From: Stutzerimonas stutzeri RCH2
Lineage (GTDB): Bacteria; Pseudomonadota; Gammaproteobacteria; Pseudomonadales; Pseudomonadaceae
Reading direction: 5' to 3'
Assembly (NCBI RefSeq): GCF_000327065.1
Contig: NC_019936.1
Location: 2,880,001-2,944,000, forward strand
DNA: 64,000 nt
In this document: positions 1 to 64,000 of the stretch, piece after piece
Numbering within the stretch: the stretch's first letter is position 1
Layout of the letters: each line of letters starts with the position of its first letter
The notes under the pieces: model-generated
Told to the model about the DNA's origin: nothing
Databases searched by the model: none
Seen by the model: only the letters and a program-made list of their open reading frames with translations
Position numbers and translations under genes: made by a program

Positions 1-121
1 TACGTGCTTGCAACGTGGCGGTGGAGTCATCGATGAAGCCACCTTCGGCAGCCTGCACAGCTGGAAAGGCGGAAGCCGCTGCAATGGTCAAGGCGAGTCG
101 GGAGATCATAGGTTTTTGCAT
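1..121 (-). CDS. OprD-family outer-membrane porin, N-terminal fragment (BenF-like)
   Basis: Only the first 40 codons lie in the window; the gene continues past the left edge. The reading starts at an ATG at 119-121 and gives a classic Sec signal peptide (basic MQKPMISR, hydrophobic core, cleavage near AVQA-A). The mature start has GGFIDDSTATL, the shape of OprD-type substrate-specific porins (GFIEDS...L). Position just downstream of benE at the end of the ben-cat cluster suggests a benzoate-specific porin (BenF), but the substrate is inferred from neighbours only. A weak purine-rich ribosome site (AAGAGA) precedes the ATG. Confidence 0.75.
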   Translation of the reverse strand, partial: MQKPMISRLALTIAAASAFPAVQAAEGGFIDDSTATLQAR

Positions 122-229
122 GGTTGGCGTCTCTTGTTGTTGTTTGCAGGTGCACGCGGCCGCCCTCCGACGTGGCGTCAGCGGTAACGGCAGCTTTGGT
201 TGCTCGGGTGTGGCGTTGGTGTCGCGAAA

Positions 230-1435
230 TCAGCGTGCCGTCTGTTGCCTCTTCGCCGCTGTTGCCCAGGCCGGATGCAAGCGCAGTAGAAGATGGGCAG
301 CGATGCCGAAGATCAGCCCCCAGAACGCAGCAGACAGGCCAAGGAACGACATGCCTGACGCGGTAACCAGGAATGTAATCAGCGCTGCCTCACGGTCATC
401 GGGCACGGCCATCGCAGCGCTCAACGCGCCGCCAATGGCCGCAAGCAGTGCTAGACCGGCCAGGGCAGCAATCAGGGCCGCGGGGAAGGCAGTGAAGATG
501 GAAACCAGCGTCGCGCCAAATATGCCCAGCAATAGATAGAAGACGCCGCCGGATACGCCGGCCACGTAGCGTTTCGCCGGGTTCTCGTGTGCTTCTCGAC
601 CGGTGCAGATCGCCGCGGTGATTGCAGCTAGATTCAGGCCGTGACAGCCGAACGGCGCCAGCAATAGCGAGCCCAAGGCACTACTGCTGATCAACGGGCT
701 GGCTGGCGTGCTGTAGCCCGCGTTGCGCAGTACCGCCATGCCGGGAACGAACTGTCCGGTCAGCGCCACCATGATCAGAGGGAAGGCGATATTCAACATG
801 ACCTGCCAGCTGAATTCAGGGTTGATCCAGACCGGCGTTGCCAGTCCGATCACCAGGGCTTCGCTGCGCAGCTCCCCTGATGCGATCGTGATCGTCACAC
901 CGACCACCAACACCGCGAGCACCGCGTAACGCGGCATGGCGCGCTTGAAGATCAGATAAGTACAGAACATCGCCAGCACCAGCCAGGGCTGCTCCTTGAT
1001 GGAGACGAAAAGCCCGGTACCGAAGCGGAACAGGATGCCCGCGAGCATCCCTGCAGCAATGGCGGACGGCAGACGATTGATGATGCGATCGAACGCACCG
1101 GAAAGGCCGACCAGCAGCACCACCACGCTCGTGACGATATAGGCGCCGATGGCCTCGTTCAGGGTGATGTCGGGCAACATGGTCACCAGCAATGCCGAAC
1201 CCGGCGCGGACCAGGCGATGATGATCGGCACTTTGTAGCGAAGGCTGAGCAGGATGCCGAGCACACCACTGCCGATAGAGATCGTCCAGACCCAGGAAGA
1301 CAGTATGTCGTGCGGCATGTTGCCGGCTTTGGCCGCCTGAAAAATGATCACCAGCGGGCCGGCATAGGAAATCACGGTCGCGATAAAACCGGCGACCACG
1401 GCGGAGAGCGAGAAGTCTTTGAGCAGAGCTTTCAT
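230..1435 (-). CDS. benE: BenE benzoate/H+ symporter family protein
   Basis: A 401-residue, strongly hydrophobic protein with about a dozen membrane segments, the usual size of BenE transporters, predicted to carry benzoate across the inner membrane. I start it at the ATG at 1433-1435 (MKALLKDFSLSAVVAGF), preceded by GCGAGG a few bases upstream. An open frame extends upstream to 1633 but lacks family resemblance. It lies downstream of catA, separated by 197 bases holding two hairpins, so it may be expressed at a different level from the catabolic genes. The cluster carries two unrelated inner-membrane carriers, BenK (MFS) and BenE. Family assignment is from recognisable sequence; substrate is inferred from context. 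Confidence 0.9.
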   Translation of the reverse strand: MKALLKDFSLSAVVAGFIATVISYAGPLVIIFQAAKAGNMPHDILSSWVWTISIGSGVLGILLSLRYKVPIIIAWSAPGSALLVTMLPDITLNEAIGAYIVTSVVVLLVGLSGAFDRIINRLPSAIAAGMLAGILFRFGTGLFVSIKEQPWLVLAMFCTYLIFKRAMPRYAVLAVLVVGVTITIASGELRSEALVIGLATPVWINPEFSWQVMLNIAFPLIMVALTGQFVPGMAVLRNAGYSTPASPLISSSALGSLLLAPFGCHGLNLAAITAAICTGREAHENPAKRYVAGVSGGVFYLLLGIFGATLVSIFTAFPAALIAALAGLALLAAIGGALSAAMAVPDDREAALITFLVTASGMSFLGLSAAFWGLIFGIAAHLLLRLHPAWATAAKRQQTAR

Positions 1436-1497
1436 ATCGCCTCGCAAGGTAAGGCTTGGGTGTCCGTGACAGTGTCCGGAGCACTCTTGTTTTATGT

Positions 1498-1519
1498 GAT
1501 GCGGCCGGCAAGCCGCATC
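1498..1519. other. Hairpin in the benE leader
   Basis: An 8-bp perfect stem (GATGCGGC/GCCGCATC) with a 6-base loop lies about 60 bases upstream of benE. It has no T-tract on the minus strand, so it is not a convincing terminator. No BenR-type box was found between catA and benE. Confidence 0.5.
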
Positions 1520-1587
1520 GCTTGTGTCGCTGACCCGCATTGCGGTGCACATGGGTTGGAAACGCACAGCGCTCCCACTGGCACCAT

Positions 1588-1629
1588 CACCTCGGGTGTG
1601 AATGGTTTCATCCATCCACACCCGAGGTG
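1588..1629 (-). terminator. 13-bp stem hairpin directly after catA
   Basis: A perfect 13-bp inverted repeat (1588-1600 with 1617-1629) begins 3 bases after the catA stop codon, with a 16-base loop. There is no U-run after it, so it may be a factor-dependent terminator, an RNA-stability hairpin or a polarity element between catA and benE. Confidence 0.5.
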
Positions 1630-1632
1630 CCA

Positions 1633-2574
1633 TCAGGCGTTCTGCAGAGCGCGCGGGCGGGCGCTGCGCTGTTCGGCTTCCGGCGCCGGAGCAGCCTGCA
1701 GCTGGAAGTCGAAGGTCAGTTCGGCGAAGCGGCTGCCTTCGATACCACGGGCGCGGGCGGCTTCGGCGTCTTCGACGAAGCGGATGTCACCGACCAGGCC
1801 GTCGCGGGTGGCGTAGGCGAAGTCGTCCCAGAGGTACTCGTCGCCAGCCAGGTTGATCTGGGTGGTCAGGTGACGGTGACCCGGTGCCGAGATAAAGAAG
1901 TGGATGTGCGCCGGACGGCGGCCGTGACGACCAAGATGATCCAGTACTTCCTGGGTCGGGCCGTCGAGCGAGCAACCGTAGCCGGACGGCACGATGCTGC
2001 GCGCGCGGTAGTTGCCGTTCTCGTCGGTGACGATGCGGCGACGCAGGTTGTATTCCGACTGGCTCTTGTCGAAGTAGGAGTAGTTGCCCTTGGTGTTGGC
2101 GTGCCACAGGTCGACCACAGCGTTGGCGACAGGCTTGCCGTCCGGACCGGTGACCTGGCCCTGCAGGAACATCACGGTGGCGACGTCCAGCTCGCTGCCG
2201 TCGTCCATGCGCGTTTCAGCTTGGCTAATCGGGGCGCCGGCGACGTACAGCGGGCCCTCGATGGTGCGCGGGGTGCCGCCGGTGAGGCCCTGCTGCTCGT
2301 CCTTGGCGTCTTCCAGCAGGTCGAGGAAGTGCTCCAGGCCCAGGCCGGCAACCAGCAGACCGGCTTCGTGGCGACCGCCCAGGCGGTTGAGATAGTCCAC
2401 GGCCTTCCAGAATTCGTCCTGGGTGATTTCCAGGTCTTCGACGATTTTCGCAGTGTCGACCAAGATGCGGTTGATCACGGTCTTCATGCGGCTGCTGCCG
2501 GCGTCGTTGCCGAAGCCGCTGGCTTCCTTGAAGAAGTTCTGAACGTCGCTGGTTTGGGAGATTTTTACAGTCAT
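1633..2574 (-). CDS. catA: Catechol 1,2-dioxygenase
   Basis: Intradiol dioxygenase that opens catechol to cis,cis-muconate, the first step of the catechol branch of the beta-ketoadipate pathway. It has 313 residues, a normal length. The non-haem Fe(III) ligands are visible: a tyrosine in GNYSYFD (about Y165), Y199 in PSGYG, and H223/H225 in RRPAHIHFF. The N-terminal helical dimer domain covers about residues 1-100. A GAGG sequence sits 8 bases before the ATG. The order on the minus strand is catB, catC, catA, and the catC-catA gap contains a stable UUCG-type hairpin. High confidence from motif and length. Confidence 0.97.
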   Translation of the reverse strand: MTVKISQTSDVQNFFKEASGFGNDAGSSRMKTVINRILVDTAKIVEDLEITQDEFWKAVDYLNRLGGRHEAGLLVAGLGLEHFLDLLEDAKDEQQGLTGGTPRTIEGPLYVAGAPISQAETRMDDGSELDVATVMFLQGQVTGPDGKPVANAVVDLWHANTKGNYSYFDKSQSEYNLRRRIVTDENGNYRARSIVPSGYGCSLDGPTQEVLDHLGRHGRRPAHIHFFISAPGHRHLTTQINLAGDEYLWDDFAYATRDGLVGDIRFVEDAEAARARGIEGSRFAELTFDFQLQAAPAPEAEQRSARPRALQNA

Positions 2575-2616
2575 GGCACAGGCCTCATCTTGTAATTGTG
2601 GTCACGGTTTAACTGA

Positions 2617-2632
2617 CCGGGGCGAACCCCGG
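2617..2632 (-). other. UUCG-tetraloop hairpin between catC and catA
   Basis: On the minus strand a 6-bp GC stem (CCGGGG/CCCCGG) closes a TTCG loop, an exceptionally stable RNA tetraloop. It sits about 40 bases upstream of the catA start, with no T-run, so mRNA processing or stabilisation is more likely than termination. Confidence 0.5.
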
Positions 2633-2645
2633 CTTCGAACAGAAA

Positions 2646-2936
2646 TCAGCGGTCGTCGTCGCGGATCGACGAGGGGTGCCGGCAAAGGGCGTTGACCTCG
2701 ATCTCCATGTAGGGGAAAAGCGGCAGTTGCATCAGGGTGTCGTGCAGTTCCTGCACGCTGGCCACATCGAACACGCTGTAGTTGGCGTACTGGCCGGCGA
2801 TGCGCCACAGGTGGCGCCACTTGCCCTCGCGCATCAGGCCTTGAGCGAGTTCCTTCTCGTCGGCCTTGAGCTTGGCGGCCTTTGCCGGGTCCATGTCGAC
2901 CGGCAGTTTTACGATCATCTTTACGTGGAACAGCAT
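2646..2936 (-). CDS. catC: Muconolactone delta-isomerase
   Basis: A 96-residue protein, the exact size class of CatC, which forms decamers in known homologues and converts muconolactone to beta-ketoadipate enol-lactone. The N-terminus (MLFHVKMIVKLP) and the middle (LWRIAGQYANYSVFDV) are typical of the family. It lies 15 bases downstream of catB and is surely co-transcribed with it. The next enzymes of the pathway (enol-lactone hydrolase, CoA transferase, thiolase) are not in this window and must be encoded elsewhere. Confidence 0.97.
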   Translation of the reverse strand: MLFHVKMIVKLPVDMDPAKAAKLKADEKELAQGLMREGKWRHLWRIAGQYANYSVFDVASVQELHDTLMQLPLFPYMEIEVNALCRHPSSIRDDDR

Positions 2937-2951
2937 CTGTTCAGCCTCCGG

Positions 2952-4073
2952 TTACTTGCGAGCGAAGAACGCCAGGCGCTCTTCATCCAGGGTCAGGCCC
3001 AGGCCCGGCGTGCGCGGTACTTCCAGCTGGAAGTCGCGGTAGACCGGCGCCTCGGTGACGATTTCTTCGGTGAGCAGCAGCGGGCCGAACAGCTCGGTGG
3101 CCCAGGTGAGCTTGTTGATCGTGACGAAGGCATGCGCCGACGCCAGGGTGCCGATGGCGCCCTCGAGCATGGTGCCGCCGTAGAGTGCGATGCCCGCCGC
3201 CTCGGCGATCTGCGCGGTGCGCAGCACGGCGCGCGGGCCACCGTTCTTGGCGATCTTCAGGGCGAAGATGCTGGCGGCACCATCGGCGGCCAGGCTGAAG
3301 GCGTCCTCGACGCTCTCGATCGACTCATCGGCCATGATCGGTGCCGGGCTGCGCTGGTTCAGACGAACCTGGCCGCCACGGTTGATCCGCGAGATGGGCT
3401 GTTCGATCAGGTCGATACCGTTGTCGCCGAGAATGCGGCAGGCGCGCAGCGCTACCGATTCGTCCCAGGCTTGGTTGACGTCGACGCGCACGCTGGCGCG
3501 CTCGCCGAGGGCCTGCTTGATGGCGATGACGTGCTTGAGGTCGGCGTTCACTTCGCCCGCACCGATCTTCAGCTTGAAGATGCGGTGGCGGCGGATGTCG
3601 AGCATGTGCTCGGCTTCCTCGATGTCCTTGGTGGTGTTGCCACTGGCCAGGGTCCAGGCCACTTCCAGGCTGTCGCGAACGCGACCGCCGAGCAGCTCGC
3701 TGACCGGCAGCGCCAGGCGCTTGCCCTGGGCGTCCAGCAGCGCGCTTTCGAGGCCGGACTTGGCGAAGGTGTTGCCCTTCGCCGCCTTGTCCAGACGCAG
3801 CATGGCTGCGTTGATATTCGCCGCATCCTGACCCACCAGCAGCGGGCCGAGATGACTGTCGATGTTCTGCTTGATGCTTTCCGGGCTTTCGTTGCCGTAG
3901 GCCAACCCGCCAATGGTGGTGGACTCGCCGATGCCTTCGATGCCGTCGCTGCACTTCACGCGGATCACCACCAGCGTCTGCTGCTGCATGGTGTGCATGG
4001 CCAGCTTGTGCGGGCGGATGGTCGGCAGGTCGACGACGATCGCCTGGATGCTTTCAATCAGGATGGGGCTCAT
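2952..4073 (-). CDS. catB: Muconate cycloisomerase
   Basis: Enolase-superfamily lactonizing enzyme that turns cis,cis-muconate into muconolactone. It has 373 residues with the canonical residues: K167 and K169 in FKLKIG (K169 is the general base in the Pseudomonas enzyme), metal ligands D198, E224 and D249 in VDVNQAW, IEQP and ADES, and K273 on the opposite face. Only 35 bases separate it from benK upstream and no catR regulator is adjacent, so the cat genes seem to be read from the ben promoter. High confidence in product. Confidence 0.97.
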   Translation of the reverse strand: MSPILIESIQAIVVDLPTIRPHKLAMHTMQQQTLVVIRVKCSDGIEGIGESTTIGGLAYGNESPESIKQNIDSHLGPLLVGQDAANINAAMLRLDKAAKGNTFAKSGLESALLDAQGKRLALPVSELLGGRVRDSLEVAWTLASGNTTKDIEEAEHMLDIRRHRIFKLKIGAGEVNADLKHVIAIKQALGERASVRVDVNQAWDESVALRACRILGDNGIDLIEQPISRINRGGQVRLNQRSPAPIMADESIESVEDAFSLAADGAASIFALKIAKNGGPRAVLRTAQIAEAAGIALYGGTMLEGAIGTLASAHAFVTINKLTWATELFGPLLLTEEIVTEAPVYRDFQLEVPRTPGLGLTLDEERLAFFARK

Positions 4074-4108
4074 ATCGATTTCCGATTTACCAGTGTCAGT
4101 TCAGGGGA

Positions 4109-5452
4109 TCAGGCCTTGGCAGCCGAAATCACCACCGGTGCCGCAACGGTGCTGCGCTTGCTGGAGATGGCGAATACGCTCATGGCCAGCGCCGCGATGA
4201 TTCCCGGTACGGCGAAGGCCATGAAGTTCAGTTGCAGCGGCAGGTTGATCCCGAGCAGTGCACCACCGAGCAGCGGGCCGACGATGGCACCGTTGCGGCC
4301 GATGCCCGAAGCCCAGCCCAGACCGGTGGAGCGGATCGACAAGCCGTAGAACTGTGCGGCGGTTGCGTAGAGCAGGATCTGGGTGCCGATCACGGTGGCA
4401 CCAGCGATAAAGATCAGGGTGTAGAGCACCGGCATCGGCGTCTTGAAACCCAGCAGGCTGATCGAGACCACGGAGATAGCGAAGAACACCACCACCACCT
4501 TGGACAGGTTGAAGCGGTCACCCAGCCAGCCGCCGAGAATCGCCCCGGCCATGCCGCCGAAGTTCAGTGCCAGCAGGAAGGACAGGCTCGAACCCAGGCT
4601 GTAGCCGGCGTTGGCCATCAGCTTCGGCAGCCAGGAACCCAGCGCGTAGACCATCAGCAGGCAGCAGAAGAACGCCACCCAGATCGACACGGTGCGCACG
4701 CCACGACCGTCGCGGAACAGCTCGAGTACCGACGCGCTCTTGCCCTTGATGTCGCTCATCACCAGTTCGTCGTTGGCGCCGAGCTGGCGGGTCGGATCAA
4801 CCTTGTTGAGCAGCGCGCGGGCCTGTTCGGTACGACCCTGACGAACCAGAAAACCGACCGACTCCGGCAGATACCAGATGATCACCGGCAACAGCAGCAG
4901 CGGCACGGCGGCAGCGAAGAACATCGCTTCCCAGCCGAAACGCGGCAGCATGTAGATACCTAGGCCGGCCGACAACATGCCGCCCAGCGAATAACCGCTG
5001 AACATGACCGCGACTAGGGTGCTGCGCAGTTTCTTCGGCGCGTACTCGTTCATCAGCGCAACGACGTTGGGCATCAGCCCGCCGCAGCCGAGTCCGGCGA
5101 GGAAGCGGAAGACGCCGAATTCGGTTGGGGTGCTGGCGAAGCCGTTGAGCACGGTGGCCGAGCTGAACAGCACGAAGCAGATGGCGATACCCATCTTGCG
5201 GCCGATGCGGTCGGCCAGGGTGCCGAATACCAAGGCGCCGAACATCATGCCGAACAGCGCGTAACTGCCCAGAGCACCGGCTTCCAGCGGGGTCAGGCCC
5301 CACTCTTTCATGATCACCGGCAGAACCACGCCGTAGATGAACAGATCGTAGCCGTCGAAGATCAACAGCAGTGCGCACAGGCACACGACCAGCCAGTGAA
5401 ACCCGTTGAAGCGGGCGTTATCGATGACCTCGTGTACGTCTACTTTTCGCAT
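4109..5452 (-). CDS. benK: Benzoate MFS transporter BenK
   Basis: A 447-residue major facilitator of the aromatic acid:H+ symporter family. The start at 5450-5452 gives MRKVDVHEVIDNARFN, the typical N-terminus of BenK/PcaK carriers; the longer open frame to 5509 is not supported by the family. The DGYDLFIYG motif in the first membrane segment and LADRIGRK in the cytoplasmic loop after segment 2 are visible, with about 12 membrane segments. It lies between benD and catB on the same strand, linking the ben and cat gene blocks. It is expected to import benzoate with protons. Confidence 0.93.
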   Translation of the reverse strand: MRKVDVHEVIDNARFNGFHWLVVCLCALLLIFDGYDLFIYGVVLPVIMKEWGLTPLEAGALGSYALFGMMFGALVFGTLADRIGRKMGIAICFVLFSSATVLNGFASTPTEFGVFRFLAGLGCGGLMPNVVALMNEYAPKKLRSTLVAVMFSGYSLGGMLSAGLGIYMLPRFGWEAMFFAAAVPLLLLPVIIWYLPESVGFLVRQGRTEQARALLNKVDPTRQLGANDELVMSDIKGKSASVLELFRDGRGVRTVSIWVAFFCCLLMVYALGSWLPKLMANAGYSLGSSLSFLLALNFGGMAGAILGGWLGDRFNLSKVVVVFFAISVVSISLLGFKTPMPVLYTLIFIAGATVIGTQILLYATAAQFYGLSIRSTGLGWASGIGRNGAIVGPLLGGALLGINLPLQLNFMAFAVPGIIAALAMSVFAISSKRSTVAAPVVISAAKA

Positions 5453-5561
5453 GGCGAGACTCTCTATTGTTTTTGTTAGTCGCAGGTCGGCCACCGCCGG
5501 CGAAACCACCAGTAGCGTCGTGCCCTGGCGTTCCCCCGGCCAAGGCCGGTGTATCGATCAC

Positions 5562-6341
5562 TCAGCCGAGGTCACCGCCTCCCACCGGCAATGTCACCCC
5601 GGTGATATAGGACGCATCATCAGAGGCCAGGAAGAGAATGGCGCCGGCTTGCTCGTCGATGGTTCCGTAGCGCTTCATCAATGATGAATCGACGGTCTGA
5701 TCGACGATCTGCTGGTACCAGATCTTCTCCTGCTCGCTCTGCTCGGCGGCGTTGCGCGGAATGCGGCGTGGCGGCGCCTCGGTGCCGCCCGGCGCGGTGG
5801 CGTTGACGCGAACGCCACGCTGGGCATTTTCGAACGCCAGGCAGGCGGTCAATGCATTGACACCACCCTTGGCCGCGCCGTAAGGCACGCGGTTCAAGCT
5901 GCGGGTCGCGATCGACGAGACGTTGACGATGGCACCAGCGCCCTGCTCCAGCATGTGCGGCAGCGCGGCGTGGCAGCACCACAGCGTCGGGAACAGCGAG
6001 CGACGCACTTCGGCCTCGATCTCGTGCTCCTGGTAATGCTCGAACGGCTTGGCCCAGATGGTGCCGCCGACGTTGTTGACGAGGATGTCAACGCGCCCGA
6101 AGCGCGCCTTGGCGGCGTCCATGACGCTGTGACAGTCGGCGAACTGCTCGAGATCGGCGGTCATGGTCAGGACTTCGACGCCCTTGGCGCCGAGCTCATC
6201 GGCCAGTTCATGGACCAGTTCGGAACGGTCGACCAGCAGCAGGCGACCACCCTCTTCGCCCATGCGCTCGGCGACGCGACGGCCGATGCCCTGTGCGGCA
6301 CCGGTGATCACCGCGACTTTGTTCTGGAAACGTTTGTTCAT
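5562..6341 (-). CDS. benD: Benzoate cis-diol dehydrogenase (BenD)
   Basis: Short-chain dehydrogenase of 259 residues that oxidises and decarboxylates the benzoate cis-dihydrodiol to catechol with NAD+. The nucleotide-binding motif TGAAQGIG starts near residue 13, NNVGG follows at 89-93, and the catalytic set is a serine in VSS (142-143), Y154 and K158 in PYGAAKGG. The C-terminus (GVTLPVGGGDLG) is typical of the family. It is separated from benC by 71 bases that carry a REP-like inverted repeat. Identity is supported by position in benABCD. Confidence 0.95.
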   Translation of the reverse strand: MNKRFQNKVAVITGAAQGIGRRVAERMGEEGGRLLLVDRSELVHELADELGAKGVEVLTMTADLEQFADCHSVMDAAKARFGRVDILVNNVGGTIWAKPFEHYQEHEIEAEVRRSLFPTLWCCHAALPHMLEQGAGAIVNVSSIATRSLNRVPYGAAKGGVNALTACLAFENAQRGVRVNATAPGGTEAPPRRIPRNAAEQSEQEKIWYQQIVDQTVDSSLMKRYGTIDEQAGAILFLASDDASYITGVTLPVGGGDLG

Positions 6342-6370
6342 CTACCCAACCTCTGGAATGGCGAGGATTC

Positions 6371-6404
6371 GGTGGGCAATGCTGCGCAGCTGCCCACCCT
6401 ACGG
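6371..6404. repeat. REP-like inverted repeat between benC and benD
   Basis: GGTGGGCA (6371-6378) is mirrored by TGCCCACC (6391-6398), followed by CTACGG. Read on the minus strand it is GTAGGGTGGGC..., the same head as REP elements elsewhere in this window (for example 45609 and 46758). It lies inside the ben operon. Confidence 0.5.
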
Positions 6405-6412
6405 TTGGCCGA

Positions 6413-7423
6413 TCAGGCGCTGGCGGCGAACTTCTCGTAGTAGAAATTGGCCGGCTGCAAGCCCTGCTCACGAATGAACTGGTTGACCGACTCGACCATG
6501 GGCGGCGGGCCGCACAGGTAGATGTCCACTTCGCCTTCGTTGAGGTGCTTGGGCTCGATGTGCTGGGTGACATAGCCCTTCTGCGGGTACTGACTGTCGG
6601 TGCTCGACACGCAGGCGCTGTAGGTGAAGTTCGGGATGCGTGCGGCGAAGTCGGCGAGGCGATCCATCTCCACCAGATCAAAGTCGTTGGACACGCCATA
6701 GATCAGGTGCAGCGGATGCTCGCTACCCTGCTCGGCGATCTTCTCCAGCATCGCGGTGAACGGCGCCAGACCGGTACCGCCAGCCAGCAGCAACAGCGGA
6801 CGCTTGATCTCACGCAGGTAGAAGCTGCCCAGCGGACCTGCCAGGGTCAGGCTGTCGCCGGCCTTGGCCATGCCGCTGAGGAAGCTGCTCATCAACCCGC
6901 CCGGGACATTGCGGATCAGGAAGCTGACCTCACCGTCCCTCTGCAGCGAACTGAAGGAATAGGCGCGGGTCTGGTCGGTCCCCGGCACCTGCAGATTGAC
7001 GTACTGCCCCGGCAGGAAGGCCAGCTGGGTCAGGGCTTCGCCCTTGATCGACAGGGCGATGGTGCTTTGCGACAGCTGGCGGACGTTGCTGATGGTCGCC
7101 TCGTAGCTGGCCTGGGCGGTCTTGCAGACGTCCGACGAGGCCGGCACGCGAACCACGCAGTCGCTCTCGGCGCGCATCTGGCAGGTCAGCACGTAGCCCT
7201 GGGCGGCTTCGTCTTCGCTCAGCGCGTCTTCGATGTATTCCTCGCCAAGGTCGTACTGACCGGCTTCGGCGAAGCATTTACAGGCGCCGCAGGCACCGTC
7301 GCGGCAATCGAGGGGAATGTTGATGCCCTGACGATAGGCTGCATCGGCTACGGTTTCGCCGATCTTGGCGTCGATGAAGCGGGTGACCCCGTCTTCGAAA
7401 TTCAGTGCGATCTTGTGGCTCAT
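6413..7423 (-). CDS. benC: Benzoate 1,2-dioxygenase electron transfer component
   Basis: Reductase of the two-component benzoate dioxygenase, 336 residues, passing electrons from NADH through FAD and a [2Fe-2S] cluster to BenAB. The N-terminal plant-type ferredoxin has C40, C45, C48 and C81. The FAD motif RAYSFS is at 153-158 and the NAD-binding GGTG at 215-218. GAGG stands 6 bases before the ATG. A 103-base gap separates it from benB. Domain order (ferredoxin, FAD, NAD) is that of BenC/XylZ. Confidence 0.96.
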   Translation of the reverse strand: MSHKIALNFEDGVTRFIDAKIGETVADAAYRQGINIPLDCRDGACGACKCFAEAGQYDLGEEYIEDALSEDEAAQGYVLTCQMRAESDCVVRVPASSDVCKTAQASYEATISNVRQLSQSTIALSIKGEALTQLAFLPGQYVNLQVPGTDQTRAYSFSSLQRDGEVSFLIRNVPGGLMSSFLSGMAKAGDSLTLAGPLGSFYLREIKRPLLLLAGGTGLAPFTAMLEKIAEQGSEHPLHLIYGVSNDFDLVEMDRLADFAARIPNFTYSACVSSTDSQYPQKGYVTQHIEPKHLNEGEVDIYLCGPPPMVESVNQFIREQGLQPANFYYEKFAASA

Positions 7424-7526
7424 GGCGCACCTCGCTCAGGCGTTTTCTTGTTGTCAGCGCATGGCCTGGCCATGCGCACACGTAAGGTGGGCGAGCAGCG
7501 GGTTGGCCGCCGCCCGTCCGGGCGAC

Positions 7527-8015
7527 TCAGATGTGGTAAACGTCTATCACCTGGCGCACGTAGTCGTTCTTCAGCACGACCTTCTTGGCCTTGATCAGCG
7601 GGCTCTCACCGCGCGTATCGAGGGTGTAGAAGCTGGTGCCGTAGAAGTGGTCGACGGTCTTGTAGCGGAAGCTCATGGTGTGCCAGTTGAAGCGCACCTT
7701 GCAGAAGCCTTCACCCTGCTCGACGATTTCCAGGTTGGTGATGTTGTGCGAGGTACGGGTATCCGGGATCGTCGCACTGGAGCGCTCGGTGCGGATGCGG
7801 AACACGCGATCCTCCAGGCCGCCGCGGTTGCCGTACCAGATCAGGGAGATTTCGGTCTGCGGGTTTTCCACCAGCTCGTCGTTGTCATCCCAGGCCGGCA
7901 TCCAGAAGGAGGCGTCCGATGCGTAGAGCTCGAGCCAGCTGTCCCAGTCCTTGTCGTCCAGGTAGCGCGCTTCGCGATAGAGGAAGTCACGTACCGCTTC
8001 GTAGGAAATGGCCAT
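7527..8015 (-). CDS. benB: Benzoate 1,2-dioxygenase small (beta) subunit
   Basis: The 162-residue beta subunit of the ring-hydroxylating oxygenase, with a cystatin/NTF2-like fold and a structural role in the alpha3beta3 oxygenase. The start codon abuts the benA stop (TAA then ATG), which implies translational coupling and equal subunit synthesis. Sequence pieces such as FLYREARYLDDKDWDSWL and the C-terminal VIDVYHI are typical of BenB/XylY. Confidence 0.95.
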   Translation of the reverse strand: MAISYEAVRDFLYREARYLDDKDWDSWLELYASDASFWMPAWDDNDELVENPQTEISLIWYGNRGGLEDRVFRIRTERSSATIPDTRTSHNITNLEIVEQGEGFCKVRFNWHTMSFRYKTVDHFYGTSFYTLDTRGESPLIKAKKVVLKNDYVRQVIDVYHI

Positions 8016-9377
8016 TTACGCGCCCTCCACGTGGATCAGTTGGTCCTGCTCTTTCTTCACGGCCTTGACCATCTGGTCACGCCAGTAGCCGTGCTGCACC
8101 ACGTACAGACCTTCGTCTTCGGTGCGCACGCCGCTGAGCAGCGGATGCAGGTCGATCTGCTGGGCGCTTTCGTCGGCCCCTTCGATCCAGTGAGCAGCGC
8201 CGCGGGACATATCGTTCCACTGCAGCGAACGGCCCTGGAAGCCTTCCTGACAGGCACGGAACTCTTCCAGATCATCCGGCGTGGCCATGCCCGAGACGTT
8301 GAAGAAGTCTTCGTACTGACGGATGCGACGGGCGCGGGCCTCGGCGCTCTCGCCCTTCGGTGCGATGCAGTAGATGGTGACTTCGGTCTTGTCGACGGAG
8401 ATCGGACGGGCGATACGCAGCTGCGAGCCGAACTGGTCCATCAGGTACAGGTTCGGATACAGGCACAGGTTGCGCGAGTGGCCGATCATCCAGTCGGCAC
8501 GGGCCTCGCCGAACTCTTCGACCAGACGATCACGCTGCGAGAACAGCGGACGGTCTTCCGGGTTGTCCCAGCGGGTCCAGAGCAGCATGTGGCCGTTCTC
8601 GAAGGAGTAGAAACCACCGCCCTTCTTGCCCCAGCCGCCGGCGCTCATGGCGCGAATGTCGTCGCCGGCGTCTTTCAGCTTGCGCTGCTGCTGGGTCGCG
8701 GCGTAGTTCCAGTGCACGGCGGTCACGTGGTAGCCGTCGGCGCCGTTTTCGGCCTGCAGCTTCCAGTTGCCGTCGAAGACGTAGGTGGAGGAGCCACGCA
8801 GCACTTCCAGGCCTTCTGGCGACTGGTCGACGATCATGTCGATGATCTTGCGCGACTCGCCGAGGAAATCTTCCAGCGAGGAAACGTCGGGATTGAGGCT
8901 GCCGAACAGGAATCCGCGGTAGGACTCGAAGCGCGCGACCTTCTTCAGGTCATGCGAGCCGTCGCAGTCGAAGCTCTCCGGGTAGCCGGCTTCCTTGGGG
9001 TCCTTCACCTTGAGCAGCTTGCCCGAGTTGTTGAAGGTCCAGCCATGGAACGGGCAGGTATAGGTCGCCTTGTTGCCGCGCTTGTAACGGCAGAGCGTTG
9101 CGCCGCGATGGCTGCAGGCGTTGATGAAGGCGTTGAGGACCCCATCCTTGTTGCGGGCGATGAAGATCGGCTGCCGCCCCATGGTGGTGGTGTAGTAGTC
9201 GTTCTTCTCGGGAATCTGGCTCTCGTGGGCAAGGTAGATCCAGTTGCCCTCGAAGATGTGCTTCATCTCGAGCTCGAAAAGCTCCGGCGCGGTGAAAATC
9301 TCACGCTTGCAGCGAAAGATGCCTTTCTCTTTGTCTTCTTCAAGCAGCGAATCAAGGTAGTCGATTCCCAGGGACAT
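8016..9377 (-). CDS. benA: Benzoate 1,2-dioxygenase large (alpha) subunit
   Basis: Catalytic Rieske oxygenase subunit, 453 residues, that dihydroxylates benzoate to the cis-diol. The Rieske ligands are C88-x-H90 and C108-x2-H111 ([14 protein letters not shown]). The mononuclear iron site has H217 and H222 in [12 protein letters not shown], with D214 as the likely bridge between subunits; the third ligand (Asp) lies in the C-terminal part. A strong GGAGG is 8 bases before the ATG. It is the first gene of the cluster, directly behind the BenR-controlled promoter. Confidence 0.97.
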
Positions 9378-9414
9378 GACCGGGGCCTCCGTTGTTATTG
9401 TTTCTACGTGATGA

Positions 9415-9443
9415 AGGCTACGGCGCTGGAGGCGGCATCAATA
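9415..9443 (-). promoter_or_regulatory. Candidate benA promoter
   Basis: Reading the minus strand, TATTGA (9443-9438) and TAGCCT (9420-9415) are separated by 17 bases. The -10-like TAGCCT resembles the TAGGCT of the XylS-dependent Pm promoter as I recall it, and the -35 region overlaps the proximal BenR box by two bases, as expected for a class II activator. The start site would lie about 30 bases before the benA ATG. Confidence 0.5.
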
Positions 9444-9478
9444 TCCGTTTCCTGCAGGACCTTTATCCGTTTTCTGCA
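9442..9478 (-). promoter_or_regulatory. BenR/XylS-type operator: two direct repeats
   Basis: On the minus strand two 15-base boxes of the form TGCA-N6-GGATA occur at 9478-9464 and 9456-9442, differing only in the spacer (GAAAAC, GGAAAC). They fit the TGCA-N6-GGNTA consensus of XylS/BenR sites. The inter-box spacer is 7 bases; 6 is typical for Pm. No other matching pair was seen in the ben-cat region. Confidence 0.8.
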
Positions 9479-9572
9479 CAACGCAAGAAGGCAAATTGAC
9501 GCACCCACAGGCAGCCGGCGGCCAGCCCGCCCGCAAGGGGGCGGAACAGCTCGACAGCGAGGGTGGTAGTGA

Positions 9573-9605
9573 AGAAAAGGAGCCGCTGCCGTCGGAATGG
9601 CAGCG
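9573..9605 (-). terminator. Intrinsic terminator of benR
   Basis: A 7-bp stem (CGCTGCC/GGCAGCG) with an 8-base loop starts 12 bases after the benR stop and is followed on the minus strand by GCTCC-TTTT-C. It separates benR from the benA promoter. Confidence 0.6.
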
Positions 9606-9617
9606 ACTCAAGGGGAC

Positions 9618-10571
9618 TCAGTGATGGCGGCGCAGCGTGTCCGAAGGCAGCTCGCCGAAGGTGCTCTTGTAGCTTTCCGAGAAACGGCCGAGGTGCATGA
9701 AGCCGTAGTCCATGGCGATCTCGGTGATGTTGCGCACCTTCGCCGACGGGTCGCTCAGTCGACCGTGGATCTGCTCCAGCTTGCGCTGACGGATATACGA
9801 TTTGGGCGTGGTGCCAACCTTGCGTTCGAACAGCAGGTAAAGCGAGCGCAGGCTCATGTTAGCCAGTGTGGCCAGCTGCTCAACCGAGATGTCTTTTTTC
9901 AGATGCTCATCGATGTAGTCGGTCAACCGCCCGAACGAAGGGCAGCTGTCGCCGAAAGGATCGCGTCGGATATTGCTGGCCAGGCTGAAAAGCAGCTTGC
10001 TGGCGATGATCCGACTGTACTGCTCCTGGATTTGCGGGATGCTCTGCTCGGAGCCAGCCTCGCGGCAAATCAGGCTGACCAGGCTGTCGAAGCCATCCAG
10101 ATCCTTGAGTGCATGGCGATTGGCACTGAAGCGAATGCCGTCGGCAGGTGCCTGCCATTGGTTTTCGCCGCAGGCTTTTTCCAGAAAGGATGCCGGCAAC
10201 TTGACGATGAGCTTTTCGCAATCATCCGAATAAGTCAGGTCGACCGGGTCGTCGGGGTTGATCAGCAACAGTTCGCCGGGAGTGAAATAGTGCTCCTGGC
10301 CTCGCCCGCGCCACAGGCAGTGGCCGCGCTGCAACAGCTGCAGGTGAAAGATGGTTTCCAGCGCCGGCGAAGTGACATGGACACTGCCGCCATAGCTGAT
10401 CTGGCAGAGGTCGAGTTTGCCGAACTTGCAGTGGCTCAGACTCGCCTGCGGGCTGCCCGTGCGCGGCAGACGAATGCAGTGCGACCCCACGTGCTGATTG
10501 ACGTAGTCCGAGACGGCATGCGGGTCGGCATGCTCGAAGATCCTGCTTTTATCGCTCAGCAGTCTGTCCAT
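9618..10571 (-). CDS. benR: AraC/XylS-family activator BenR
   Basis: A 317-residue AraC-family regulator with an N-terminal effector/dimer domain and two C-terminal helix-turn-helix motifs (about residues 205-315, including LATLANMSLRSLYLLFERKVG and the IAMDYGFMHLGRFSESYK signature). Size, domain order and its place upstream of benA identify it as BenR, which in pseudomonads responds to benzoate itself. I take the ATG at 10569-10571; a GTG one codon earlier is possible. It is transcribed in the same direction as benA and separated from it by a terminator and the operator. A possible Anr site lies upstream. Confidence 0.92.
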   Translation of the reverse strand: MDRLLSDKSRIFEHADPHAVSDYVNQHVGSHCIRLPRTGSPQASLSHCKFGKLDLCQISYGGSVHVTSPALETIFHLQLLQRGHCLWRGRGQEHYFTPGELLLINPDDPVDLTYSDDCEKLIVKLPASFLEKACGENQWQAPADGIRFSANRHALKDLDGFDSLVSLICREAGSEQSIPQIQEQYSRIIASKLLFSLASNIRRDPFGDSCPSFGRLTDYIDEHLKKDISVEQLATLANMSLRSLYLLFERKVGTTPKSYIRQRKLEQIHGRLSDPSAKVRNITEIAMDYGFMHLGRFSESYKSTFGELPSDTLRRHH

Positions 10572-10651
10572 CACCAGGCACTCAAATTATTTTTATCGTT
10601 CGCGGCGCTCACGCACCTGCGCCTTTGCACCTGCACTGCAAGTGCTCGGGC

Positions 10652-10665
10652 TTGATCCATGTCAA
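10652..10665. promoter_or_regulatory. Anr/FNR-like box upstream of benR
   Basis: TTGAT-CCAT-GTCAA matches the TTGAT-N4-ATCAA consensus at 9 of 10 positions. It is centred about 87 bases before the benR start. No convincing -10 was found at the spacing needed for class II activation, so a role in repression or a chance match is possible. Confidence 0.35.
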
Positions 10666-10757
10666 GAATATAGGTTGATTCAAGCATAGGAGATTCGACC
10701 AACGGACGACATACGTTCGTTCGGTGACCGCACAGTTTTTGTACAGCTTCGAAGCGG

Positions 10758-11900
10758 TCAGGATCGAGCACGCCGACGCGGAGATAACGCATCGACAACT
10801 GATTCTGAGTACTCCTGCTCGGCACCCACCGATGCCGTCTGAGCCAGCGGGTCCGCCAGGCTGTCCTGCATGTCCTCGATCTGTTGGAACATGCCGTTCA
10901 GCACGTCGACCAGCGCCGGGTCGAAGTACAAACCCGCCTGCTCACAGATATAGGCCTGCGCCCTCTCCTTCGACCAGGACTCCTTGTAAGGCCGCGGGGA
11001 GCGCAGCGCGTCGTACACGTCACACAGCGCCACCACCCGCGCCGCCAGAGGAATCTCTTCGCCCTTAAGTCCGTGCGGATAGCCAGTGCCGTCCCAGCGC
11101 TCATGGTGATACAAGGCAATCTCGGCAGCCATTTCCAGCAACGGAGACTCTTCTCCGTCACGCAGGATCGCGTGGCCGATCTGGGTGTGCCGCTGCATGA
11201 TCTTGCGCTCCAGGTCGGTAAGCGTGCCGGGCTTGAGCAGAATGTGATCAGGAATGCCGATCTTGCCGACGTCATGCATCGGAGCAGCCAGGCGTATGCG
11301 CTCCACCCACTCAGCAGGCTGACCGAGCGCCGCCGCAATCAACGCTGCCGACTCACCAATACGGATAATGTGCTGACCTGTCTCGTCATCCTTGTATTGC
11401 GCGGCACGCGACAGACTGCAGATGACCGACTGGTAGCTCGCGTTCAGCTGCTCGGTACGTTCGCAAACCTTGCGCTCCAATGTCTCCCGTTCGATCTTCA
11501 GCTGCTTGCTGGCCCAGCTCAGCTGCAACTGGTTGCGCACTCGCAGCAGCAGCTCCGGCAGGTCCAGCGGCTTGCTGATGAAATCATTGGCACCCAGCTT
11601 GAGGCTGGAGCAACGACTTTCCCTGTCACTGAGCGCGCTGACCATGACCACCATGCGGTTGTGTTCGCGCCCGGAAAGGCTGCGGAGAATGTCGAAGCCG
11701 TTGGGCGCCGGCATGTCCACATCGAGCAACAGCAGATCCCAATCGTTCTGCTGCAACCAAGCAAGCCCGGCAGCAGAGTCGCTGAAAGCCATTATCCGTT
11801 GCACGCCGATTGCGCGAACGCTGGACTCAAGCAGACGCAGGCTGGCAGTGATGTCATCGATGACGACTACTGTGGAGTGGCGAATCTCATCAGACAACAC
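10758..11900 (-). CDS. Response regulator with HD-GYP phosphodiesterase domain
   Basis: A 380-residue protein with an N-terminal receiver (acidic pocket DD at 15-16, phospho-acceptor D60 in LLLLDVDMP, K110 in ISKPLD), a coiled linker around 130-155, and an HD-GYP domain with H209-D210 in MHDVGKIGIPD, HH at 265-266 and GTGYP at 271-275. All key residues of an active cyclic-di-GMP phosphodiesterase are present. Its start overlaps the end of the upstream hybrid kinase gene by 11 bases, so the two are co-expressed and probably form one phosphorelay, with kinase output setting c-di-GMP degradation. Confidence 0.9.
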   Translation of the reverse strand: MLSDEIRHSTVVVIDDITASLRLLESSVRAIGVQRIMAFSDSAAGLAWLQQNDWDLLLLDVDMPAPNGFDILRSLSGREHNRMVVMVSALSDRESRCSSLKLGANDFISKPLDLPELLLRVRNQLQLSWASKQLKIERETLERKVCERTEQLNASYQSVICSLSRAAQYKDDETGQHIIRIGESAALIAAALGQPAEWVERIRLAAPMHDVGKIGIPDHILLKPGTLTDLERKIMQRHTQIGHAILRDGEESPLLEMAAEIALYHHERWDGTGYPHGLKGEEIPLAARVVALCDVYDALRSPRPYKESWSKERAQAYICEQAGLYFDPALVDVLNGMFQQIEDMQDSLADPLAQTASVGAEQEYSESVVDALSPRRRARS

Positions 11901-14775
11901 CTTGAGCCACCTCCGCCAACAGCGCCTCGATCAGCCCGCGCAGCTCCTGCATATCCAGCGGTTTGCGCAATAGCCCCTGGCAGTCCAGGCTTGCCGCTCG
12001 CAAGGCTTCGGCGCCAGTGACGGCGCTCAGCACCACGACGGGCACGCCCTGGCAGCGCACATCACGGCGCAAGCGACTCAACAGCTCCTCACCATTCATT
12101 TCCGGTAATTTGAGATCGAGCAGCACCAGATCAGGCGGCGCGGCGAGTATCTGCTGCAGCGCGCTGACGCCATTGCTCGCCACCTCGACGAGCGCAATGT
12201 CCGCAAGCGCGGTGCGCACCAGAAACTGGCTGGCAGGATTGTCCTCGACGTAAAAGACCCGGGGTAATCCCTGGCGCATCACTGCCTCAAGCGGCGCTTC
12301 GCTCCCAAGCAGCGGTAGCTCGATCCAGAAGCTGCTGCCAATACCCGGTTCGCTGTGCAAGCCCATGCGACCCCGCATAAGCGCTGCCAGCTCCTGACAG
12401 AGCGCCAGGCCGATACCGGTTCCCTGGATCATGGTGTTCTCGCGGCCGAGGCGCTGGAACGGCTCGAATACCCGGTTCTGCTGATCGCTTGCGATCCCCA
12501 ACCCGGTGTCCTCCACCAGCAATCGGATATAACCCGCCGCCACCTGATAGCTGAGCGTCACCTGGCCAGCCGGCTTGTTGTACTTGATCGCATTGGATAG
12601 CAGGTTGAGCAGGACCTGCCGCAGCCGCCGCGGGTCGGCGCGAACCTGCAATGTGCTTTCGGGCAGATCGACGTTCAGCTGCAGCCCGCGCTCGGCCACT
12701 TCCGCCCGCACCAGCTCGGCGCTTTCCTGCATCAGCTTGCTGACGTTGACCATCTGCAGCTCTACAGAGGTCGACTGCAACTGCGTGCCTGACCAGTCGA
12801 GGATGTCGCCAACCAGCTGATTGAGATGACGGCTGGCCCTGAGAATCTCATCGAGGAAGTCGGCGTTGCCATCGGGCCGCACGTCCTGCTTCATGCGCAT
12901 GAGCTGGGCGAACCCCTGGATCGCATTCAGAGGTGTACGCAATTCGTGGCTCATGCTGGAGATGAAGCGAGACTTCGCCTGGTTGGCCACCTGAGCATCC
13001 AGGATCGTCTGCCGCAATTCCGCCTCGATACGCTTGAGCCCATCGATGTCGACATGCGTACCGGCGACCAATGTTGCCTTCCGACTGACCGGGTCGCGCT
13101 CCAGCACCCTGCCGCGGCTCAGCAGCCAGTGATACTCGCCGTCGCGGCCGGCGAAACGGAATTCGCCCGAATAGCTGTCATCCGTGCCATTGGCCATATG
13201 CACGTGAGCCTGGCGAACTCGCTCGACGTCGTCCGGATGCACCCGCAGGAAAAAGTCCTCGAGCGCGATGACATCGCTGGAAAGGCCGAAGCGCTGACAG
13301 AAACGCCCGCGAAGCCGGGTCATGCCGGTCTGGTAATTGATTTCCCAGAGGCTTTCGGTGGCACTCTCCAGAACCAATTCAAGACGCTCATGGGTACGCA
13401 GGCGCTGCGCTTCGCTGTTTTCCAGCTGCATGCCGACCAGCGACGCGTGCCCGGCCATCTGGTCGAGTTCGCGTATGTCGGAGGACACCCTGGCAGGCAG
13501 CCAGTTGCCCTGCCCGATCTGATCCATCATCTGCGAAATGCCGGAAATCGGGGCCAGGAGTTGCTGGCTGAGCCTGCGCGCGCGCGTCCACATGTACGCA
13601 AAAAAGGCCAGGTAGAACAGCACGAGACCACCGATCAACAGATAACCGATCTGCTGGTAGCGGCTGGCCAGCGCATTGGTCCGGCTGAACACGTCTTCCT
13701 CATCGACGACAGTCAGCAGGCGCCAACCGGTAGGCTCGATGACCGACCATGCCACAAGGTGGGCACGCCCGTTGAGCACGACCGATTCGACACCACTGGG
13801 CTTTGCATCGATGGCCTTCGCCAGCGCCACCGTCTGCGGATTCTTGTCCAGCCTGAAGTCGTCCGGCTTGAAGATCTCGCGACGCACAGCATCGTCGTAG
13901 GAGTGCTCGGTCAGCTCGTCCAGCCCGAAATCGGCTTCACCGGGTTCGGGCATCGCAAGAATATTCAGACCAGCCCCCACCAGCATCGCATAGCCATTCC
14001 ATGGCACCTGCAACCGGCCAATCTGCTCGAGAATACCGCCGACCGTGATATCGATCCCGACCACACCTTCGAGGAAGTCGCCACGGTATACCGGTGCGAT
14101 CGCCGACATCATCCAGCCGTGCCCGGCCGGATCGACGTAGACGTCGGTCCACACCACCTTACGCTCGGGGTTATGCGTAGCATCGGCCAGGTAATAGAAG
14201 TTGTAGTTGGGGATCACCATGTCATGCGGATACTGGTCCGGCGTCAGAAACCAGGGGTAGATGTGGTTAAGGCTGTCCCAACTGTTGAAGTACAGACTCG
14301 CCACGAGCGGATTATTAAGCTCCATCTCCTTCATCAGCGGCTCCAGAACCGACAGCTTCGCGACCTTCTGTAGGTCCTGCTGCTCGGCCGCCGTGGAGTT
14401 CGCATAGAAAACCGCGGCGCCTCCGTCATCTACTGGCGTATAGCGCACACCGTTGTCGCTGAGTGCAAGCTGCGGCAGCACTGGCGTGCTCTCGTCGAGC
14501 AACGCGCGGGTAGTGAGATTGCGGTAGGTCTCGGTCAGTGCACGCACCTGCGTAAGCTGCTCGACGACGACGCGGGCTTCCTGATTAGCGGAAGCCTCCA
14601 GATCCTCGACGGCGCTTTGCCTCAGGTACTCGATCTGCGTATCGCGAATCGCGTTGTTACTCAGCAGATACACCGCGATGAGCACCATCTCCACTAGAAC
14701 CAGTGGAATCAGCGCACTCTGGACGAACGCGCGCCAGATCCATTTACGCAGCCCGAGAAAGGTTTTCGACCGCAT
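11890..14775 (-). CDS. Hybrid sensor histidine kinase with Cache, PAS and receiver domains
   Basis: A 961-residue inner-membrane kinase. One membrane segment is at about 18-40 and another at about 375-395, enclosing a periplasmic double-Cache sensor (residues 45-370). A PAS/PAC segment covers about 462-585, the HisKA motif SHELRTPLN has H610, the ATPase domain (N box LSNAIKYN, G box DTGLGI, GTGIGL) covers about 700-815, and a C-terminal receiver has D887. The start at 14773-14775 follows GGGGAA; the longer open frame to 14895 is unlikely. It overlaps the HD-GYP regulator downstream and is divergent from the FleN-like gene. The ligand is unknown; Cache domains often bind small metabolites. Confidence 0.92.
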   Translation of the reverse strand: MRSKTFLGLRKWIWRAFVQSALIPLVLVEMVLIAVYLLSNNAIRDTQIEYLRQSAVEDLEASANQEARVVVEQLTQVRALTETYRNLTTRALLDESTPVLPQLALSDNGVRYTPVDDGGAAVFYANSTAAEQQDLQKVAKLSVLEPLMKEMELNNPLVASLYFNSWDSLNHIYPWFLTPDQYPHDMVIPNYNFYYLADATHNPERKVVWTDVYVDPAGHGWMMSAIAPVYRGDFLEGVVGIDITVGGILEQIGRLQVPWNGYAMLVGAGLNILAMPEPGEADFGLDELTEHSYDDAVRREIFKPDDFRLDKNPQTVALAKAIDAKPSGVESVVLNGRAHLVAWSVIEPTGWRLLTVVDEEDVFSRTNALASRYQQIGYLLIGGLVLFYLAFFAYMWTRARRLSQQLLAPISGISQMMDQIGQGNWLPARVSSDIRELDQMAGHASLVGMQLENSEAQRLRTHERLELVLESATESLWEINYQTGMTRLRGRFCQRFGLSSDVIALEDFFLRVHPDDVERVRQAHVHMANGTDDSYSGEFRFAGRDGEYHWLLSRGRVLERDPVSRKATLVAGTHVDIDGLKRIEAELRQTILDAQVANQAKSRFISSMSHELRTPLNAIQGFAQLMRMKQDVRPDGNADFLDEILRASRHLNQLVGDILDWSGTQLQSTSVELQMVNVSKLMQESAELVRAEVAERGLQLNVDLPESTLQVRADPRRLRQVLLNLLSNAIKYNKPAGQVTLSYQVAAGYIRLLVEDTGLGIASDQQNRVFEPFQRLGRENTMIQGTGIGLALCQELAALMRGRMGLHSEPGIGSSFWIELPLLGSEAPLEAVMRQGLPRVFYVEDNPASQFLVRTALADIALVEVASNGVSALQQILAAPPDLVLLDLKLPEMNGEELLSRLRRDVRCQGVPVVVLSAVTGAEALRAASLDCQGLLRKPLDMQELRGLIEALLAEVAQGVV

Positions 14776-15245
14776 GAAGGTATTTCCCCGGTTACTAGAG
14801 ATGCGCAAGAGTTGGCGGGCAGTTCGAATGATCGAGCATGGGCCTGACATACGTTGCCAAACGGCGAATGAGGAACCCAGGTCGCAGCGAAGCAAGCCAG
14901 CCGAACAATTTCATGGCTGACTGATTTACGTGCATGACCATTCGGTTTGCAGGGGGCGCGCAAGCTGCGCCACCAGAGATGTGTGCCTGAAGATCGAAGC
15001 ACACGCACATTTGCTGAAGAAATTCTGCGGAGGCGCGCACGTTAATTCAAGGCAGCACCACTTAATAAGAAATTTCCTACATCGGCATCGGACGTTTCGC
15101 CGTTAAGCCGGAAGAAAACTCTGGGATCATTCCGGCAGGTAGGCAGAACCTGACCGAGTAGCAAGGAATCTGCCCTTGGCCCGTGTCGCCAAGCAATCCG
15201 CTCACGGAAACCGGGCGAGTCATTCCCGAGCAAAGGAGAAATACA
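14776..15245. other. Divergent intergenic region, kinase/FleN-like
   Basis: A 470-base stretch without a supported gene. It carries the leaders of the two flanking genes. AT-richer sequence around 15040-15080 may hold promoters. The 7-bp inverted repeat GCCGGAA...TTCCGGC lies at about 15107-15145. No clear operator or RNA gene was recognised. Confidence 0.4.
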
Positions 15246-16070
15246 GTGAACCCTGTACAGGTTATCGCTGTTACTGGAGGTAGAGGGGGCTGCGGCAAGA
15301 CGAACGTTAGCGTGAATCTTGCGCTCGGCCTGGCAGCCCTCGGACGCCGGGTCATGATTTTGGACGCAGACCTGGCGCTGGCCAATGCCCATGTCCTGCT
15401 TGGGCTAGCCAGCAAACAGACCGTTGCCGACGTGCTCCGTGGCACCTGCTCTGCGGAACAGGCGATGCTGAGCTTCAAGGGAAATGTCCGGCTTCTGCCA
15501 GGGACATGCGGCGACCTGTCGATGGCGCATCTGACCGCCACCCAGCAAGCAGGCCTGATTCATGCAGTCAGCGATATTCGTGACACGCCCGATGTTCTGA
15601 TCATCGACACGGCGTCGGGGATTTCCGACTCGACGATGAATTTCATTCGTGCCTCGCGCCAGGTGCTGGTGGTGATCACCGACGAGCCGGCATCTTTCAA
15701 TGGTGCCTACAACCTCATCAAATTGCTCAACCGCAATTACGGCATCAATCACTTCCATGTGCTGGCGAACATGACTCGCACGCCCCATGAAGGTCGCGCG
15801 CTGTTCTCCAGAATGGTCCAGATCACCGATCGCTTCCTGAGCGTCGTACTGGATTATCTCGGCGACGTGCCATTCGACGAAAGCGTTCGCACTGCAGCGC
15901 ACAAGCGCCGTGCGGTATTCGAAGCCTATCCGAAGTCGAAATGCGCTGTGGCTTATCAGAAGCTGGCGAAGAAGGTCGATGAATGGCCGTTGCCGGTCTA
16001 TCCCCGCGCGCATCTGGAGTTTTTCGGAGACAACCTGCTCAACCCCGCGCTGGAGCGCCTGGCGTCCTGA
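15246..16070 (+). CDS. FleN/MinD-like ParA-family ATPase, atypical Walker A
   Basis: A 274-residue deviant-Walker ATPase clearly related to FleN, the flagellar-number regulator that antagonises FleQ: NPVQVIAVTGG at the start, VSVNLALGLA, LDADLALAN, and DEWPLPVYPRAHLEFF near the C-terminus. The GTG at 15246-15248 is chosen because AGGAG stands 7 bases before it and the family starts there. The Walker A reads GGRGGCGKT: the catalytic K18 is kept but the signature lysine of the ParA/MinD family is R13. The switch region is DTASGISD where FleN has DTAAGIGD. No flagellar genes are nearby, so this is a solitary paralogue whose partner is unknown; the divergent kinase is the obvious candidate. Confidence 0.85.
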   Translation: MNPVQVIAVTGGRGGCGKTNVSVNLALGLAALGRRVMILDADLALANAHVLLGLASKQTVADVLRGTCSAEQAMLSFKGNVRLLPGTCGDLSMAHLTATQQAGLIHAVSDIRDTPDVLIIDTASGISDSTMNFIRASRQVLVVITDEPASFNGAYNLIKLLNRNYGINHFHVLANMTRTPHEGRALFSRMVQITDRFLSVVLDYLGDVPFDESVRTAAHKRRAVFEAYPKSKCAVAYQKLAKKVDEWPLPVYPRAHLEFFGDNLLNPALERLAS

Positions 16071-16138
16071 CAGGAGCGTCAGCTGCCAATCAACCCTTAG
16101 GGATACGTGACTTGCGGTTGCCGCACTGCGAACGGCAA

Positions 16139-16955
16139 TCAACCAGCGCCGAGCTGCAGTTCCTGGAGAGCGGCGTCCAGCTTTCGTAATGCGTACAGCA
16201 GTGACTCCGCCTCGCGGCGTACGCCATCGAAGGACAGCTGTTCAATACAGACACCTTCCAGCGCTTGGCAACTCTCGACCACATCCTGTGCGCCAATCAG
16301 ACCAACCGCTCCCCTGATCCGGTGGGCGAAATTGGCCAACTCTTCGATGTCGCGCGCCATCATCAACTGTTCAAGCTTGCGAATATCTGCCTGGGTAGCG
16401 ATACAAGGTACTGACCAGCAGCTGCATCGCCTTCGGATCCGCCGCGGGCAAACGCCTCAGTCGTTCCCGCAGCGCTTGCGAGTCAAGTTCGCCGCTTGGA
16501 ACGCTCTGCACATCGGACGACACGCCCTGCATATGCACCTTTATATAGTGGTCGATGTCGACCAGATCCATTGGCTTGAAAAAGCACTCATCCATCCCGG
16601 CCGCCAGGCATCGCTCACGCTCCTCCGCAACGGCGTTTGCGGTGAACCCAATAATCAGGCACGGCTGCGCCGACTTCGCTCGTTCCGCTTGGCGGATGGC
16701 CTCGGTCAAGGCACAACCATCCATCACCGGCATTCGAGAGTCGGTGATCACAACGTCAACGTCGCCGGCAAACCATTGGGCAAGAGCTGCTTCACCATCA
16801 GATGCGCCAACGACCCGATAGCCAAGAAAGCTGAACTGCTGCTGAAGCAGCATCAACCCAGGTGGATAGTCATCGACAACGAGTAATCTCAGTTGCAGCG
16901 GCTTCGCGGATTCATCACCGGACGACCCATCCGCTGCGTAAAGGTTGGCAACCAT
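16139..16955 (-). pseudogene. Receiver-Hpt protein, frameshifted; resembles the tail of a BvgS/EvgS-type kinase
   Basis: Two frames together encode one protein. Frame one (start 16955, stop 16371) has a receiver domain (VVDDYPPG, phospho-Asp in VVITDSRMP, lysine in FFKPMD) and ends in a foreign tail after LLVSTLYR. Frame two resumes with TQADIRKLEQLMMARD and holds an Hpt domain (FAHRIRGAVGLIG, ending at 16139). The join near 16404-16412 needs one base removed or two added. This REC-Hpt order is the C-terminus of unorthodox BvgS/EvgS/RocS-type kinases; the periplasmic and kinase parts are absent. The BvgA-like regulator directly upstream supports a decayed two-component pair. A stand-alone REC-Hpt gene with a recent frameshift or a read error is the alternative. 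Confidence 0.7.
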
Positions 16956-17030
16956 TGGCTCGACTCGGTAAGTAAGGCGGCACCGCAATAGACCAGGCGG
17001 CGCACTCGCTCTGTTTAGTTGATGCAGCGG

Positions 17031-17657
17031 TCAGGTGAAGGAATTGCGCTTGGCGATTTCCGCCAGATCGACCAAGGTGCGGACCCTGAGCTTCTCCATG
17101 ATGCGCGTCTTGTAGCAGCTGATGGTTTTATTGCTGAGCGCCAGATCCTCGCCGATCTGCTTGTTCGAGTGCCCCAGCGCCAAAAGACGCAGCACAGTGA
17201 TTTCCCGGTCCGAGAGCGAATTCAATCGCTCGACTTCCGACCCCGAAGCATCGCGATGGCTGACGGAGCTGGCGGTCAGGCTCGGAAAATAATCGTAGCC
17301 GGACTTTATCGCCTGAATCGCGCTGCTCAGCTCGCCAAGGTCTCCGCTCTTGCAAACGTAGCCCGCCGCGCCTGCCTGGCGGCACCGCGTGGAAAACAGT
17401 CCTGCCGGCTGCGAGCTCAGCACCAAGACCTTGAGCGCATCATTCAACAGCCGTAAACGCATGATCACCGACAAACCGTCCAGCTTCGGGATGCCGATAT
17501 CGACAATGACCAGGTCAGGCTGAAGTACCTTGGCCTGCTGTATGGCATCGACGCCGTTGTCGGCCTCCCCGACTACGCTATAACCATCACGCTCGAGCAG
17601 CATGCGCACTGCCAGACAGATGAATGGATGATCGTCAACGATCAGGACTGTTTTCAT
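17031..17657 (-). CDS. NarL/LuxR-family response regulator, BvgA/RocA-like
   Basis: A 208-residue two-domain regulator. The receiver has DD at 8-9, phospho-acceptor D53 and K103 in YVCKSGD; the C-terminal LuxR helix-turn-helix (about 145-205) has LSDREITVLRLLALGHSNKQIGEDL and NKTISCYKTRIMEKL. The overall look is that of BvgA, EvgA and the Pseudomonas RocA regulators, whose partners are unorthodox kinases with REC and Hpt modules. Only a truncated, frameshifted REC-Hpt gene lies downstream, 75 bases away, so its phosphodonor is probably encoded elsewhere. The upstream region is AT-rich, typical of a regulated promoter. Confidence 0.88.
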   Translation of the reverse strand: MKTVLIVDDHPFICLAVRMLLERDGYSVVGEADNGVDAIQQAKVLQPDLVIVDIGIPKLDGLSVIMRLRLLNDALKVLVLSSQPAGLFSTRCRQAGAAGYVCKSGDLGELSSAIQAIKSGYDYFPSLTASSVSHRDASGSEVERLNSLSDREITVLRLLALGHSNKQIGEDLALSNKTISCYKTRIMEKLRVRTLVDLAEIAKRNSFT

Positions 17658-18177
17658 GCATTACATAACCGAGGCGTACTGAAGGCACTATGACAGAGCT
17701 CATCTGATACTGGCAATTTATGTGAACCACTTAGCATTATTGTTTAAGCGATATCAATTTCAGTATGGACTTTAATCTAATTCCATAACCGCACATTTTA
17801 GAAACAGGAAAACTGTAGCCCGCTAGCGTGGCAACTAACGCTGCCAAACAAGCACATCGGTTAAGTTCTGGCCGCCATAAGTCCGCCTATCTCGGGCATG
17901 AGCTTGGCTAAACCAGCCAGGAGACGTTTCTGCTCCGCAACCCACAAGCAATCAGACCGCCTGTCTCATCGCCCGGGCAGCCTCGCTGCTTGCCCGCCCC
18001 TCAACCGCGCACACGCCAGGTTCTGCGTGTAAACTTGCACCCTGTTTTTCACAGGGCCCTTGGCGCAACCCGGCCGAACAGGGCATGCGCCGTGTCTCAG
18101 CCAGGCGCCCTGCCTAGCTGCCGGGTGATGTGAGAACGCCCCTTCAGGAAATGCTGCAGCAACACTGCTGGAACCCC
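17658..18177. other. AT-rich intergenic region between the regulator and dusA
   Basis: About 520 bases without a convincing gene. The part at 17690-17820 is clearly AT-richer than the surroundings and is the probable promoter zone of the minus-strand regulator. Near dusA, CCCTG-TTTTTCA-CAGGG (about 18040-18056) can form a small hairpin. Open frames here on both strands look like shadows. Confidence 0.4.
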
Positions 18178-19182
18178 ATGTACGAATCCGCCATAGCCGA
18201 AACGACGCGCCCTGCACCCTCCCGCCGCTTCTCCGTCGCGCCGATGATGGACTGGACGGACAGGCACTGCAGATACTTCCTGCGCCAACTCTCGCGACAT
18301 GCACTGCTCTACACCGAGATGGTCACCACCGGTGCGCTACTGCATGGCGATGCGCAGCGGTTTTTGCGGCATGACGAGAGCGAGCACCCACTGGCTCTGC
18401 AGCTGGGCGGTAGCGTACCGGCGGAGCTTGCCGCTTGCGCGAAGCTCGCCGAAGCCGCCGGTTATGACGAGGTGAATCTCAACGTTGGCTGCCCCAGCGA
18501 TCGGGTGCAGAACAACATGATCGGCGCCTGCCTGATGGGCCATCCGCAACTGGTCGCCGATTGCGTCAAGGCCATGCGCGATGCAGTGGGCGTTGAGGTC
18601 ACCGTCAAGCACCGCATTGGCATCAACGGGCGCGACAGCTATGCCGAGCTGTGCGATTTCGTCGGTCAGGTACGCGACGCCGGCTGCCGCAGCTTTACCG
18701 TGCACGCGCGCATCGCCATCCTCGAAGGTCTGTCACCGAAGCAGAACCGCGAAGTCCCGCCATTGCGTTACGACATCGCCGCGCAGCTGAAACAGGACTT
18801 CCCGGACCTCGAGATCATCCTCAACGGCGGTATCAAGACGCTGGATGAATGCCGCGCGCACCTGCAAACCTTCGATGGCGTCATGCTGGGTCGCGAGGCC
18901 TACCACAACCCCTATCTGCTGGCCCGCGTCGATCACGAGTTGTTCGGCAGCGATACGCCGGTGATCGGCCGGGCGCAGGCTCTGCGCAACATGCGGCCGT
19001 ATATCGAGCAGCATCTGGCGGAAGGCGGCGCGATGCACCACATCACTCGGCATGTACTTGGTCTGGGCCAGGGCTTCCCCGGCGCGCGGCGCTTCCGCCA
19101 GCTGCTTTCGGTGGACATTCACAAGACCAGCCAGCCTCTTGCGCTGCTCGATCAGGCGGTAACGCTACTCGAAGGGCACTGA
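18178..19182 (+). CDS. dusA: tRNA-dihydrouridine(20/20a) synthase DusA
   Basis: FMN-dependent enzyme that reduces uridine to dihydrouridine in the tRNA D-loop; 334 residues from the ATG at 18178. Visible features are the FMN-barrel start FSVAPMMDWTD, NVGCPSDRVQ with the catalytic C105, KHRIGI, VHARIAILEGLSPKQNREVPPL and ILNGGI. An in-frame ATG at 18130 would add 16 residues (MRTPLQEMLQQHCWNP) not expected in DusA. It is followed by tal on the same strand. Confidence 0.95.
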   Translation: MYESAIAETTRPAPSRRFSVAPMMDWTDRHCRYFLRQLSRHALLYTEMVTTGALLHGDAQRFLRHDESEHPLALQLGGSVPAELAACAKLAEAAGYDEVNLNVGCPSDRVQNNMIGACLMGHPQLVADCVKAMRDAVGVEVTVKHRIGINGRDSYAELCDFVGQVRDAGCRSFTVHARIAILEGLSPKQNREVPPLRYDIAAQLKQDFPDLEIILNGGIKTLDECRAHLQTFDGVMLGREAYHNPYLLARVDHELFGSDTPVIGRAQALRNMRPYIEQHLAEGGAMHHITRHVLGLGQGFPGARRFRQLLSVDIHKTSQPLALLDQAVTLLEGH

Positions 19183-19313
19183 CCGTTCGCCTGCAAGGAA
19201 CGCCGCCCGCGCAATTGAATCAAAGCCAAGCGCATCCGGGTCCACACGCTCGTTGAGCGGGCCGTCTGGCTCCGGTAAGGTCATGCCACTCATAGGACGG
19301 AGCCCCCTCTTAC

Positions 19314-20240
19314 ATGACTTCCAAGCTGGAACAACTCAAGCAGTTCACCACAGTGGTCGCCGACACCGGTGACATCGATGCCATTGCCCGCCTGAAGCCG
19401 GTGGACGCCACCACCAATCCGTCGCTACTGCTCAAAGCAGCGGCCATGCCGCGCTACGCCGACCACCTCGGCAACGCCATGAAACAGTGCCAGGGCGATA
19501 TCGGCCTGGCCTGCGATCTTTTCGCCGTAGCCGTCGGCAAGCAGATCCTGGAGCTGATCCCCGGGCGCATCTCCACCGAAGTCGACGCACGACTGTCGTT
19601 CGATACCCAGGCCATGGTCCAGCGCGGTGAACGTCTGATCGGTCTGTACGAGCAGGCCGGAATCAGCCGCGAGCGCGTGTTGATCAAGATCGCTTCGACC
19701 TGGGAAGGCATTCGCGCAGCCGAGCAGCTGGAGAAAGCCGGTATCCAGACCAATCTGACCCTGCTGTTCTCCTTCACCCAGGCCGTAGCGTGCGCCGAGG
19801 CCGGCGTATTCCTGATCTCGCCGTTCGTTGGTCGCATCTACGACTGGTACAAGAAGCATGAGGGTCGTGACTACCAGGGCGCGGAAGATCCGGGCGTGCA
19901 ATCGGTCAGCCGCATCTACGACTACTACAAGGCGCACGGTTACAAGACGGTGGTAATGGGCGCGAGCTTCCGCAACGTCGGACAGATCGAGGCACTGGCC
20001 GGTTGCGATCGGCTGACCATCAGCCCGGAACTGCTCGGTGATCTGGCCGAGGCCAGCGGCACGCTGGAGCGCAAACTGCAGCCTGGTCGCGAGTCAGAGG
20101 CGCGTATCAGTCTGGATGAGAAGAGTTTCCGCTGGGGCCTGAACGAGGATGCCATGGCCACCGAAAAGCTCGCCGAAGGCATCCGTCAGTTCGCACGCGA
20201 TCAGGAAAAGCTCGAAGCGCTGCTGGTCAAACTGGCCTGA
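19314..20240 (+). CDS. tal: Transaldolase
   Basis: Pentose-phosphate pathway enzyme moving a dihydroxyacetone unit between sugar phosphates; 308 residues. The Schiff-base lysine is K125 in [12 protein letters not shown], and D31 lies in the conserved [10 protein letters not shown]. The C-terminal half has [13 protein letters not shown] and [11 protein letters not shown]. It stands 131 bases after dusA. Its stop codon abuts the stop of the convergent rssC gene (TGA then TCA), so there is no room for a terminator between them. Confidence 0.97.
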
Positions 20241-20723
20241 TCAGGACCGCTCCAAAGCGGTGACGAGGTCATGGAAGGCCTCGCGATTGGACTCGTTGAG
20301 GCTCATCAGAATCCGGTGAGCCTCCAACACCTTCGCCTTCACCACCTCCTCCGACTGATCCTGCGAAGGCAGATCGGCCAGGCACTCGGGGCAAGGGAGC
20401 GGCGTGTCGACGATATTGAATACCTGATCGAAGCCCATCGACTGCAAGAGTCGAGTGATATCCGGGTGGGTTGTGACCAGCGTCGGCAACATGCCGACTT
20501 TCTGCCGCGACAGAATCGACAGCTTGGCCAGCAGGCCCAGCGTAGTGCTGTCGATACTACGGCTCTCGGTCAGATCAATGACGATGGACGAGAAATTGAG
20601 CGACGAGAAGATCTTCTCGATCGTTGCATCCAGCGCCGAACAGAGCGTCAGACGGATTTCACCAATGAACTTCAGAACAAAGGTGCCATCCATCTCGGCG
20701 AACTGGATTCTACCAGTACTCAT
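20241..20723 (-). CDS. rssC: STAS-domain anti-sigma-factor antagonist (RssC-like)
   Basis: A 160-residue protein with an N-terminal STAS domain (about 5-100). The motif RSIDSTTLGLL resembles the phospho-serine loop of SpoIIAA-type antagonists, which points to S59 as the phosphorylated residue. A C-terminal extension has a CPEC pair and an acidic helical tail. The start overlaps the rssB stop by ATGA. The partner RssB has a PP2C phosphatase domain and would dephosphorylate this protein, a partner-switching circuit. The gene name follows the P. aeruginosa locus from memory. Confidence 0.8.
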   Translation of the reverse strand: MSTGRIQFAEMDGTFVLKFIGEIRLTLCSALDATIEKIFSSLNFSSIVIDLTESRSIDSTTLGLLAKLSILSRQKVGMLPTLVTTHPDITRLLQSMGFDQVFNIVDTPLPCPECLADLPSQDQSEEVVKAKVLEAHRILMSLNESNREAFHDLVTALERS

Positions 20724-21904
20724 GCAAGGTTCCTGCTCAACACCAGCAAGGCGATATCGTCGGGCATGTCAGCCAGTTCGGCCAACCCGAAGACTCGACG
20801 TAATCCATCCAGCGTGCCACCAGCCTGGGTTATAAGGCCGGGCAGCGCGGACTCTTTTTCTTTGAGTGTCTCACCGGGCAAAAGGTCCAGAATGCCATCG
20901 GAGAGCAATGTCAGACTGAAGCTCTCAGGCAGCTTGAGCTCGAAATTCTGGTAGGTGGCCTCGACGAACAACCCGACCGGCAGACCTCGGCCTTCCAGAT
21001 AGTGCGCGCTGTCTCCCGTATAGAGCACCGGCATCGGCAGATGGCCACCGATGCTGTAGTGCAGCACGTCATGTTCCTGATCGATCACTCCGCCGAGCAT
21101 GGTCACGTGCTTGCCCAGCTTGCAATTGATCAGACCACGGTTGATGTGATCGAGCACTTCCGACGGTTTGAACTCGCGCAGCATCCCGCCGCGGCGCGAT
21201 TCGTACAGCAGGCGGGTGGTCATGAACTTGAGCAGTACGGTTACGAATGCCGATGAAGCACCATGGCCGGACACGTCGGCGAGATAGAAGCCGATGCGCC
21301 GCTCGTCCACGCGAAAATAGTCGACGAAGTCACCGGACAGGTACAGCGAGGGAATGATCTGGTGGGCGAAGTCGAAGCCATCGACGCTCCACGGCGTCAC
21401 CGGCAGCATGTTCATCTGCACCTGACGACCCGCATCCTGATCCTCCTGCAACAGGTGCAGGCTGGCTTGCAGGTCGCGGTTGGCTGTTTCCAGCTGCTCG
21501 CGATAGCGGCGGTTCTCCAGGCGCAGGCGCGAACGATCCAGCGCGCGACGCACCGAGTGTTCGAGCATCGCCAGGTCTTCGAGTGGTTTGATCAGATAAT
21601 CGGCGGCGCCCAGGCGCAACGCCTCGACAGCATCGCTCATCACACCGGCACCGGAAACCACGATCACCGGGAGGTCGATCTGACGCTCGCTGATCTGCCG
21701 GATCAGTTCCAGACCATCCATTTGTGGCATGCGCAGGTCGCAGATCACCAGATCGGGCTGCTCCGAATCGAACAGATCCATACCCTGCGGGCCATTGGCT
21801 GCCTGCAGGACACGGAAACCGCTGTCATCCAGATAGGCAGCCAGACTGGCTCGAACCACATCGTCGTCATCTATGATCAGCAGCGTCGCGCTTGGTTTAA
21901 GCAT
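20720..21904 (-). CDS. rssB: Response regulator with PP2C-type serine phosphatase domain (RssB-like)
   Basis: A 394-residue regulator with an N-terminal receiver (DDDD at 12-15, D56 in LVICDLRMP, K in LIKPLED), a coiled-coil linker (about 130-180) and a C-terminal SpoIIE/PP2C phosphatase (ADVSGHGASSAF, LSDGILDLLPG, DDIALLVL). This matches the P. aeruginosa protein called RssB, which unlike the E. coli adaptor carries a phosphatase domain. The start is set at MLKPSATLL (21902-21904); a further ATG at 21944 is possible. The ATGA overlap with rssC shows coupling. Confidence 0.85.
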   Translation of the reverse strand: MLKPSATLLIIDDDDVVRASLAAYLDDSGFRVLQAANGPQGMDLFDSEQPDLVICDLRMPQMDGLELIRQISERQIDLPVIVVSGAGVMSDAVEALRLGAADYLIKPLEDLAMLEHSVRRALDRSRLRLENRRYREQLETANRDLQASLHLLQEDQDAGRQVQMNMLPVTPWSVDGFDFAHQIIPSLYLSGDFVDYFRVDERRIGFYLADVSGHGASSAFVTVLLKFMTTRLLYESRRGGMLREFKPSEVLDHINRGLINCKLGKHVTMLGGVIDQEHDVLHYSIGGHLPMPVLYTGDSAHYLEGRGLPVGLFVEATYQNFELKLPESFSLTLLSDGILDLLPGETLKEKESALPGLITQAGGTLDGLRRVFGLAELADMPDDIALLVLSRNLA

Positions 21905-22097
21905 GTTCCTACCAGGCGGTATCGCCAGGATGATTGGCGAAAACATTGGCCCCGCGTAACGTCGGGTTGGGTACGTTTCAAGGCGCAGACGGTACTCCCA
22001 TACGTTCGGGGTTTCAAGCCGACCGGCTGGCGCCTTTACAGGTCGAATTGAGGGGAGCTATAAGAACCCAGCGAGCCATATATAAAAGGTTGAGACC

Positions 22098-22397
22098 ATG
22101 AGCCAGAAAGACCGGGATTACAGCGAAAAACGCGATTTTATCCGCATGCAGATCGAAACCACCGTTGCACTGGAACATGGCGATACAAAACTCAGCGGCG
22201 TCTGTATCGATCTATCCAGCACCGGCATGCAGGTGCTGGCCAGTACGGACCTGCGCATGGGCGACAGGGTTCGCGTGCTGATCCCTTCCGAACACAGTGA
22301 ACTGAAAGGCCTCGACGCACAGACCGAAGTCGTTCGCATCAGCCAGCTCGACGATGGCCGGCAAAGCCTGGGCCTCGCCATTCTGTCCATGTCCTGA
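22098..22397 (+). CDS. PilZ-domain protein
   Basis: A 99-residue single-domain PilZ protein. The c-di-GMP binding elements are visible: basic residues in EKRDFIRMQI (R12 and R16) and the second motif DLSSTGM (D/N-x-S-x-x-G). It is probably a small cytoplasmic c-di-GMP receptor. It is divergent from rssB and convergent with mlaA. The window also encodes two HD-GYP proteins that would lower its ligand. Confidence 0.88.
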   Translation: MSQKDRDYSEKRDFIRMQIETTVALEHGDTKLSGVCIDLSSTGMQVLASTDLRMGDRVRVLIPSEHSELKGLDAQTEVVRISQLDDGRQSLGLAILSMS

Positions 22398-22410
22398 CCG
22401 GACCTTATAG

Positions 22411-22432
22411 ATGGCCGCAGTCATGCGGCCAT
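22411..22432. terminator. Hairpin between convergent PilZ gene and mlaA
   Basis: A perfect 9-bp stem (ATGGCCGCA/TGCGGCCAT) with a 4-base loop sits in the 39-base gap between two converging stop codons. It lacks a clear U-run; a bidirectional terminator is the likely role. Confidence 0.5.
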
Positions 22433-22436
22433 GAAA

Positions 22437-23135
22437 TCAGAAGTCGTCTTCGACCTCGCCATCCTTGACGCGGAACTCGCGATTCTGCAGATAGGCGTTG
22501 CGTACGAAAATGTAGCGATCGCCGCGAATCATCTTCTCGGCAGAAAGCAGGCCGGCGCGGGTATCCACCAGGTCAACGCCGCGCGTGACGTTGCGCGTCG
22601 GGACGTGCTCCATGTGCGGATAAGGCTCGAGGAACGAATCCGGCACACGGCCAAAGGCATCACGCACTGTACTTGGCCCCAACAGCGGCAGCACGACGTA
22701 AGGCCCGCTTCCCAAACCCCAGGCGCCGAGGGTCTGGCCAAAATCCTCATCGTTCTTGTGCAGCCCCATGCGGGTCGCCACATCGAAGAACCCGAGCACA
22801 CCAAAGGTGGTGTTGAACAGGATACGGCTGGTATCGATGCCGGCGTCGCGGACCTTGCCCTGCAACAGATCGTTGGTCAGCACGATCACGTCACCGAGGT
22901 TGCTGAACACGTTACCGATGCCGTCTTCGACGAACTCCGGCGTCACCTTCTGGTAACCCTTGGCCAGAGGCTTGAGGGTGTAGGTGTCGACGGTGTCGTT
23001 GAAACGGAACACCGCACGGTTGACACCTTCCCACGGATCTTCTTCGGCCAGTGCAGGCGCCGCGCCAAGCATGGCGACAGTGGCGACGAAACCGGCCTTG
23101 AGCACGGCGATCCAGGCCGTAGCGATCTTGGGCAT
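22437..23135 (-). CDS. mlaA: MlaA/VacJ phospholipid-transport protein
   Basis: A 232-residue protein of the Mla system, which removes misplaced phospholipids from the outer leaflet of the outer membrane and passes them to MlaC. The start at 23133-23135 (MPKIATAWIAV) follows GGAG and gives a signal peptide ending about ALA-EEDPWEG. Conserved parts are NRAVFRFND, SNLGD, RILFNTTFGVLGFFDVA, DFGQTLGAWGLGSGPYVVLPLLGPST. Most MlaA proteins are lipoproteins; no lipobox cysteine is visible here. No other mla gene is nearby. Confidence 0.92.
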   Translation of the reverse strand: MPKIATAWIAVLKAGFVATVAMLGAAPALAEEDPWEGVNRAVFRFNDTVDTYTLKPLAKGYQKVTPEFVEDGIGNVFSNLGDVIVLTNDLLQGKVRDAGIDTSRILFNTTFGVLGFFDVATRMGLHKNDEDFGQTLGAWGLGSGPYVVLPLLGPSTVRDAFGRVPDSFLEPYPHMEHVPTRNVTRGVDLVDTRAGLLSAEKMIRGDRYIFVRNAYLQNREFRVKDGEVEDDF

Positions 23136-23360
23136 TACTTTTTCTCCATAGGTATTGGTGCATGCGGCGCACCGACGCAGACCGCGCAGTATAGAGCGAA
23201 CACCTGATTTTCGGCAGTCAGCCGGACGTTTGGCTTTCATATCTTCACGCTGAGCCAAGCTGCCTTTGGCAAAGGCACAGACAAGGTGCGGCCGCTGGTT
23301 TAACCTTTGATCATCGAGGTTCATACCAAGTCGCCCGTAAACCCATGAGAGGGAAGCAAA

Positions 23361-23627
23361 ATGCCGGAACATGATCTGCAGTCGCAGCTCGAAGAACTGC
23401 GTAATCAACTGGCCCAGGACACGCCGCTGACTGATGAGGAACGGGCTTCGCTACATACAATCGCTCAGGACATCGAGGCCAGACTGGCGACTCAGGATAC
23501 CGGCGAAGCCAACGATTCTCTGGTGGATGGCGTCAACCTGGCGGTAGAACGTTTTGAAGTCAGCCATCCAAACATGGCCATGACGCTGCGCAACATCATG
23601 CAGACCCTGGCCAACATGGGCATCTGA
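23361..23627 (+). CDS. DUF4404 family protein
   Basis: An 88-residue soluble, acidic, mostly helical protein (LQSQLEELRNQLAQDTPLT...), ending in NPNMAMTLRNIMQ-like sequence typical of the DUF4404 family found beside mlaA and queF in pseudomonads. A GAGGG element stands 8 bases before the ATG. It is divergent from mlaA with a 225-base gap. Function unknown. Confidence 0.8.
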   Translation: MPEHDLQSQLEELRNQLAQDTPLTDEERASLHTIAQDIEARLATQDTGEANDSLVDGVNLAVERFEVSHPNMAMTLRNIMQTLANMGI

Positions 23628-23636
23628 AGCAGGTAG

Positions 23637-23661
23637 CGGGTCGCGCTACGGGCGCGACCCG
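23637..23661. terminator. Hairpin between DUF4404 gene and queF
   Basis: A 10-bp GC-rich stem (CGGGTCGCGC/GCGCGACCCG) with a 5-base loop fills the 39-base gap between converging genes. No T-run; probably works in both directions. Confidence 0.5.
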
Positions 23662-23666
23662 TTGCG

Positions 23667-24497
23667 TCATTGACGTACCAGCCGACGATTGTCCACAACC
23701 ATCGCCTCGGTACTGCGATAGGGATTGATATCCAGCCCACCACGGCGCACATAGCGCGCATAGACGGTCAGTTTCTCCGGCTGCAGTAAGCGCTGCAGAT
23801 CGAGAAAGATGCGCTCCACGCACTGCTCGTGAAAATCGGCATGCTGACGAAAGCTCACCAGATAGGCCAACAGACTCTCCGCCTGCAGCGCCGCGCCGCG
23901 GTACTCGACTACCACGCTGCCCCAATCTGGCTGGCCCGTTACCGGGCAATTGGATTTGAGCAGGTGGCTGTGCAGCGACTCCTCGAGCACGCGCCCCGCA
24001 TCGCAGGTCAACAGCTCCGGCTGCGGATGGTCGTAGTGCTCGATGGTCACGTCGAGATCGTCGATACAGCGACCCGGCAGCGCCGCAACGCCCTCTGCCG
24101 CGACCTCGTCCAGCGTGCGCAAGCGCACCCCTACCGGCTTGCCGGCGGCCGCGGACAAGTCATCAACCATCACCTTCGACAGCGCCTCACGCGATGCGAA
24201 GACCGACTGGTTCAGCGAGTTGAGATAGAGCTTGAACGACTTGGATTCGATGATGTTCGGCGAATCGGCCGGAATCTCGAACTCGCCGATGGCCACCACC
24301 GGCTTGCCCGACGGCAGCAGCCAGGACAGCTCGTAGCAATTCCACAGATCCACGCCCTGATAGGGCAGCGTCTCGGCAGTGAGACCAAGCTCGGCCCACT
24401 TCGGCGCGCGCGGGATCGGAAACAGCAGGTGCGGGCTGTAGGTGGCGACGTAGTCACTGGACTTGCCCAGCGGGGAATGTTCGGCGGGATGCTGCAT
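23667..24497 (-). CDS. queF: NADPH-dependent 7-cyano-7-deazaguanine reductase QueF
   Basis: Two-domain (type II) QueF of 276 residues that reduces preQ0 to preQ1 in queuosine synthesis. The substrate/NADPH motif [11 protein letters not shown] is at 84-94; the catalytic C184 and D191 lie in [12 protein letters not shown]. The ATG at 24495-24497 ([16 protein letters not shown]) is the family start, although the frame is open to 24563. A strong terminator lies just upstream and isolates it from the ABC transporter genes. Confidence 0.95.
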
Positions 24498-24515
24498 GGG
24501 GAAAGGACCTGAACG

Positions 24516-24548
24516 AAAAACGCCGCGAAGTTTAGCGCTTCGCGGCGT
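24516..24548 (-). terminator. Intrinsic terminator of the ABC-2 transporter operon
   Basis: A perfect 11-bp stem (ACGCCGCGAAG/CTTCGCGGCGT) with a 7-base loop is followed on the minus strand by TTTTTC. It lies 43 bases after the permease stop. T-richness on the other side makes plus-strand termination possible too. Confidence 0.8.
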
Positions 24549-24590
24549 TCTTTTCAGCGGCATTGGCGCAGCCGCCGAAGGGAGCGCAGC

Positions 24591-25370
24591 CTACTGGCGC
24601 ATCCCGCGTCCACTCTTGAGCAGGCCGACGGAGACCAGATAGAGCGCCGCCACCGCCACCAGCATGAAGCTGATCGCCACACCGATACGAATATCGGAAA
24701 CGCCAAGGATGCCGTAACGGAAGGCATTGACCATGTGCAGCACCGGGTTGGCCAGCGACAGCGTTTGCCAGAACGGCGACAGCAGGTTGATCGAGTAGAA
24801 CACCCCGCCCAGGTAGGTCAGCGGCGTCAGGACGAAGGTCGGGATGATCGAGATATCGTCGAAATTGCGCGCAAACACCGCGTTGATGAAGCCCCCCAGG
24901 GCGAAGATGCTCGCCGTCAGGGTGATCACCAGCACCGTCACGCCCAGGTGATGCACCTGCAAATCGGTGAAGAACATCGACAACAGCGTGACGATCACCG
25001 CCACCGCCAGCCCGCGGGTGATACCGCCCAGGGCAAAACCGATGACGATCACATGCGGCGAGACCGGCGAGACCAGCAGTTCCTCGATAGAACGCTGGAA
25101 CTTGGTGCTGAAAAAGCTCGACACGACGTTGCTGTACGAGTTGGTGATCACCGACATCATGATCAACCCCGGCACGATGTAGTCCATGTAGCTGAAGCCG
25201 TCCATGTCGCCGATCCGCGCGCCGATCAGGCTGCCGAAGATGACGAAGTACAGCACCATGGTGATCGCCGGGGGCAGCAGCGTCTGCGGCCAGATGCGCG
25301 TGTAGCGACGGATCTCGCGCTGGACGATGGTCTGCAGCGCGACCAGGTTGGGACGCAGCTCACCGCTCAT
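24591..25370 (-). CDS. ABC-2 type transporter permease
   Basis: A 259-residue inner-membrane permease with about six membrane segments and ABC-2 features (SSFFSTKFQRSIEELLVSPVSP, the NPVLHMVNAFRYG region). It forms an exporter with the ATPase encoded directly upstream; the genes overlap by ATGA. Similar pairs occur near queF in P. aeruginosa as I recall. The substrate is unknown; drug, polysaccharide or lipid export are all possible. Confidence 0.88.
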   Translation of the reverse strand: MSGELRPNLVALQTIVQREIRRYTRIWPQTLLPPAITMVLYFVIFGSLIGARIGDMDGFSYMDYIVPGLIMMSVITNSYSNVVSSFFSTKFQRSIEELLVSPVSPHVIVIGFALGGITRGLAVAVIVTLLSMFFTDLQVHHLGVTVLVITLTASIFALGGFINAVFARNFDDISIIPTFVLTPLTYLGGVFYSINLLSPFWQTLSLANPVLHMVNAFRYGILGVSDIRIGVAISFMLVAVAALYLVSVGLLKSGRGMRQ

Positions 25371-26296
25371 GACTTCACCTTCAGATTGTTCTCCACCAGC
25401 GACACGAACAGCTCCTCCAGTCGGTTGGTCTTGTTGCGCAGGCTCAGCACTTCGATACCCTGGGCGCCGAGCAGGCGGAACAGCTCGGTAACGCCCTGGC
25501 TTTTCTCTACCTGCACCTCGAGGGTGTGATGGTCGACCAGCCGCGACGGATAGTTACCCAGCTCAGGCGCCACCAGCTGAGACTCCTTGAGATCGAGCAG
25601 GAAGGTTTCCACATGCAACTGCGTGAGCAGCTCGCGCATGCTGGTGTTCTTGACGATCTGGCCGTGATCGATGATGCCGATGTTGCGGCACAGCTGCTCG
25701 GCCTCTTCCAGGTAGTGCGTGGTGAGGATGATGGTGATCCCCTCGCGGTTGAGTTCGGTGAGGAAGGACCACATCGAACGGCGCAGCTCGATATCCACGC
25801 CGGCGGTGGGCTCGTCGAGAATCAACAGGCGCGGCTGATGGATCAGCGCCCGGGCGATCATCAGACGGCGCTTCATGCCACCGGAGAGCATGCGCGAGGA
25901 CACGTCGCGCTTGTCCCACAGGCCCAGCTGGTTGAGGTAGCGCTCGGCGCGCTCCTTGGCAATCTTCGCCGGGATGCCGTAGTAGCCGGCCTGGGTGACC
26001 AGGATGTCGAAGGCCTTCTCGAACTGGTTGAAGTTGAATTCCTGCGGGACCACGCCCAGGCAGCGCTTGAGCCCGGACGGGTCGCGATCCAGGTCATGGC
26101 CGAACACGTTGACCGTGCCGCCGCTCTTGTTCACCAGGGTAGAGAGGATGCCAATGGTGGTGGACTTGCCGGCGCCATTGGGCCCGAGCAAGGCAAAGAA
26201 ATCGCCTTCGGCCACGTCCAGATCGATGCCCTTGAGGGCCTGGAAGCCGTTGCCATAGGTCTTGGTCAACTGCCGGATGGACAGAGCAGTACTCAT
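25367..26296 (-). CDS. ABC transporter ATP-binding protein
   Basis: A 309-residue ATPase of the DrrA/NodI-like ABC-2 type. Walker A is GPNGAGKST (about 42-50), the signature is LSGGMKRRLMIARAL, Walker B is LLILDEPTAGVD, and the switch histidine is in ILTTHYLEEAE. A C-terminal regulatory extension follows (about 220-309). The ATG at 26294-26296 starts at the first family-like residues (MSTALSIRQLTKTYG) but has no obvious ribosome site; the frame is open further upstream to 26485. It overlaps the permease gene downstream by 4 bases. Confidence 0.92.
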   Translation of the reverse strand: MSTALSIRQLTKTYGNGFQALKGIDLDVAEGDFFALLGPNGAGKSTTIGILSTLVNKSGGTVNVFGHDLDRDPSGLKRCLGVVPQEFNFNQFEKAFDILVTQAGYYGIPAKIAKERAERYLNQLGLWDKRDVSSRMLSGGMKRRLMIARALIHQPRLLILDEPTAGVDIELRRSMWSFLTELNREGITIILTTHYLEEAEQLCRNIGIIDHGQIVKNTSMRELLTQLHVETFLLDLKESQLVAPELGNYPSRLVDHHTLEVQVEKSQGVTELFRLLGAQGIEVLSLRNKTNRLEELFVSLVENNLKVKS

Positions 26297-26381
26297 AAGA
26301 AGTGCACACAACGCAGGGGGGAGTGAGGCTAGATAAGGGCGCAGGCGGCCAATTGCAACCGCCCAGACCACCGCGAACGCT

Positions 26382-27380
26382 TCAACGCTCGCCTTCGGTC
26401 TGCTCCAGCGGCACCACGATAAGTGCGGCACGTTGCCCTTCTGCCACATCAGCCATGGGAAACAGGATGCGCGCGCCCGGCTCATCGATCACCCAGCGCG
26501 CCCCGTCATCCTCGGCCAGCACGCTGCCGAGCGGAAGTGGTGCGAAATTCTCGATATCGCTGGGCACGCACAAACGAAACCGCGGACTGCGCTTGATGAC
26601 TTCGCGAGAAATCTGCAGCAACTGCGGCAACGCATGTGCAGCGACTGGTGCCTCGCGCCCCTCGATCATGCCGTACAGGCCCCGCTCGAACTGCACGACC
26701 GCCACAGGCAGGCTCTCGCCCGCGCCCTCGGCAAGCTCCAGTGTGAACGCCTCGGCGCCGTAGCGGGTGGACGTCATCGCGCTGAAGGTCGAGGTGGCCT
26801 GGCGCTGCAGCAGCACACCCTCGATCGCCAGTCGGTCCAGACGAGTTAACGACTCGGCCGAGACCTGCTCACACTCTCGCCAGGGGCAGATCGCGAACTG
26901 GGCAAGGCGTGATGGGCGCAGCGCCGAGTGCAGGTCATAGTGACGACGCTGGCGTCCGGCCCCGCTGAAAAAACCGCCAACCAGCGCTTCGAGCTCCGCC
27001 GCACGGATGGCTTCACCGCCCCATACATCCGCATGCTCGCCGCGAAACAGGCGGTTCAGATCGTGCTCGACCTGTCGCACCATTCGGCGCATCGCTGCCG
27101 GATTGGCGAACAGCAGCAACAGCGGAGCACGCGGCCGCACATCGTCCCGCGCGAGCGCACGGACCAGGCGATCCAGAACATGTATGGGGATGAGTTCGTT
27201 GCCGTGAATGCCTGCCGAAAGCAGCAGGTCGAGGCCTTGATCCTGGCCAGGTGGCGGCGACACCAGCAATGCGCCGTCGGCCAGCCAGTGCAGCTTCACC
27301 CCGCGCGGGGTGAGCTGGACCTTCTCGCAGGGCTCGCGCCCGGCGAGGGTCAGTTCCAGCAGCTTGCCAAGGGCGAGCAT
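26382..27380 (-). CDS. astE: Succinylglutamate desuccinylase
   Basis: Zinc carboxypeptidase-like enzyme of 332 residues that ends the arginine succinyltransferase pathway by splitting succinylglutamate to succinate and glutamate. Zinc ligands are H59 and E62 in GIHGNE and H151 in DLHSALR; the catalytic glutamate is E215 in TLELAEG. It lies 12 bases after the small gene at 27393 and in the same direction as the aminotransferase. The intermediate genes of the pathway (astA, astD, astB) are not here. Confidence 0.93.
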   Translation of the reverse strand: MLALGKLLELTLAGREPCEKVQLTPRGVKLHWLADGALLVSPPPGQDQGLDLLLSAGIHGNELIPIHVLDRLVRALARDDVRPRAPLLLLFANPAAMRRMVRQVEHDLNRLFRGEHADVWGGEAIRAAELEALVGGFFSGAGRQRRHYDLHSALRPSRLAQFAICPWRECEQVSAESLTRLDRLAIEGVLLQRQATSTFSAMTSTRYGAEAFTLELAEGAGESLPVAVVQFERGLYGMIEGREAPVAAHALPQLLQISREVIKRSPRFRLCVPSDIENFAPLPLGSVLAEDDGARWVIDEPGARILFPMADVAEGQRAALIVVPLEQTEGER

Positions 27381-27392
27381 GCCGGGGAATCG

Positions 27393-27674
27393 TCAGTGGT
27401 TGCAGTCAGGGCCGTGGACGTGCTCGTCGTCATCGGCTTCGGCCGGTTCCATTTCCAGCTGCAGGCTGACCAGATTGGTCGCCAGCGGACGCAGCACCAG
27501 ATTGGCGTACTCGGTGTCGCCATCCTCGACGTCTACACCGATCATCAGCTGACCGTTGCCAACCTGCTGAATCCATACCTCGCGACCCTGCCAGATCACG
27601 GCAAAACGGGTGCAGGAGGTTTCCAGTTGGGTTCCGTCAACATCTTCCAGAACCAGTTGCAGGCTATCGCTCAT
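27393..27674 (-). CDS. Small conserved protein between aminotransferase and astE
   Basis: A 93-residue acidic protein, predicted mostly beta (FAVIWQGREVWIQQVGNGQLMIGVDV). It ends in a metal-ligand-rich tail, DDDEHVHGPDCNH, with three histidines, one cysteine and several acids. I do not recognise a named family; small genes at this place are known in the Pseudomonas aru/ast cluster. The tight linkage to astE (12 bases) suggests a linked role, perhaps metal supply to AstE, which is speculation. Confidence 0.7.
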   Translation of the reverse strand: MSDSLQLVLEDVDGTQLETSCTRFAVIWQGREVWIQQVGNGQLMIGVDVEDGDTEYANLVLRPLATNLVSLQLEMEPAEADDDEHVHGPDCNH

Positions 27675-27729
27675 TTAAATGCTCTCGCTAGTAGAACGCG
27701 CGACGCCAGCAGCGCCGCGCTTGGGATGA

Positions 27730-29091
<1,362 letters not shown>

Positions 29092-29781
29092 TCAGCCGAA
29101 GTGTTCCTGGTCCAGGGCGATCGCCTGGTCCAGCGTCTCCAACAGCGCCTTGCGCACTTTCAGTTTGGTGTTCTTGTGCGCCACCATATTGATCTTCTTC
29201 AGCTGCTCGGCTGTGGCTTTGGCGACTGCCAACAGCTCGCCGGCCGGCACTACCTTGTCAAGGAAGCCGGCATCGACCGCGCTCGCCGGATCGAACATCT
29301 CGCCGTTGATCACCGAGCGGTGGAATGCGGATTTGCGCAGACGGTCGCGCGCCAGTTCGATACCGGCATGGTGCATTGTCATGCCGATCTGCACTTCATT
29401 GAGGCCGATATGGAACGGCCCTTCGACACCGATGCGGTAATCCGAAGACAGCAGCAGAAACGCACCCTTGGCAATCGCATGCCCTGGGCAGGCGACGATG
29501 ACCGGGAACGGGTGCGCCAGCATCCGCCGCGCAAAGGTCGAGCCGGTGGCAACCAGGGCCATGGCGTTCTGTGGACTGGAGGTCATGACCTTCAGGTCGT
29601 AGCCACCGGAAAGAATGCCCGGCTGCCCGGTAAGAATCACGATCGCGCGGTCCTGCTCGGCACGATCCAGTGCAGCGTTGAGCGCCTCGAATACCGCAGG
29701 CGAGAGCGCATTGACCTTGCCATTGCACAGCGTCAGCGTGGCGACGCCGTCTTCGAATTGGTAAGAGACCAGCTCACTCAT
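29092..29781 (-). CDS. Enoyl-CoA hydratase/isomerase (crotonase) family protein
   Basis: A 229-residue crotonase-fold protein, slightly short for the family. The oxyanion-hole regions are visible as GQPGILSGGYDLKVM and CPGHAIAKGAFLLLSSDYRIG. The usual catalytic glutamates are not obvious: around the second site the sequence is LNEVQIGMTMHHAGIELAR, with one Glu in LNEVQIG. The C-terminal trimerisation helix ends in DQAIALDQEHFG. The exact acyl-CoA substrate cannot be told. Single gene with its own terminator. Confidence 0.85.
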   Translation of the reverse strand: MSELVSYQFEDGVATLTLCNGKVNALSPAVFEALNAALDRAEQDRAIVILTGQPGILSGGYDLKVMTSSPQNAMALVATGSTFARRMLAHPFPVIVACPGHAIAKGAFLLLSSDYRIGVEGPFHIGLNEVQIGMTMHHAGIELARDRLRKSAFHRSVINGEMFDPASAVDAGFLDKVVPAGELLAVAKATAEQLKKINMVAHKNTKLKVRKALLETLDQAIALDQEHFG

Positions 29782-29908
29782 GACGAGATTCCTTGTTTTT
29801 GAAGTGCGCAGACGTTACCCAGCACTCCGGTTCAGGTAAAGCACGATGACCGACCGACCGGTCACGCCTGGGACCTCAAATGCCGGCTAGAGTCATGGTT
29901 GCTGACGC

Positions 29909-31198
29909 TCAGGCATCCTGCTCGAAGGATGCGAGTGTCTGTGGATGCAGGATGGATTGCAGTTCCGGATCGGCGATATGCAACCCGAAGGAGCCGTCGG
30001 GCAAGCCAATGGAAATTCGATAGGGAGTGCCCTCTGCGTCCACCGTGACCTGGGCGAGGTCCAGATAGCGCGCAGCACAGCGCTGCTTGGCGGCATCGCG
30101 CAGGACCACGACGCGCGGCCGCAGCTGAAACTGCTTGTGTTTCTCCACCACCACGGCGACTTCACCAGTATGCAGTTCAACCAGTGTGCCGACCGGGAAC
30201 GCGCCCAGCCAGCGGATGAATTCCAGCACCAGATCCTCGTCAAACTGCCTGCCACTGCCACTGCGCAGAATCTCGAAAGCCGCCTGGACCGGTCGCGCGC
30301 AATCGTAGGCCCGATGGCTGGTGATTGCATCGAATGCATCGACGATGGTGATGATGCGCGTCATGTAGGAAATCTGCGCGGGTCCGGAACCTAACGGGTA
30401 GCCGGTGCCATCGAGCCGCTCATGGTGGCCGTACGCCGCATGCAGCGCTGCCTCAGGAACTCCCGGCTGCGCCCGAAGCGCTTCCAGGCCGAAGACCGGG
30501 TGCCGCTTGATGACTTCGAACTCCTGCGACGTCAGCTTGCCCGGCTTGTTGAGAATCTGCGGATCAATGCGCATCTTGCCGACGTCATGCAGCAGACCGG
30601 CCATGCCCAGCAACTGCAGCTTGTCATCCTGCAGCCCGAGATGGTTGCCGAACCCCATCGCCATGATCGAAACGGACAGGCAATGCAGGCTGGTATACAG
30701 ATCCTTGTTCTTCAGCCGAATCAGCCAGAGCATGGCGCTCTCGTTGCGCAGCATGCTTTCCAGATTGCGCTTGACCGCACCGTGGCACGCCCGGGTATCG
30801 ATGACCCGCCCATGCTGGACATCGGCGAGCACCTGCTCAATCAGCTGGGAGCCATCCTGGTAGGCCGAACGAGCTTCTTCCACTTCAGTCGAGAGCGCGT
30901 GATACGTACGCTCCTGCGGTTTGCGCGCACGCGGCGTAGCGGTTGCGACCGGAACACCGTGCTGCAGACGGACTCGCCGCGTATCGTCGACATAGACATA
31001 GTCACAACAGCTGCGAACCTTACGTATCTCACCGGGCGTCAGTAGCGGGAACCCCTGGAATGCGAAGTTCGTTTCGCTCCATGGTCGGTCCAGCTCGCAG
31101 ACATACATACCCAATTCCAGGCTGGCGACAGCCACCCGGCGACGGGTCGGCACCAACAGGGTATCGGTATGGTTGTCTGATTGGCTTGTCCGTCGCAT
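29909..31198 (-). CDS. HD-GYP protein with N-terminal DUF3391
   Basis: A 429-residue predicted c-di-GMP phosphodiesterase. The N-terminal DUF3391-like part (about 15-120) precedes an HD-GYP domain with H204-D205 in LLHDVGKMRIDP, HH at 258-259 and GTGYP at 264-268; all core residues are kept. A beta-rich C-terminal extension (about 355-429) follows. I start at the ATG at 31196-31198 (MRRTSQSDNHTDT); a TTG at 31231 would add 11 residues. It is a single-gene unit and soluble, unlike the receiver-linked HD-GYP at 10.8 kb. Confidence 0.88.
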   Translation of the reverse strand: MRRTSQSDNHTDTLLVPTRRRVAVASLELGMYVCELDRPWSETNFAFQGFPLLTPGEIRKVRSCCDYVYVDDTRRVRLQHGVPVATATPRARKPQERTYHALSTEVEEARSAYQDGSQLIEQVLADVQHGRVIDTRACHGAVKRNLESMLRNESAMLWLIRLKNKDLYTSLHCLSVSIMAMGFGNHLGLQDDKLQLLGMAGLLHDVGKMRIDPQILNKPGKLTSQEFEVIKRHPVFGLEALRAQPGVPEAALHAAYGHHERLDGTGYPLGSGPAQISYMTRIITIVDAFDAITSHRAYDCARPVQAAFEILRSGSGRQFDEDLVLEFIRWLGAFPVGTLVELHTGEVAVVVEKHKQFQLRPRVVVLRDAAKQRCAARYLDLAQVTVDAEGTPYRISIGLPDGSFGLHIADPELQSILHPQTLASFEQDA

Positions 31199-31403
31199 GG
31201 GACAGGTGCGCTCCGCTCGGCTTCTTTCCAAAATAACCCAGGCAGTGACCCGGGTTGCAACAGCAGTCTAGCGGAACATGCTGCCCGTCACCTGCGCGAA
31301 GCCGGATTTGTTAAGCGCATGAATAAGCTAAAAAAGTTTTTGCCAAAGGCAGTGCGTTCGATTACATTAGCGCGCCTCGACGGACATGAACCTCCGTCGA
31401 TCC

Positions 31404-31493
31404 GGTGAGGTGTCCGAGCGGTTGAAGGAGCACGCCTGGAAAGTGTGTATACGAGAAATCGTATCAAGGGTTCGAATCCCTTCCTCACCGCCA
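31404..31493 (+). tRNA. tRNA-Ser (anticodon GGA)
   Basis: A full 90-base tRNA including the encoded CCA. Acceptor arms GGTGAGG (31404-31410) and CCTCACC (31483-31489) pair perfectly; the anticodon stem CACGC/GTGTG closes the loop CTGGAAA, giving anticodon GGA. A long variable arm (TACGA/TCGTA) marks a class II serine tRNA. The T-arm holds TTCGAAT. A strong terminator follows. Confidence 0.97.
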
Positions 31494-31507
31494 TATTCGA
31501 ATCAAGC

Positions 31508-31542
31508 AAAACCCCTGACTTCATACGAAGTCAGGGGTTTTT
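31508..31542 (+). terminator. Intrinsic terminator of tRNA-Ser
   Basis: A 15-bp stem, including the A/T flanks (AAAACCCCTGACTTC and its complement), with loop ATAC and a run of T on the plus side, 15 bases after the tRNA. Confidence 0.85.
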
Positions 31543-31646
31543 GCGTTTAAGGTCCAACGCTCGCCTGCCATACATCCGCCGTCGGTTGCCGCCCTGACCA
31601 AAGCTGTAGCAGATTCGCCCTTCTCTCCTCTTTCGAGACGAAGCCC

Positions 31647-32072
31647 ATGGGCGACCCTTATGATCTGCAGCGTTTCGTCGATGCCCAGCAGGCTCACTAC
31701 GAGCAAGCGCTTAATGAACTGCGCAGCGGCCGAAAGCATTCGCACTGGATGTGGTTCATCTTTCCGCAACTTCAGGGCCTGGGCCGTAGCGCCATGGCAC
31801 AGCGCTACGCCATCTCGGGTCGCGATGAAGCAATCGCTTACCTGCAGCACCCTTTACTGGGAGCGAGGCTGCGGGCGTGCACCGAGGCGATGCTCGAACA
31901 CGGCACTCGCAGCGCTCGACAGATCCTGGGTAGCCCGGATGACCTGAAATTTCATTCCAGCATGACGCTATTTGCCCAGGCGGCATCGGACCCAGCGCTA
32001 TTCGAACAGGCCTTACAGGTCTTTTTCAACGGCCGACCGGATCCGGCCAGCCTGGAGCGACTGAGCGACTGA
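31647..32072 (+). CDS. DUF1810 family protein
   Basis: A 141-residue soluble helical protein with the DUF1810 hallmarks: YDLQRFVDAQ near the start, the HSHWMWFIFPQLQGLG block at about 32-47, and DDLKFHSSMTLFA near residue 98-110. Family function is not established. It follows the tRNA-Ser terminator and is convergent with the secreted protein gene at 32107. Confidence 0.88.
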   Translation: MGDPYDLQRFVDAQQAHYEQALNELRSGRKHSHWMWFIFPQLQGLGRSAMAQRYAISGRDEAIAYLQHPLLGARLRACTEAMLEHGTRSARQILGSPDDLKFHSSMTLFAQAASDPALFEQALQVFFNGRPDPASLERLSD

Positions 32073-32106
32073 GCAGCGACAGCGCTGCACAGCCATGCCA
32101 AACCAC

Positions 32107-32619
32107 TTAACGTTGACCGGCAGCACCACCCATCGCACCGCCAGTCGCAGCGCCTCCGCTGTCCGCGCCGCCGGCTTCGTTACCGCCACCTGTTCCGATT
32201 CCACCCGGCGGTGTGACACCACCCTGACCCGCGTTTCCATTGGCACCACCCGGAGTCGCCTGCGGCTGCGTAGTACCCGGAGCAGGAGTGGTTCCCAAGC
32301 CACGATTCGGCTGTTGCACATTGTCCTGGGCGCTCGGCAGACCGGTACCGGCGGGCCGGTTCGCGGCGCCGGGCGCATTGGGCTGTGGATTGATGGCATC
32401 GCTCTGCACGCCGCCGCGATTGAGGCCCTGCGCATCGTTCCCGGTCGCCGCAGGCTCGCGGATATGGTTGATATCTCGGCCGATCTGCTGGCGATTTTCC
32501 TCCAAGTCGGCACCCATCTGCTCGCGCTCCTGCTGCAGGGTCATATTCTCCTGCTGGGCGAACGCAGCCGTCGAAACGGCAGCGAGCAGCAGTATCAGCG
32601 ATAGCTTCGGCTTGTTCAT
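32107..32619 (-). CDS. Secreted low-complexity Gly/Pro/Gln/Asn-rich protein
   Basis: A 170-residue protein starting MNKPKLSLILLLAAVS with a clear signal peptide (cleavage near AFA-QQENM). A short charged helical part (TLQQEREQMGADLEENRQQIGRDI) is followed by about 120 residues of low complexity rich in Gly, Pro, Asn, Gln, Ala and Thr, probably disordered. GGAGGG stands 6 bases before the ATG at 32617-32619. No family recognised. Likely periplasmic or surface-exposed. Confidence 0.75.
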   Translation of the reverse strand: MNKPKLSLILLLAAVSTAAFAQQENMTLQQEREQMGADLEENRQQIGRDINHIREPAATGNDAQGLNRGGVQSDAINPQPNAPGAANRPAGTGLPSAQDNVQQPNRGLGTTPAPGTTQPQATPGGANGNAGQGGVTPPGGIGTGGGNEAGGADSGGAATGGAMGGAAGQR

Positions 32620-32846
32620 TGGTTGCCCTCCGATTGGGTTACTCAAGGAAGACAACCAAAAGCCCGGCGCAACTTCATTGACCCGTCAATTTACTGGTGC
32701 GGAACTTGCTTGCTCATTTATAGCCAGGCGAACGTCCGGTACGTCTCGTTTCCGTCGCACGATTTATGGAAATCACAAACACCGTACCGTCTCGGTCCTT
32801 TCGGCAAGGCGACAATTCGCTGCACACAAGAATAAAAGGCCATGTC

Positions 32847-32942
32847 ATGCTCAAGCAGAAGAAGTTCCGGCAGGCGACCCTGATCGTCATCGCCACGGCA
32901 GTGATTCTGATCCTGCCCAATCTGACCCGTATATTCAGCTGA
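32847..32942 (+). CDS. Small single-span membrane protein (31 aa)
   Basis: A short frame with AAAAGG seven bases before the ATG codes for 31 residues: a basic start (MLKQKKFRQ), a hydrophobic helix (ATLIVIATAVILILP) and a polar end. The basic N-terminus would keep the start in the cytoplasm. It ends 35 bases before the rhodanese gene and may be co-transcribed. Coding is inferred from ribosome site and amphipathic layout only. Confidence 0.5.
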   Translation: MLKQKKFRQATLIVIATAVILILPNLTRIFS

Positions 32943-32977
32943 GCGCGCGCCTCAGGCGCGCCCATGAGGAAGCCCTG

Positions 32978-33334
32978 ATGCGTACGCCCGCCCTGTTCGT
33001 TTTACTTGCGTTAAGCCTCGGCGCCACGGCCGGCGAGATCGACCGAACCACCGCGCTGCAGGTCATGCAACAACCGGACGCTGTTCTGATTGATGTCAGG
33101 ACCGCCGAAGAATTCGCCGAAGGTGCGCTACCTGGCGCCAGACGAATCGAGACACCAGATCTTGCCCAGCGCATCGGCAATATCGCGCCCGACAAGGACA
33201 CACCCGTGGTGCTCTACTGCCGCAGCGGCCGGCGCTCGTCGGCCGCGCAGGAGGTCTTGGAGAAGCTTGGCTACAGCCAGGTCATCAATGCCGGCGGCTA
33301 CGATCAGCTTGCCGCCATCCTGCAGCGCAACTGA
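32978..33334 (+). CDS. Periplasmic rhodanese-like sulfurtransferase
   Basis: A 118-residue single-domain rhodanese with a signal peptide (MRTPALFVLLALSLGATA-G). The active-site loop LYCRSGRRS contains C81, and LIDVRTAEEF is the standard N-terminal rhodanese motif. The size and export resemble PspE-type periplasmic sulfurtransferases. The ATG at 32978 has GAGGA 7 bases upstream; the large open frame to 32240 is a shadow of the opposite gene. Confidence 0.88.
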   Translation: MRTPALFVLLALSLGATAGEIDRTTALQVMQQPDAVLIDVRTAEEFAEGALPGARRIETPDLAQRIGNIAPDKDTPVVLYCRSGRRSSAAQEVLEKLGYSQVINAGGYDQLAAILQRN

Positions 33335-33464
33335 AGCGCGCATTCGCCGATAGCGCCTGCCACGCTCGCCCTGCCGGCCACCGACAAGGGAACTTATGCG
33401 CAGCAAGGACCACTGAAAAACGTGGTCTTTGCCGCATCAAGCGCACCCTTGCCGGAGGATATGG

Positions 33465-34607
33465 ATGAATTGGGACGCCCTGCTCAACGAGACATTCTGG
33501 ATCAACCTGGCGATCGTGCTGGGCATCACCATCGTCAGTTTTCTGGTCCTGCGCACCATTCTTGGCATCGTGACCCGGCGCCTGAGCAAGCTGGCGAGCG
33601 GAGCGAAAACCAAGTTTCTCGGCATCGCCGCCGAACTGCTTTCACGCACCAGCAACCTGCTGATTCTGGCGTTCTCGCTGCTCATCGCCCTGAAGACGGT
33701 CGAATTGTCGCCACGCTGGGAATCGACCATGTCCCACGGCTGGTTCATCGCCTTGGCGTTCCAGTTCGCACTGTGGATGGACACCGGCGTGCGTCTCTGG
33801 ATGGAAAGCCTGACCCGCGACGGCAAGGCACGCAATCCGGTCACCACCACCATCATCGGCATCATGATCCGCATCGTGGTCTGGACCATGATGCTGCTGT
33901 CGATCCTCGCCAACCTGGGCGTCGACATCACCGCCATGGTCGCCAGCCTCGGTGTCGGCGGTATCGCCATCGCCCTGGCCGTGCAGACGCTACTGAGCGA
34001 CATCTTCGCCTCGCTTTCCATCGGCGTGGACAAGCCCTTCGAGATTGGCGACTTCGTGGTGTTCGGCGAGGTGGCCGGCAACATCGAGCACATCGGTCTG
34101 AAGACCACGCGCATCCGCGCACTCAGCGGTGAGCAGGTGGTGATTGCCAACGCGGATCTGCTGCGCCAGATCGTGCACAACTACAAGCGCATGAACACCC
34201 GGCGAATCGTGTTCAAGTTCGGCATCACCTACAACACGCCCACCGACAAGGTGAAAGAGGTCGCGGCACTGGTGAAGCGCATCATCGACGGCATCGAAGT
34301 GGCCAAGTTCGACCGTGCGCATTTTCTCGGCTTCGACGACAGCCAGCTGACCTTCGAGGTCGTCTACATCATGCAGGTCTCGGACTACAACCGGTACATG
34401 GACACCCAGCAGGAGATCAACCTGGCGCTGCTCGAGGGCATGCGCGAGATGGGCGTGCAGTTCGCCTTCCCGACCCGCAGCGTGGAGTTCATCGGTGGCA
34501 GCCTGCCGGAAATAAGCGTGGCCGGCGTCCCGCAGGAAAAACCCGCCGCCAACCAGAACGGAGTAGACGCCGAGCGCCAATCCCGCGACGCCCAGCCACG
34601 CGCTTGA
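33465..34607 (+). CDS. MscS-family mechanosensitive channel protein
   Basis: A 380-residue small-conductance channel homologue. There are about five membrane segments: at roughly 12-30, 60-80, 100-115, 133-155 and the pore helix (SLGVGGIAIALAVQTLLSDIFASL, split by small residues as in MscS TM3). The beta domain follows (DKPFEIGDFVV, TTRIRALSGEQVVIANADLL), then an alpha-beta C-terminal domain and a disordered tail. The ATG at 33465 has GGAGG 6 bases upstream; another ATG 4 bases earlier is out of frame. Confidence 0.9.
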   Translation: MNWDALLNETFWINLAIVLGITIVSFLVLRTILGIVTRRLSKLASGAKTKFLGIAAELLSRTSNLLILAFSLLIALKTVELSPRWESTMSHGWFIALAFQFALWMDTGVRLWMESLTRDGKARNPVTTTIIGIMIRIVVWTMMLLSILANLGVDITAMVASLGVGGIAIALAVQTLLSDIFASLSIGVDKPFEIGDFVVFGEVAGNIEHIGLKTTRIRALSGEQVVIANADLLRQIVHNYKRMNTRRIVFKFGITYNTPTDKVKEVAALVKRIIDGIEVAKFDRAHFLGFDDSQLTFEVVYIMQVSDYNRYMDTQQEINLALLEGMREMGVQFAFPTRSVEFIGGSLPEISVAGVPQEKPAANQNGVDAERQSRDAQPRA

Positions 34608-34716
34608 CCCATCCCGGTGTCGCCGCAACCCGCGGCTACACCTCGTCCCTTCGCCGCAGCGGCGCAAGCGCCTATGCTGAAGACGGAAGCTTTTCGAACC
34701 TAAAAGGATAAGACTC

Positions 34717-37183
34717 ATGACGCTGCTCTGGTTACTGGTCCTGCTGCTCGGCATCGCTGTACTCGCCCACCTGCGCGTGTCGCCGGTGCCGGCGCTGGTG
34801 ATCGTCGCCACCTACCTGATCTTCATGACGACCGCCGACACGTCCGGCGTGGTGGTATTCCTGCTCTGGTTGACATTGATTGCCGTCGCGGTGCCGCTGC
34901 TAGTCGCGGATGTTCGCCGCAAGTATTTCAGCGGGCCGATGTTCGACTGGTTCAAGAAGGTGCTACCGCCGATTTCCGCCACCGAGCGCGACGCCATCGA
35001 CGCTGGCACCGTGTGGTGGGACGGCGAGCTGTTCAGCGGCCGCCCGAACTGGGACACCCTGCTCGGCTATCCGAAGGCGCGCCTGACCGCGGAAGAACAA
35101 GCCTTCCTCGACGGCCCTACCGAAACGCTCTGCGCACTGGTCAGCGAATGGGATATCGCGCAACGAATGGACCTGCCGCCGGCCGCCTGGGAGTACATCA
35201 AGGCCGAAGGCTTCTTTGCCCTGATCATCCCCAAGGAATACGGCGGCAAGGGCTTTTCCGCCTATGCCCATTCGCAGATCGTGATGAAGCTGGCGACCCG
35301 CAGCGGCGACCTGGCCAGCACCGTCATGGTGCCCAACTCCCTCGGCCCAGCCGAGCTGCTGATGCACTACGGCACTGAAGAGCAGCGCAACCACTACCTG
35401 CCACGCCTCGCCAACGGCACCGATATCCCCTGCTTCGCCCTGACTGGCCCCTACGCCGGCTCCGACGCCGGCGCGATGAACGACAGCGGCGTGATCTGCC
35501 GCGGCCAATGGCAAGGCGAAGAAGTGCTCGGCCTGCGCCTGAACTGGGAGAAGCGCTACATCACCCTCGGCCCGGTGGCGACCCTGCTCGGTGTGGCCTT
35601 CAAGACCTACGACCCGGATCACCTGCTCGGCGATGAGGAAGAACTGGGCATTAGCCTGGCGCTGATCCCCACCGACACCCCCGGCGTCGACATTGGCCGC
35701 CGTCACTTGCCACTCGGCGCAGCCTTCATGAACGGGCCGAACTGGGGCAAGGACGTCTTCGTGCCGCTGGAAGCGATCATCGGCGGCCGCGACATGATCG
35801 GCAAAGGCTGGATGATGTTGATGAACTGCCTGTCGGTCGGTCGTTCCATTTCCCTGCCCGCGACCGGCACCAGCGCCGCCAAGGTCTGCAGCTACGTGGG
35901 TGGCCGCTATGCGCAGGTCCGCGAGCAGTTCAATGTCCCGCTGGCCGCCTTCGAAGGCATTCAGGAGCCACTGGCGCGCATCGGCGGCAACGCCTGGCTG
36001 ATGGATGCCGCGCGCATCCTTACCGCCAACGCCGTCGACCTGGACCGCCAACGCCGTCGACCTGGGCGAAAAGCCCTCGGTGCTGTCGGCGATACTCAAG
36101 TACCACCTCACCGAGCGCGGCCGCGCGTGCATTACCGATGCCATGGATATTCACGGCGGCAAGGGCATCATCCTCGGCCCGAACAATTACCTGGGACGGC
36201 TGTGGCTGTCGGCGCCGATCTCCATCACCGTCGAAGGCGCCAACATCCTTTCGCGCAACCTGATGATCTTCGGCCAGGGCGCAATCCGCTGCCACCCGTT
36301 CGTGCTGCGTGAGATGGAGCTGGTCCACGAGACGGATCGCGAAGCGGCAGTCGTGAAGTTCGACGACTTGCTGATGCAGCACATCGGCTTCGCCGTCAGC
36401 AATACCGCCAGCACCCTGCTGCTGGGGCTGAGCTTCGGTCTGATGGGGCGAGTGCCAGGGACGAGCGTCACCCAGCCCTACTTCCGCGCGCTCAACCGCA
36501 TCGCCGCGGCGTTCGCCATGCTGGCGGACCTGTCGATGATGCTGCTGGGTGGCGAACTCAAGCGCCGCGAACGGCTGTCAGCACGTCTGGGCGACGTACT
36601 CAGCCATCTCTATCTCGCCTCCGCAGCGCTCAAGCAGTTCCATGACCTCGGCCACCCGACCGCGCAGGAGCCACTGCTGCGCTGGGCGCTGGAAGATTGC
36701 CTGGAGAAAGCCGAAAGCGCGCTACGTGACGTGCTGGCCAACTTCCCCAACCGCATCCTCGGGCACCTGCTGCATGCCTTGGTATTCCCCTTCGGCGCAC
36801 GCCACAAAGGGCCGTCGGATGTACTGGACGCCGAAGTCGCCGCCCTGCTCGGCCGTCCGGAGGGCGATCCGGCGTTGGAAAGCATTCTCGACGGCATGTA
36901 TCGCCCGCATGATCCAGAGCAGCCCCTCGGTTCACTGAAGCACGCGTTCGAGGCCATTGCCAGCAGTCAGGGCACGGCGAAGAAACTGGCCAAGGCGGTG
37001 AAGGCCGGCACCGTACAACCCGCCCCCGGCGAGAGCCTGGTCGACGCAGCATTGACGGCCGGTGTCATCGACGCCGTCGAAGCTGAGCAGCTGCGAACGG
37101 CGGAACTCGCTCGACGCAAGGTCATCGACGTCGACGACTTCGCCAAGGAAGCGCTGGAACTGCAGGAAGGCCGTATCCGCTGA
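34717..37183 (+). pseudogene. fadE: Acyl-CoA dehydrogenase FadE, interrupted by a 22-bp tandem duplication
   Basis: Beta-oxidation dehydrogenase of the long FadE type: two N-terminal membrane helices (about 1-60), then acyl-CoA dehydrogenase domains and a C-terminal extension. Frame one runs from 34717 to a stop at 36312; the correct C-terminal frame resumes near residue 443 and runs to 37183. Between them the 22 bases at 36022-36043 are repeated exactly at 36044-36065, which shifts the frame by one. Removing one copy restores 815 codons, giving 814 residues, the expected FadE length, and joins TANAVDL to GEKPSVLSAI. The lesion falls before the region with MDIHGGKGIILGPNNYLGR, which contributes to the active site, so the truncated product should be inactive. 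Confidence 0.9.
36022..36065 (+). repeat. Exact 22-bp tandem duplication inside fadE
   Basis: Two identical copies (36022-36043, 36044-36065), each starting ACCGCCAACG and ending CGACCTGG. Because 22 is not a multiple of three, the duplication frameshifts fadE. Slippage between copies could restore the gene. Confidence 0.95.
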
Positions 37184-37198
37184 CGGCACCGACGCGAC

Positions 37199-37239
37199 CG
37201 CAGCGCAGGGTGAGCCCTGGAAGCTCACCCGACGCTGCG
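37199..37239. terminator. Nested hairpin between convergent fadE and rstB-like genes
   Basis: An inner stem GGGTGAGC/GCTCACCC and an outer stem CGCAGCG/CGCTGCG lie in the 60-base gap between converging stops. No U-run; probably a bidirectional terminator. Confidence 0.5.
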
Positions 37240-37243
37240 ACGC

Positions 37244-38845
37244 TCAGTCCGGCCGGTGCCGCGGCCACACCAGACTGAAGCGCGCCCCACCCAGCTCGCT
37301 GTGACTCAACTGCGAGCGGCCGCTGTGCCAATAGATGATCCGCCGCACGATGGACAAGCCCAGCCCGTGCCCACCCGAGGCGCGGGTGCGGCTGTCATCC
37401 AGACGCAGGAACGGGGTGAAGACCTTTTCCCAATCCGCCTCCGGCACGCCGGGGCCGTCGTCGTCCACATCCAGCCGCACCGTTTGCCCTTCGATAGCGA
37501 AGCTGACCTGCACCCGACTCTCGGCATGGCGCATGGCGTTGTTGATCAGGTTGCTCAGGGCGCGGCGCAGGTACTGCGGCTCCGCCTCGGCCCAGCAGCT
37601 GCCATCGGCGGCCGTTGTGCATTCGCCACGCCTGACGCTGACATCGGGACGTAACGGCGCCAGCTCACCGATCACCTGATCGACCAGTGCCCGCAGGTCG
37701 ACCTGCTGGAAGTTCAGGGTCGGCGAGCCGCGTTCCAGCCGCGAGTACACCAGCATCTCGTCGACCAGCGCATCGAGGTCGTCGATGTCGCCGTCCATGC
37801 CTTCCAGGTACTTGCGCCGGGCCTCGTCGGTCTGCGCCTCGGCGCTCATTTCCAGGCCGAAACGCAGGCGCGCGACCGGCGTGCGCAGTTCATGGGCCAC
37901 AGCGCTGACCATCTCCCGCTGCACCGCCAGCAAACGCTGCAGATGCCTGGCCATACCGTTGAACGCCGCCGCCAGGCGCCCGACCGAATCGGTACCGACA
38001 TCCGGCACGCGGGTTTCCAGATTGCCCGCGGCGATACGGGTCGCCGCACCTTCCAGCACGCTCAGGCGCTGTTCCAGCTGACGCACCAACAGATACACCG
38101 TCAGACCGATCAGCGACAGGCCGAGCAAGCCGATCAAGATCAGCAGCTGCGGTGGATAGGGATTCATCTGGTACAGCGGGCCGAGCTGCATGATCCAGCC
38201 GGTGCCGGCGATGGCGGCAAACACGCGAATGGCATCGCCGCCCTGAGCGAGCGCCATCACCGTGTCGCCCTCGTCCAGGCGCCGCCGCTGGTCGTCATCG
38301 AGGTTGGCGCTGTCGCGTGTCAGCAATTCCAGATCGAAGCCGAACCCCCGCGCCTGCTTGAGCTCGGCCAAGCGCTGCGGCTGTTCGGCTTCGGGGTAGC
38401 GGATCAGCTCGTCGATCAGCAGATAGATGGTGGCGCGCGCCAGCTGTTCGCTGAGCTGCTCGACTTCACCGGTAAGCACCAGCCGATCCCGTGCACTGAC
38501 CAGGCTGAACACCGTGGTGCTCTGTGGTCGGATCTGCTCGACCAGCACCTGCCCACGCAGCAAGCGCGCCTCCAGGCGACTTTCCAGGCGAACGTCATCC
38601 AGTGTGCGCACCCGCAGCGGAATGCCCAGCAGCCGCCCCCAGAGGTTCGCCGCCTGGCGCCGCTCGATCGGCGTCATGCTGCTCATGTTGTGCGCCATCA
38701 GGCGGAAGGTGCCACTGGCCAGGCGCTCGCGGTGATCGTCCGCGCGGGACTGGTTGAGCAGGTGCAGGCCACCGGCGCCGAGTAGCGCCACCAGCACCAG
38801 CACCCCCAGCATGCCGCCATAGATGCGCAGGAAGATCGAGTTCAT
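37244..38845 (-). CDS. RstB-like sensor histidine kinase
   Basis: A 533-residue inner-membrane kinase. Membrane segments at about 9-29 and 233-254 enclose a 200-residue periplasmic sensor; a HAMP domain (about 255-305) leads to HisKA with H318 in SAVAHELRTPVAR, then the ATPase (NLINNAMRHAE, DDGPGVPEADWEKVF, GGHGLGLSIV). It lies 11 bases behind its response regulator. A regulator/kinase pair stands next to nrdAB in P. aeruginosa as I recall. The signal is unknown. Confidence 0.9.
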   Translation of the reverse strand: MNSIFLRIYGGMLGVLVLVALLGAGGLHLLNQSRADDHRERLASGTFRLMAHNMSSMTPIERRQAANLWGRLLGIPLRVRTLDDVRLESRLEARLLRGQVLVEQIRPQSTTVFSLVSARDRLVLTGEVEQLSEQLARATIYLLIDELIRYPEAEQPQRLAELKQARGFGFDLELLTRDSANLDDDQRRRLDEGDTVMALAQGGDAIRVFAAIAGTGWIMQLGPLYQMNPYPPQLLILIGLLGLSLIGLTVYLLVRQLEQRLSVLEGAATRIAAGNLETRVPDVGTDSVGRLAAAFNGMARHLQRLLAVQREMVSAVAHELRTPVARLRFGLEMSAEAQTDEARRKYLEGMDGDIDDLDALVDEMLVYSRLERGSPTLNFQQVDLRALVDQVIGELAPLRPDVSVRRGECTTAADGSCWAEAEPQYLRRALSNLINNAMRHAESRVQVSFAIEGQTVRLDVDDDGPGVPEADWEKVFTPFLRLDDSRTRASGGHGLGLSIVRRIIYWHSGRSQLSHSELGGARFSLVWPRHRPD

Positions 38846-38856
38846 GGGCGGCGGCG

Positions 38857-39573
38857 CTACACCATCGCCACGGCAGCTTCGGAAACGAACAGATAACCCT
38901 TGCCGCGCACCGTCTTGATCAGTCGTGGGTGTTCCGGATCGTCACCGATCTTCGGGCGGATGCGCGAGATACGCACATCGATGGAGCGGTCCTGGCCGTC
39001 GTATTCGATGCCACGCAGCTCGGCGAAGATCTCTTCACGGGAAAGGATGCGCCCGGGGTTGGAGGTCAGCAGCCAGAGCAGGTCGAACTCGGCGCCGGTC
39101 AGTTCGATCTGCTGCTCGCGCAGCCAGGCCTCGCGCAGGGCGCTATCGATCACCAGCGGGCCGAACTGCAGGCGCTTGGCATTGGTCGACGCCTCAGGCG
39201 GCTGACGGCGCAGCAGCGCACGGATGCGCGCCAACAACAGGCGTGGACGCACCGGTTTGCAGACGTAATCGTCGGCGCCGGTTTCCAGCCCAAGCACCTG
39301 ATCCAGATCGTCGGCCCGTGCGGTGAGCATGAGGATGGGGCCATCGTAGCGATCACGTACCCGCCGGCAGATCGACAGGCCATCCTCGCCGGGCAGCATC
39401 AGATCGAGTACCACCAGGTCCGGACGCTCTTCGATGATGCGGTCGACAGCACAGGCGCCGTCCGACTCGATCGACACCTCGAAGCCGCCGTTGCCCTGCA
39501 GGTACTCCTGCGTCAGCTCAGCCAGGCGTCGATCGTCCTCGACAATGAGAATCCGCCACGTCTCTTGCTCCAT
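38857..39573 (-). CDS. RstA-like OmpR-family response regulator
   Basis: A 238-residue OmpR/PhoB-type regulator: receiver with EDD at 12-14, D57 in LVVLDLMLPGEDG and K in DYVCKPV; C-terminal winged helix (about 135-232) with ELTGAEFDLLWLLTSNPGRILSRE-type sequence and the RSIDVRISRIR recognition helix. Its start is about 700 bases from nrdA and divergent from it. A near-perfect NrdR box lies about 100 bases upstream of its start, which may place this system under the ribonucleotide-reductase repressor. Confidence 0.92.
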   Translation of the reverse strand: MEQETWRILIVEDDRRLAELTQEYLQGNGGFEVSIESDGACAVDRIIEERPDLVVLDLMLPGEDGLSICRRVRDRYDGPILMLTARADDLDQVLGLETGADDYVCKPVRPRLLLARIRALLRRQPPEASTNAKRLQFGPLVIDSALREAWLREQQIELTGAEFDLLWLLTSNPGRILSREEIFAELRGIEYDGQDRSIDVRISRIRPKIGDDPEHPRLIKTVRGKGYLFVSEAAVAMV

Positions 39574-39671
39574 CCCCCGCCCCCTGCCGAACCATCAGGC
39601 CACAAACGAACAAGCGCGCATTGTACCCAACGTCCGAGCCCCAACGATGCACAAAAAACGGGCAACGGCAA

Positions 39672-39687
39672 ACACAACATGTTGTGT
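39672..39687. promoter_or_regulatory. NrdR box, rstA-proximal
   Basis: ACACAACATGTTGTGT is a perfect 16-base palindrome matching the NrdR consensus (ACAC-N-A-N-AT-N-T-N-GTGT type). It is about 100 bases before the RstA-like gene start and 402 bases from the second perfect copy near nrdA. No good second box at a three-turn spacing was noticed here. Confidence 0.75.
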
Positions 39688-39804
39688 CATTGACCATCAT
39701 CAAAATATGCCAGACGGCACGTATTTCGTCGGTATTCGGCCGAGCGCCGAAGGCATGCGGCCTGCGGCCGGACGCCGCGCTTTCACCCACAAACCGCACA
39801 CACG

Positions 39805-39813
39805 TTATCCACA
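39805..39813 (+). promoter_or_regulatory. DnaA box
   Basis: TTATCCACA, identical to the strong E. coli DnaA consensus, followed at once by a weaker GTTATCCCG. DnaA control of nrdAB is established in E. coli; here it is inferred from the site. Confidence 0.55.
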
Positions 39814-40041
39814 GGTTATCCCGGTCAGCTGCCTTGCATTGGCCCCGAGCCAGCATTATCTTGTCGCCCCTGCGCGTCGTAGCCCCTAGATATTGGGCCT
39901 ATGCGTGCCAGGTGACACAATCGAGACACATTCGAGCGCAGGGTTACCGCCCGGCGTCTCATAGCTCTGCAACACCGCCGGCAGCCTCAGGTCCAGCATT
40001 AATGCAAGCCTTCGACAGTCGTCTCCCTGACTCCAAGCGCA

Positions 40042-40089
40042 GAACTAGCAGCTGTGCCCGGAGCCAAGACAAAACACAACATATTGTGT
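40042..40089 (+). promoter_or_regulatory. Paired NrdR boxes at the nrdA promoter
   Basis: ACACAACATATTGTGT (40074-40089) is a near-perfect palindromic NrdR box. A degenerate box starts near 40042 (ACTAGCAGCTGTG core), about 32 bases upstream, three helical turns, the usual NrdR spacing. The strong box touches the -35 element, fitting repression. Confidence 0.7.
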
Positions 40090-40116
40090 TGACAGTTTTT
40101 CCAGCCTGACTATCCT
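40089..40116 (+). promoter_or_regulatory. Candidate nrdA promoter
   Basis: TTGACA (40089-40094) and TATCCT (40111-40116) with a 16-base spacer. The -35 begins at the last base of the NrdR box. The transcription start would be near 40123, leaving a 160-base leader. Confidence 0.6.
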
Positions 40117-40281
40117 TCCGGCAACGACTTAGCTCGTCAGCGGCCGAGTCAGGACTATTCCTTGCGATACCACCATGCACCGCGCTGCGGGGCATGGCTC
40201 ATGCAGTAACGACGCCGGGCCCAACGAAGCCCGCGCAGACAGAACCAGAACCGCGACTAAAAGAGAGAATCCGGAGCCCCC

Positions 40282-43164
<2,883 letters not shown>

Positions 43165-43464
43165 CAAAGGGAGGCGGACGCATCTGGACGGCGATCGCCG
43201 CGTTGCCTGCCGAGCCGGACCCCATCACGTACAGCTGTACGCTCAGGGGTTCCGACTCGACAGCCGCCTTGCGCTCACTCGCCCAGCCCCGCCCGCGCAC
43301 CGAGTGGTGCTGATTCGTAGGGTGGATGTCGCTTTCCACATCCACCGTTACCCACTCGATGGCGCGCAACACCAAACCAAATTCCGCGCTTTTGCGTGCA
43401 AACCAAAAGCCACCAAACATATCCGACCGGCCAAGCCCCGGTCCCCGATCAGGAGCTATCGCAC
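43165..43464 (+). other. nrdA-nrdB intergenic region
   Basis: A 300-base gap without a gene. It holds the perfect palindrome GTACAGCTGTAC (43229-43240) and a REP-like hairpin at 43317. The GGAG before the nrdB ATG is at its end. Whether nrdB has its own promoter is not clear. Confidence 0.5.
43317..43346. repeat. REP-like hairpin between nrdA and nrdB
   Basis: GTAGGGTGGATG-TCGCTTTC-CACATCCACC: head and inverted arms like the REP copies around the RAYT gene at 45.6-46.8 kb. Confidence 0.55.
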
Positions 43465-44712
43465 ATGCTGAGCTGGGACGAATTCAACGAAGAAGACACC
43501 ACCACCGCCGCGCCGGCCACAGCTGCTGCGCAGCCGGCAGGCCAGACCGCCGCCAAGCTGGACAACGACGCCGCCGGTTCCGTAGAAGAAGCTCGCGCCG
43601 TTGCCGCCAGTGACTCCGACGCCATCGCCCGCGCCAAGCGCGCGCTGGACGACCTGGACATCCAGGAAGGCCTCAACGAACTGGAAGGCGAATCGGCCCG
43701 CGTACGCGTCGACGAGAAGCGCATGATCAACGCCCGCGCCGACCTCAATCAGCTCGTACCCTTCAAGTACGACTGGGCCTGGCAGAAGTATCTGGATGGT
43801 TGCGCCAACCACTGGATGCCACAGGAAGTGAACATGAACGCCGACATTGCCCTGTGGAAGAGCAAGGACGGCCTCAGCGAAGACGAGCGCCGCATCGTCA
43901 AGCGCAACCTCGGCTTCTTCTCCACCGCCGACAGCCTGGTCGCCAACAACCTCGTGCTCGCCACCTACCGCCTGATCACCAACCCGGAGTGCCGCCAGTA
44001 CATCCTGCGCCAGGCCTTCGAAGAGGCGATCCATACCCACGCCTACCAGTACTGCATCGAATCGCTGGGCATGGATGAAGGCGAGATCTTCAACATGTAC
44101 CACGAGATCCCGAGCGTCGCGAAAAAGGCCAGCTGGGGCCTCAAGTACACCCGTTCCATCTCCGACCCGACCTTCCAGACCGGCACCCCGGAGACCGACA
44201 AGCAGTTCCTGCGCAACCTCATCGCCTACTACTGCGTACTCGAAGGCATCTTCTTCTACTGCGGCTTCACCCAGATCCTCTCCATGGGCCGCCGCAACAA
44301 GATGACCGGCACCGCCGAGCAGTTCCAGTACATCCTGCGTGACGAGTCCATGCACCTGAACTTCGGCATCGACATGATCAACCAGATCAAGATCGAAAAC
44401 CCGCACCTGTGGGACGCCGAAATGAAGGACGAAGCGACCCAGATGATCCTCCAGGGCACCCAACTGGAAATCGAATACGCCCGCGACACCATGCCCCGTG
44501 GCGTGCTCGGCATGAACGCCGCGATGATGGAGGACTACCTCAAGTTCATCGCCAACCGTCGTCTGACGCAGATTGGCCTGAAGGAAGAGTATCCGGGTAC
44601 TACCAACCCGTTCCCATGGATGAGCGAGATCATGGACCTGAAGAAGGAGAAGAACTTCTTTGAGACGCGTGTGATTGAGTATCAGACTGGTGGGGCTTTG
44701 AGTTGGGATTGA
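43465..44712 (+). CDS. nrdB: Class Ia ribonucleoside-diphosphate reductase, beta subunit
   Basis: Radical-bearing small subunit, 415 residues. Iron-ligand regions are recognisable: [15 protein letters not shown] (Glu and His) and [13 protein letters not shown] (Glu and His). The N-terminal 60 residues are Ala/Thr-rich and low complexity, an extension seen in pseudomonad NrdB. The C-terminus ends in ...[18 protein letters not shown], the tail that docks on NrdA. The ATG at 43465 follows GGAG. Confidence 0.96.
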
Positions 44713-44782
44713 TTGAAATCATGAAGCGCAAGGACGCGCTTACTATCGACAGATAGTGATTTAGAGGATGTAGAAACAAGAA

Positions 44783-44816
44783 ACCCACGGAAGCCCTCCT
44801 ACAGGCCGCCGTGGGT
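44783..44816 (+). terminator. Possible terminator after nrdB
   Basis: An 8-bp stem (ACCCACGG/CCGTGGGT) with an 18-base loop, about 70 bases after the nrdB stop; weak T content follows. Confidence 0.4.
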
Positions 44817-44961
44817 CTTGACCGTGTTTGAAAGCGAAGCCTGCAAGCACGGGCCGCGACTGAAGATTGCCCCTCAATCACGTAGCATTTGAGCAAATGC
44901 GCTGCGTGATTATGGGCATTCAACGGGTGGTGTCAACGACTTCGGACAAGAGGTATTCGCC

Positions 44962-45090
44962 ATGAGCGGAACCCCAACTCCACCGCCAGGCTACAGAGCC
45001 GTGTTCTGTATGACCTTCAAACATTGGCGGAGCGGCAAAGATGTACGCCGCAAAGACGGGCGCCCTTTCTGCTTCTTCGTGAAGCAGTAG
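44962..45090 (+). CDS. Small basic protein (42 aa), first gene of a two-gene unit
   Basis: A 42-residue frame with AGAGG eight bases before the ATG. The product starts MSGTPTPPPGYRAVFC and continues with a basic segment (FKHWRSGKDVRRKDGR) and FCFFVKQ at the end, with two cysteines. The PPPGYR...HWRSGK pattern recalls very small uncharacterised proteins in accessory DNA, from memory. The ribosome-site block AGAGGTATT...CCATGA is shared with the next gene (45152), so the two starts look duplicated. Function unknown. Confidence 0.6.
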   Translation: MSGTPTPPPGYRAVFCMTFKHWRSGKDVRRKDGRPFCFFVKQ

Positions 45091-45097
45091 CCCAAGC

Positions 45098-45123
45098 AGA
45101 GAGGCGGTGTAAACCGCCTCTCT
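45098..45123 (+). other. Strong GUAA-tetraloop hairpin between the two small genes
   Basis: An 11-bp stem (AGAGAGGCGGT/ACCGCCTCTCT) closes the GNRA-type loop GTAA. It begins 8 bases after the first stop and ends 28 bases before the second start. No U-run follows, so attenuation, RNA stabilisation or a protein-binding site are options besides termination. Confidence 0.7.
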
Positions 45124-45151
45124 CAACCATAGTCACACAGAGGTATTTACC

Positions 45152-45376
45152 ATGACACGCAAGAACCAACATGTTGTCCCGCATGATGATAAATGGGCTG
45201 TTCGAGGCGCTGGTAACAGTAAAGTTACCAAACAGTTCGATACCCAACGAGAAGCTATCGAGCACGCACGAGGCATTGCGACCAACCAGCAAAGCGAGGT
45301 CTTGGTCCACAACAAGCAAGGTCAAATTCGCGAGCGGAACAGCTACGGAAACGACCCATTTCCTCCAAAGGGATGA
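45152..45376 (+). CDS. DUF2188-like small protein
   Basis: A 74-residue protein resembling DUF2188: MTRKNQHVVPHDDKWAVRGAGNSKVTKQFDTQREAIEHAR, then IATNQQSEVLVHNKQGQIRERNSYGNDPFPPKG. This layout (HVVPH..W.V...G......TQ.EAI..A) is typical of the family, whose function is unknown. The start has AGAGG at good spacing, the same block as the upstream 42-residue gene. A REP cluster begins about 25 bases after the stop. It is often found in mobile or accessory regions. Confidence 0.85.
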   Translation: MTRKNQHVVPHDDKWAVRGAGNSKVTKQFDTQREAIEHARGIATNQQSEVLVHNKQGQIRERNSYGNDPFPPKG

Positions 45377-45401
45377 CCCTAAGCCAGCTATAAGGATGTC
45401 G

Positions 45402-45639
45402 CGACCAGCGAGGTAGCCTGGAAGTGACGCGTGGAAAAGGCTTCGCCGTTTTCCACCCTACCTTCGGCAACGTCGATGCGTCGGCGTTGTGGGCGGTTGG
45501 GATGTCGTAGCGAGGTAGCCTGGAAGAAACGCATGGAAAAGGCTCCACCGTTTTCCACCCTACCTCCGGCAACGTCGATGCGTCGGCGGTGTGGGCGGGT
45601 GTGATGGCGTAGGGTGGATAACGCGTTGCTTATCCACCG
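45402..45639. repeat. REP cluster upstream of the RAYT remnant
   Basis: Two copies of the GTGGAAAAGGC...GTTTTCCACCCTAC hairpin (45427-45461, 45529-45563) and one GTAGGGTGGATAACGC...TTATCCACCG hairpin (45609-45639), separated by a repeated spacer (GGCAACGTCGATGCGTCGGC). The same set, minus one copy, is at 46652-46788. Confidence 0.85.
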
Positions 45640-45681
45640 ATATGGACCTCCCGCCAACACAACGCTCAAGGATGAGCTGCC

Positions 45682-45789
45682 ATGTCCCGCTACCGCCGCG
45701 CCCGTGTGCCGGGCGCCACGTATTTCTTTACGGTCAATCTGTTCAACCGTCGCAGCGACCTGCTGGTCCGCCATGTCGACCTGCTCCGC
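45682..45789 (+). pseudogene. RAYT transposase remnant (first 36 codons)
   Basis: The first 36 codons are nearly identical to the intact RAYT at 46831 (MSRYRRARVPGATYFFTVNL...). Identity stops abruptly at 45790, where unrelated sequence leading to the 45977 gene begins. The catalytic parts are absent. Confidence 0.85.
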
Positions 45790-45976
45790 TCACGCTCCCC
45801 TTTCACTTGCACAGCGATCCCTCCACAGCCTCCAGAAATCTGCACTATCGCCGATACGATTTGGCATAGCGCGATGTGGCGCCCTCTGTGCCAATCAAAA
45901 ACCGCTTATCGAAACTTGCAGACTCAACGATACATACGGCATCAACAGCGCATACAAACCAGACTCAAGGACAACG

Positions 45977-46651
45977 ATGTTCACCGAAATAAAAATCGAG
46001 CTCAGCAAGTTTGACTGGAGCGGCGTATCCGGCCTGTCCGACGTGGTAATGGTGCTGCTCACATTGGTCCTGCTTGCAGGGTTGAAGCAGGGCGCAAAGA
46101 ACATTCGCGAGTCGTCAATCTCTCGAGACGCTGACATTCTCCGCTGGGCAATGTCGGAAATGGACACGCTCAAACCGCAGATAAGGCTACTCACCGACGC
46201 CCACAAACGGCATAACTACTGCGGGCTGCCGCACGACCCAGAGACAAACCCGAACGGCTGGACCAGCCAGGAGCTCGATGCAGCGCAGGTCGTTGGGGTC
46301 AACCTTCAACGCATTGGCTACATGGCGCTTCACAACCTGGTTTCCCGAAACCACTTCATGAATATCTGGGGCCCGATGTATCTCGCCTGCTGGTATGCGT
46401 TGGAGCCGTGGGTCAAACACAAGCGCAAGGCCCTAAACGAGCCAGTCGAAATCAAGGATGGTGCGTATAGCAGGATCTACTTCGAGCAGTATGCGCACTA
46501 CTGCGAGGCCCATCTTCCGCGCCGCCTGGTTGATAACGAACGTCAGCGTTTTGGCCTTCAACCGCTGCAGGAGAGCAAGCTAACCTTCCGGCAACGGCTC
46601 CTGGAGAGAATGGGCAAAAATGAAGTGCTGGATGTGCGGCGCGATAGATGA
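45977..46651 (+). CDS. Membrane-anchored protein of unknown function, cargo between two RAYT copies
   Basis: A 224-residue protein from the ATG at 45977, which has AAGGA 5 bases upstream. One N-terminal membrane segment (about 17-36, VVMVLLTLVLLAGL) is followed by a cytoplasmic helical domain with RDADILRWAMSEMD, LQRIGYMALHNLVSRNHF and WGPMYLACWYALEPW. The pattern recalls DUF4760-type proteins but I am not sure. The frame is open upstream to 45614 across the RAYT remnant, which is accidental. It is bounded left by a truncated and right by a full RAYT locus, so it was probably inserted into or captured between duplicated REP-RAYT ends. Confidence 0.65.
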   Translation: MFTEIKIELSKFDWSGVSGLSDVVMVLLTLVLLAGLKQGAKNIRESSISRDADILRWAMSEMDTLKPQIRLLTDAHKRHNYCGLPHDPETNPNGWTSQELDAAQVVGVNLQRIGYMALHNLVSRNHFMNIWGPMYLACWYALEPWVKHKRKALNEPVEIKDGAYSRIYFEQYAHYCEAHLPRRLVDNERQRFGLQPLQESKLTFRQRLLERMGKNEVLDVRRDR

Positions 46652-47395
46652 CACGTCAGCGAGGTTGCGTGGGAGTGACGCGTGGAAAAGGCTTCGCCGT
46701 TTTCCACCCTACCTCCGGCAACGTCGATGCGTCGGCGGTGTGAGCGGTTGAGATGTCGTAGGGTGGATAACGCTTTGCTTATCCACCGATACGGAACTCC
46801 CGCCAACACAACGCTCAAGGATGAGCCGCCATGTCCCGCTACCGCCGCGCCCGTGTGCCGGGCGCCACGTATTTCTTCACGGTCAATCTGCTCAACCGTC
46901 GCAGCGACCTGCTGGTCCGTCACGTCGACCTGCTCCGCGAGACGGTGCGCGCCACACGCTTGCGCCACCCCTTCCACATCAACGCCTGGGTCGTTTTGCC
47001 CGACCACATGCATTGCGTCTGGACGCTCCCGGATGGCGACGCCGATTTCGCCCTGCGCTGGAAAGTCATCAAGTTCGCTTTCGCCCGACGCCTGCCGAAG
47101 ACCGAGATACTGACGGCAACTCAGCGCTCCCGCGGCGAGCGTGGAATCTGGCAACGCCGCTACTGGGAACACTTGATTCAGGATGAGCGGGATTACCGGC
47201 ACCACGTCGATTACGTGCATCGAAATCCGTTAAAGCACGGTTTGGTGAAGCGTGTCGCCGATTGGCCCTATTCGAGTTTTCATCGGGCGGTCAGTGCCGG
47301 TGTCTACCCGGTTAACTGGTGCGGTGAAGAGTTGGAAGGGTTCGCAGGTGATGCGGACTGACGCGTGGAAAAGGCTTCGCGTTTTCCACCCTACG
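46652..47395 (+). mobile_element. REPtron: REP sequences flanking an intact RAYT transposase
   Basis: REP hairpins at 46678-46712 and 46758-46788 lie upstream and another at 47361-47395 lies directly after the RAYT stop, the arrangement of a REP-associated tyrosine transposase unit. REP copies of the same type occur at 43317, 45427, 45529, 49535, 51365 and 62707. Confidence 0.8.
46831..47361 (+). CDS. REP-associated tyrosine transposase (RAYT)
   Basis: A 176-residue single-domain Y1 HUH nuclease related to IS200/IS605 TnpA. The HUH motif is in LPDHMHCVW (H59 and H61), and the catalytic tyrosine is probably Y122 in QDERDYRHHVDYVHRNP. It ends PVNWCGEELEGFAGDAD. RAYTs bind and cut REP hairpins and are linked to REP spread; REP elements flank this gene on both sides. 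Start at MSRYRRARVPGATYFF, the usual RAYT opening. Confidence 0.93.
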   Translation: MSRYRRARVPGATYFFTVNLLNRRSDLLVRHVDLLRETVRATRLRHPFHINAWVVLPDHMHCVWTLPDGDADFALRWKVIKFAFARRLPKTEILTATQRSRGERGIWQRRYWEHLIQDERDYRHHVDYVHRNPLKHGLVKRVADWPYSSFHRAVSAGVYPVNWCGEELEGFAGDAD

Positions 47396-47502
47396 CTAGC
47401 CCAAACCGCCGACGGTCACCCAAGCGCACAAACCGCTTGCCGATCACTTCGCCTACCGGCACATTGCGCGGCGCAATCATTTAGCCATCACAAGGACGCG
47501 AT

Positions 47503-48399
47503 ATGGCCCGCCGCCGCAAGCAATCCCCTTTCGAAGACCTGATCGATCTCGCAGCATTGATGCCTTGGTGGATCACCCTTCCACTGGCGCTCATCGCGTA
47601 CCTGTGGCTCAACAGCATCGTCACTTCACCGATACCGGCACCAGCCAATCCAGCCGATTTAGGCAGCCACATGTCCGGCATGATGCTTCGCGGATTGGCG
47701 GTACCCGCGCAGTACTTCGTCCCTGCCGCGCTGGTATTCGGAGCCATCGCTTCGGCCTTTGGCCGCATGCGGCGCAAGAAGCTCTTCGACTCCGTCGCAA
47801 GCAACGAAAACACCCTCGAATCCATCAGCTGGCGCGAGTTCGAGTTGCTCGTAGGCGAAGCGTTCCGACGCAAGGGTTTTACCGTTCAGGAGACTGGCCA
47901 AGGTGGGGCCGATGGCGGCATCGACTTGGTGCTGCTCAAGGATGGAGAAAAGTACCTAGTCCAATGCAAGCAATGGCGCCGCCAGCTGGTCCAGGTGAAC
48001 GTAATCCGTGAGTTGTTCGGTGTTATGACGGCCGAGGGAGCGAAAGGCGGCTTCGTCGTGATTTCCGGTCGGTTTACCGAAGATGCGAAGGTGTTCGCCC
48101 AGGGCAAGAATTTGCAGCTGATCGAAGGCGCCGAGCTGAACGAGATGATTCGCCAGAGCCGCGCAACCGCGACGCGTCAGAAGGCACAACCGACAACCAG
48201 CAAAGCGCCCTACCAGCCTACACCGGCCACATCAGACCCACTTGTCGAAACCCCTTGCGCAACACAACCCATCTGCCCTACCTGTCAGGCACCGATGGTT
48301 CAGCGCGTGGCGAAACGAGGAAGCAATGCCGGGAATACGTTTTGGGGTTGTTCGCAGTACCCCAAATGCAAGACCACACGAAACGAGATTCCTGCATAG
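47503..48399 (+). CDS. Membrane-tethered Mrr-like restriction endonuclease with C-terminal zinc ribbon
   Basis: A 298-residue protein. Two membrane segments (about 22-40 and 70-87) precede an Mrr-type nuclease domain (108-215): FELLVGEAFRRKGFTV, then D141 in DGGIDLVLL and Q154-x-K156 in VQCKQW, the PD-(D/E)xK core. After a linker rich in Thr, Pro and Ala there is a topoisomerase-type zinc ribbon with C258, C261, C283 and C289 (CPTCQAPM, FWGCSQYPKC). Mrr proteins cut foreign or modified DNA; membrane anchoring suggests action on incoming DNA. It lies in the accessory island with no methylase partner. Confidence 0.88.
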   Translation: MARRRKQSPFEDLIDLAALMPWWITLPLALIAYLWLNSIVTSPIPAPANPADLGSHMSGMMLRGLAVPAQYFVPAALVFGAIASAFGRMRRKKLFDSVASNENTLESISWREFELLVGEAFRRKGFTVQETGQGGADGGIDLVLLKDGEKYLVQCKQWRRQLVQVNVIRELFGVMTAEGAKGGFVVISGRFTEDAKVFAQGKNLQLIEGAELNEMIRQSRATATRQKAQPTTSKAPYQPTPATSDPLVETPCATQPICPTCQAPMVQRVAKRGSNAGNTFWGCSQYPKCKTTRNEIPA

Positions 48400-48507
48400 C
48401 GGACGTTCTAAAAGTGTGGATGGAAAGCCGGAACGGCCCCGCCTTGCACGGCACTAATAAAGCGTGTGAAATCGTCCGCCTCGCTAGCCACCACCATGGA
48501 GGGCCCT

Positions 48508-49200
48508 GTGGCCAAGTTCCTGAATACCAGCGCAACGAACTATTACCTCGAAGAGATGATCAAGACGGCCAAGGACCGCCTGATTCTGATCAGTCCTTTC
48601 CTGCGCTTGAACGAGCGCATCAAGGAGCTCTTGGAAGACAAGGATCGGCTAAAAATCGACGTTCGAATTGTGTACGGAAAAAGTGAGCTGCAGCCCGAAG
48701 AGGTCAACTGGCTCAAAGGCCTCAGCTACATCCGCACCAGCTTCTGCAAGAACCTTCACGCCAAGTGCTACCTCAACGAAGAGAGCTGCATTATTACCAG
48801 CCTCAACCTCTATGAGTTCAGCCAAGTCAACAATAACGAGATGGGCATTTTCATTGACCGGCAGAACGATACCGATCTCTACCGAGACGCCTACGAAGAA
48901 GCCCAACGAATAATCCGCATCAGCGATGAGGTGCGCATTTCGCTTGAAGTGGTCGCCAAGGATAGCGAGCCAGCTAGCGAAACAGACGACAGCACAAACA
49001 AGCTGACCAGCTCAAAAATGGCGCAAAAGCTTGGGCTCAAGACGCCAGAATTTCTTGAAAAGTTATTAAGCCAAGGGTTTCTTGAGCTCCGCGACGGCAA
49101 GAACTACCTGACCGACAAAGGTAAGGAAGCTGGTGGCGAGTTTCGCATGAGCCCGAAGTTCGGCCCGTACTTCCTATGGCCAGTGGCGCTGGATATCTAG
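48508..49200 (+). CDS. Phospholipase-D-fold protein with C-terminal winged-helix-like segment
   Basis: A 230-residue protein from the GTG at 48508, chosen because GGAGG stands 5 bases before it and AKFLNTSATNYYLEEMI is the natural start; ATG 48496 and 48466 are alternatives. A single PLD half-motif is present: H84-x-K86 in LHAKCYLN, S98 and N100, then QVNNNEMG. One motif per chain implies a dimeric active site, as in Nuc-type endonucleases. The last 60 residues (SSKMAQKLGLKTPEFLEKLLSQGFLELRDGKNYLTDKGKEAG) look like a small DNA-binding domain. Base composition is AT-richer than the core genes. It lies 109 bases after the Mrr-like gene on the same strand and may act with it. Confidence 0.8.
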   Translation: MAKFLNTSATNYYLEEMIKTAKDRLILISPFLRLNERIKELLEDKDRLKIDVRIVYGKSELQPEEVNWLKGLSYIRTSFCKNLHAKCYLNEESCIITSLNLYEFSQVNNNEMGIFIDRQNDTDLYRDAYEEAQRIIRISDEVRISLEVVAKDSEPASETDDSTNKLTSSKMAQKLGLKTPEFLEKLLSQGFLELRDGKNYLTDKGKEAGGEFRMSPKFGPYFLWPVALDI

Positions 49201-49294
49201 CCTGCCAACGGCTAGCCGGATGCGGATACACGAACTCAGACGATGCCAAACGCCCCTTCAGTAGGGTGAGCGGAATCGTCGTGGAGGGGGTTGA

Positions 49295-49500
49295 GCGGCA
49301 TGGATGCCGCGAGAGCCGCGATGGGCCAGGGATGGCCCATCGCGGCGTGCCCCTGGAATGGCGATGGAGCAAACGAACCCGGAGCGAAGCGCAGAGCCGG
49401 ATGCAGGGGCAAGCCCTTTTGGTTCCTTTTGGCGGGGCCGGCCATCCGGGCGACTGCAAAAGGGACCCGCCCAGCGGGGCGGAACCAATGCCAGAAGCAA
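49295..49500. other. Structured intergenic element with several hairpins
   Basis: A non-coding stretch with GCGGCAT-GG-ATGCCGC (49295-49310), a perfect 12-bp stem CCGCGATGGGCC/GGCCCATCGCGG (49316-49345), and a CCTTTTGG...CAAAAGGG arm pair (about 49416-49474). I recall similar sequence recurring between genes in many Pseudomonas genomes. Overlapping frames look like artefacts. Confidence 0.55.
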
Positions 49501-49534
49501 CTCGGAAACGATCCGAGCAAGTAGCCTGGAAGTG

Positions 49535-49570
49535 ACGCGTGGAAAAGGCTTCGCCGTTTTCCACCCTACG
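49535..49570. repeat. REP element
   Basis: GACGCGTGGAAAAGGC...GTTTTCCACCCTACG hairpin, near-identical to the copy at 46678. It lies 12 bases after the broken LysR gene. Confidence 0.85.
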
Positions 49571-49581
49571 CGGCGGCGCGA

Positions 49582-50483
49582 TTACCCGGTCAACTCACAC
49601 AACCCACCCGGCACCTTCATCACCCACTCCCTCACCGCCCGAACCGTCGGATCATCCCGACGGCTCTCTGGATATACGAGATGAAACGGCCTGCCCTCCA
49701 TCTCCGGCCCGAACGGCTGCACCAGCCGCCCTTCCCTCAGTTCGTCCTCGATCAACTGCCGACTCATCAACGCCACGCCCTGCGCGCCGATGGCGGCGGA
49801 GATGGCGTGGGTCTCGTCGGAGAAGACCAGCCCGGCGCTCACATCCAGCCGCGGCACGTTGGCGAGCTTCTGCCACGACGCCCAATGAATCGGAGCGGAC
49901 AAGGCGGCTTGCGCACGGAAATGAATCAAAGGGTGTTTGGGCAGCTCAGCAATCGCAAGCCGAGGTGCGGGCTGCAGACCGGGACGAAAGTGTTGTCGAA
50001 CAGCTTCTCCGCTACCAGACCGGGCCAGCGACCGTCGCCGTAGCGGATGGCGATATCCGCCGTGACGCCATCCAGCGCGACTGGCTCATGGGAGGTGTGG
50101 AAGCGCAGATCGATATCGGGGTGGGAATCGCGCAGCAGGCAGACCCAGGGCACCAGCCAGCGCACCGCGATGGCCGGTGTAGTGCTAAGGGTGATTGCCT
50201 GGCGACGAGGCGCCGCGCTGAGGCGTTCGACCGCCCCGCTGATGCTGTCGAAGGCCGTTTCCAACGTCTGTTGCAGCTCCCGCCCCGGGTCGGTCAGTTC
50301 CAGCTTTCGCGGTTTGCGCAGAAACAGCGCCACGCCGAGGGACTCCTCCAGCGAGCGGATCTGGTGGCTGATCGCTGTGGCCGTGACGGACAGCTCCTCG
50401 GCGGCCTGCTTGGCGCTCTCGTGGCGGGCCGCGGCTTCGAAGGCCCGTAGCGCAGAAAGCGAGGGTAACCGGCGGTGCACCAT
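49582..50483 (-). pseudogene. LysR-family regulator, frameshifted (GcvA-like)
   Basis: A LysR-type regulator split in two frames. The N-terminal part (start 50483, MVHRRLPSLSALRAFEAAARH) has the helix-turn-helix (AAEELSVTATAISHQIRSLEESLG) and half of the effector domain, ending at 49926 with a foreign tail. The true C-terminus resumes as AIAELPKHPLIHFRAQ and ends at 49582. Loss of one base in the TTGCG run near 49958 explains the break. It is divergent from the azoreductase gene, its probable former target. A sequencing error is possible. Confidence 0.8.
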
Positions 50484-50600
50484 GGCTGAGTTTCTCTCAC
50501 CTGTAGTTGGAAAAAATGGTCGTTTGTCGCCAGTACAGCCTAGCCCTAGGCTGGATTTACCGCGAACGACAGATGAGTTCAATCACAGAGGAGAATCACC

Positions 50601-51323
50601 ATGACGCACCTTCTGCACCTCGACGCCAGCGCCCGCCCCGGCCTTGCCGGCAAGGATGAACACGGTTCCCACAGCCGTAACCTCACCCACCGCTTCGTCA
50701 GCCAGTGGGCGGCCGGCCGCGCGCAGGACGGCATCGTTTACCGGGACATAGGCCAGAACCCGCCGTCCTTTATCAGCCATGACTGGATCGCCTCCAGCTT
50801 CACGCCGGAAGAACGCCGTGAGCCGTGGATGCGGGACACGCTGGTGGAAAGCGACCTGCTGGTCGATGAGCTGATCGCCGCCGATGTATTGGTCATCGGT
50901 ACGCCGCTCTACAACTTCGGCATGCCCGCGGCGCTGAAGGCCTGGATCGACCAGATCGTGCGCCCGGGCCGGACGGTCGAGGTCGACGAAAGCAAGCTGC
51001 CCGACCCGTACGTGCCGTTGCTGGCGGACCGGCCACGGCATGCAGTCATACTCAGTGCCCGGGGCGGCATCGGCTTTGGTCCCGGTGGGGAGATGGCGCA
51101 CATGAATCACCTGGAGCCGAACCTGGTGACGGCACTCAATTTCATCGGCATCACCCGCATTCACCAGATCGCCATTGAAGGTCAGGAAACCGGTGGCGAG
51201 GTATTGGCTGCCTCGGTGGCCGAGGCGCTGCGGCAGGTAGATGCGTTGGTGAAGAAGCTGCAGGCGGAGCTTAATGGCGCACCTGTGGGTCGGGTCGAGC
51301 AGAGGCAGGCGGAGGCGGTTTAG
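50601..51323 (+). CDS. azoR: FMN-dependent NADH-azoreductase
   Basis: A flavodoxin-fold quinone/azo reductase of 240 residues, a little longer than E. coli AzoR because of a C-terminal tail (AELNGAPVGRVEQRQAEAV). The FMN loop is LHLDASARPG with S-rich GSHSRNLTHRF; VIGTPLYNFGMPAALKAWIDQIVRPGRT-type sequence and the SARGG loop are the other cofactor contacts. GGAG precedes the ATG. It is divergent from the broken LysR regulator with a 117-base gap. Confidence 0.92.
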   Translation: MTHLLHLDASARPGLAGKDEHGSHSRNLTHRFVSQWAAGRAQDGIVYRDIGQNPPSFISHDWIASSFTPEERREPWMRDTLVESDLLVDELIAADVLVIGTPLYNFGMPAALKAWIDQIVRPGRTVEVDESKLPDPYVPLLADRPRHAVILSARGGIGFGPGGEMAHMNHLEPNLVTALNFIGITRIHQIAIEGQETGGEVLAASVAEALRQVDALVKKLQAELNGAPVGRVEQRQAEAV

Positions 51324-51364
51324 TGGTGTTGCCGGCGCGTAGCATTTCTAGACGGCCGAGAACG

Positions 51365-51400
51365 GACGGGTGGAAAAGGCGTTGCCGTTTTCCTCCCTAC
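51365..51400. repeat. REP-like element
   Basis: GGGTGGAAAAGGC-GTTGCC-GTTTTCCTCCCTAC: a diverged copy of the window's REP hairpin, between azoR and katG. Confidence 0.7.
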
Positions 51401-51443
51401 GGCCTGGTTGGTCAGCGGCGCCCGAAGGCGCCGCCGCACCGTT

Positions 51444-53774
<2,331 letters not shown>

Positions 53775-53857
53775 TCAGTTCTGGCACCGCCGATTGAAGC
53801 CTTGAGCGCAGCAACGACGGGGCTTGGCTCGCATTGAAGAGTGCCAACAGGCCTGAT

Positions 53858-53894
53858 ATCGTTTTTCGCTATTGGGTCGATAGACGATGGCTTG
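53858..53894. promoter_or_regulatory. OxyR-like binding site upstream of katG
   Basis: ATCG-N7-CTAT-N7-ATAG-N7-CTTG fits the OxyR pattern ATAG-N7-CTAT-N7-ATAG-N7-CTAT at 13 of 16 positions with exact spacing. It sits within the 374-base gap between katG and the GNAT gene, about 185-220 bases before the katG start. The rest of that gap holds no gene I can support. Confidence 0.65.
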
Positions 53895-54049
53895 GCAAGC
53901 GAGCATGAACAGATTTTTTTGGATGACTGAGTACCTCCGAGCAGGCACGGGATGCGCGTAATCCGGGCACTGAGCAGCGTCTAACCAAGCTCCGTGCTGC
54001 ATCCGCCGCTACAATGCCGCCCCCTTACCGCCATGCCGGAGCCCAGCCC

Positions 54050-54721
54050 ATGTTCACCCTCACCCATCTGGACACCCCGCCGCCGGAGTCGCTGAAAAGC
54101 CAGGTGCTGCAGATGGTGGTGGACTATCTCGGCGACATCAGCCCGGTCTCGCTGCAGCCCAGCAACCCGCTGTATCAGCTGTATCAGTACGTGGTGGGTT
54201 TCGAGGTGCATCGTTACCTGGACAGCATGGACGGCGCGCAGCCCGGCAAGCCGGAGCTGATCATGGCGCTGGAGGCTGACGACCCGGCTGTCCTGCTCGG
54301 CTTCGCGCTGTACCTGCCCTTTGTGGATGATCCCGAAGCCTGCGCACTGGTCTATCTGGCGGTCGACGTCGGCCATCGTCGCCAGGGCGTCGGTCGGGCC
54401 ATGGTCGAAGCGATGGTGGCGCGTTATCCCCATGCGGAGGTGGCGTGCGTTGCAGGCAAGGTGCCGTATTTCAGCGCACTGGGCTTTCAGCCGCTGGCGG
54501 CGCGCGGCCCGCAGGTAGTGATGAATACCCGTAACGAGGCTTCGAACGGCGCGGTGGCGGTGCAGGATCTGGAGCCGATCTTCCAGTCCAAGGAAGTCCG
54601 GCAGATCTACAGCTATCTGGTGCAGCAGAACGGCAAAAAGGCCATGAGCGAGGCAGAGAAACAGCGCGACCGCCTGCTCGATCAGATGGCGCGCCAGGCT
54701 GACCAGCTGATGGAAAACTAA
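54050..54721 (+). CDS. GNAT-family N-acetyltransferase
   Basis: A 223-residue acetyltransferase. The acetyl-CoA loop is in GHRRQGVGRAMVEAM (about 118-132), preceded by the beta strand ALVYLAVDV. The C-terminal 50 residues (EVRQIYSYLVQQNGKKAMSEAEKQRDRLLDQMARQADQLMEN) form a charged helix beyond the usual GNAT fold. The ATG at 54050 is chosen after GGAG; an in-frame ATG at 54014 exists. Substrate unknown. Confidence 0.85.
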   Translation: MFTLTHLDTPPPESLKSQVLQMVVDYLGDISPVSLQPSNPLYQLYQYVVGFEVHRYLDSMDGAQPGKPELIMALEADDPAVLLGFALYLPFVDDPEACALVYLAVDVGHRRQGVGRAMVEAMVARYPHAEVACVAGKVPYFSALGFQPLAARGPQVVMNTRNEASNGAVAVQDLEPIFQSKEVRQIYSYLVQQNGKKAMSEAEKQRDRLLDQMARQADQLMEN

Positions 54722-54779
54722 GCGTCGGCCCGGCGTCTGCACTGACTGTCCAGAACGCTCCCGGACGCAGCCTCGCTGA

Positions 54780-55523
54780 TCAGCGCTTTATGCAGACAAA
54801 TAGCGCGTTCCCTGAAACCTCGTTCCAGGGCACGATCTTCTCGTAGTCATGCTCGAGCACATGCACCTCGAAGTACGACTCCAACAGCTCGCTCAGCTCG
54901 GCAAAGCTCACGGCCACCATCGCGTGTTCGTCGTGCCAGACCTGGCTTTGATCGGCGACGGACTTTTCGATGCGCAGCCTCAGCAGTTGCTGCTCCCCTT
55001 CACCCGGGTAGTGCCAGCCGGAGCTGAAGGTGAACAGGCCGTCCGCATGTCTGGCCGTGTGCGAGACGAATGAGGCGTTGTCGATCCGGCGCTTGTCCAC
55101 GGCGTTGAAGCAGAACAGCCCGCCTGGGGCCAGCGCGGCATGCACGCTGGCGATGCAGGCCTTGAGCCGCTCGACACCGCCGCTGTAGTGGATAGAGTAA
55201 AGAAAGCAGGTGATCAGATCGGCCGGTTGCTCGACGGCAAAGCCACACATGTCCTGTAGGGAAAACTGCGCTTCCGGGCAGCGCACCGCCGCCCTGTCGA
55301 GCATCGGCTGATTGATGTCGAGCCCGCCGCTGGTATAGCCGGCATCGATGAAATGGCGGACGTGCGGGCCCGTGCCGCAGGCGAGGTCCAGATGCCTCGT
55401 CCCGCCGTTGCCGAACAGCTGCTGCAATCGCTGGACGCAGTGGCTTTGCGCCCCGTAGTCGATGTCCGCACACATGAGATCGTAGTAACCCGACAAGTCG
55501 GTATAGAGAGCATCGCCGGGCAT
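54780..55523 (-). CDS. Class I SAM-dependent methyltransferase
   Basis: A 247-residue methyltransferase with motif I LDLACGTGPHV (about 45-55), motif II region GGLDINQPML and a post-motif LITCFLYSIHYSG. The N-terminus YTDLSGYYDLMCADIDY is typical of small-molecule methyltransferases. No operon partner; it converges with the GNAT gene. The substrate cannot be told. Confidence 0.87.
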   Translation of the reverse strand: MPGDALYTDLSGYYDLMCADIDYGAQSHCVQRLQQLFGNGGTRHLDLACGTGPHVRHFIDAGYTSGGLDINQPMLDRAAVRCPEAQFSLQDMCGFAVEQPADLITCFLYSIHYSGGVERLKACIASVHAALAPGGLFCFNAVDKRRIDNASFVSHTARHADGLFTFSSGWHYPGEGEQQLLRLRIEKSVADQSQVWHDEHAMVAVSFAELSELLESYFEVHVLEHDYEKIVPWNEVSGNALFVCIKR

Positions 55524-55683
55524 GATGACCTGATGTGTGAGGGGGCTTCAGCGGGCGCGCATCATATCTCAACCACACCTCCGCGTAGTGGCCAGGCGTA
55601 GTGCTGGACTTCGCTGGACGGTGACAGGTTGCGTGGCCCGTCCAGCCGCCCTGCTCCGCCAGCATGGTCCCGGTCGCACCCGA

Positions 55684-56130
55684 TCAGTCGTCCGGAATCT
55701 CCACTTCGACCAGCTTCGCCAGAAGCGTCAGCGACTCCTGCCAGCCGAGGTAGCAGGCTTCGGCTGGGATCGCGTCCGGGACGCCTGCCTGGGCGATGCT
55801 CAGTTCGGTGCCGCAGGAAACCTGGGTGAGCGTCACCGTCACCTCAATCGTGCCCGGCAAGCCCGGATCGTCGAATGTGTCTTCGTAACGGATTCGCTGA
55901 TTTTCCAGCAGCTCCAGGAACTGCCCGGCGAAACTGTGGCTCGTGCCCGTGGAGAAATTCGTGAAGGACATTCTGTAGCGGCCGCCTACCCGCGCCTCGA
56001 TCTCGTGCACATTGCCAGTAAAGCCGTTCGGCGGCAGCCATTTGGCCTTGGCGTCTGGGTCCAGAAAGGCGCGATAGATGCGCTCAGGTGTCGCTCGCAG
56101 GACGCGGTGAAGGCGAATGGTGCTGGGCAT
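55684..56130 (-). CDS. SRPBCC/AHSA1-family protein
   Basis: A 148-residue START-like domain protein: IRLHRVLRATPERIYRAFLDPDAKAKWLPP at the start, GGRYRMSFTNFS in the middle and GWQESLTLLAKLVE at the end. The family binds hydrophobic ligands; the function of this subgroup is unknown. Single gene between the methyltransferase and the TetR regulator, same strand as both. Confidence 0.88.
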   Translation of the reverse strand: MPSTIRLHRVLRATPERIYRAFLDPDAKAKWLPPNGFTGNVHEIEARVGGRYRMSFTNFSTGTSHSFAGQFLELLENQRIRYEDTFDDPGLPGTIEVTVTLTQVSCGTELSIAQAGVPDAIPAEACYLGWQESLTLLAKLVEVEIPDD

Positions 56131-56259
56131 GGCCGTTCTCCTCTGGTGGCGAATGTGCCTTGATGACCTTGATAGTCGAACGAAGGAGAGCGAATTCGAC
56201 GCAACGCTTGAATTTTCCGCCTACCCAGCATCGCAAGCGTCCACCCTAGACAAGCGCGG

Positions 56260-56892
56260 TCAAGCCGGCTCGTTCGCGCCCATGAGCGTATGCAGGCACA
56301 GGTGCTCCATGCTGGCGGCCCAGGCCTGCATGCGTTCCGCTTCAAGCTGCACCAGCATCGCGTAGCGGCGACCGCCCCATACCGAAAGATGCAGTGCTTC
56401 CAGCGTCGCAGCGCTCGGGCGTACCGGCAGATCGGTCGCCACGTCGATGACCCGGTGCCAGGCGCCCAGCAGATCCTCGTAGGCCCGACGTTGATGTTTG
56501 GGCTCGGCTACCAGCGCTTCCAGCTCGAGCATATCCGGGTGAAACCAGGGCAGCCGCGAGTCGACGCCGGCAAGGGTGCGCACCAGTCGGCGGATGCGTT
56601 CGTGCCAGGCAAGCGCCGTTGGCGCCACCGCTTGCGCGTCGATGGCCTCCAGCAACTGCTCGACGCAATAGCGCACATAGCCCGAGTGCAGGGCGTGCTT
56701 GTTGGGGAAGTAGTCGTACAGGGTGCCGATGGCCACGCCGGCTTCCAATGCGACCGCACGGGTCGTCAATCGCGACCAGCCGTCGCGCTGCCATATCCGA
56801 ACATAGGTGTCGAAAATCGCCTGTACGGTGGCCTTGGCGCGCTGCTGAGTCGGCCGTTTGAGCGGCTTGGCGCTCGGCAATCGTGTGCTCAT
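56260..56892 (-). CDS. TetR-family transcriptional regulator
   Basis: A 210-residue repressor type with an N-terminal helix-turn-helix: TVQAIFDTYVRIWQRDGWSRLTTRAVALEAGVAIGTLYDYFPNK (about 20-63), and an unrelated C-terminal ligand domain. The ATG at 56890-56892 starts MSTRLPSAKPLKRPTQQRA. It is divergent from the DUF2855 gene with a 73-base gap, its likely target. No clear palindrome was seen there. Confidence 0.9.
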   Translation of the reverse strand: MSTRLPSAKPLKRPTQQRAKATVQAIFDTYVRIWQRDGWSRLTTRAVALEAGVAIGTLYDYFPNKHALHSGYVRYCVEQLLEAIDAQAVAPTALAWHERIRRLVRTLAGVDSRLPWFHPDMLELEALVAEPKHQRRAYEDLLGAWHRVIDVATDLPVRPSAATLEALHLSVWGGRRYAMLVQLEAERMQAWAASMEHLCLHTLMGANEPA

Positions 56893-56965
56893 GAAATCCG
56901 AACCCGGCGGTGAAACGAAAGGGATAGAGTCGAAGCCGTCCATTTACGAACCCAAGGTGCCATTG

Positions 56966-58069
56966 ATGAGCGTCATCCGCCAGTTGCAGAACAACAAGAA
57001 AGACATGCAGCAGACCCGCATTCAGACCCGACCGATGCCGGAGCTGAAAGCCGGCGAAGCCCTGCTGCGTATCAGCCGGCTGGCACTGACCACGAACAAT
57101 GTCACCTACGCCGCATTCGGCGAGACACCTCACCTGCGCTATTGGGACTTCTACCCCACCGGCGATAGCGAGTGGTTCCACATGCCGGCGTGGGGCTTCG
57201 CCGAAGTCGTGGAGAGCACCGTCGATGGCCTGGCGAAGGGTGAACGCTTCTATGGCTTTTGGCCGATCGCCAGCCATGTCCTCATGCAGCCGGTACGGGT
57301 TTCCGAGCGCGGCTTCTACGACGGTGCCGAACACCGACTCGAACTCACATCGGCCTACAACCAGTACCAGCGCATCAGCAGCGACGCCGCCTATCGCGCA
57401 GAGAGCGAAAACTACCAGATGCTGCTGCGCCCGCTGTTCATCACCTCGTTCATGCTGGCGGATTTCCTTGACGACAACGCCTTCTTCGGCGCGCGCCAAA
57501 TCCTGATGTCGAGCGCCTCGAGCAAGACCGCGTACGGCACGGCGTTCTGCCTGCAGGACAACCCGGCCGTGCAGCTGATCGGGCTTACTTCCGCGGGCAA
57601 CACGGACTTCGTAAAAGGGCTGGGTTGCTATCGCCAGGCAGTAGGCTACGACCAACTCGCTTCGCTGGACCCGAGCGTGCCCACGCTCTACGTCGACTTC
57701 TCCGGCAGCGCCGATCTACGCCGGCAGATCCACAGCCATTTCAAGGATGCCCTGGTGTACGACTGCTTCGCCGGGTCAGCCCAGAACCACGAATACAGAA
57801 AGACGGACGCAACGCTGGCCGGTCCGCAGCCACAGCCCTACTTCGCGCCTTATCAGATCAAGAAACGCAACGCCGACTGGGGCCCCGCCGAGGTGACCCG
57901 CCGCTTCAACGAGGCGCAACTGGCCTTTATCGCCCGGGTAAGCGATACGCAGCAGCCCTGGATGCAGGTGAACGAGCACGCCGGCCTGCAAGCGGCACAG
58001 ACGCTGGCCGAAGCCCTGATAAAAGGTGATATCAACCCGCTGGAGGGCAACGCCGTGGTCCTCGACTGA
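56966..58069 (+). CDS. DUF2855 family protein
   Basis: A 367-residue protein of the DUF2855 family, distantly MDR-like: LRISRLALTTNNVTYAAFGETPHLRYWDFYPT near residues 35-65, then FGARQILMSSASSKTAYGTAF and VQLIGLTSAGNTDFVKGLG, which resemble a nucleotide-binding fold. Function not established. The start at MSVIRQLQNN (56966) fits a soluble N-terminus; the frame is open further upstream. Probably controlled by the divergent TetR. Confidence 0.85.
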   Translation: MSVIRQLQNNKKDMQQTRIQTRPMPELKAGEALLRISRLALTTNNVTYAAFGETPHLRYWDFYPTGDSEWFHMPAWGFAEVVESTVDGLAKGERFYGFWPIASHVLMQPVRVSERGFYDGAEHRLELTSAYNQYQRISSDAAYRAESENYQMLLRPLFITSFMLADFLDDNAFFGARQILMSSASSKTAYGTAFCLQDNPAVQLIGLTSAGNTDFVKGLGCYRQAVGYDQLASLDPSVPTLYVDFSGSADLRRQIHSHFKDALVYDCFAGSAQNHEYRKTDATLAGPQPQPYFAPYQIKKRNADWGPAEVTRRFNEAQLAFIARVSDTQQPWMQVNEHAGLQAAQTLAEALIKGDINPLEGNAVVLD

Positions 58070-58323
58070 CCTCGTTTTGATGCTGAGCAAATAACCACAG
58101 CCAGCGCGGTAGATGGATACGGCTGGCGTGTATCGAGTAAGTCGCTAGCCTGACTATGGAATTGCCCAGTATCTCGCCGCGTGAACGCGAACCCGCACTG
58201 ACGAAACCGTCTCAGGCGCAACAGAACCTGGCGCTGGCCGACGAGGCCGTGCGCAACGTGCTTCCCAGTCGCACACAGGCGGCAAAACGGAGGCGTCCAG
58301 TGAACGCCTCTGCCCCTGCGCGG

Positions 58324-59106
58324 TTACGGCTGTTCTATGTGCGCGGCAAAGCCGACCTGCCCTGGTGCCACATCGGCCTTGAGCATGAGCGCCGGAATGT
58401 CGTAGTCGCCGCCGTTCTGTTTGCGATAGGCGATAGGCTTCGTTCGCCAGAGGCCGTCCAGGCGCTCACCCAACTCGTTGCGAAGCGCGTCGAATCGGGC
58501 CGGGTCGATACGGCTGGTGCGGTGCACCACAACCGGTGGCAGCACATCGAAGCCCGGGTAATGCAGGATGCCGTGATGTATGGGGAACAGCAGGTCGTCG
58601 ATGGGCCCGTTGATCCCCCGCGGGCTGTAGTGTGAATCCCAACCGCCGGTAGTCACGATCAGCATGGCCCGCTTGCCCACCATCGCACCCTCGCCGTAGC
58701 GATCGCCCCAGCGCGCATCCGAGTGCTCGCCAACGCCATAAGCGAAACCGTAGGCGTATACCCGGTCGACCCAGCCCTTGAGGATCGCCGGCATCGAGAA
58801 CCACCAGAGCGGGAATTGCAGGATCAGCGCATCTGCCCAGCGCAGCTTGTCCTGCTCGGCAGCGATGTCAGGACTCTGCCGACCACTGGCGAACGCGCGT
58901 CGGGAATCCGCGGACGCATCGAAGCGCGCTTCGGGATCGCGATCCAGGCTGTCGCTGGCATCGATTGTGGCCTTCCAGCCCATGGCATACAGGTCGGAAG
59001 CCTGAACGCTGTGTCCGGCCGCCTGCAGACGCTGGACGGCGAAGTCCTTCAATGCGCCATTCAGCGAGCGCGGTTCGGGATGGGCATAAACAAGCAGAAC
59101 ATTCAT
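58324..59106 (-). CDS. NAD(P)H dehydrogenase (quinone), flavodoxin-2 fold
   Basis: A 260-residue flavoprotein oxidoreductase related to MdaB/NQO1-type proteins: LLVYAHPEPRSLNGAL at the start (flavin phosphate loop), LILQFPLWWFSMPAILKGWVDRVYAYGFAYG and TTGGWDSHYSPRGINGPIDDLL. It probably reduces quinones with two electrons. Divergent from a LysR regulator whose candidate operator lies between them. The 254 bases between it and the DUF2855 gene hold nothing recognisable. Confidence 0.88.
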   Translation of the reverse strand: MNVLLVYAHPEPRSLNGALKDFAVQRLQAAGHSVQASDLYAMGWKATIDASDSLDRDPEARFDASADSRRAFASGRQSPDIAAEQDKLRWADALILQFPLWWFSMPAILKGWVDRVYAYGFAYGVGEHSDARWGDRYGEGAMVGKRAMLIVTTGGWDSHYSPRGINGPIDDLLFPIHHGILHYPGFDVLPPVVVHRTSRIDPARFDALRNELGERLDGLWRTKPIAYRKQNGGDYDIPALMLKADVAPGQVGFAAHIEQP

Positions 59107-59150
59107 GGCAAACCTCCGTAGCGGGACGGCTGCAGAATGTGGCCTGCCAA

Positions 59151-59180
59151 GGTATGTTTAAAATGAATAACTAACATGCC
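59151..59180. promoter_or_regulatory. Candidate LysR operator
   Basis: GGTATGTT-N14-AACATGCC, an inverted repeat with 7 of 8 arm bases matching, in the gap between the divergent quinone reductase and LysR genes. It supports the GTG start of the regulator at 59191. Confidence 0.5.
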
Positions 59181-59190
59181 AGGTATTGCC

Positions 59191-60081
59191 GTGAATAATC
59201 TCAGACGTCTTGATCTGAATCTGCTGGTGACCCTGGACGTGTTGCTGGCCGAGCACAATGTCACCCGCGCCGCAGAGCGCCTGAATTTCTCCCAACCCTC
59301 GGTGAGCGTGCACCTGGCCAAGCTGCGGGACATTTTCGACGACCCTTTGTTGATACCTGGGCCGCGGGGCATGCGCCCGACCGCACGCGCAGAAGAACTG
59401 CGCGTGCCGTTGCGCCTGGCACTGGAAGCACTGGAGCAAGCCGTCGCGCCAGCCAGCCCGTTCGACCCTGGCGCCGCGCAGGACGTCTGGCGTATCGCAG
59501 CCAGCGACTATGGCGAGTCGGCCATTGTGCTACCCGCTCTAGCCGGGCTACGTTGCGCCGCACCGGGCACACGCATCGCGGTGGTCGAGATGCAACCTTC
59601 ACGCATCGCCCGCCAGGCAGAACAGGGGGATATCGACCTCGCCCTGCACACCGTCGACGGATCGCCATCCAACCTGCGCCGCCGCGTTCTGTTCACCGAG
59701 CGTTACGTGCTGGCCGGCCGTGCCGGGCATCCGCGCCTGCGGCGACGGCCGACGCTGAAGCAGTTCTGCGCGCTGGATCAGGTGATCGTCTCGCCGGATG
59801 GCGGCGGCTTTCACGGTGCCACCGATGACGCGCTGGCCGCGCATGGCCTGCAACGGCGCGTGGTGCTGTCGGTGCCGCACTTCCTGTTCCTGCGCTCGGT
59901 GCTGGAAAGCACCGATCTGGTGGCCATGCTGCCCGAAAGGCTGGTGCAGGGCGCTGCACTGCAGGTCGTTGAGGCGCCGCTGGAGATTCCCGGCTACGAA
60001 ATGGCCATGCTCTGGCATGAACGCGCCCATCGCGACCCGGCACACCAATGGCTGCGCGAGCAGATCGTCAATACGATCTAG
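59191..60081 (+). CDS. LysR-family transcriptional regulator
   Basis: A 296-residue regulator from GTG 59191 (MNNLRRLDLNLLVTLDVLLAEHNVT-type start), preferred over ATG 59176 because AGGT stands 6 bases upstream and the family begins there. Helix-turn-helix: TRAAERLNFSQPSVSVHLAKLRDIF. The effector domain follows and matches regulators of NodD/NahR-like type, which often sit divergent to flavin reductases. Its stop overlaps the convergent HxlR stop within a CTAG. Confidence 0.9.
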   Translation: MNNLRRLDLNLLVTLDVLLAEHNVTRAAERLNFSQPSVSVHLAKLRDIFDDPLLIPGPRGMRPTARAEELRVPLRLALEALEQAVAPASPFDPGAAQDVWRIAASDYGESAIVLPALAGLRCAAPGTRIAVVEMQPSRIARQAEQGDIDLALHTVDGSPSNLRRRVLFTERYVLAGRAGHPRLRRRPTLKQFCALDQVIVSPDGGGFHGATDDALAAHGLQRRVVLSVPHFLFLRSVLESTDLVAMLPERLVQGAALQVVEAPLEIPGYEMAMLWHERAHRDPAHQWLREQIVNTI

Positions 60082-60461
60082 CCCCGCCTGCGCGACGTGC
60101 TTCTGGGCTGCAGCTGATCCAGCGCGCCGGAGTTCTGCCTCGCCCAGTCGTAGATCAGTTCGATCGGCTCGACCATCAGCTGCCCCAGCGGCGAAAGCGC
60201 ATAGCTCACCTCTGGCGGTACCGAATCGAGCGTGTGGCGCTCGATCAGGCCGCTTTGCTCCAGTTCACGAAGCGTCTGGATCAGCATTTTCTTCGAGATG
60301 CCGGGCAGACTCCGATGCAACGCGCCGCTGCGTGCGGTGCCATCGTGGCGGGCATGCAGCGTGTGCAGAATCATGCTGGTCCACTTGGTGGCGAAGAGTT
60401 CAAGCACGCGTCTCGGCGCGCAGTCTTCACGCCATTGTTCTTCGTCTGAGCCCGGTTGCAT
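60078..60461 (-). CDS. HxlR-family transcriptional regulator
   Basis: A 127-residue MarR/HxlR winged-helix regulator: CAPRRVLELFATKWTSMILHTL, LHRSLPGISKKMLIQTLRELEQSGLIER and PPEVSYALSPLGQLM. One N-terminal cysteine (C14), as in redox-sensing family members. Divergent from the SDR gene, with a candidate palindrome between them. Confidence 0.92.
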   Translation of the reverse strand: MQPGSDEEQWREDCAPRRVLELFATKWTSMILHTLHARHDGTARSGALHRSLPGISKKMLIQTLRELEQSGLIERHTLDSVPPEVSYALSPLGQLMVEPIELIYDWARQNSGALDQLQPRSTSRRRG

Positions 60462-60471
60462 GGGGGATGGT

Positions 60472-60483
60472 CACCATTTGGTG
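60472..60483. promoter_or_regulatory. Candidate HxlR operator
   Basis: CACCA-TT-TGGTG palindrome in the 87-base gap between the HxlR regulator and the divergent SDR gene. Short; may be chance. Confidence 0.3.
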
Positions 60484-60548
60484 CCGACTTGGATCGGCGT
60501 TTTCGAGTGGATAAGGTGCAGGCCTGTTTCGCTTTGTGGGGTCTGCAT

Positions 60549-61607
60549 ATGACAAATCAAGCACTGGTGGTCGGCGCGAGCGGCATCGTCGGCAGCGCGC
60601 TGTCGCGCCTGCTGGCCGATGAAGGCTGGAACGTGGCGGGACTGGCTCGCCGACCGAATATCCAGGCGGGTGTCACGCCGATCAGCGCCGATCTGCTGGA
60701 CCCGAAGGCGCTCGCCTCGGCGCTGGCGGGCATTTCGCCTACTCACGTCTTCCTCAGCACTTGGGCGCGCCAGGCCAGCGAGGCGGAGAATATCCGCGTC
60801 AACGCGCAGATGGTACGCAACCTGCTCGAAGCCGTCCGGCCGGCTGGCACGGTCCGCCACGTAGCGCTGGTCACCGGTCTCAAGCACTACCTCGGCCCGT
60901 TCGAAGCCTACGGCAAGGGCGCGCTGCCGCAGACGCCGTTCCGCGAGGAACAGCGGCGGCTCGATGTCGAGAATTTCTATTACGCCCAGGAAGATGAGCT
61001 GTTCGCCGCCGCTGAGCGGGACGGCTTCAGCTGGAGCGTGCATCGGCCGCACACCATCACCGGCATCGCCGTCGGCAATGCCATGAACATGGCCACCACG
61101 CTGGCCGTGTACGCCTCCATCTGCCGCCACACGGGGCGGCCTTTCCGCTTTCCGGGGTCGGACGTGCAGTGGAACAGCCTGACCGATATGACCGACGCCG
61201 GCCAGCTCGCCAGGCACCTGCGCTGGGCCGCCAGCACGCCGGCAGCCGCCAACCAGGCCTTCAACGTCGTCAATGGCGATGTGTTCCGCTGGAAATGGAT
61301 GTGGTCGCGCATTGCCGAGTGGTTCGGCATCGACGCCGCGCCGTTCGATGGCCCGGCTCCGCTGGAGCAGCAGATGGCGGGCGACGCGGACATCTGGAAC
61401 GACATGACCAAGCAGTTCGGTCTCGCCGAGGCGGACATCGGCAAGCTCGTCTCGCCGTGGCACACCGATGCCGATCTCGGCCGCTTGATCGAGGTGGTGA
61501 CGGACATGTCGAAGAGTCGCAAGCTCGGTTTTCTGGATTATCAGGCCAGCGACGAGGCGTTCTTCGAGGTGTTCGCCAGGCTGCGGGCGAGCAAGCTGAT
61601 TCCCTGA
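60549..61607 (+). CDS. NAD(P)-dependent SDR-family oxidoreductase (PRISE-like)
   Basis: A 352-residue extended SDR. The Rossmann motif is VVGASGIVGSAL (about 7-18). KHYLGPFEAYGKG and the later RRLDVENFYYAQED resemble the progesterone 5-beta-reductase/iridoid-synthase-like (PRISE) group, with SVHRPHTITG after. The ATG at 60549 starts MTNQALVVGASG; no strong ribosome site. Likely regulated by the divergent HxlR protein. Substrate unknown, probably an enone or aldehyde. Confidence 0.87.
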   Translation: MTNQALVVGASGIVGSALSRLLADEGWNVAGLARRPNIQAGVTPISADLLDPKALASALAGISPTHVFLSTWARQASEAENIRVNAQMVRNLLEAVRPAGTVRHVALVTGLKHYLGPFEAYGKGALPQTPFREEQRRLDVENFYYAQEDELFAAAERDGFSWSVHRPHTITGIAVGNAMNMATTLAVYASICRHTGRPFRFPGSDVQWNSLTDMTDAGQLARHLRWAASTPAAANQAFNVVNGDVFRWKWMWSRIAEWFGIDAAPFDGPAPLEQQMAGDADIWNDMTKQFGLAEADIGKLVSPWHTDADLGRLIEVVTDMSKSRKLGFLDYQASDEAFFEVFARLRASKLIP

Positions 61608-61679
61608 GCCGGCTATCCGAGCCGTCATCGGACTGGACACTCCCGTATACTCGCGCGTTTTCCGCACGAGTCCCCTTCC

Positions 61680-62147
61680 GTGAGCAACAAACGCTATGCC
61701 TGCATCGGCCTGAGCAACCCCAAATCGCCCTCCAACGTGGGGGCGATCATGCGTGCCGCAGGCTGCTATGGCGCCGCTTCGGTGTTCTACACCGGCACCC
61801 GCTATGACCGCGCCAAGGACTTCGTCACCGATACCAAGAAGGTCCATCAGGACATTCCGCTGATCAACATCGATGACCTGCGCAAGATCCTCCCGCTCGG
61901 CTGCGTGCCGGTCGCGGTGGAGCTGGTCGAAGGTGCGCGCGCGCTGCCCGAGTACACCCACCCGGACCGTGCGCTGTACATCTTCGGCGCCGAGGATGGC
62001 TCGCTGAGCAAGGAGATTCGCGACTGGTGCGAGGATGTGGTGTACATCCCCACCAACGGCTGCATGAATCTCGCAGCAACGGTCAACGTGGTGCTCTACG
62101 ACCGCCTGGCCAAGGGCAACAACACTCGCTCAGGGCCGCAGTTCTGA
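61680..62147 (+). CDS. TrmH/SpoU-family RNA methyltransferase
   Basis: A 155-residue SPOUT methyltransferase, a minimal catalytic domain. The three motifs are SNVGAIMRAAGC (residues 18-29), YIFGAEDGSLS (about 99-109) and MNLAATVNVVLYDRL (about 127-141), which form the SAM-binding knot. It starts with GTG (61680-61682). The RNA target is unknown; tRNA is most likely. Confidence 0.9.
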   Translation: MSNKRYACIGLSNPKSPSNVGAIMRAAGCYGAASVFYTGTRYDRAKDFVTDTKKVHQDIPLINIDDLRKILPLGCVPVAVELVEGARALPEYTHPDRALYIFGAEDGSLSKEIRDWCEDVVYIPTNGCMNLAATVNVVLYDRLAKGNNTRSGPQF

Positions 62148-62277
62148 TCGAACGATGGATGCGCCACGCGTGGACAACGCTTCGCCTGTTCGCTGAAGAT
62201 GGCGACGATCGACTCAGTGTCGCCGGCCCACGTTTGAATCCAGCGACTTTCCGTGCCCCCGACTTCAAGAGCACAGC

Positions 62278-62700
62278 ATGAAAGCACTTCCGATTCTGGG
62301 CGCTGCCCTCGCCCTCTTGATCCCCACGGCTTATGCCGAAGAGCTGCACGTCACACTCGACGGCATTCAACACGACAACGGCCAGGTGGCCGTAGCGGTT
62401 TATTCCGATCCGAAAACCTTCCGCAAGGATGACCAGGCATTCGCCGCGCAGAAGGCCAAGGCCGAGCAGGGAGCCGTGACGCTGGTATTCAAGGACGTGC
62501 CGCCCGGGCGCTACGCGGTGCTGGCCTACCATGACGAGAACGATAACGGTGAGATGGATCGCCGCTTCGGCATGATCCCAACGGAAGGCTACGGACTGTC
62601 GAACAATCCCAAGGTGATGGGCCCGCCCTCGTTCGAAGATAGCGCCTTCGCAATCACTGCCGGCGAGCCCACCAGAATCACGCTGGAGATGCGCTACTAG
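62278..62700 (+). CDS. Periplasmic DUF2141 protein
   Basis: A 140-residue exported protein: signal peptide MKALPILGAALALLIPTAYA-E, then a beta-sandwich DUF2141 domain (GQVAVAVYSDP, FKDVPPGRYAVLAYHDENDNGEMD, YGLSNNPKVMGPPSFED). The DENDNGEMD segment looks like a calcium-binding loop. Function unknown. Confidence 0.9.
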   Translation: MKALPILGAALALLIPTAYAEELHVTLDGIQHDNGQVAVAVYSDPKTFRKDDQAFAAQKAKAEQGAVTLVFKDVPPGRYAVLAYHDENDNGEMDRRFGMIPTEGYGLSNNPKVMGPPSFEDSAFAITAGEPTRITLEMRY

Positions 62701-62706
62701 CGCAGC

Positions 62707-62740
62707 GGCGTGGAAAAGGCTTCGCCGTTTTCCACCCTTC
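62707..62740. repeat. REP element
   Basis: GGCGTGGAAAAGGC...GTTTTCCACCCTTCC hairpin, directly after the DUF2141 stop. Confidence 0.8.
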
Positions 62741-62770
62741 CGAGCGCGGCATCAGGGCCTGCAGTTCGAC

Positions 62771-63019
62771 TCAACGGCAGTTGCCGGCACAACCACTGCG
62801 GGCACATGCCGGCGCTTCGGGATTCTTCAACACCCGGCTGCTGACCACTCCAGCGGCGGTCATCAGCTTGGTCACCGGCGTGTCGTCCGGAATGGTCGCA
62901 TCTTCGGCCAGCGCGCCGGCCGCGCGTAGTTCGCCCCAGGTTTTCGGCCGTAGTGCCATGGCGTGGCGAACTTCATACACCTGACCGTTGGCTTCGCAGC
63001 GGTAGTCGTAGGTCGGCAT
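62771..63019 (-). CDS. FmdB-like small zinc-ribbon protein, incomplete cysteine set
   Basis: An 82-residue protein beginning MPTYDYRCEANGQVYEV, as in FmdB-like zinc ribbons, but the second cysteine of the first CxxC is replaced by asparagine (CEAN). The C-terminal part has cysteines in APACARSGCAGNC. GAGAGG precedes the ATG at 63017-63019. Similar proteins with this variation occur in pseudomonads. Function unknown. Confidence 0.75.
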   Translation of the reverse strand: MPTYDYRCEANGQVYEVRHAMALRPKTWGELRAAGALAEDATIPDDTPVTKLMTAAGVVSSRVLKNPEAPACARSGCAGNCR

Positions 63020-63149
63020 GGTATTCCTCTCGAGATGAATCAGTGTCGGCAGCCCGCGAGGGACAGCCACAGGCTGTCCCTCGCGTATCGGGCGCGATTG
63101 TACGAGGACTGTCGAAACGCGCCATCCCCTCGCTGGCCGCAGGCGCGGC

Positions 63150-64000
63150 TCAGAAATCGGTCCGGCGTGGCCTGCTGACCGGCATCACCTTGCGTGCCGT
63201 ATCCACGAACGGCATGACGATGAGGCTGTAGAGCGTCAGGTAACGGTGCGAGTCCTGCTCGGCGGTACCGAAACGGATGTCTTCCGGCTTGGCGCCGGTG
63301 AGATACAGCGTGCCGAACATCCAGTCCCAAACGGACAGGTTGGTGCCGAAGTTCTTGTGGAAATGCCGAGGCGCATCGCTGTGATGAATCTGGTGCTGCG
63401 CCGGGCTGTTGAGGATGTGTTCGACGCGCGGCCCGAACGAAAGCCAGACGTGGCTGTGCCGCAGGTTCGAAGCCAGCGCGTTGAAGATGAACACCAGATA
63501 GGTCACGCCAAACAGCGTGTAGCGGCTGATTTCACCGCCGCACGCGTACCAGAAGAGCCCGGCATAGGCGCTGAGCAACACGAGGTCGACCAGCCGGCCG
63601 ACCACCTTTTCCAGGAAATGCACGCGGCTGGCAGTCAACGGCACCATCACCGGTGCCGAATGATGGACCTTGTGAAACTCCCACAACCAACGACTGTGAA
63701 AGGCGCGGTGCACCCAGTACCCGGCAAAGTCGCTGATGACGAACACGCCGAGGCCGTAGAGCAACGACAACGACAGGTTTTGCCCGAGCTGCGGACGCGC
63801 GCCCCATAGGTTGGTGAAAAACGCGAGATAGTCGCCCGAGCGGAGAAGGTACGGGTCGACGAGCGCGACGATCGGCACCACCAGTACGACCTTCAGCACA
63901 CCGCGAACGAAGTAGTAGCGATAGTCCAGACGCGCCGATGGATGCCAGTGCACCCGCCAGCCGCCGATAAATTGCCAGAACGATCCAGCCTCGGTAAGCC
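63150..64000 (-). CDS. Sterol desaturase/fatty-acid hydroxylase family protein, partial
   Basis: The gene runs off the right end; the frame is open to base 64000 and reads ...AGSFWQFIGGWRVHWHPSARLDY before the first GTG, so the true start is outside. It is an integral membrane diiron enzyme with the three histidine clusters: HRAFHS, HKVHHS and HQIHHSDAPRHFH. Several hydrophobic segments surround them. It probably hydroxylates or desaturates a lipid. Confidence 0.88.
   Translation of the reverse strand, partial: LTEAGSFWQFIGGWRVHWHPSARLDYRYYFVRGVLKVVLVVPIVALVDPYLLRSGDYLAFFTNLWGARPQLGQNLSLSLLYGLGVFVISDFAGYWVHRAFHSRWLWEFHKVHHSAPVMVPLTASRVHFLEKVVGRLVDLVLLSAYAGLFWYACGGEISRYTLFGVTYLVFIFNALASNLRHSHVWLSFGPRVEHILNSPAQHQIHHSDAPRHFHKNFGTNLSVWDWMFGTLYLTGAKPEDIRFGTAEQDSHRYLTLYSLIVMPFVDTARKVMPVSRPRRTDF

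Follow-up and report, generated by a model that had tools for sequence, protein, structure and literature searches.

A 22-bp tandem duplication splits the fadE gene of Stutzerimonas stutzeri RCH2 into two reading frames

Introduction

The gene fadE of Stutzerimonas stutzeri RCH2, which codes for an acyl-CoA dehydrogenase, is present in the genome sequence as two overlapping open reading frames, and a short stretch of DNA at the break is present twice. Is this an ordinary mutation, a switch that turns the gene off and on in a population, or a break that exists in the assembly and not in the living strain? To answer this question we analyzed a stretch of 64,000 nucleotides containing the locus (called the window in the following; all coordinates without a further label refer to it) and compared fadE with its counterparts in related genomes.

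Results and Discussion

The duplication and the two fadE frames

Self-comparison and Tandem Repeats Finder (TRF) located two copies of a 22-bp unit on the forward strand, the first at positions 36022 to 36043 and the second, identical to it, at 36044 to 36065. Identity at period 22 extends over exactly 44 bases with neither flank adding a base, and TRF reported 100% matches. An exact tandem copy of this length is expected by chance with a frequency of about 4e-9 in 64 kb (64000/4^22). The initial annotation had described two perfect copies that are unlike a base-calling error, and both points are supported by these data.

The unit length of 22 is no multiple of 3, and the duplication shifts the reading frame of fadE. 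The open reading frame list, the Pfam and NCBIfam matches and the match to the orthologue in G006, the genome closest at fadE, define the resulting frames, both on the forward strand. The upstream frame (34717 to 36312, 531 aa) contains FadE residues 1-445 followed by an out-of-frame tail. The downstream frame (36005 to 37183, about 392-393 aa) begins at an out-of-context ATG. Compared with the 814-aa orthologue of G006 the upstream frame corresponds to residues 1-445 with 98.7% identity and the downstream frame to residues 436-814 with 98.2% identity. Subtraction of one unit from the 2467 bases of the locus gives 2445 bases, which is the length of each of the eight orthologues compared. The frame is broken relative to these intact orthologues; no other indel was found in fadE in the comparison with G006 and both halves are open, in line with the earlier statement that the rest of the gene is undamaged.

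The two halves were also examined separately, as they stand in the sequence, for their domain content. The upstream frame matches the N-terminal and middle domains of acyl-CoA dehydrogenases (PF02771 and PF02770) and positions 1-77 of the 150 positions of the helical domain PF00441. The downstream frame matches PF00441 from position 75 to 143 and the whole of PF09317, a domain that is present once in the RCH2 genome. The break is therefore located at about positions 75-77 of PF00441, and PF09317 is found entirely in the other frame. On the NCBIfam model PRK09463 (726 positions) the upstream half covers positions 1-365 and the downstream half positions 355-725, so that both halves jointly span the model over its full length. 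The gene resembles the E. coli-type FadE in that both halves match the corresponding models (PRK09463/FadE_coli and PF09317); it differs from this type in being broken in RCH2, whereas 53 of the 54 PF09317-containing genomes of the genus have an open gene. As the split lies in the middle of the helical domain, the activity of the enzyme encoded by fadE is, judged from the sequence, very probably lost.

fadE in related genomes

At fadE the closest genome, G006, shows 95% DNA identity over the gene. Among the 80 records listed from the named collection Pseudomonas songnenensis is the closest relative, with 97% protein identity (372-aa query) and 91.65% DNA identity across fadE, and the next named species are Stutzerimonas kunmingensis and S. 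chloritidismutans. The site of the duplication was compared in 109 loci of relatives, 80 from the named collection and 29 from a search of the genus, partly from the same genomes. All 109 loci contain a single copy, and exactly 22 alignment columns are missing there. When 398 family genomes from a larger group were searched for the 44-bp array, allowing at most 3 mismatches, it was found in the RCH2 genome alone.

Intactness of the gene was judged by the length of the open frame, as a motif-based count proved too strict for 53 of the 109 loci. In the genus, PF09317 is present in 54 of 56 genomes, and the two genomes without a match have a completeness of 71% and 73%. In 53 of these 54 genomes the open frame is 818 aa long or longer, compared with 393 aa in RCH2. 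In the family sample PF09317 is present in 156 of 198 genomes; the other 42 lack it, so that not every member of the family has the gene. Every match listed for this sample has an open frame of at least 811 aa with the exception of RCH2, and two genomes with weak double PF09317 matches turned out to be open on recheck (857 and 838 aa). A duplication common to the lineage is ruled out by the single copy in all 109 loci, by the search of the 398 genomes and by the open frames in the genus.

Proteins related to the two halves were searched in a collection clustered at 90% identity, with 120 matches listed per search. Coverage of the 531-aa frame is at most 84% in the matches listed, which means that none of them carries the frameshifted tail. 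The two best C-terminal fragments, P0121 and P0122, both run through the single-copy site. Because of the clustering, and because further matches exist beyond those listed, strains with the same frameshifted proteins could be hidden in these results. One listed protein, P0169, is a Pseudomonas-like FadE C-terminal protein filed under Streptococcus dysgalactiae; this record is probably contaminated or mislabelled.

These searches bear on the idea that both frames are translated, the second one after reinitiation at the ATG at position 36005, and that the halves assemble to a split enzyme. This ATG is in frame with the downstream half and precedes the break, and Pfam matches are retained in both halves. 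On the other side, the break is inside a single helical domain, the tail is absent from the 120 relatives of the upstream frame listed, the best C-terminal fragments are not interrupted at the site, and inspection by eye revealed no good ribosome-binding site in front of position 36005. We consider a split enzyme extremely unlikely.

Age of the break

Substitutions in fadE were polarised with the outgroups G017 and G021; array codons, outgroup-discordant sites and two sites fitting neither branch were excluded from the count. The RCH2 branch shows 6 nonsynonymous and 18 synonymous changes, the G006 branch 5 and 29, and the ratios of the two branches do not differ significantly (Fisher p = 0.50). 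With a nonsynonymous share of 0.72 expected, neutrality over the whole RCH2 branch was rejected (P = 1.9e-6). Purifying selection is still visible in the substitutions and there is no further decay, which indicates that the break is young and happened late on the branch. The same pattern bears out the earlier assumption of a recent event and rules out an old pseudogene.

Consequence for beta-oxidation

The initial annotation had suggested that fatty-acid beta-oxidation could be switched off by the break. This suggestion is not supported. The RCH2 genome contains 18 matches to PF00441; two are the fadE halves and the 16 others are open frames of 384 to 743 aa with no internal stops. Two of these, L124 and L125, are relatives of enzymes with known structure: L124 matches the PDB chains 8PNS and 8PU5 (603 residues) and L125 the chains 8PNG and 8R1E (594 residues), in both cases along the whole chain except for the first two residues. 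We take PA2815 to be the P. aeruginosa counterpart of E. coli-type FadE. This locus name is absent from the text of a study of the P. aeruginosa enzymes FadE1 (PA0506, 601 residues) and FadE2 (PA0508, 592 residues), which are described there as the main dehydrogenases of beta-oxidation (PMC11890623). The four PDB entries are deposits of this study, and the assignment of entries to FadE1 and FadE2 was made here from the lengths. According to the same study PA4435, PA1631 and PA5187 are further homologues which are induced less (PMC11890623).

The full-length relatives of FadE1 and FadE2, L124 and L125, are open in RCH2, and they are untouched by the duplication, in contrast to fadE. They belong to a separate subfamily that has PF12806 and lacks a match to PF09317. 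The 16 open matches, including the FadE1- and FadE2-like proteins, argue against a stop of all fatty-acid oxidation, and with these genes open the breakdown of fat is probably not switched off by the break in fadE. The frameshift within PF00441 would abolish one enzyme, the E. coli-type FadE, and its loss would be tolerated if the other acyl-CoA dehydrogenases cover the step. In the long run this loss is probably not free, since the frame is open in every other genus genome with the gene (53 genomes).

Formation and reversibility

The most plausible explanation for the locus is a recent spontaneous 22-bp tandem duplication that created an ordinary loss-of-function allele of fadE, revertible in principle; we regard this as probable. 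The duplication may have arisen by an accident of replication or of end joining. The strict microhomology at the junction is 0 bp on both sides of the unit, and two short inverted repeats are located next to it on the forward strand. The left one (GGATGC-CGCGC-GCATCC, 36003 to 36019) ends 2 bp 5' of the array, and the right one (GGGC-GAAAA-GCCC, 36064 to 36076) shares its first 2 bp with the end of the array; any role of the two elements is presumed from their position. Pausing or slipping of the polymerase at hairpins has been seen for deletions between direct repeats (PMC4134008). Folding of the DNA of the array region was unremarkable compared with shuffled sequences (z of -1.0 for one strand and -1.3 for the other), which makes the flanking inverted repeats a weak clue. 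A match to the Ku domain is present in the RCH2 genome, so that the unit may also have been duplicated when a staggered break was filled in and its ends were joined.

The pattern of the left inverted repeat occurs in 2 and that of the right one in 16 of the 29 genus loci. Both together stand on either side of the duplicated unit in RCH2 and were found in none of the 29.

A comparable mutation is described for lrp of Xenorhabdus nematophila, where tandem duplications of 26-116 bp account for 3 of 25 lrp mutations, with loss of function; the mutants are described there as plain mutants rather than phase variants (PMC6786866). As in fadE, a short coding stretch is duplicated in tandem and alters the gene. 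The present case differs from this example in that fadE is a metabolic gene and the unit has 22 bp, and it is known from one assembly rather than from an experiment.

As with any perfect tandem duplication, loss of one copy could undo the break in fadE. The initial annotation had gone further and proposed that beta-oxidation could be switched off and on in a population. On this reading the duplication would be gained and lost at a high rate and would diversify the use of fatty acids. Slippage can remove one of two perfect tandem copies, the frame arithmetic allows restoration of the gene and the unit is flanked by short inverted repeats. In fission yeast, tandem duplications that can revert have been described within the coding region of ssp1 (PMC13207564), and the fadE array shares with this case a short coding duplication which could in principle be lost. 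In yeast the duplications are defined by pairs of microhomology; in fadE no such pair exists at the ends of the unit, with 0 bp on both sides. The array was moreover seen once and with two copies only, and no variation in copy number at the 22-bp site was detected among the 109 loci and 398 genomes, each species being represented by one genome. In Xenorhabdus genetic reversion of lrp was observed in 0 of 8 isolates, and the account of these tests does not state whether a duplication was among the eight (PMC6786866). The other dehydrogenases would also blunt the phenotype of a switch. On these grounds the proposed population switch did not find support, and we judge it very unlikely; nothing at the locus shows a maintained switch. 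A usable bacterial reversion rate for short tandem duplications was not found in openly licensed papers.

Rather speculative, and hardly to be expected, is a hot spot of the lineage in which the 22-bp segment between the two inverted repeats is repeatedly duplicated without microhomology and lost again, giving mixed populations with and without FadE and a two-copy contingency locus in a catabolic gene. If the copy number varied in cultures, fadE would provide a simple case for determining the rates of gain and loss of microhomology-free short duplications in a bacterial chromosome. Under the preferred reading of an ordinary recent loss-of-function allele, the finding as it stands matters little: it concerns one strain with likely backups. 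In the annotation, fadE of RCH2 should be marked as a pseudogene, frameshifted and perhaps revertible.

Assembly and frame differences elsewhere

The duplication could also result from the assembly, if two contig ends overlapping by 22 bp had been joined unmerged; fadE of the living strain would then be intact. An overlap left unmerged would produce just this picture, an exact 2 x 22 array with a junction free of microhomology. The 53 other genus genomes that contain PF09317 all have an open FadE, and besides fadE at least one gene of the window, coding for a LysR regulator, differs in frame from G006. Against an artefact stand the ordinary local GC content around the array (0.67), the size of the main contig (4.58 Mb, out of 4.60 Mb in the 4 contigs of the assembly) and the lack of a recurrent 22-bp signature in 384 kb of the genome. 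We therefore regard an assembly artefact as unlikely, and a recent duplication in the strain itself is the reading we prefer.

For the last point exact arrays with units of 7-300 bp were searched in the window and 16 further stretches, which sum up to these 384 kb or about 8% of the genome. No systematic 22-bp duplication artefact was found in this part; with units of at least 13 bp there are only two other exact arrays, one with a 156-bp unit and one GGT run. Exact arrays with units of 13-150 bp are rare in the relatives as well: 563 kb around fadE in the 80 loci of the named collection contain two, with units of 116 bp and 18 bp, and a TCTACC run is the sole one in 480 kb of G006.

Frame differences between the RCH2 and G006 assemblies are not confined to fadE, as a comparison of the open reading frames in the window revealed. 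Four of the 40 matched G006 frames are split in RCH2, and 4 of 45 are split in the reverse direction, one of the latter being the 531-aa fadE frame itself. Some of these splits are effects of ORF calling. The four G006 frames split in RCH2 are fadE, the LysR gene, a poorly conserved frame of 219 aa at about 31445-32069 and a frame at 60238-61394. The last one is probably due to an over-long start choice, because an epimerase-type domain is found only in its downstream part and no domain in the 101-aa upstream part. Beyond the window, where the stretches of G006 were matched by guessed position, 52 of 362 G006 frames had a counterpart and 3 were split in RCH2; in the reverse direction 47 of 281 had a counterpart and 1 was split in G006.

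The gene for the LysR-type regulator (49591-50582, reverse strand) occupies two frames where the orthologue in G006 has a single one of 332 aa, owing to a net difference of 4 bp. This split may reflect decay or a slip of the assembly.

Two other repeats were observed in the RCH2 genome. The exact 156-bp array is located on contig 1 at about 444,290-444,640 (L136:19290-19640), comprises about 2.25 copies and starts with GTAGGGTGGATG. Within the window, a 102-bp unit occurs twice in tandem with 90% matches at 45407-45612, just 5' of a 345-aa open frame at 45614.
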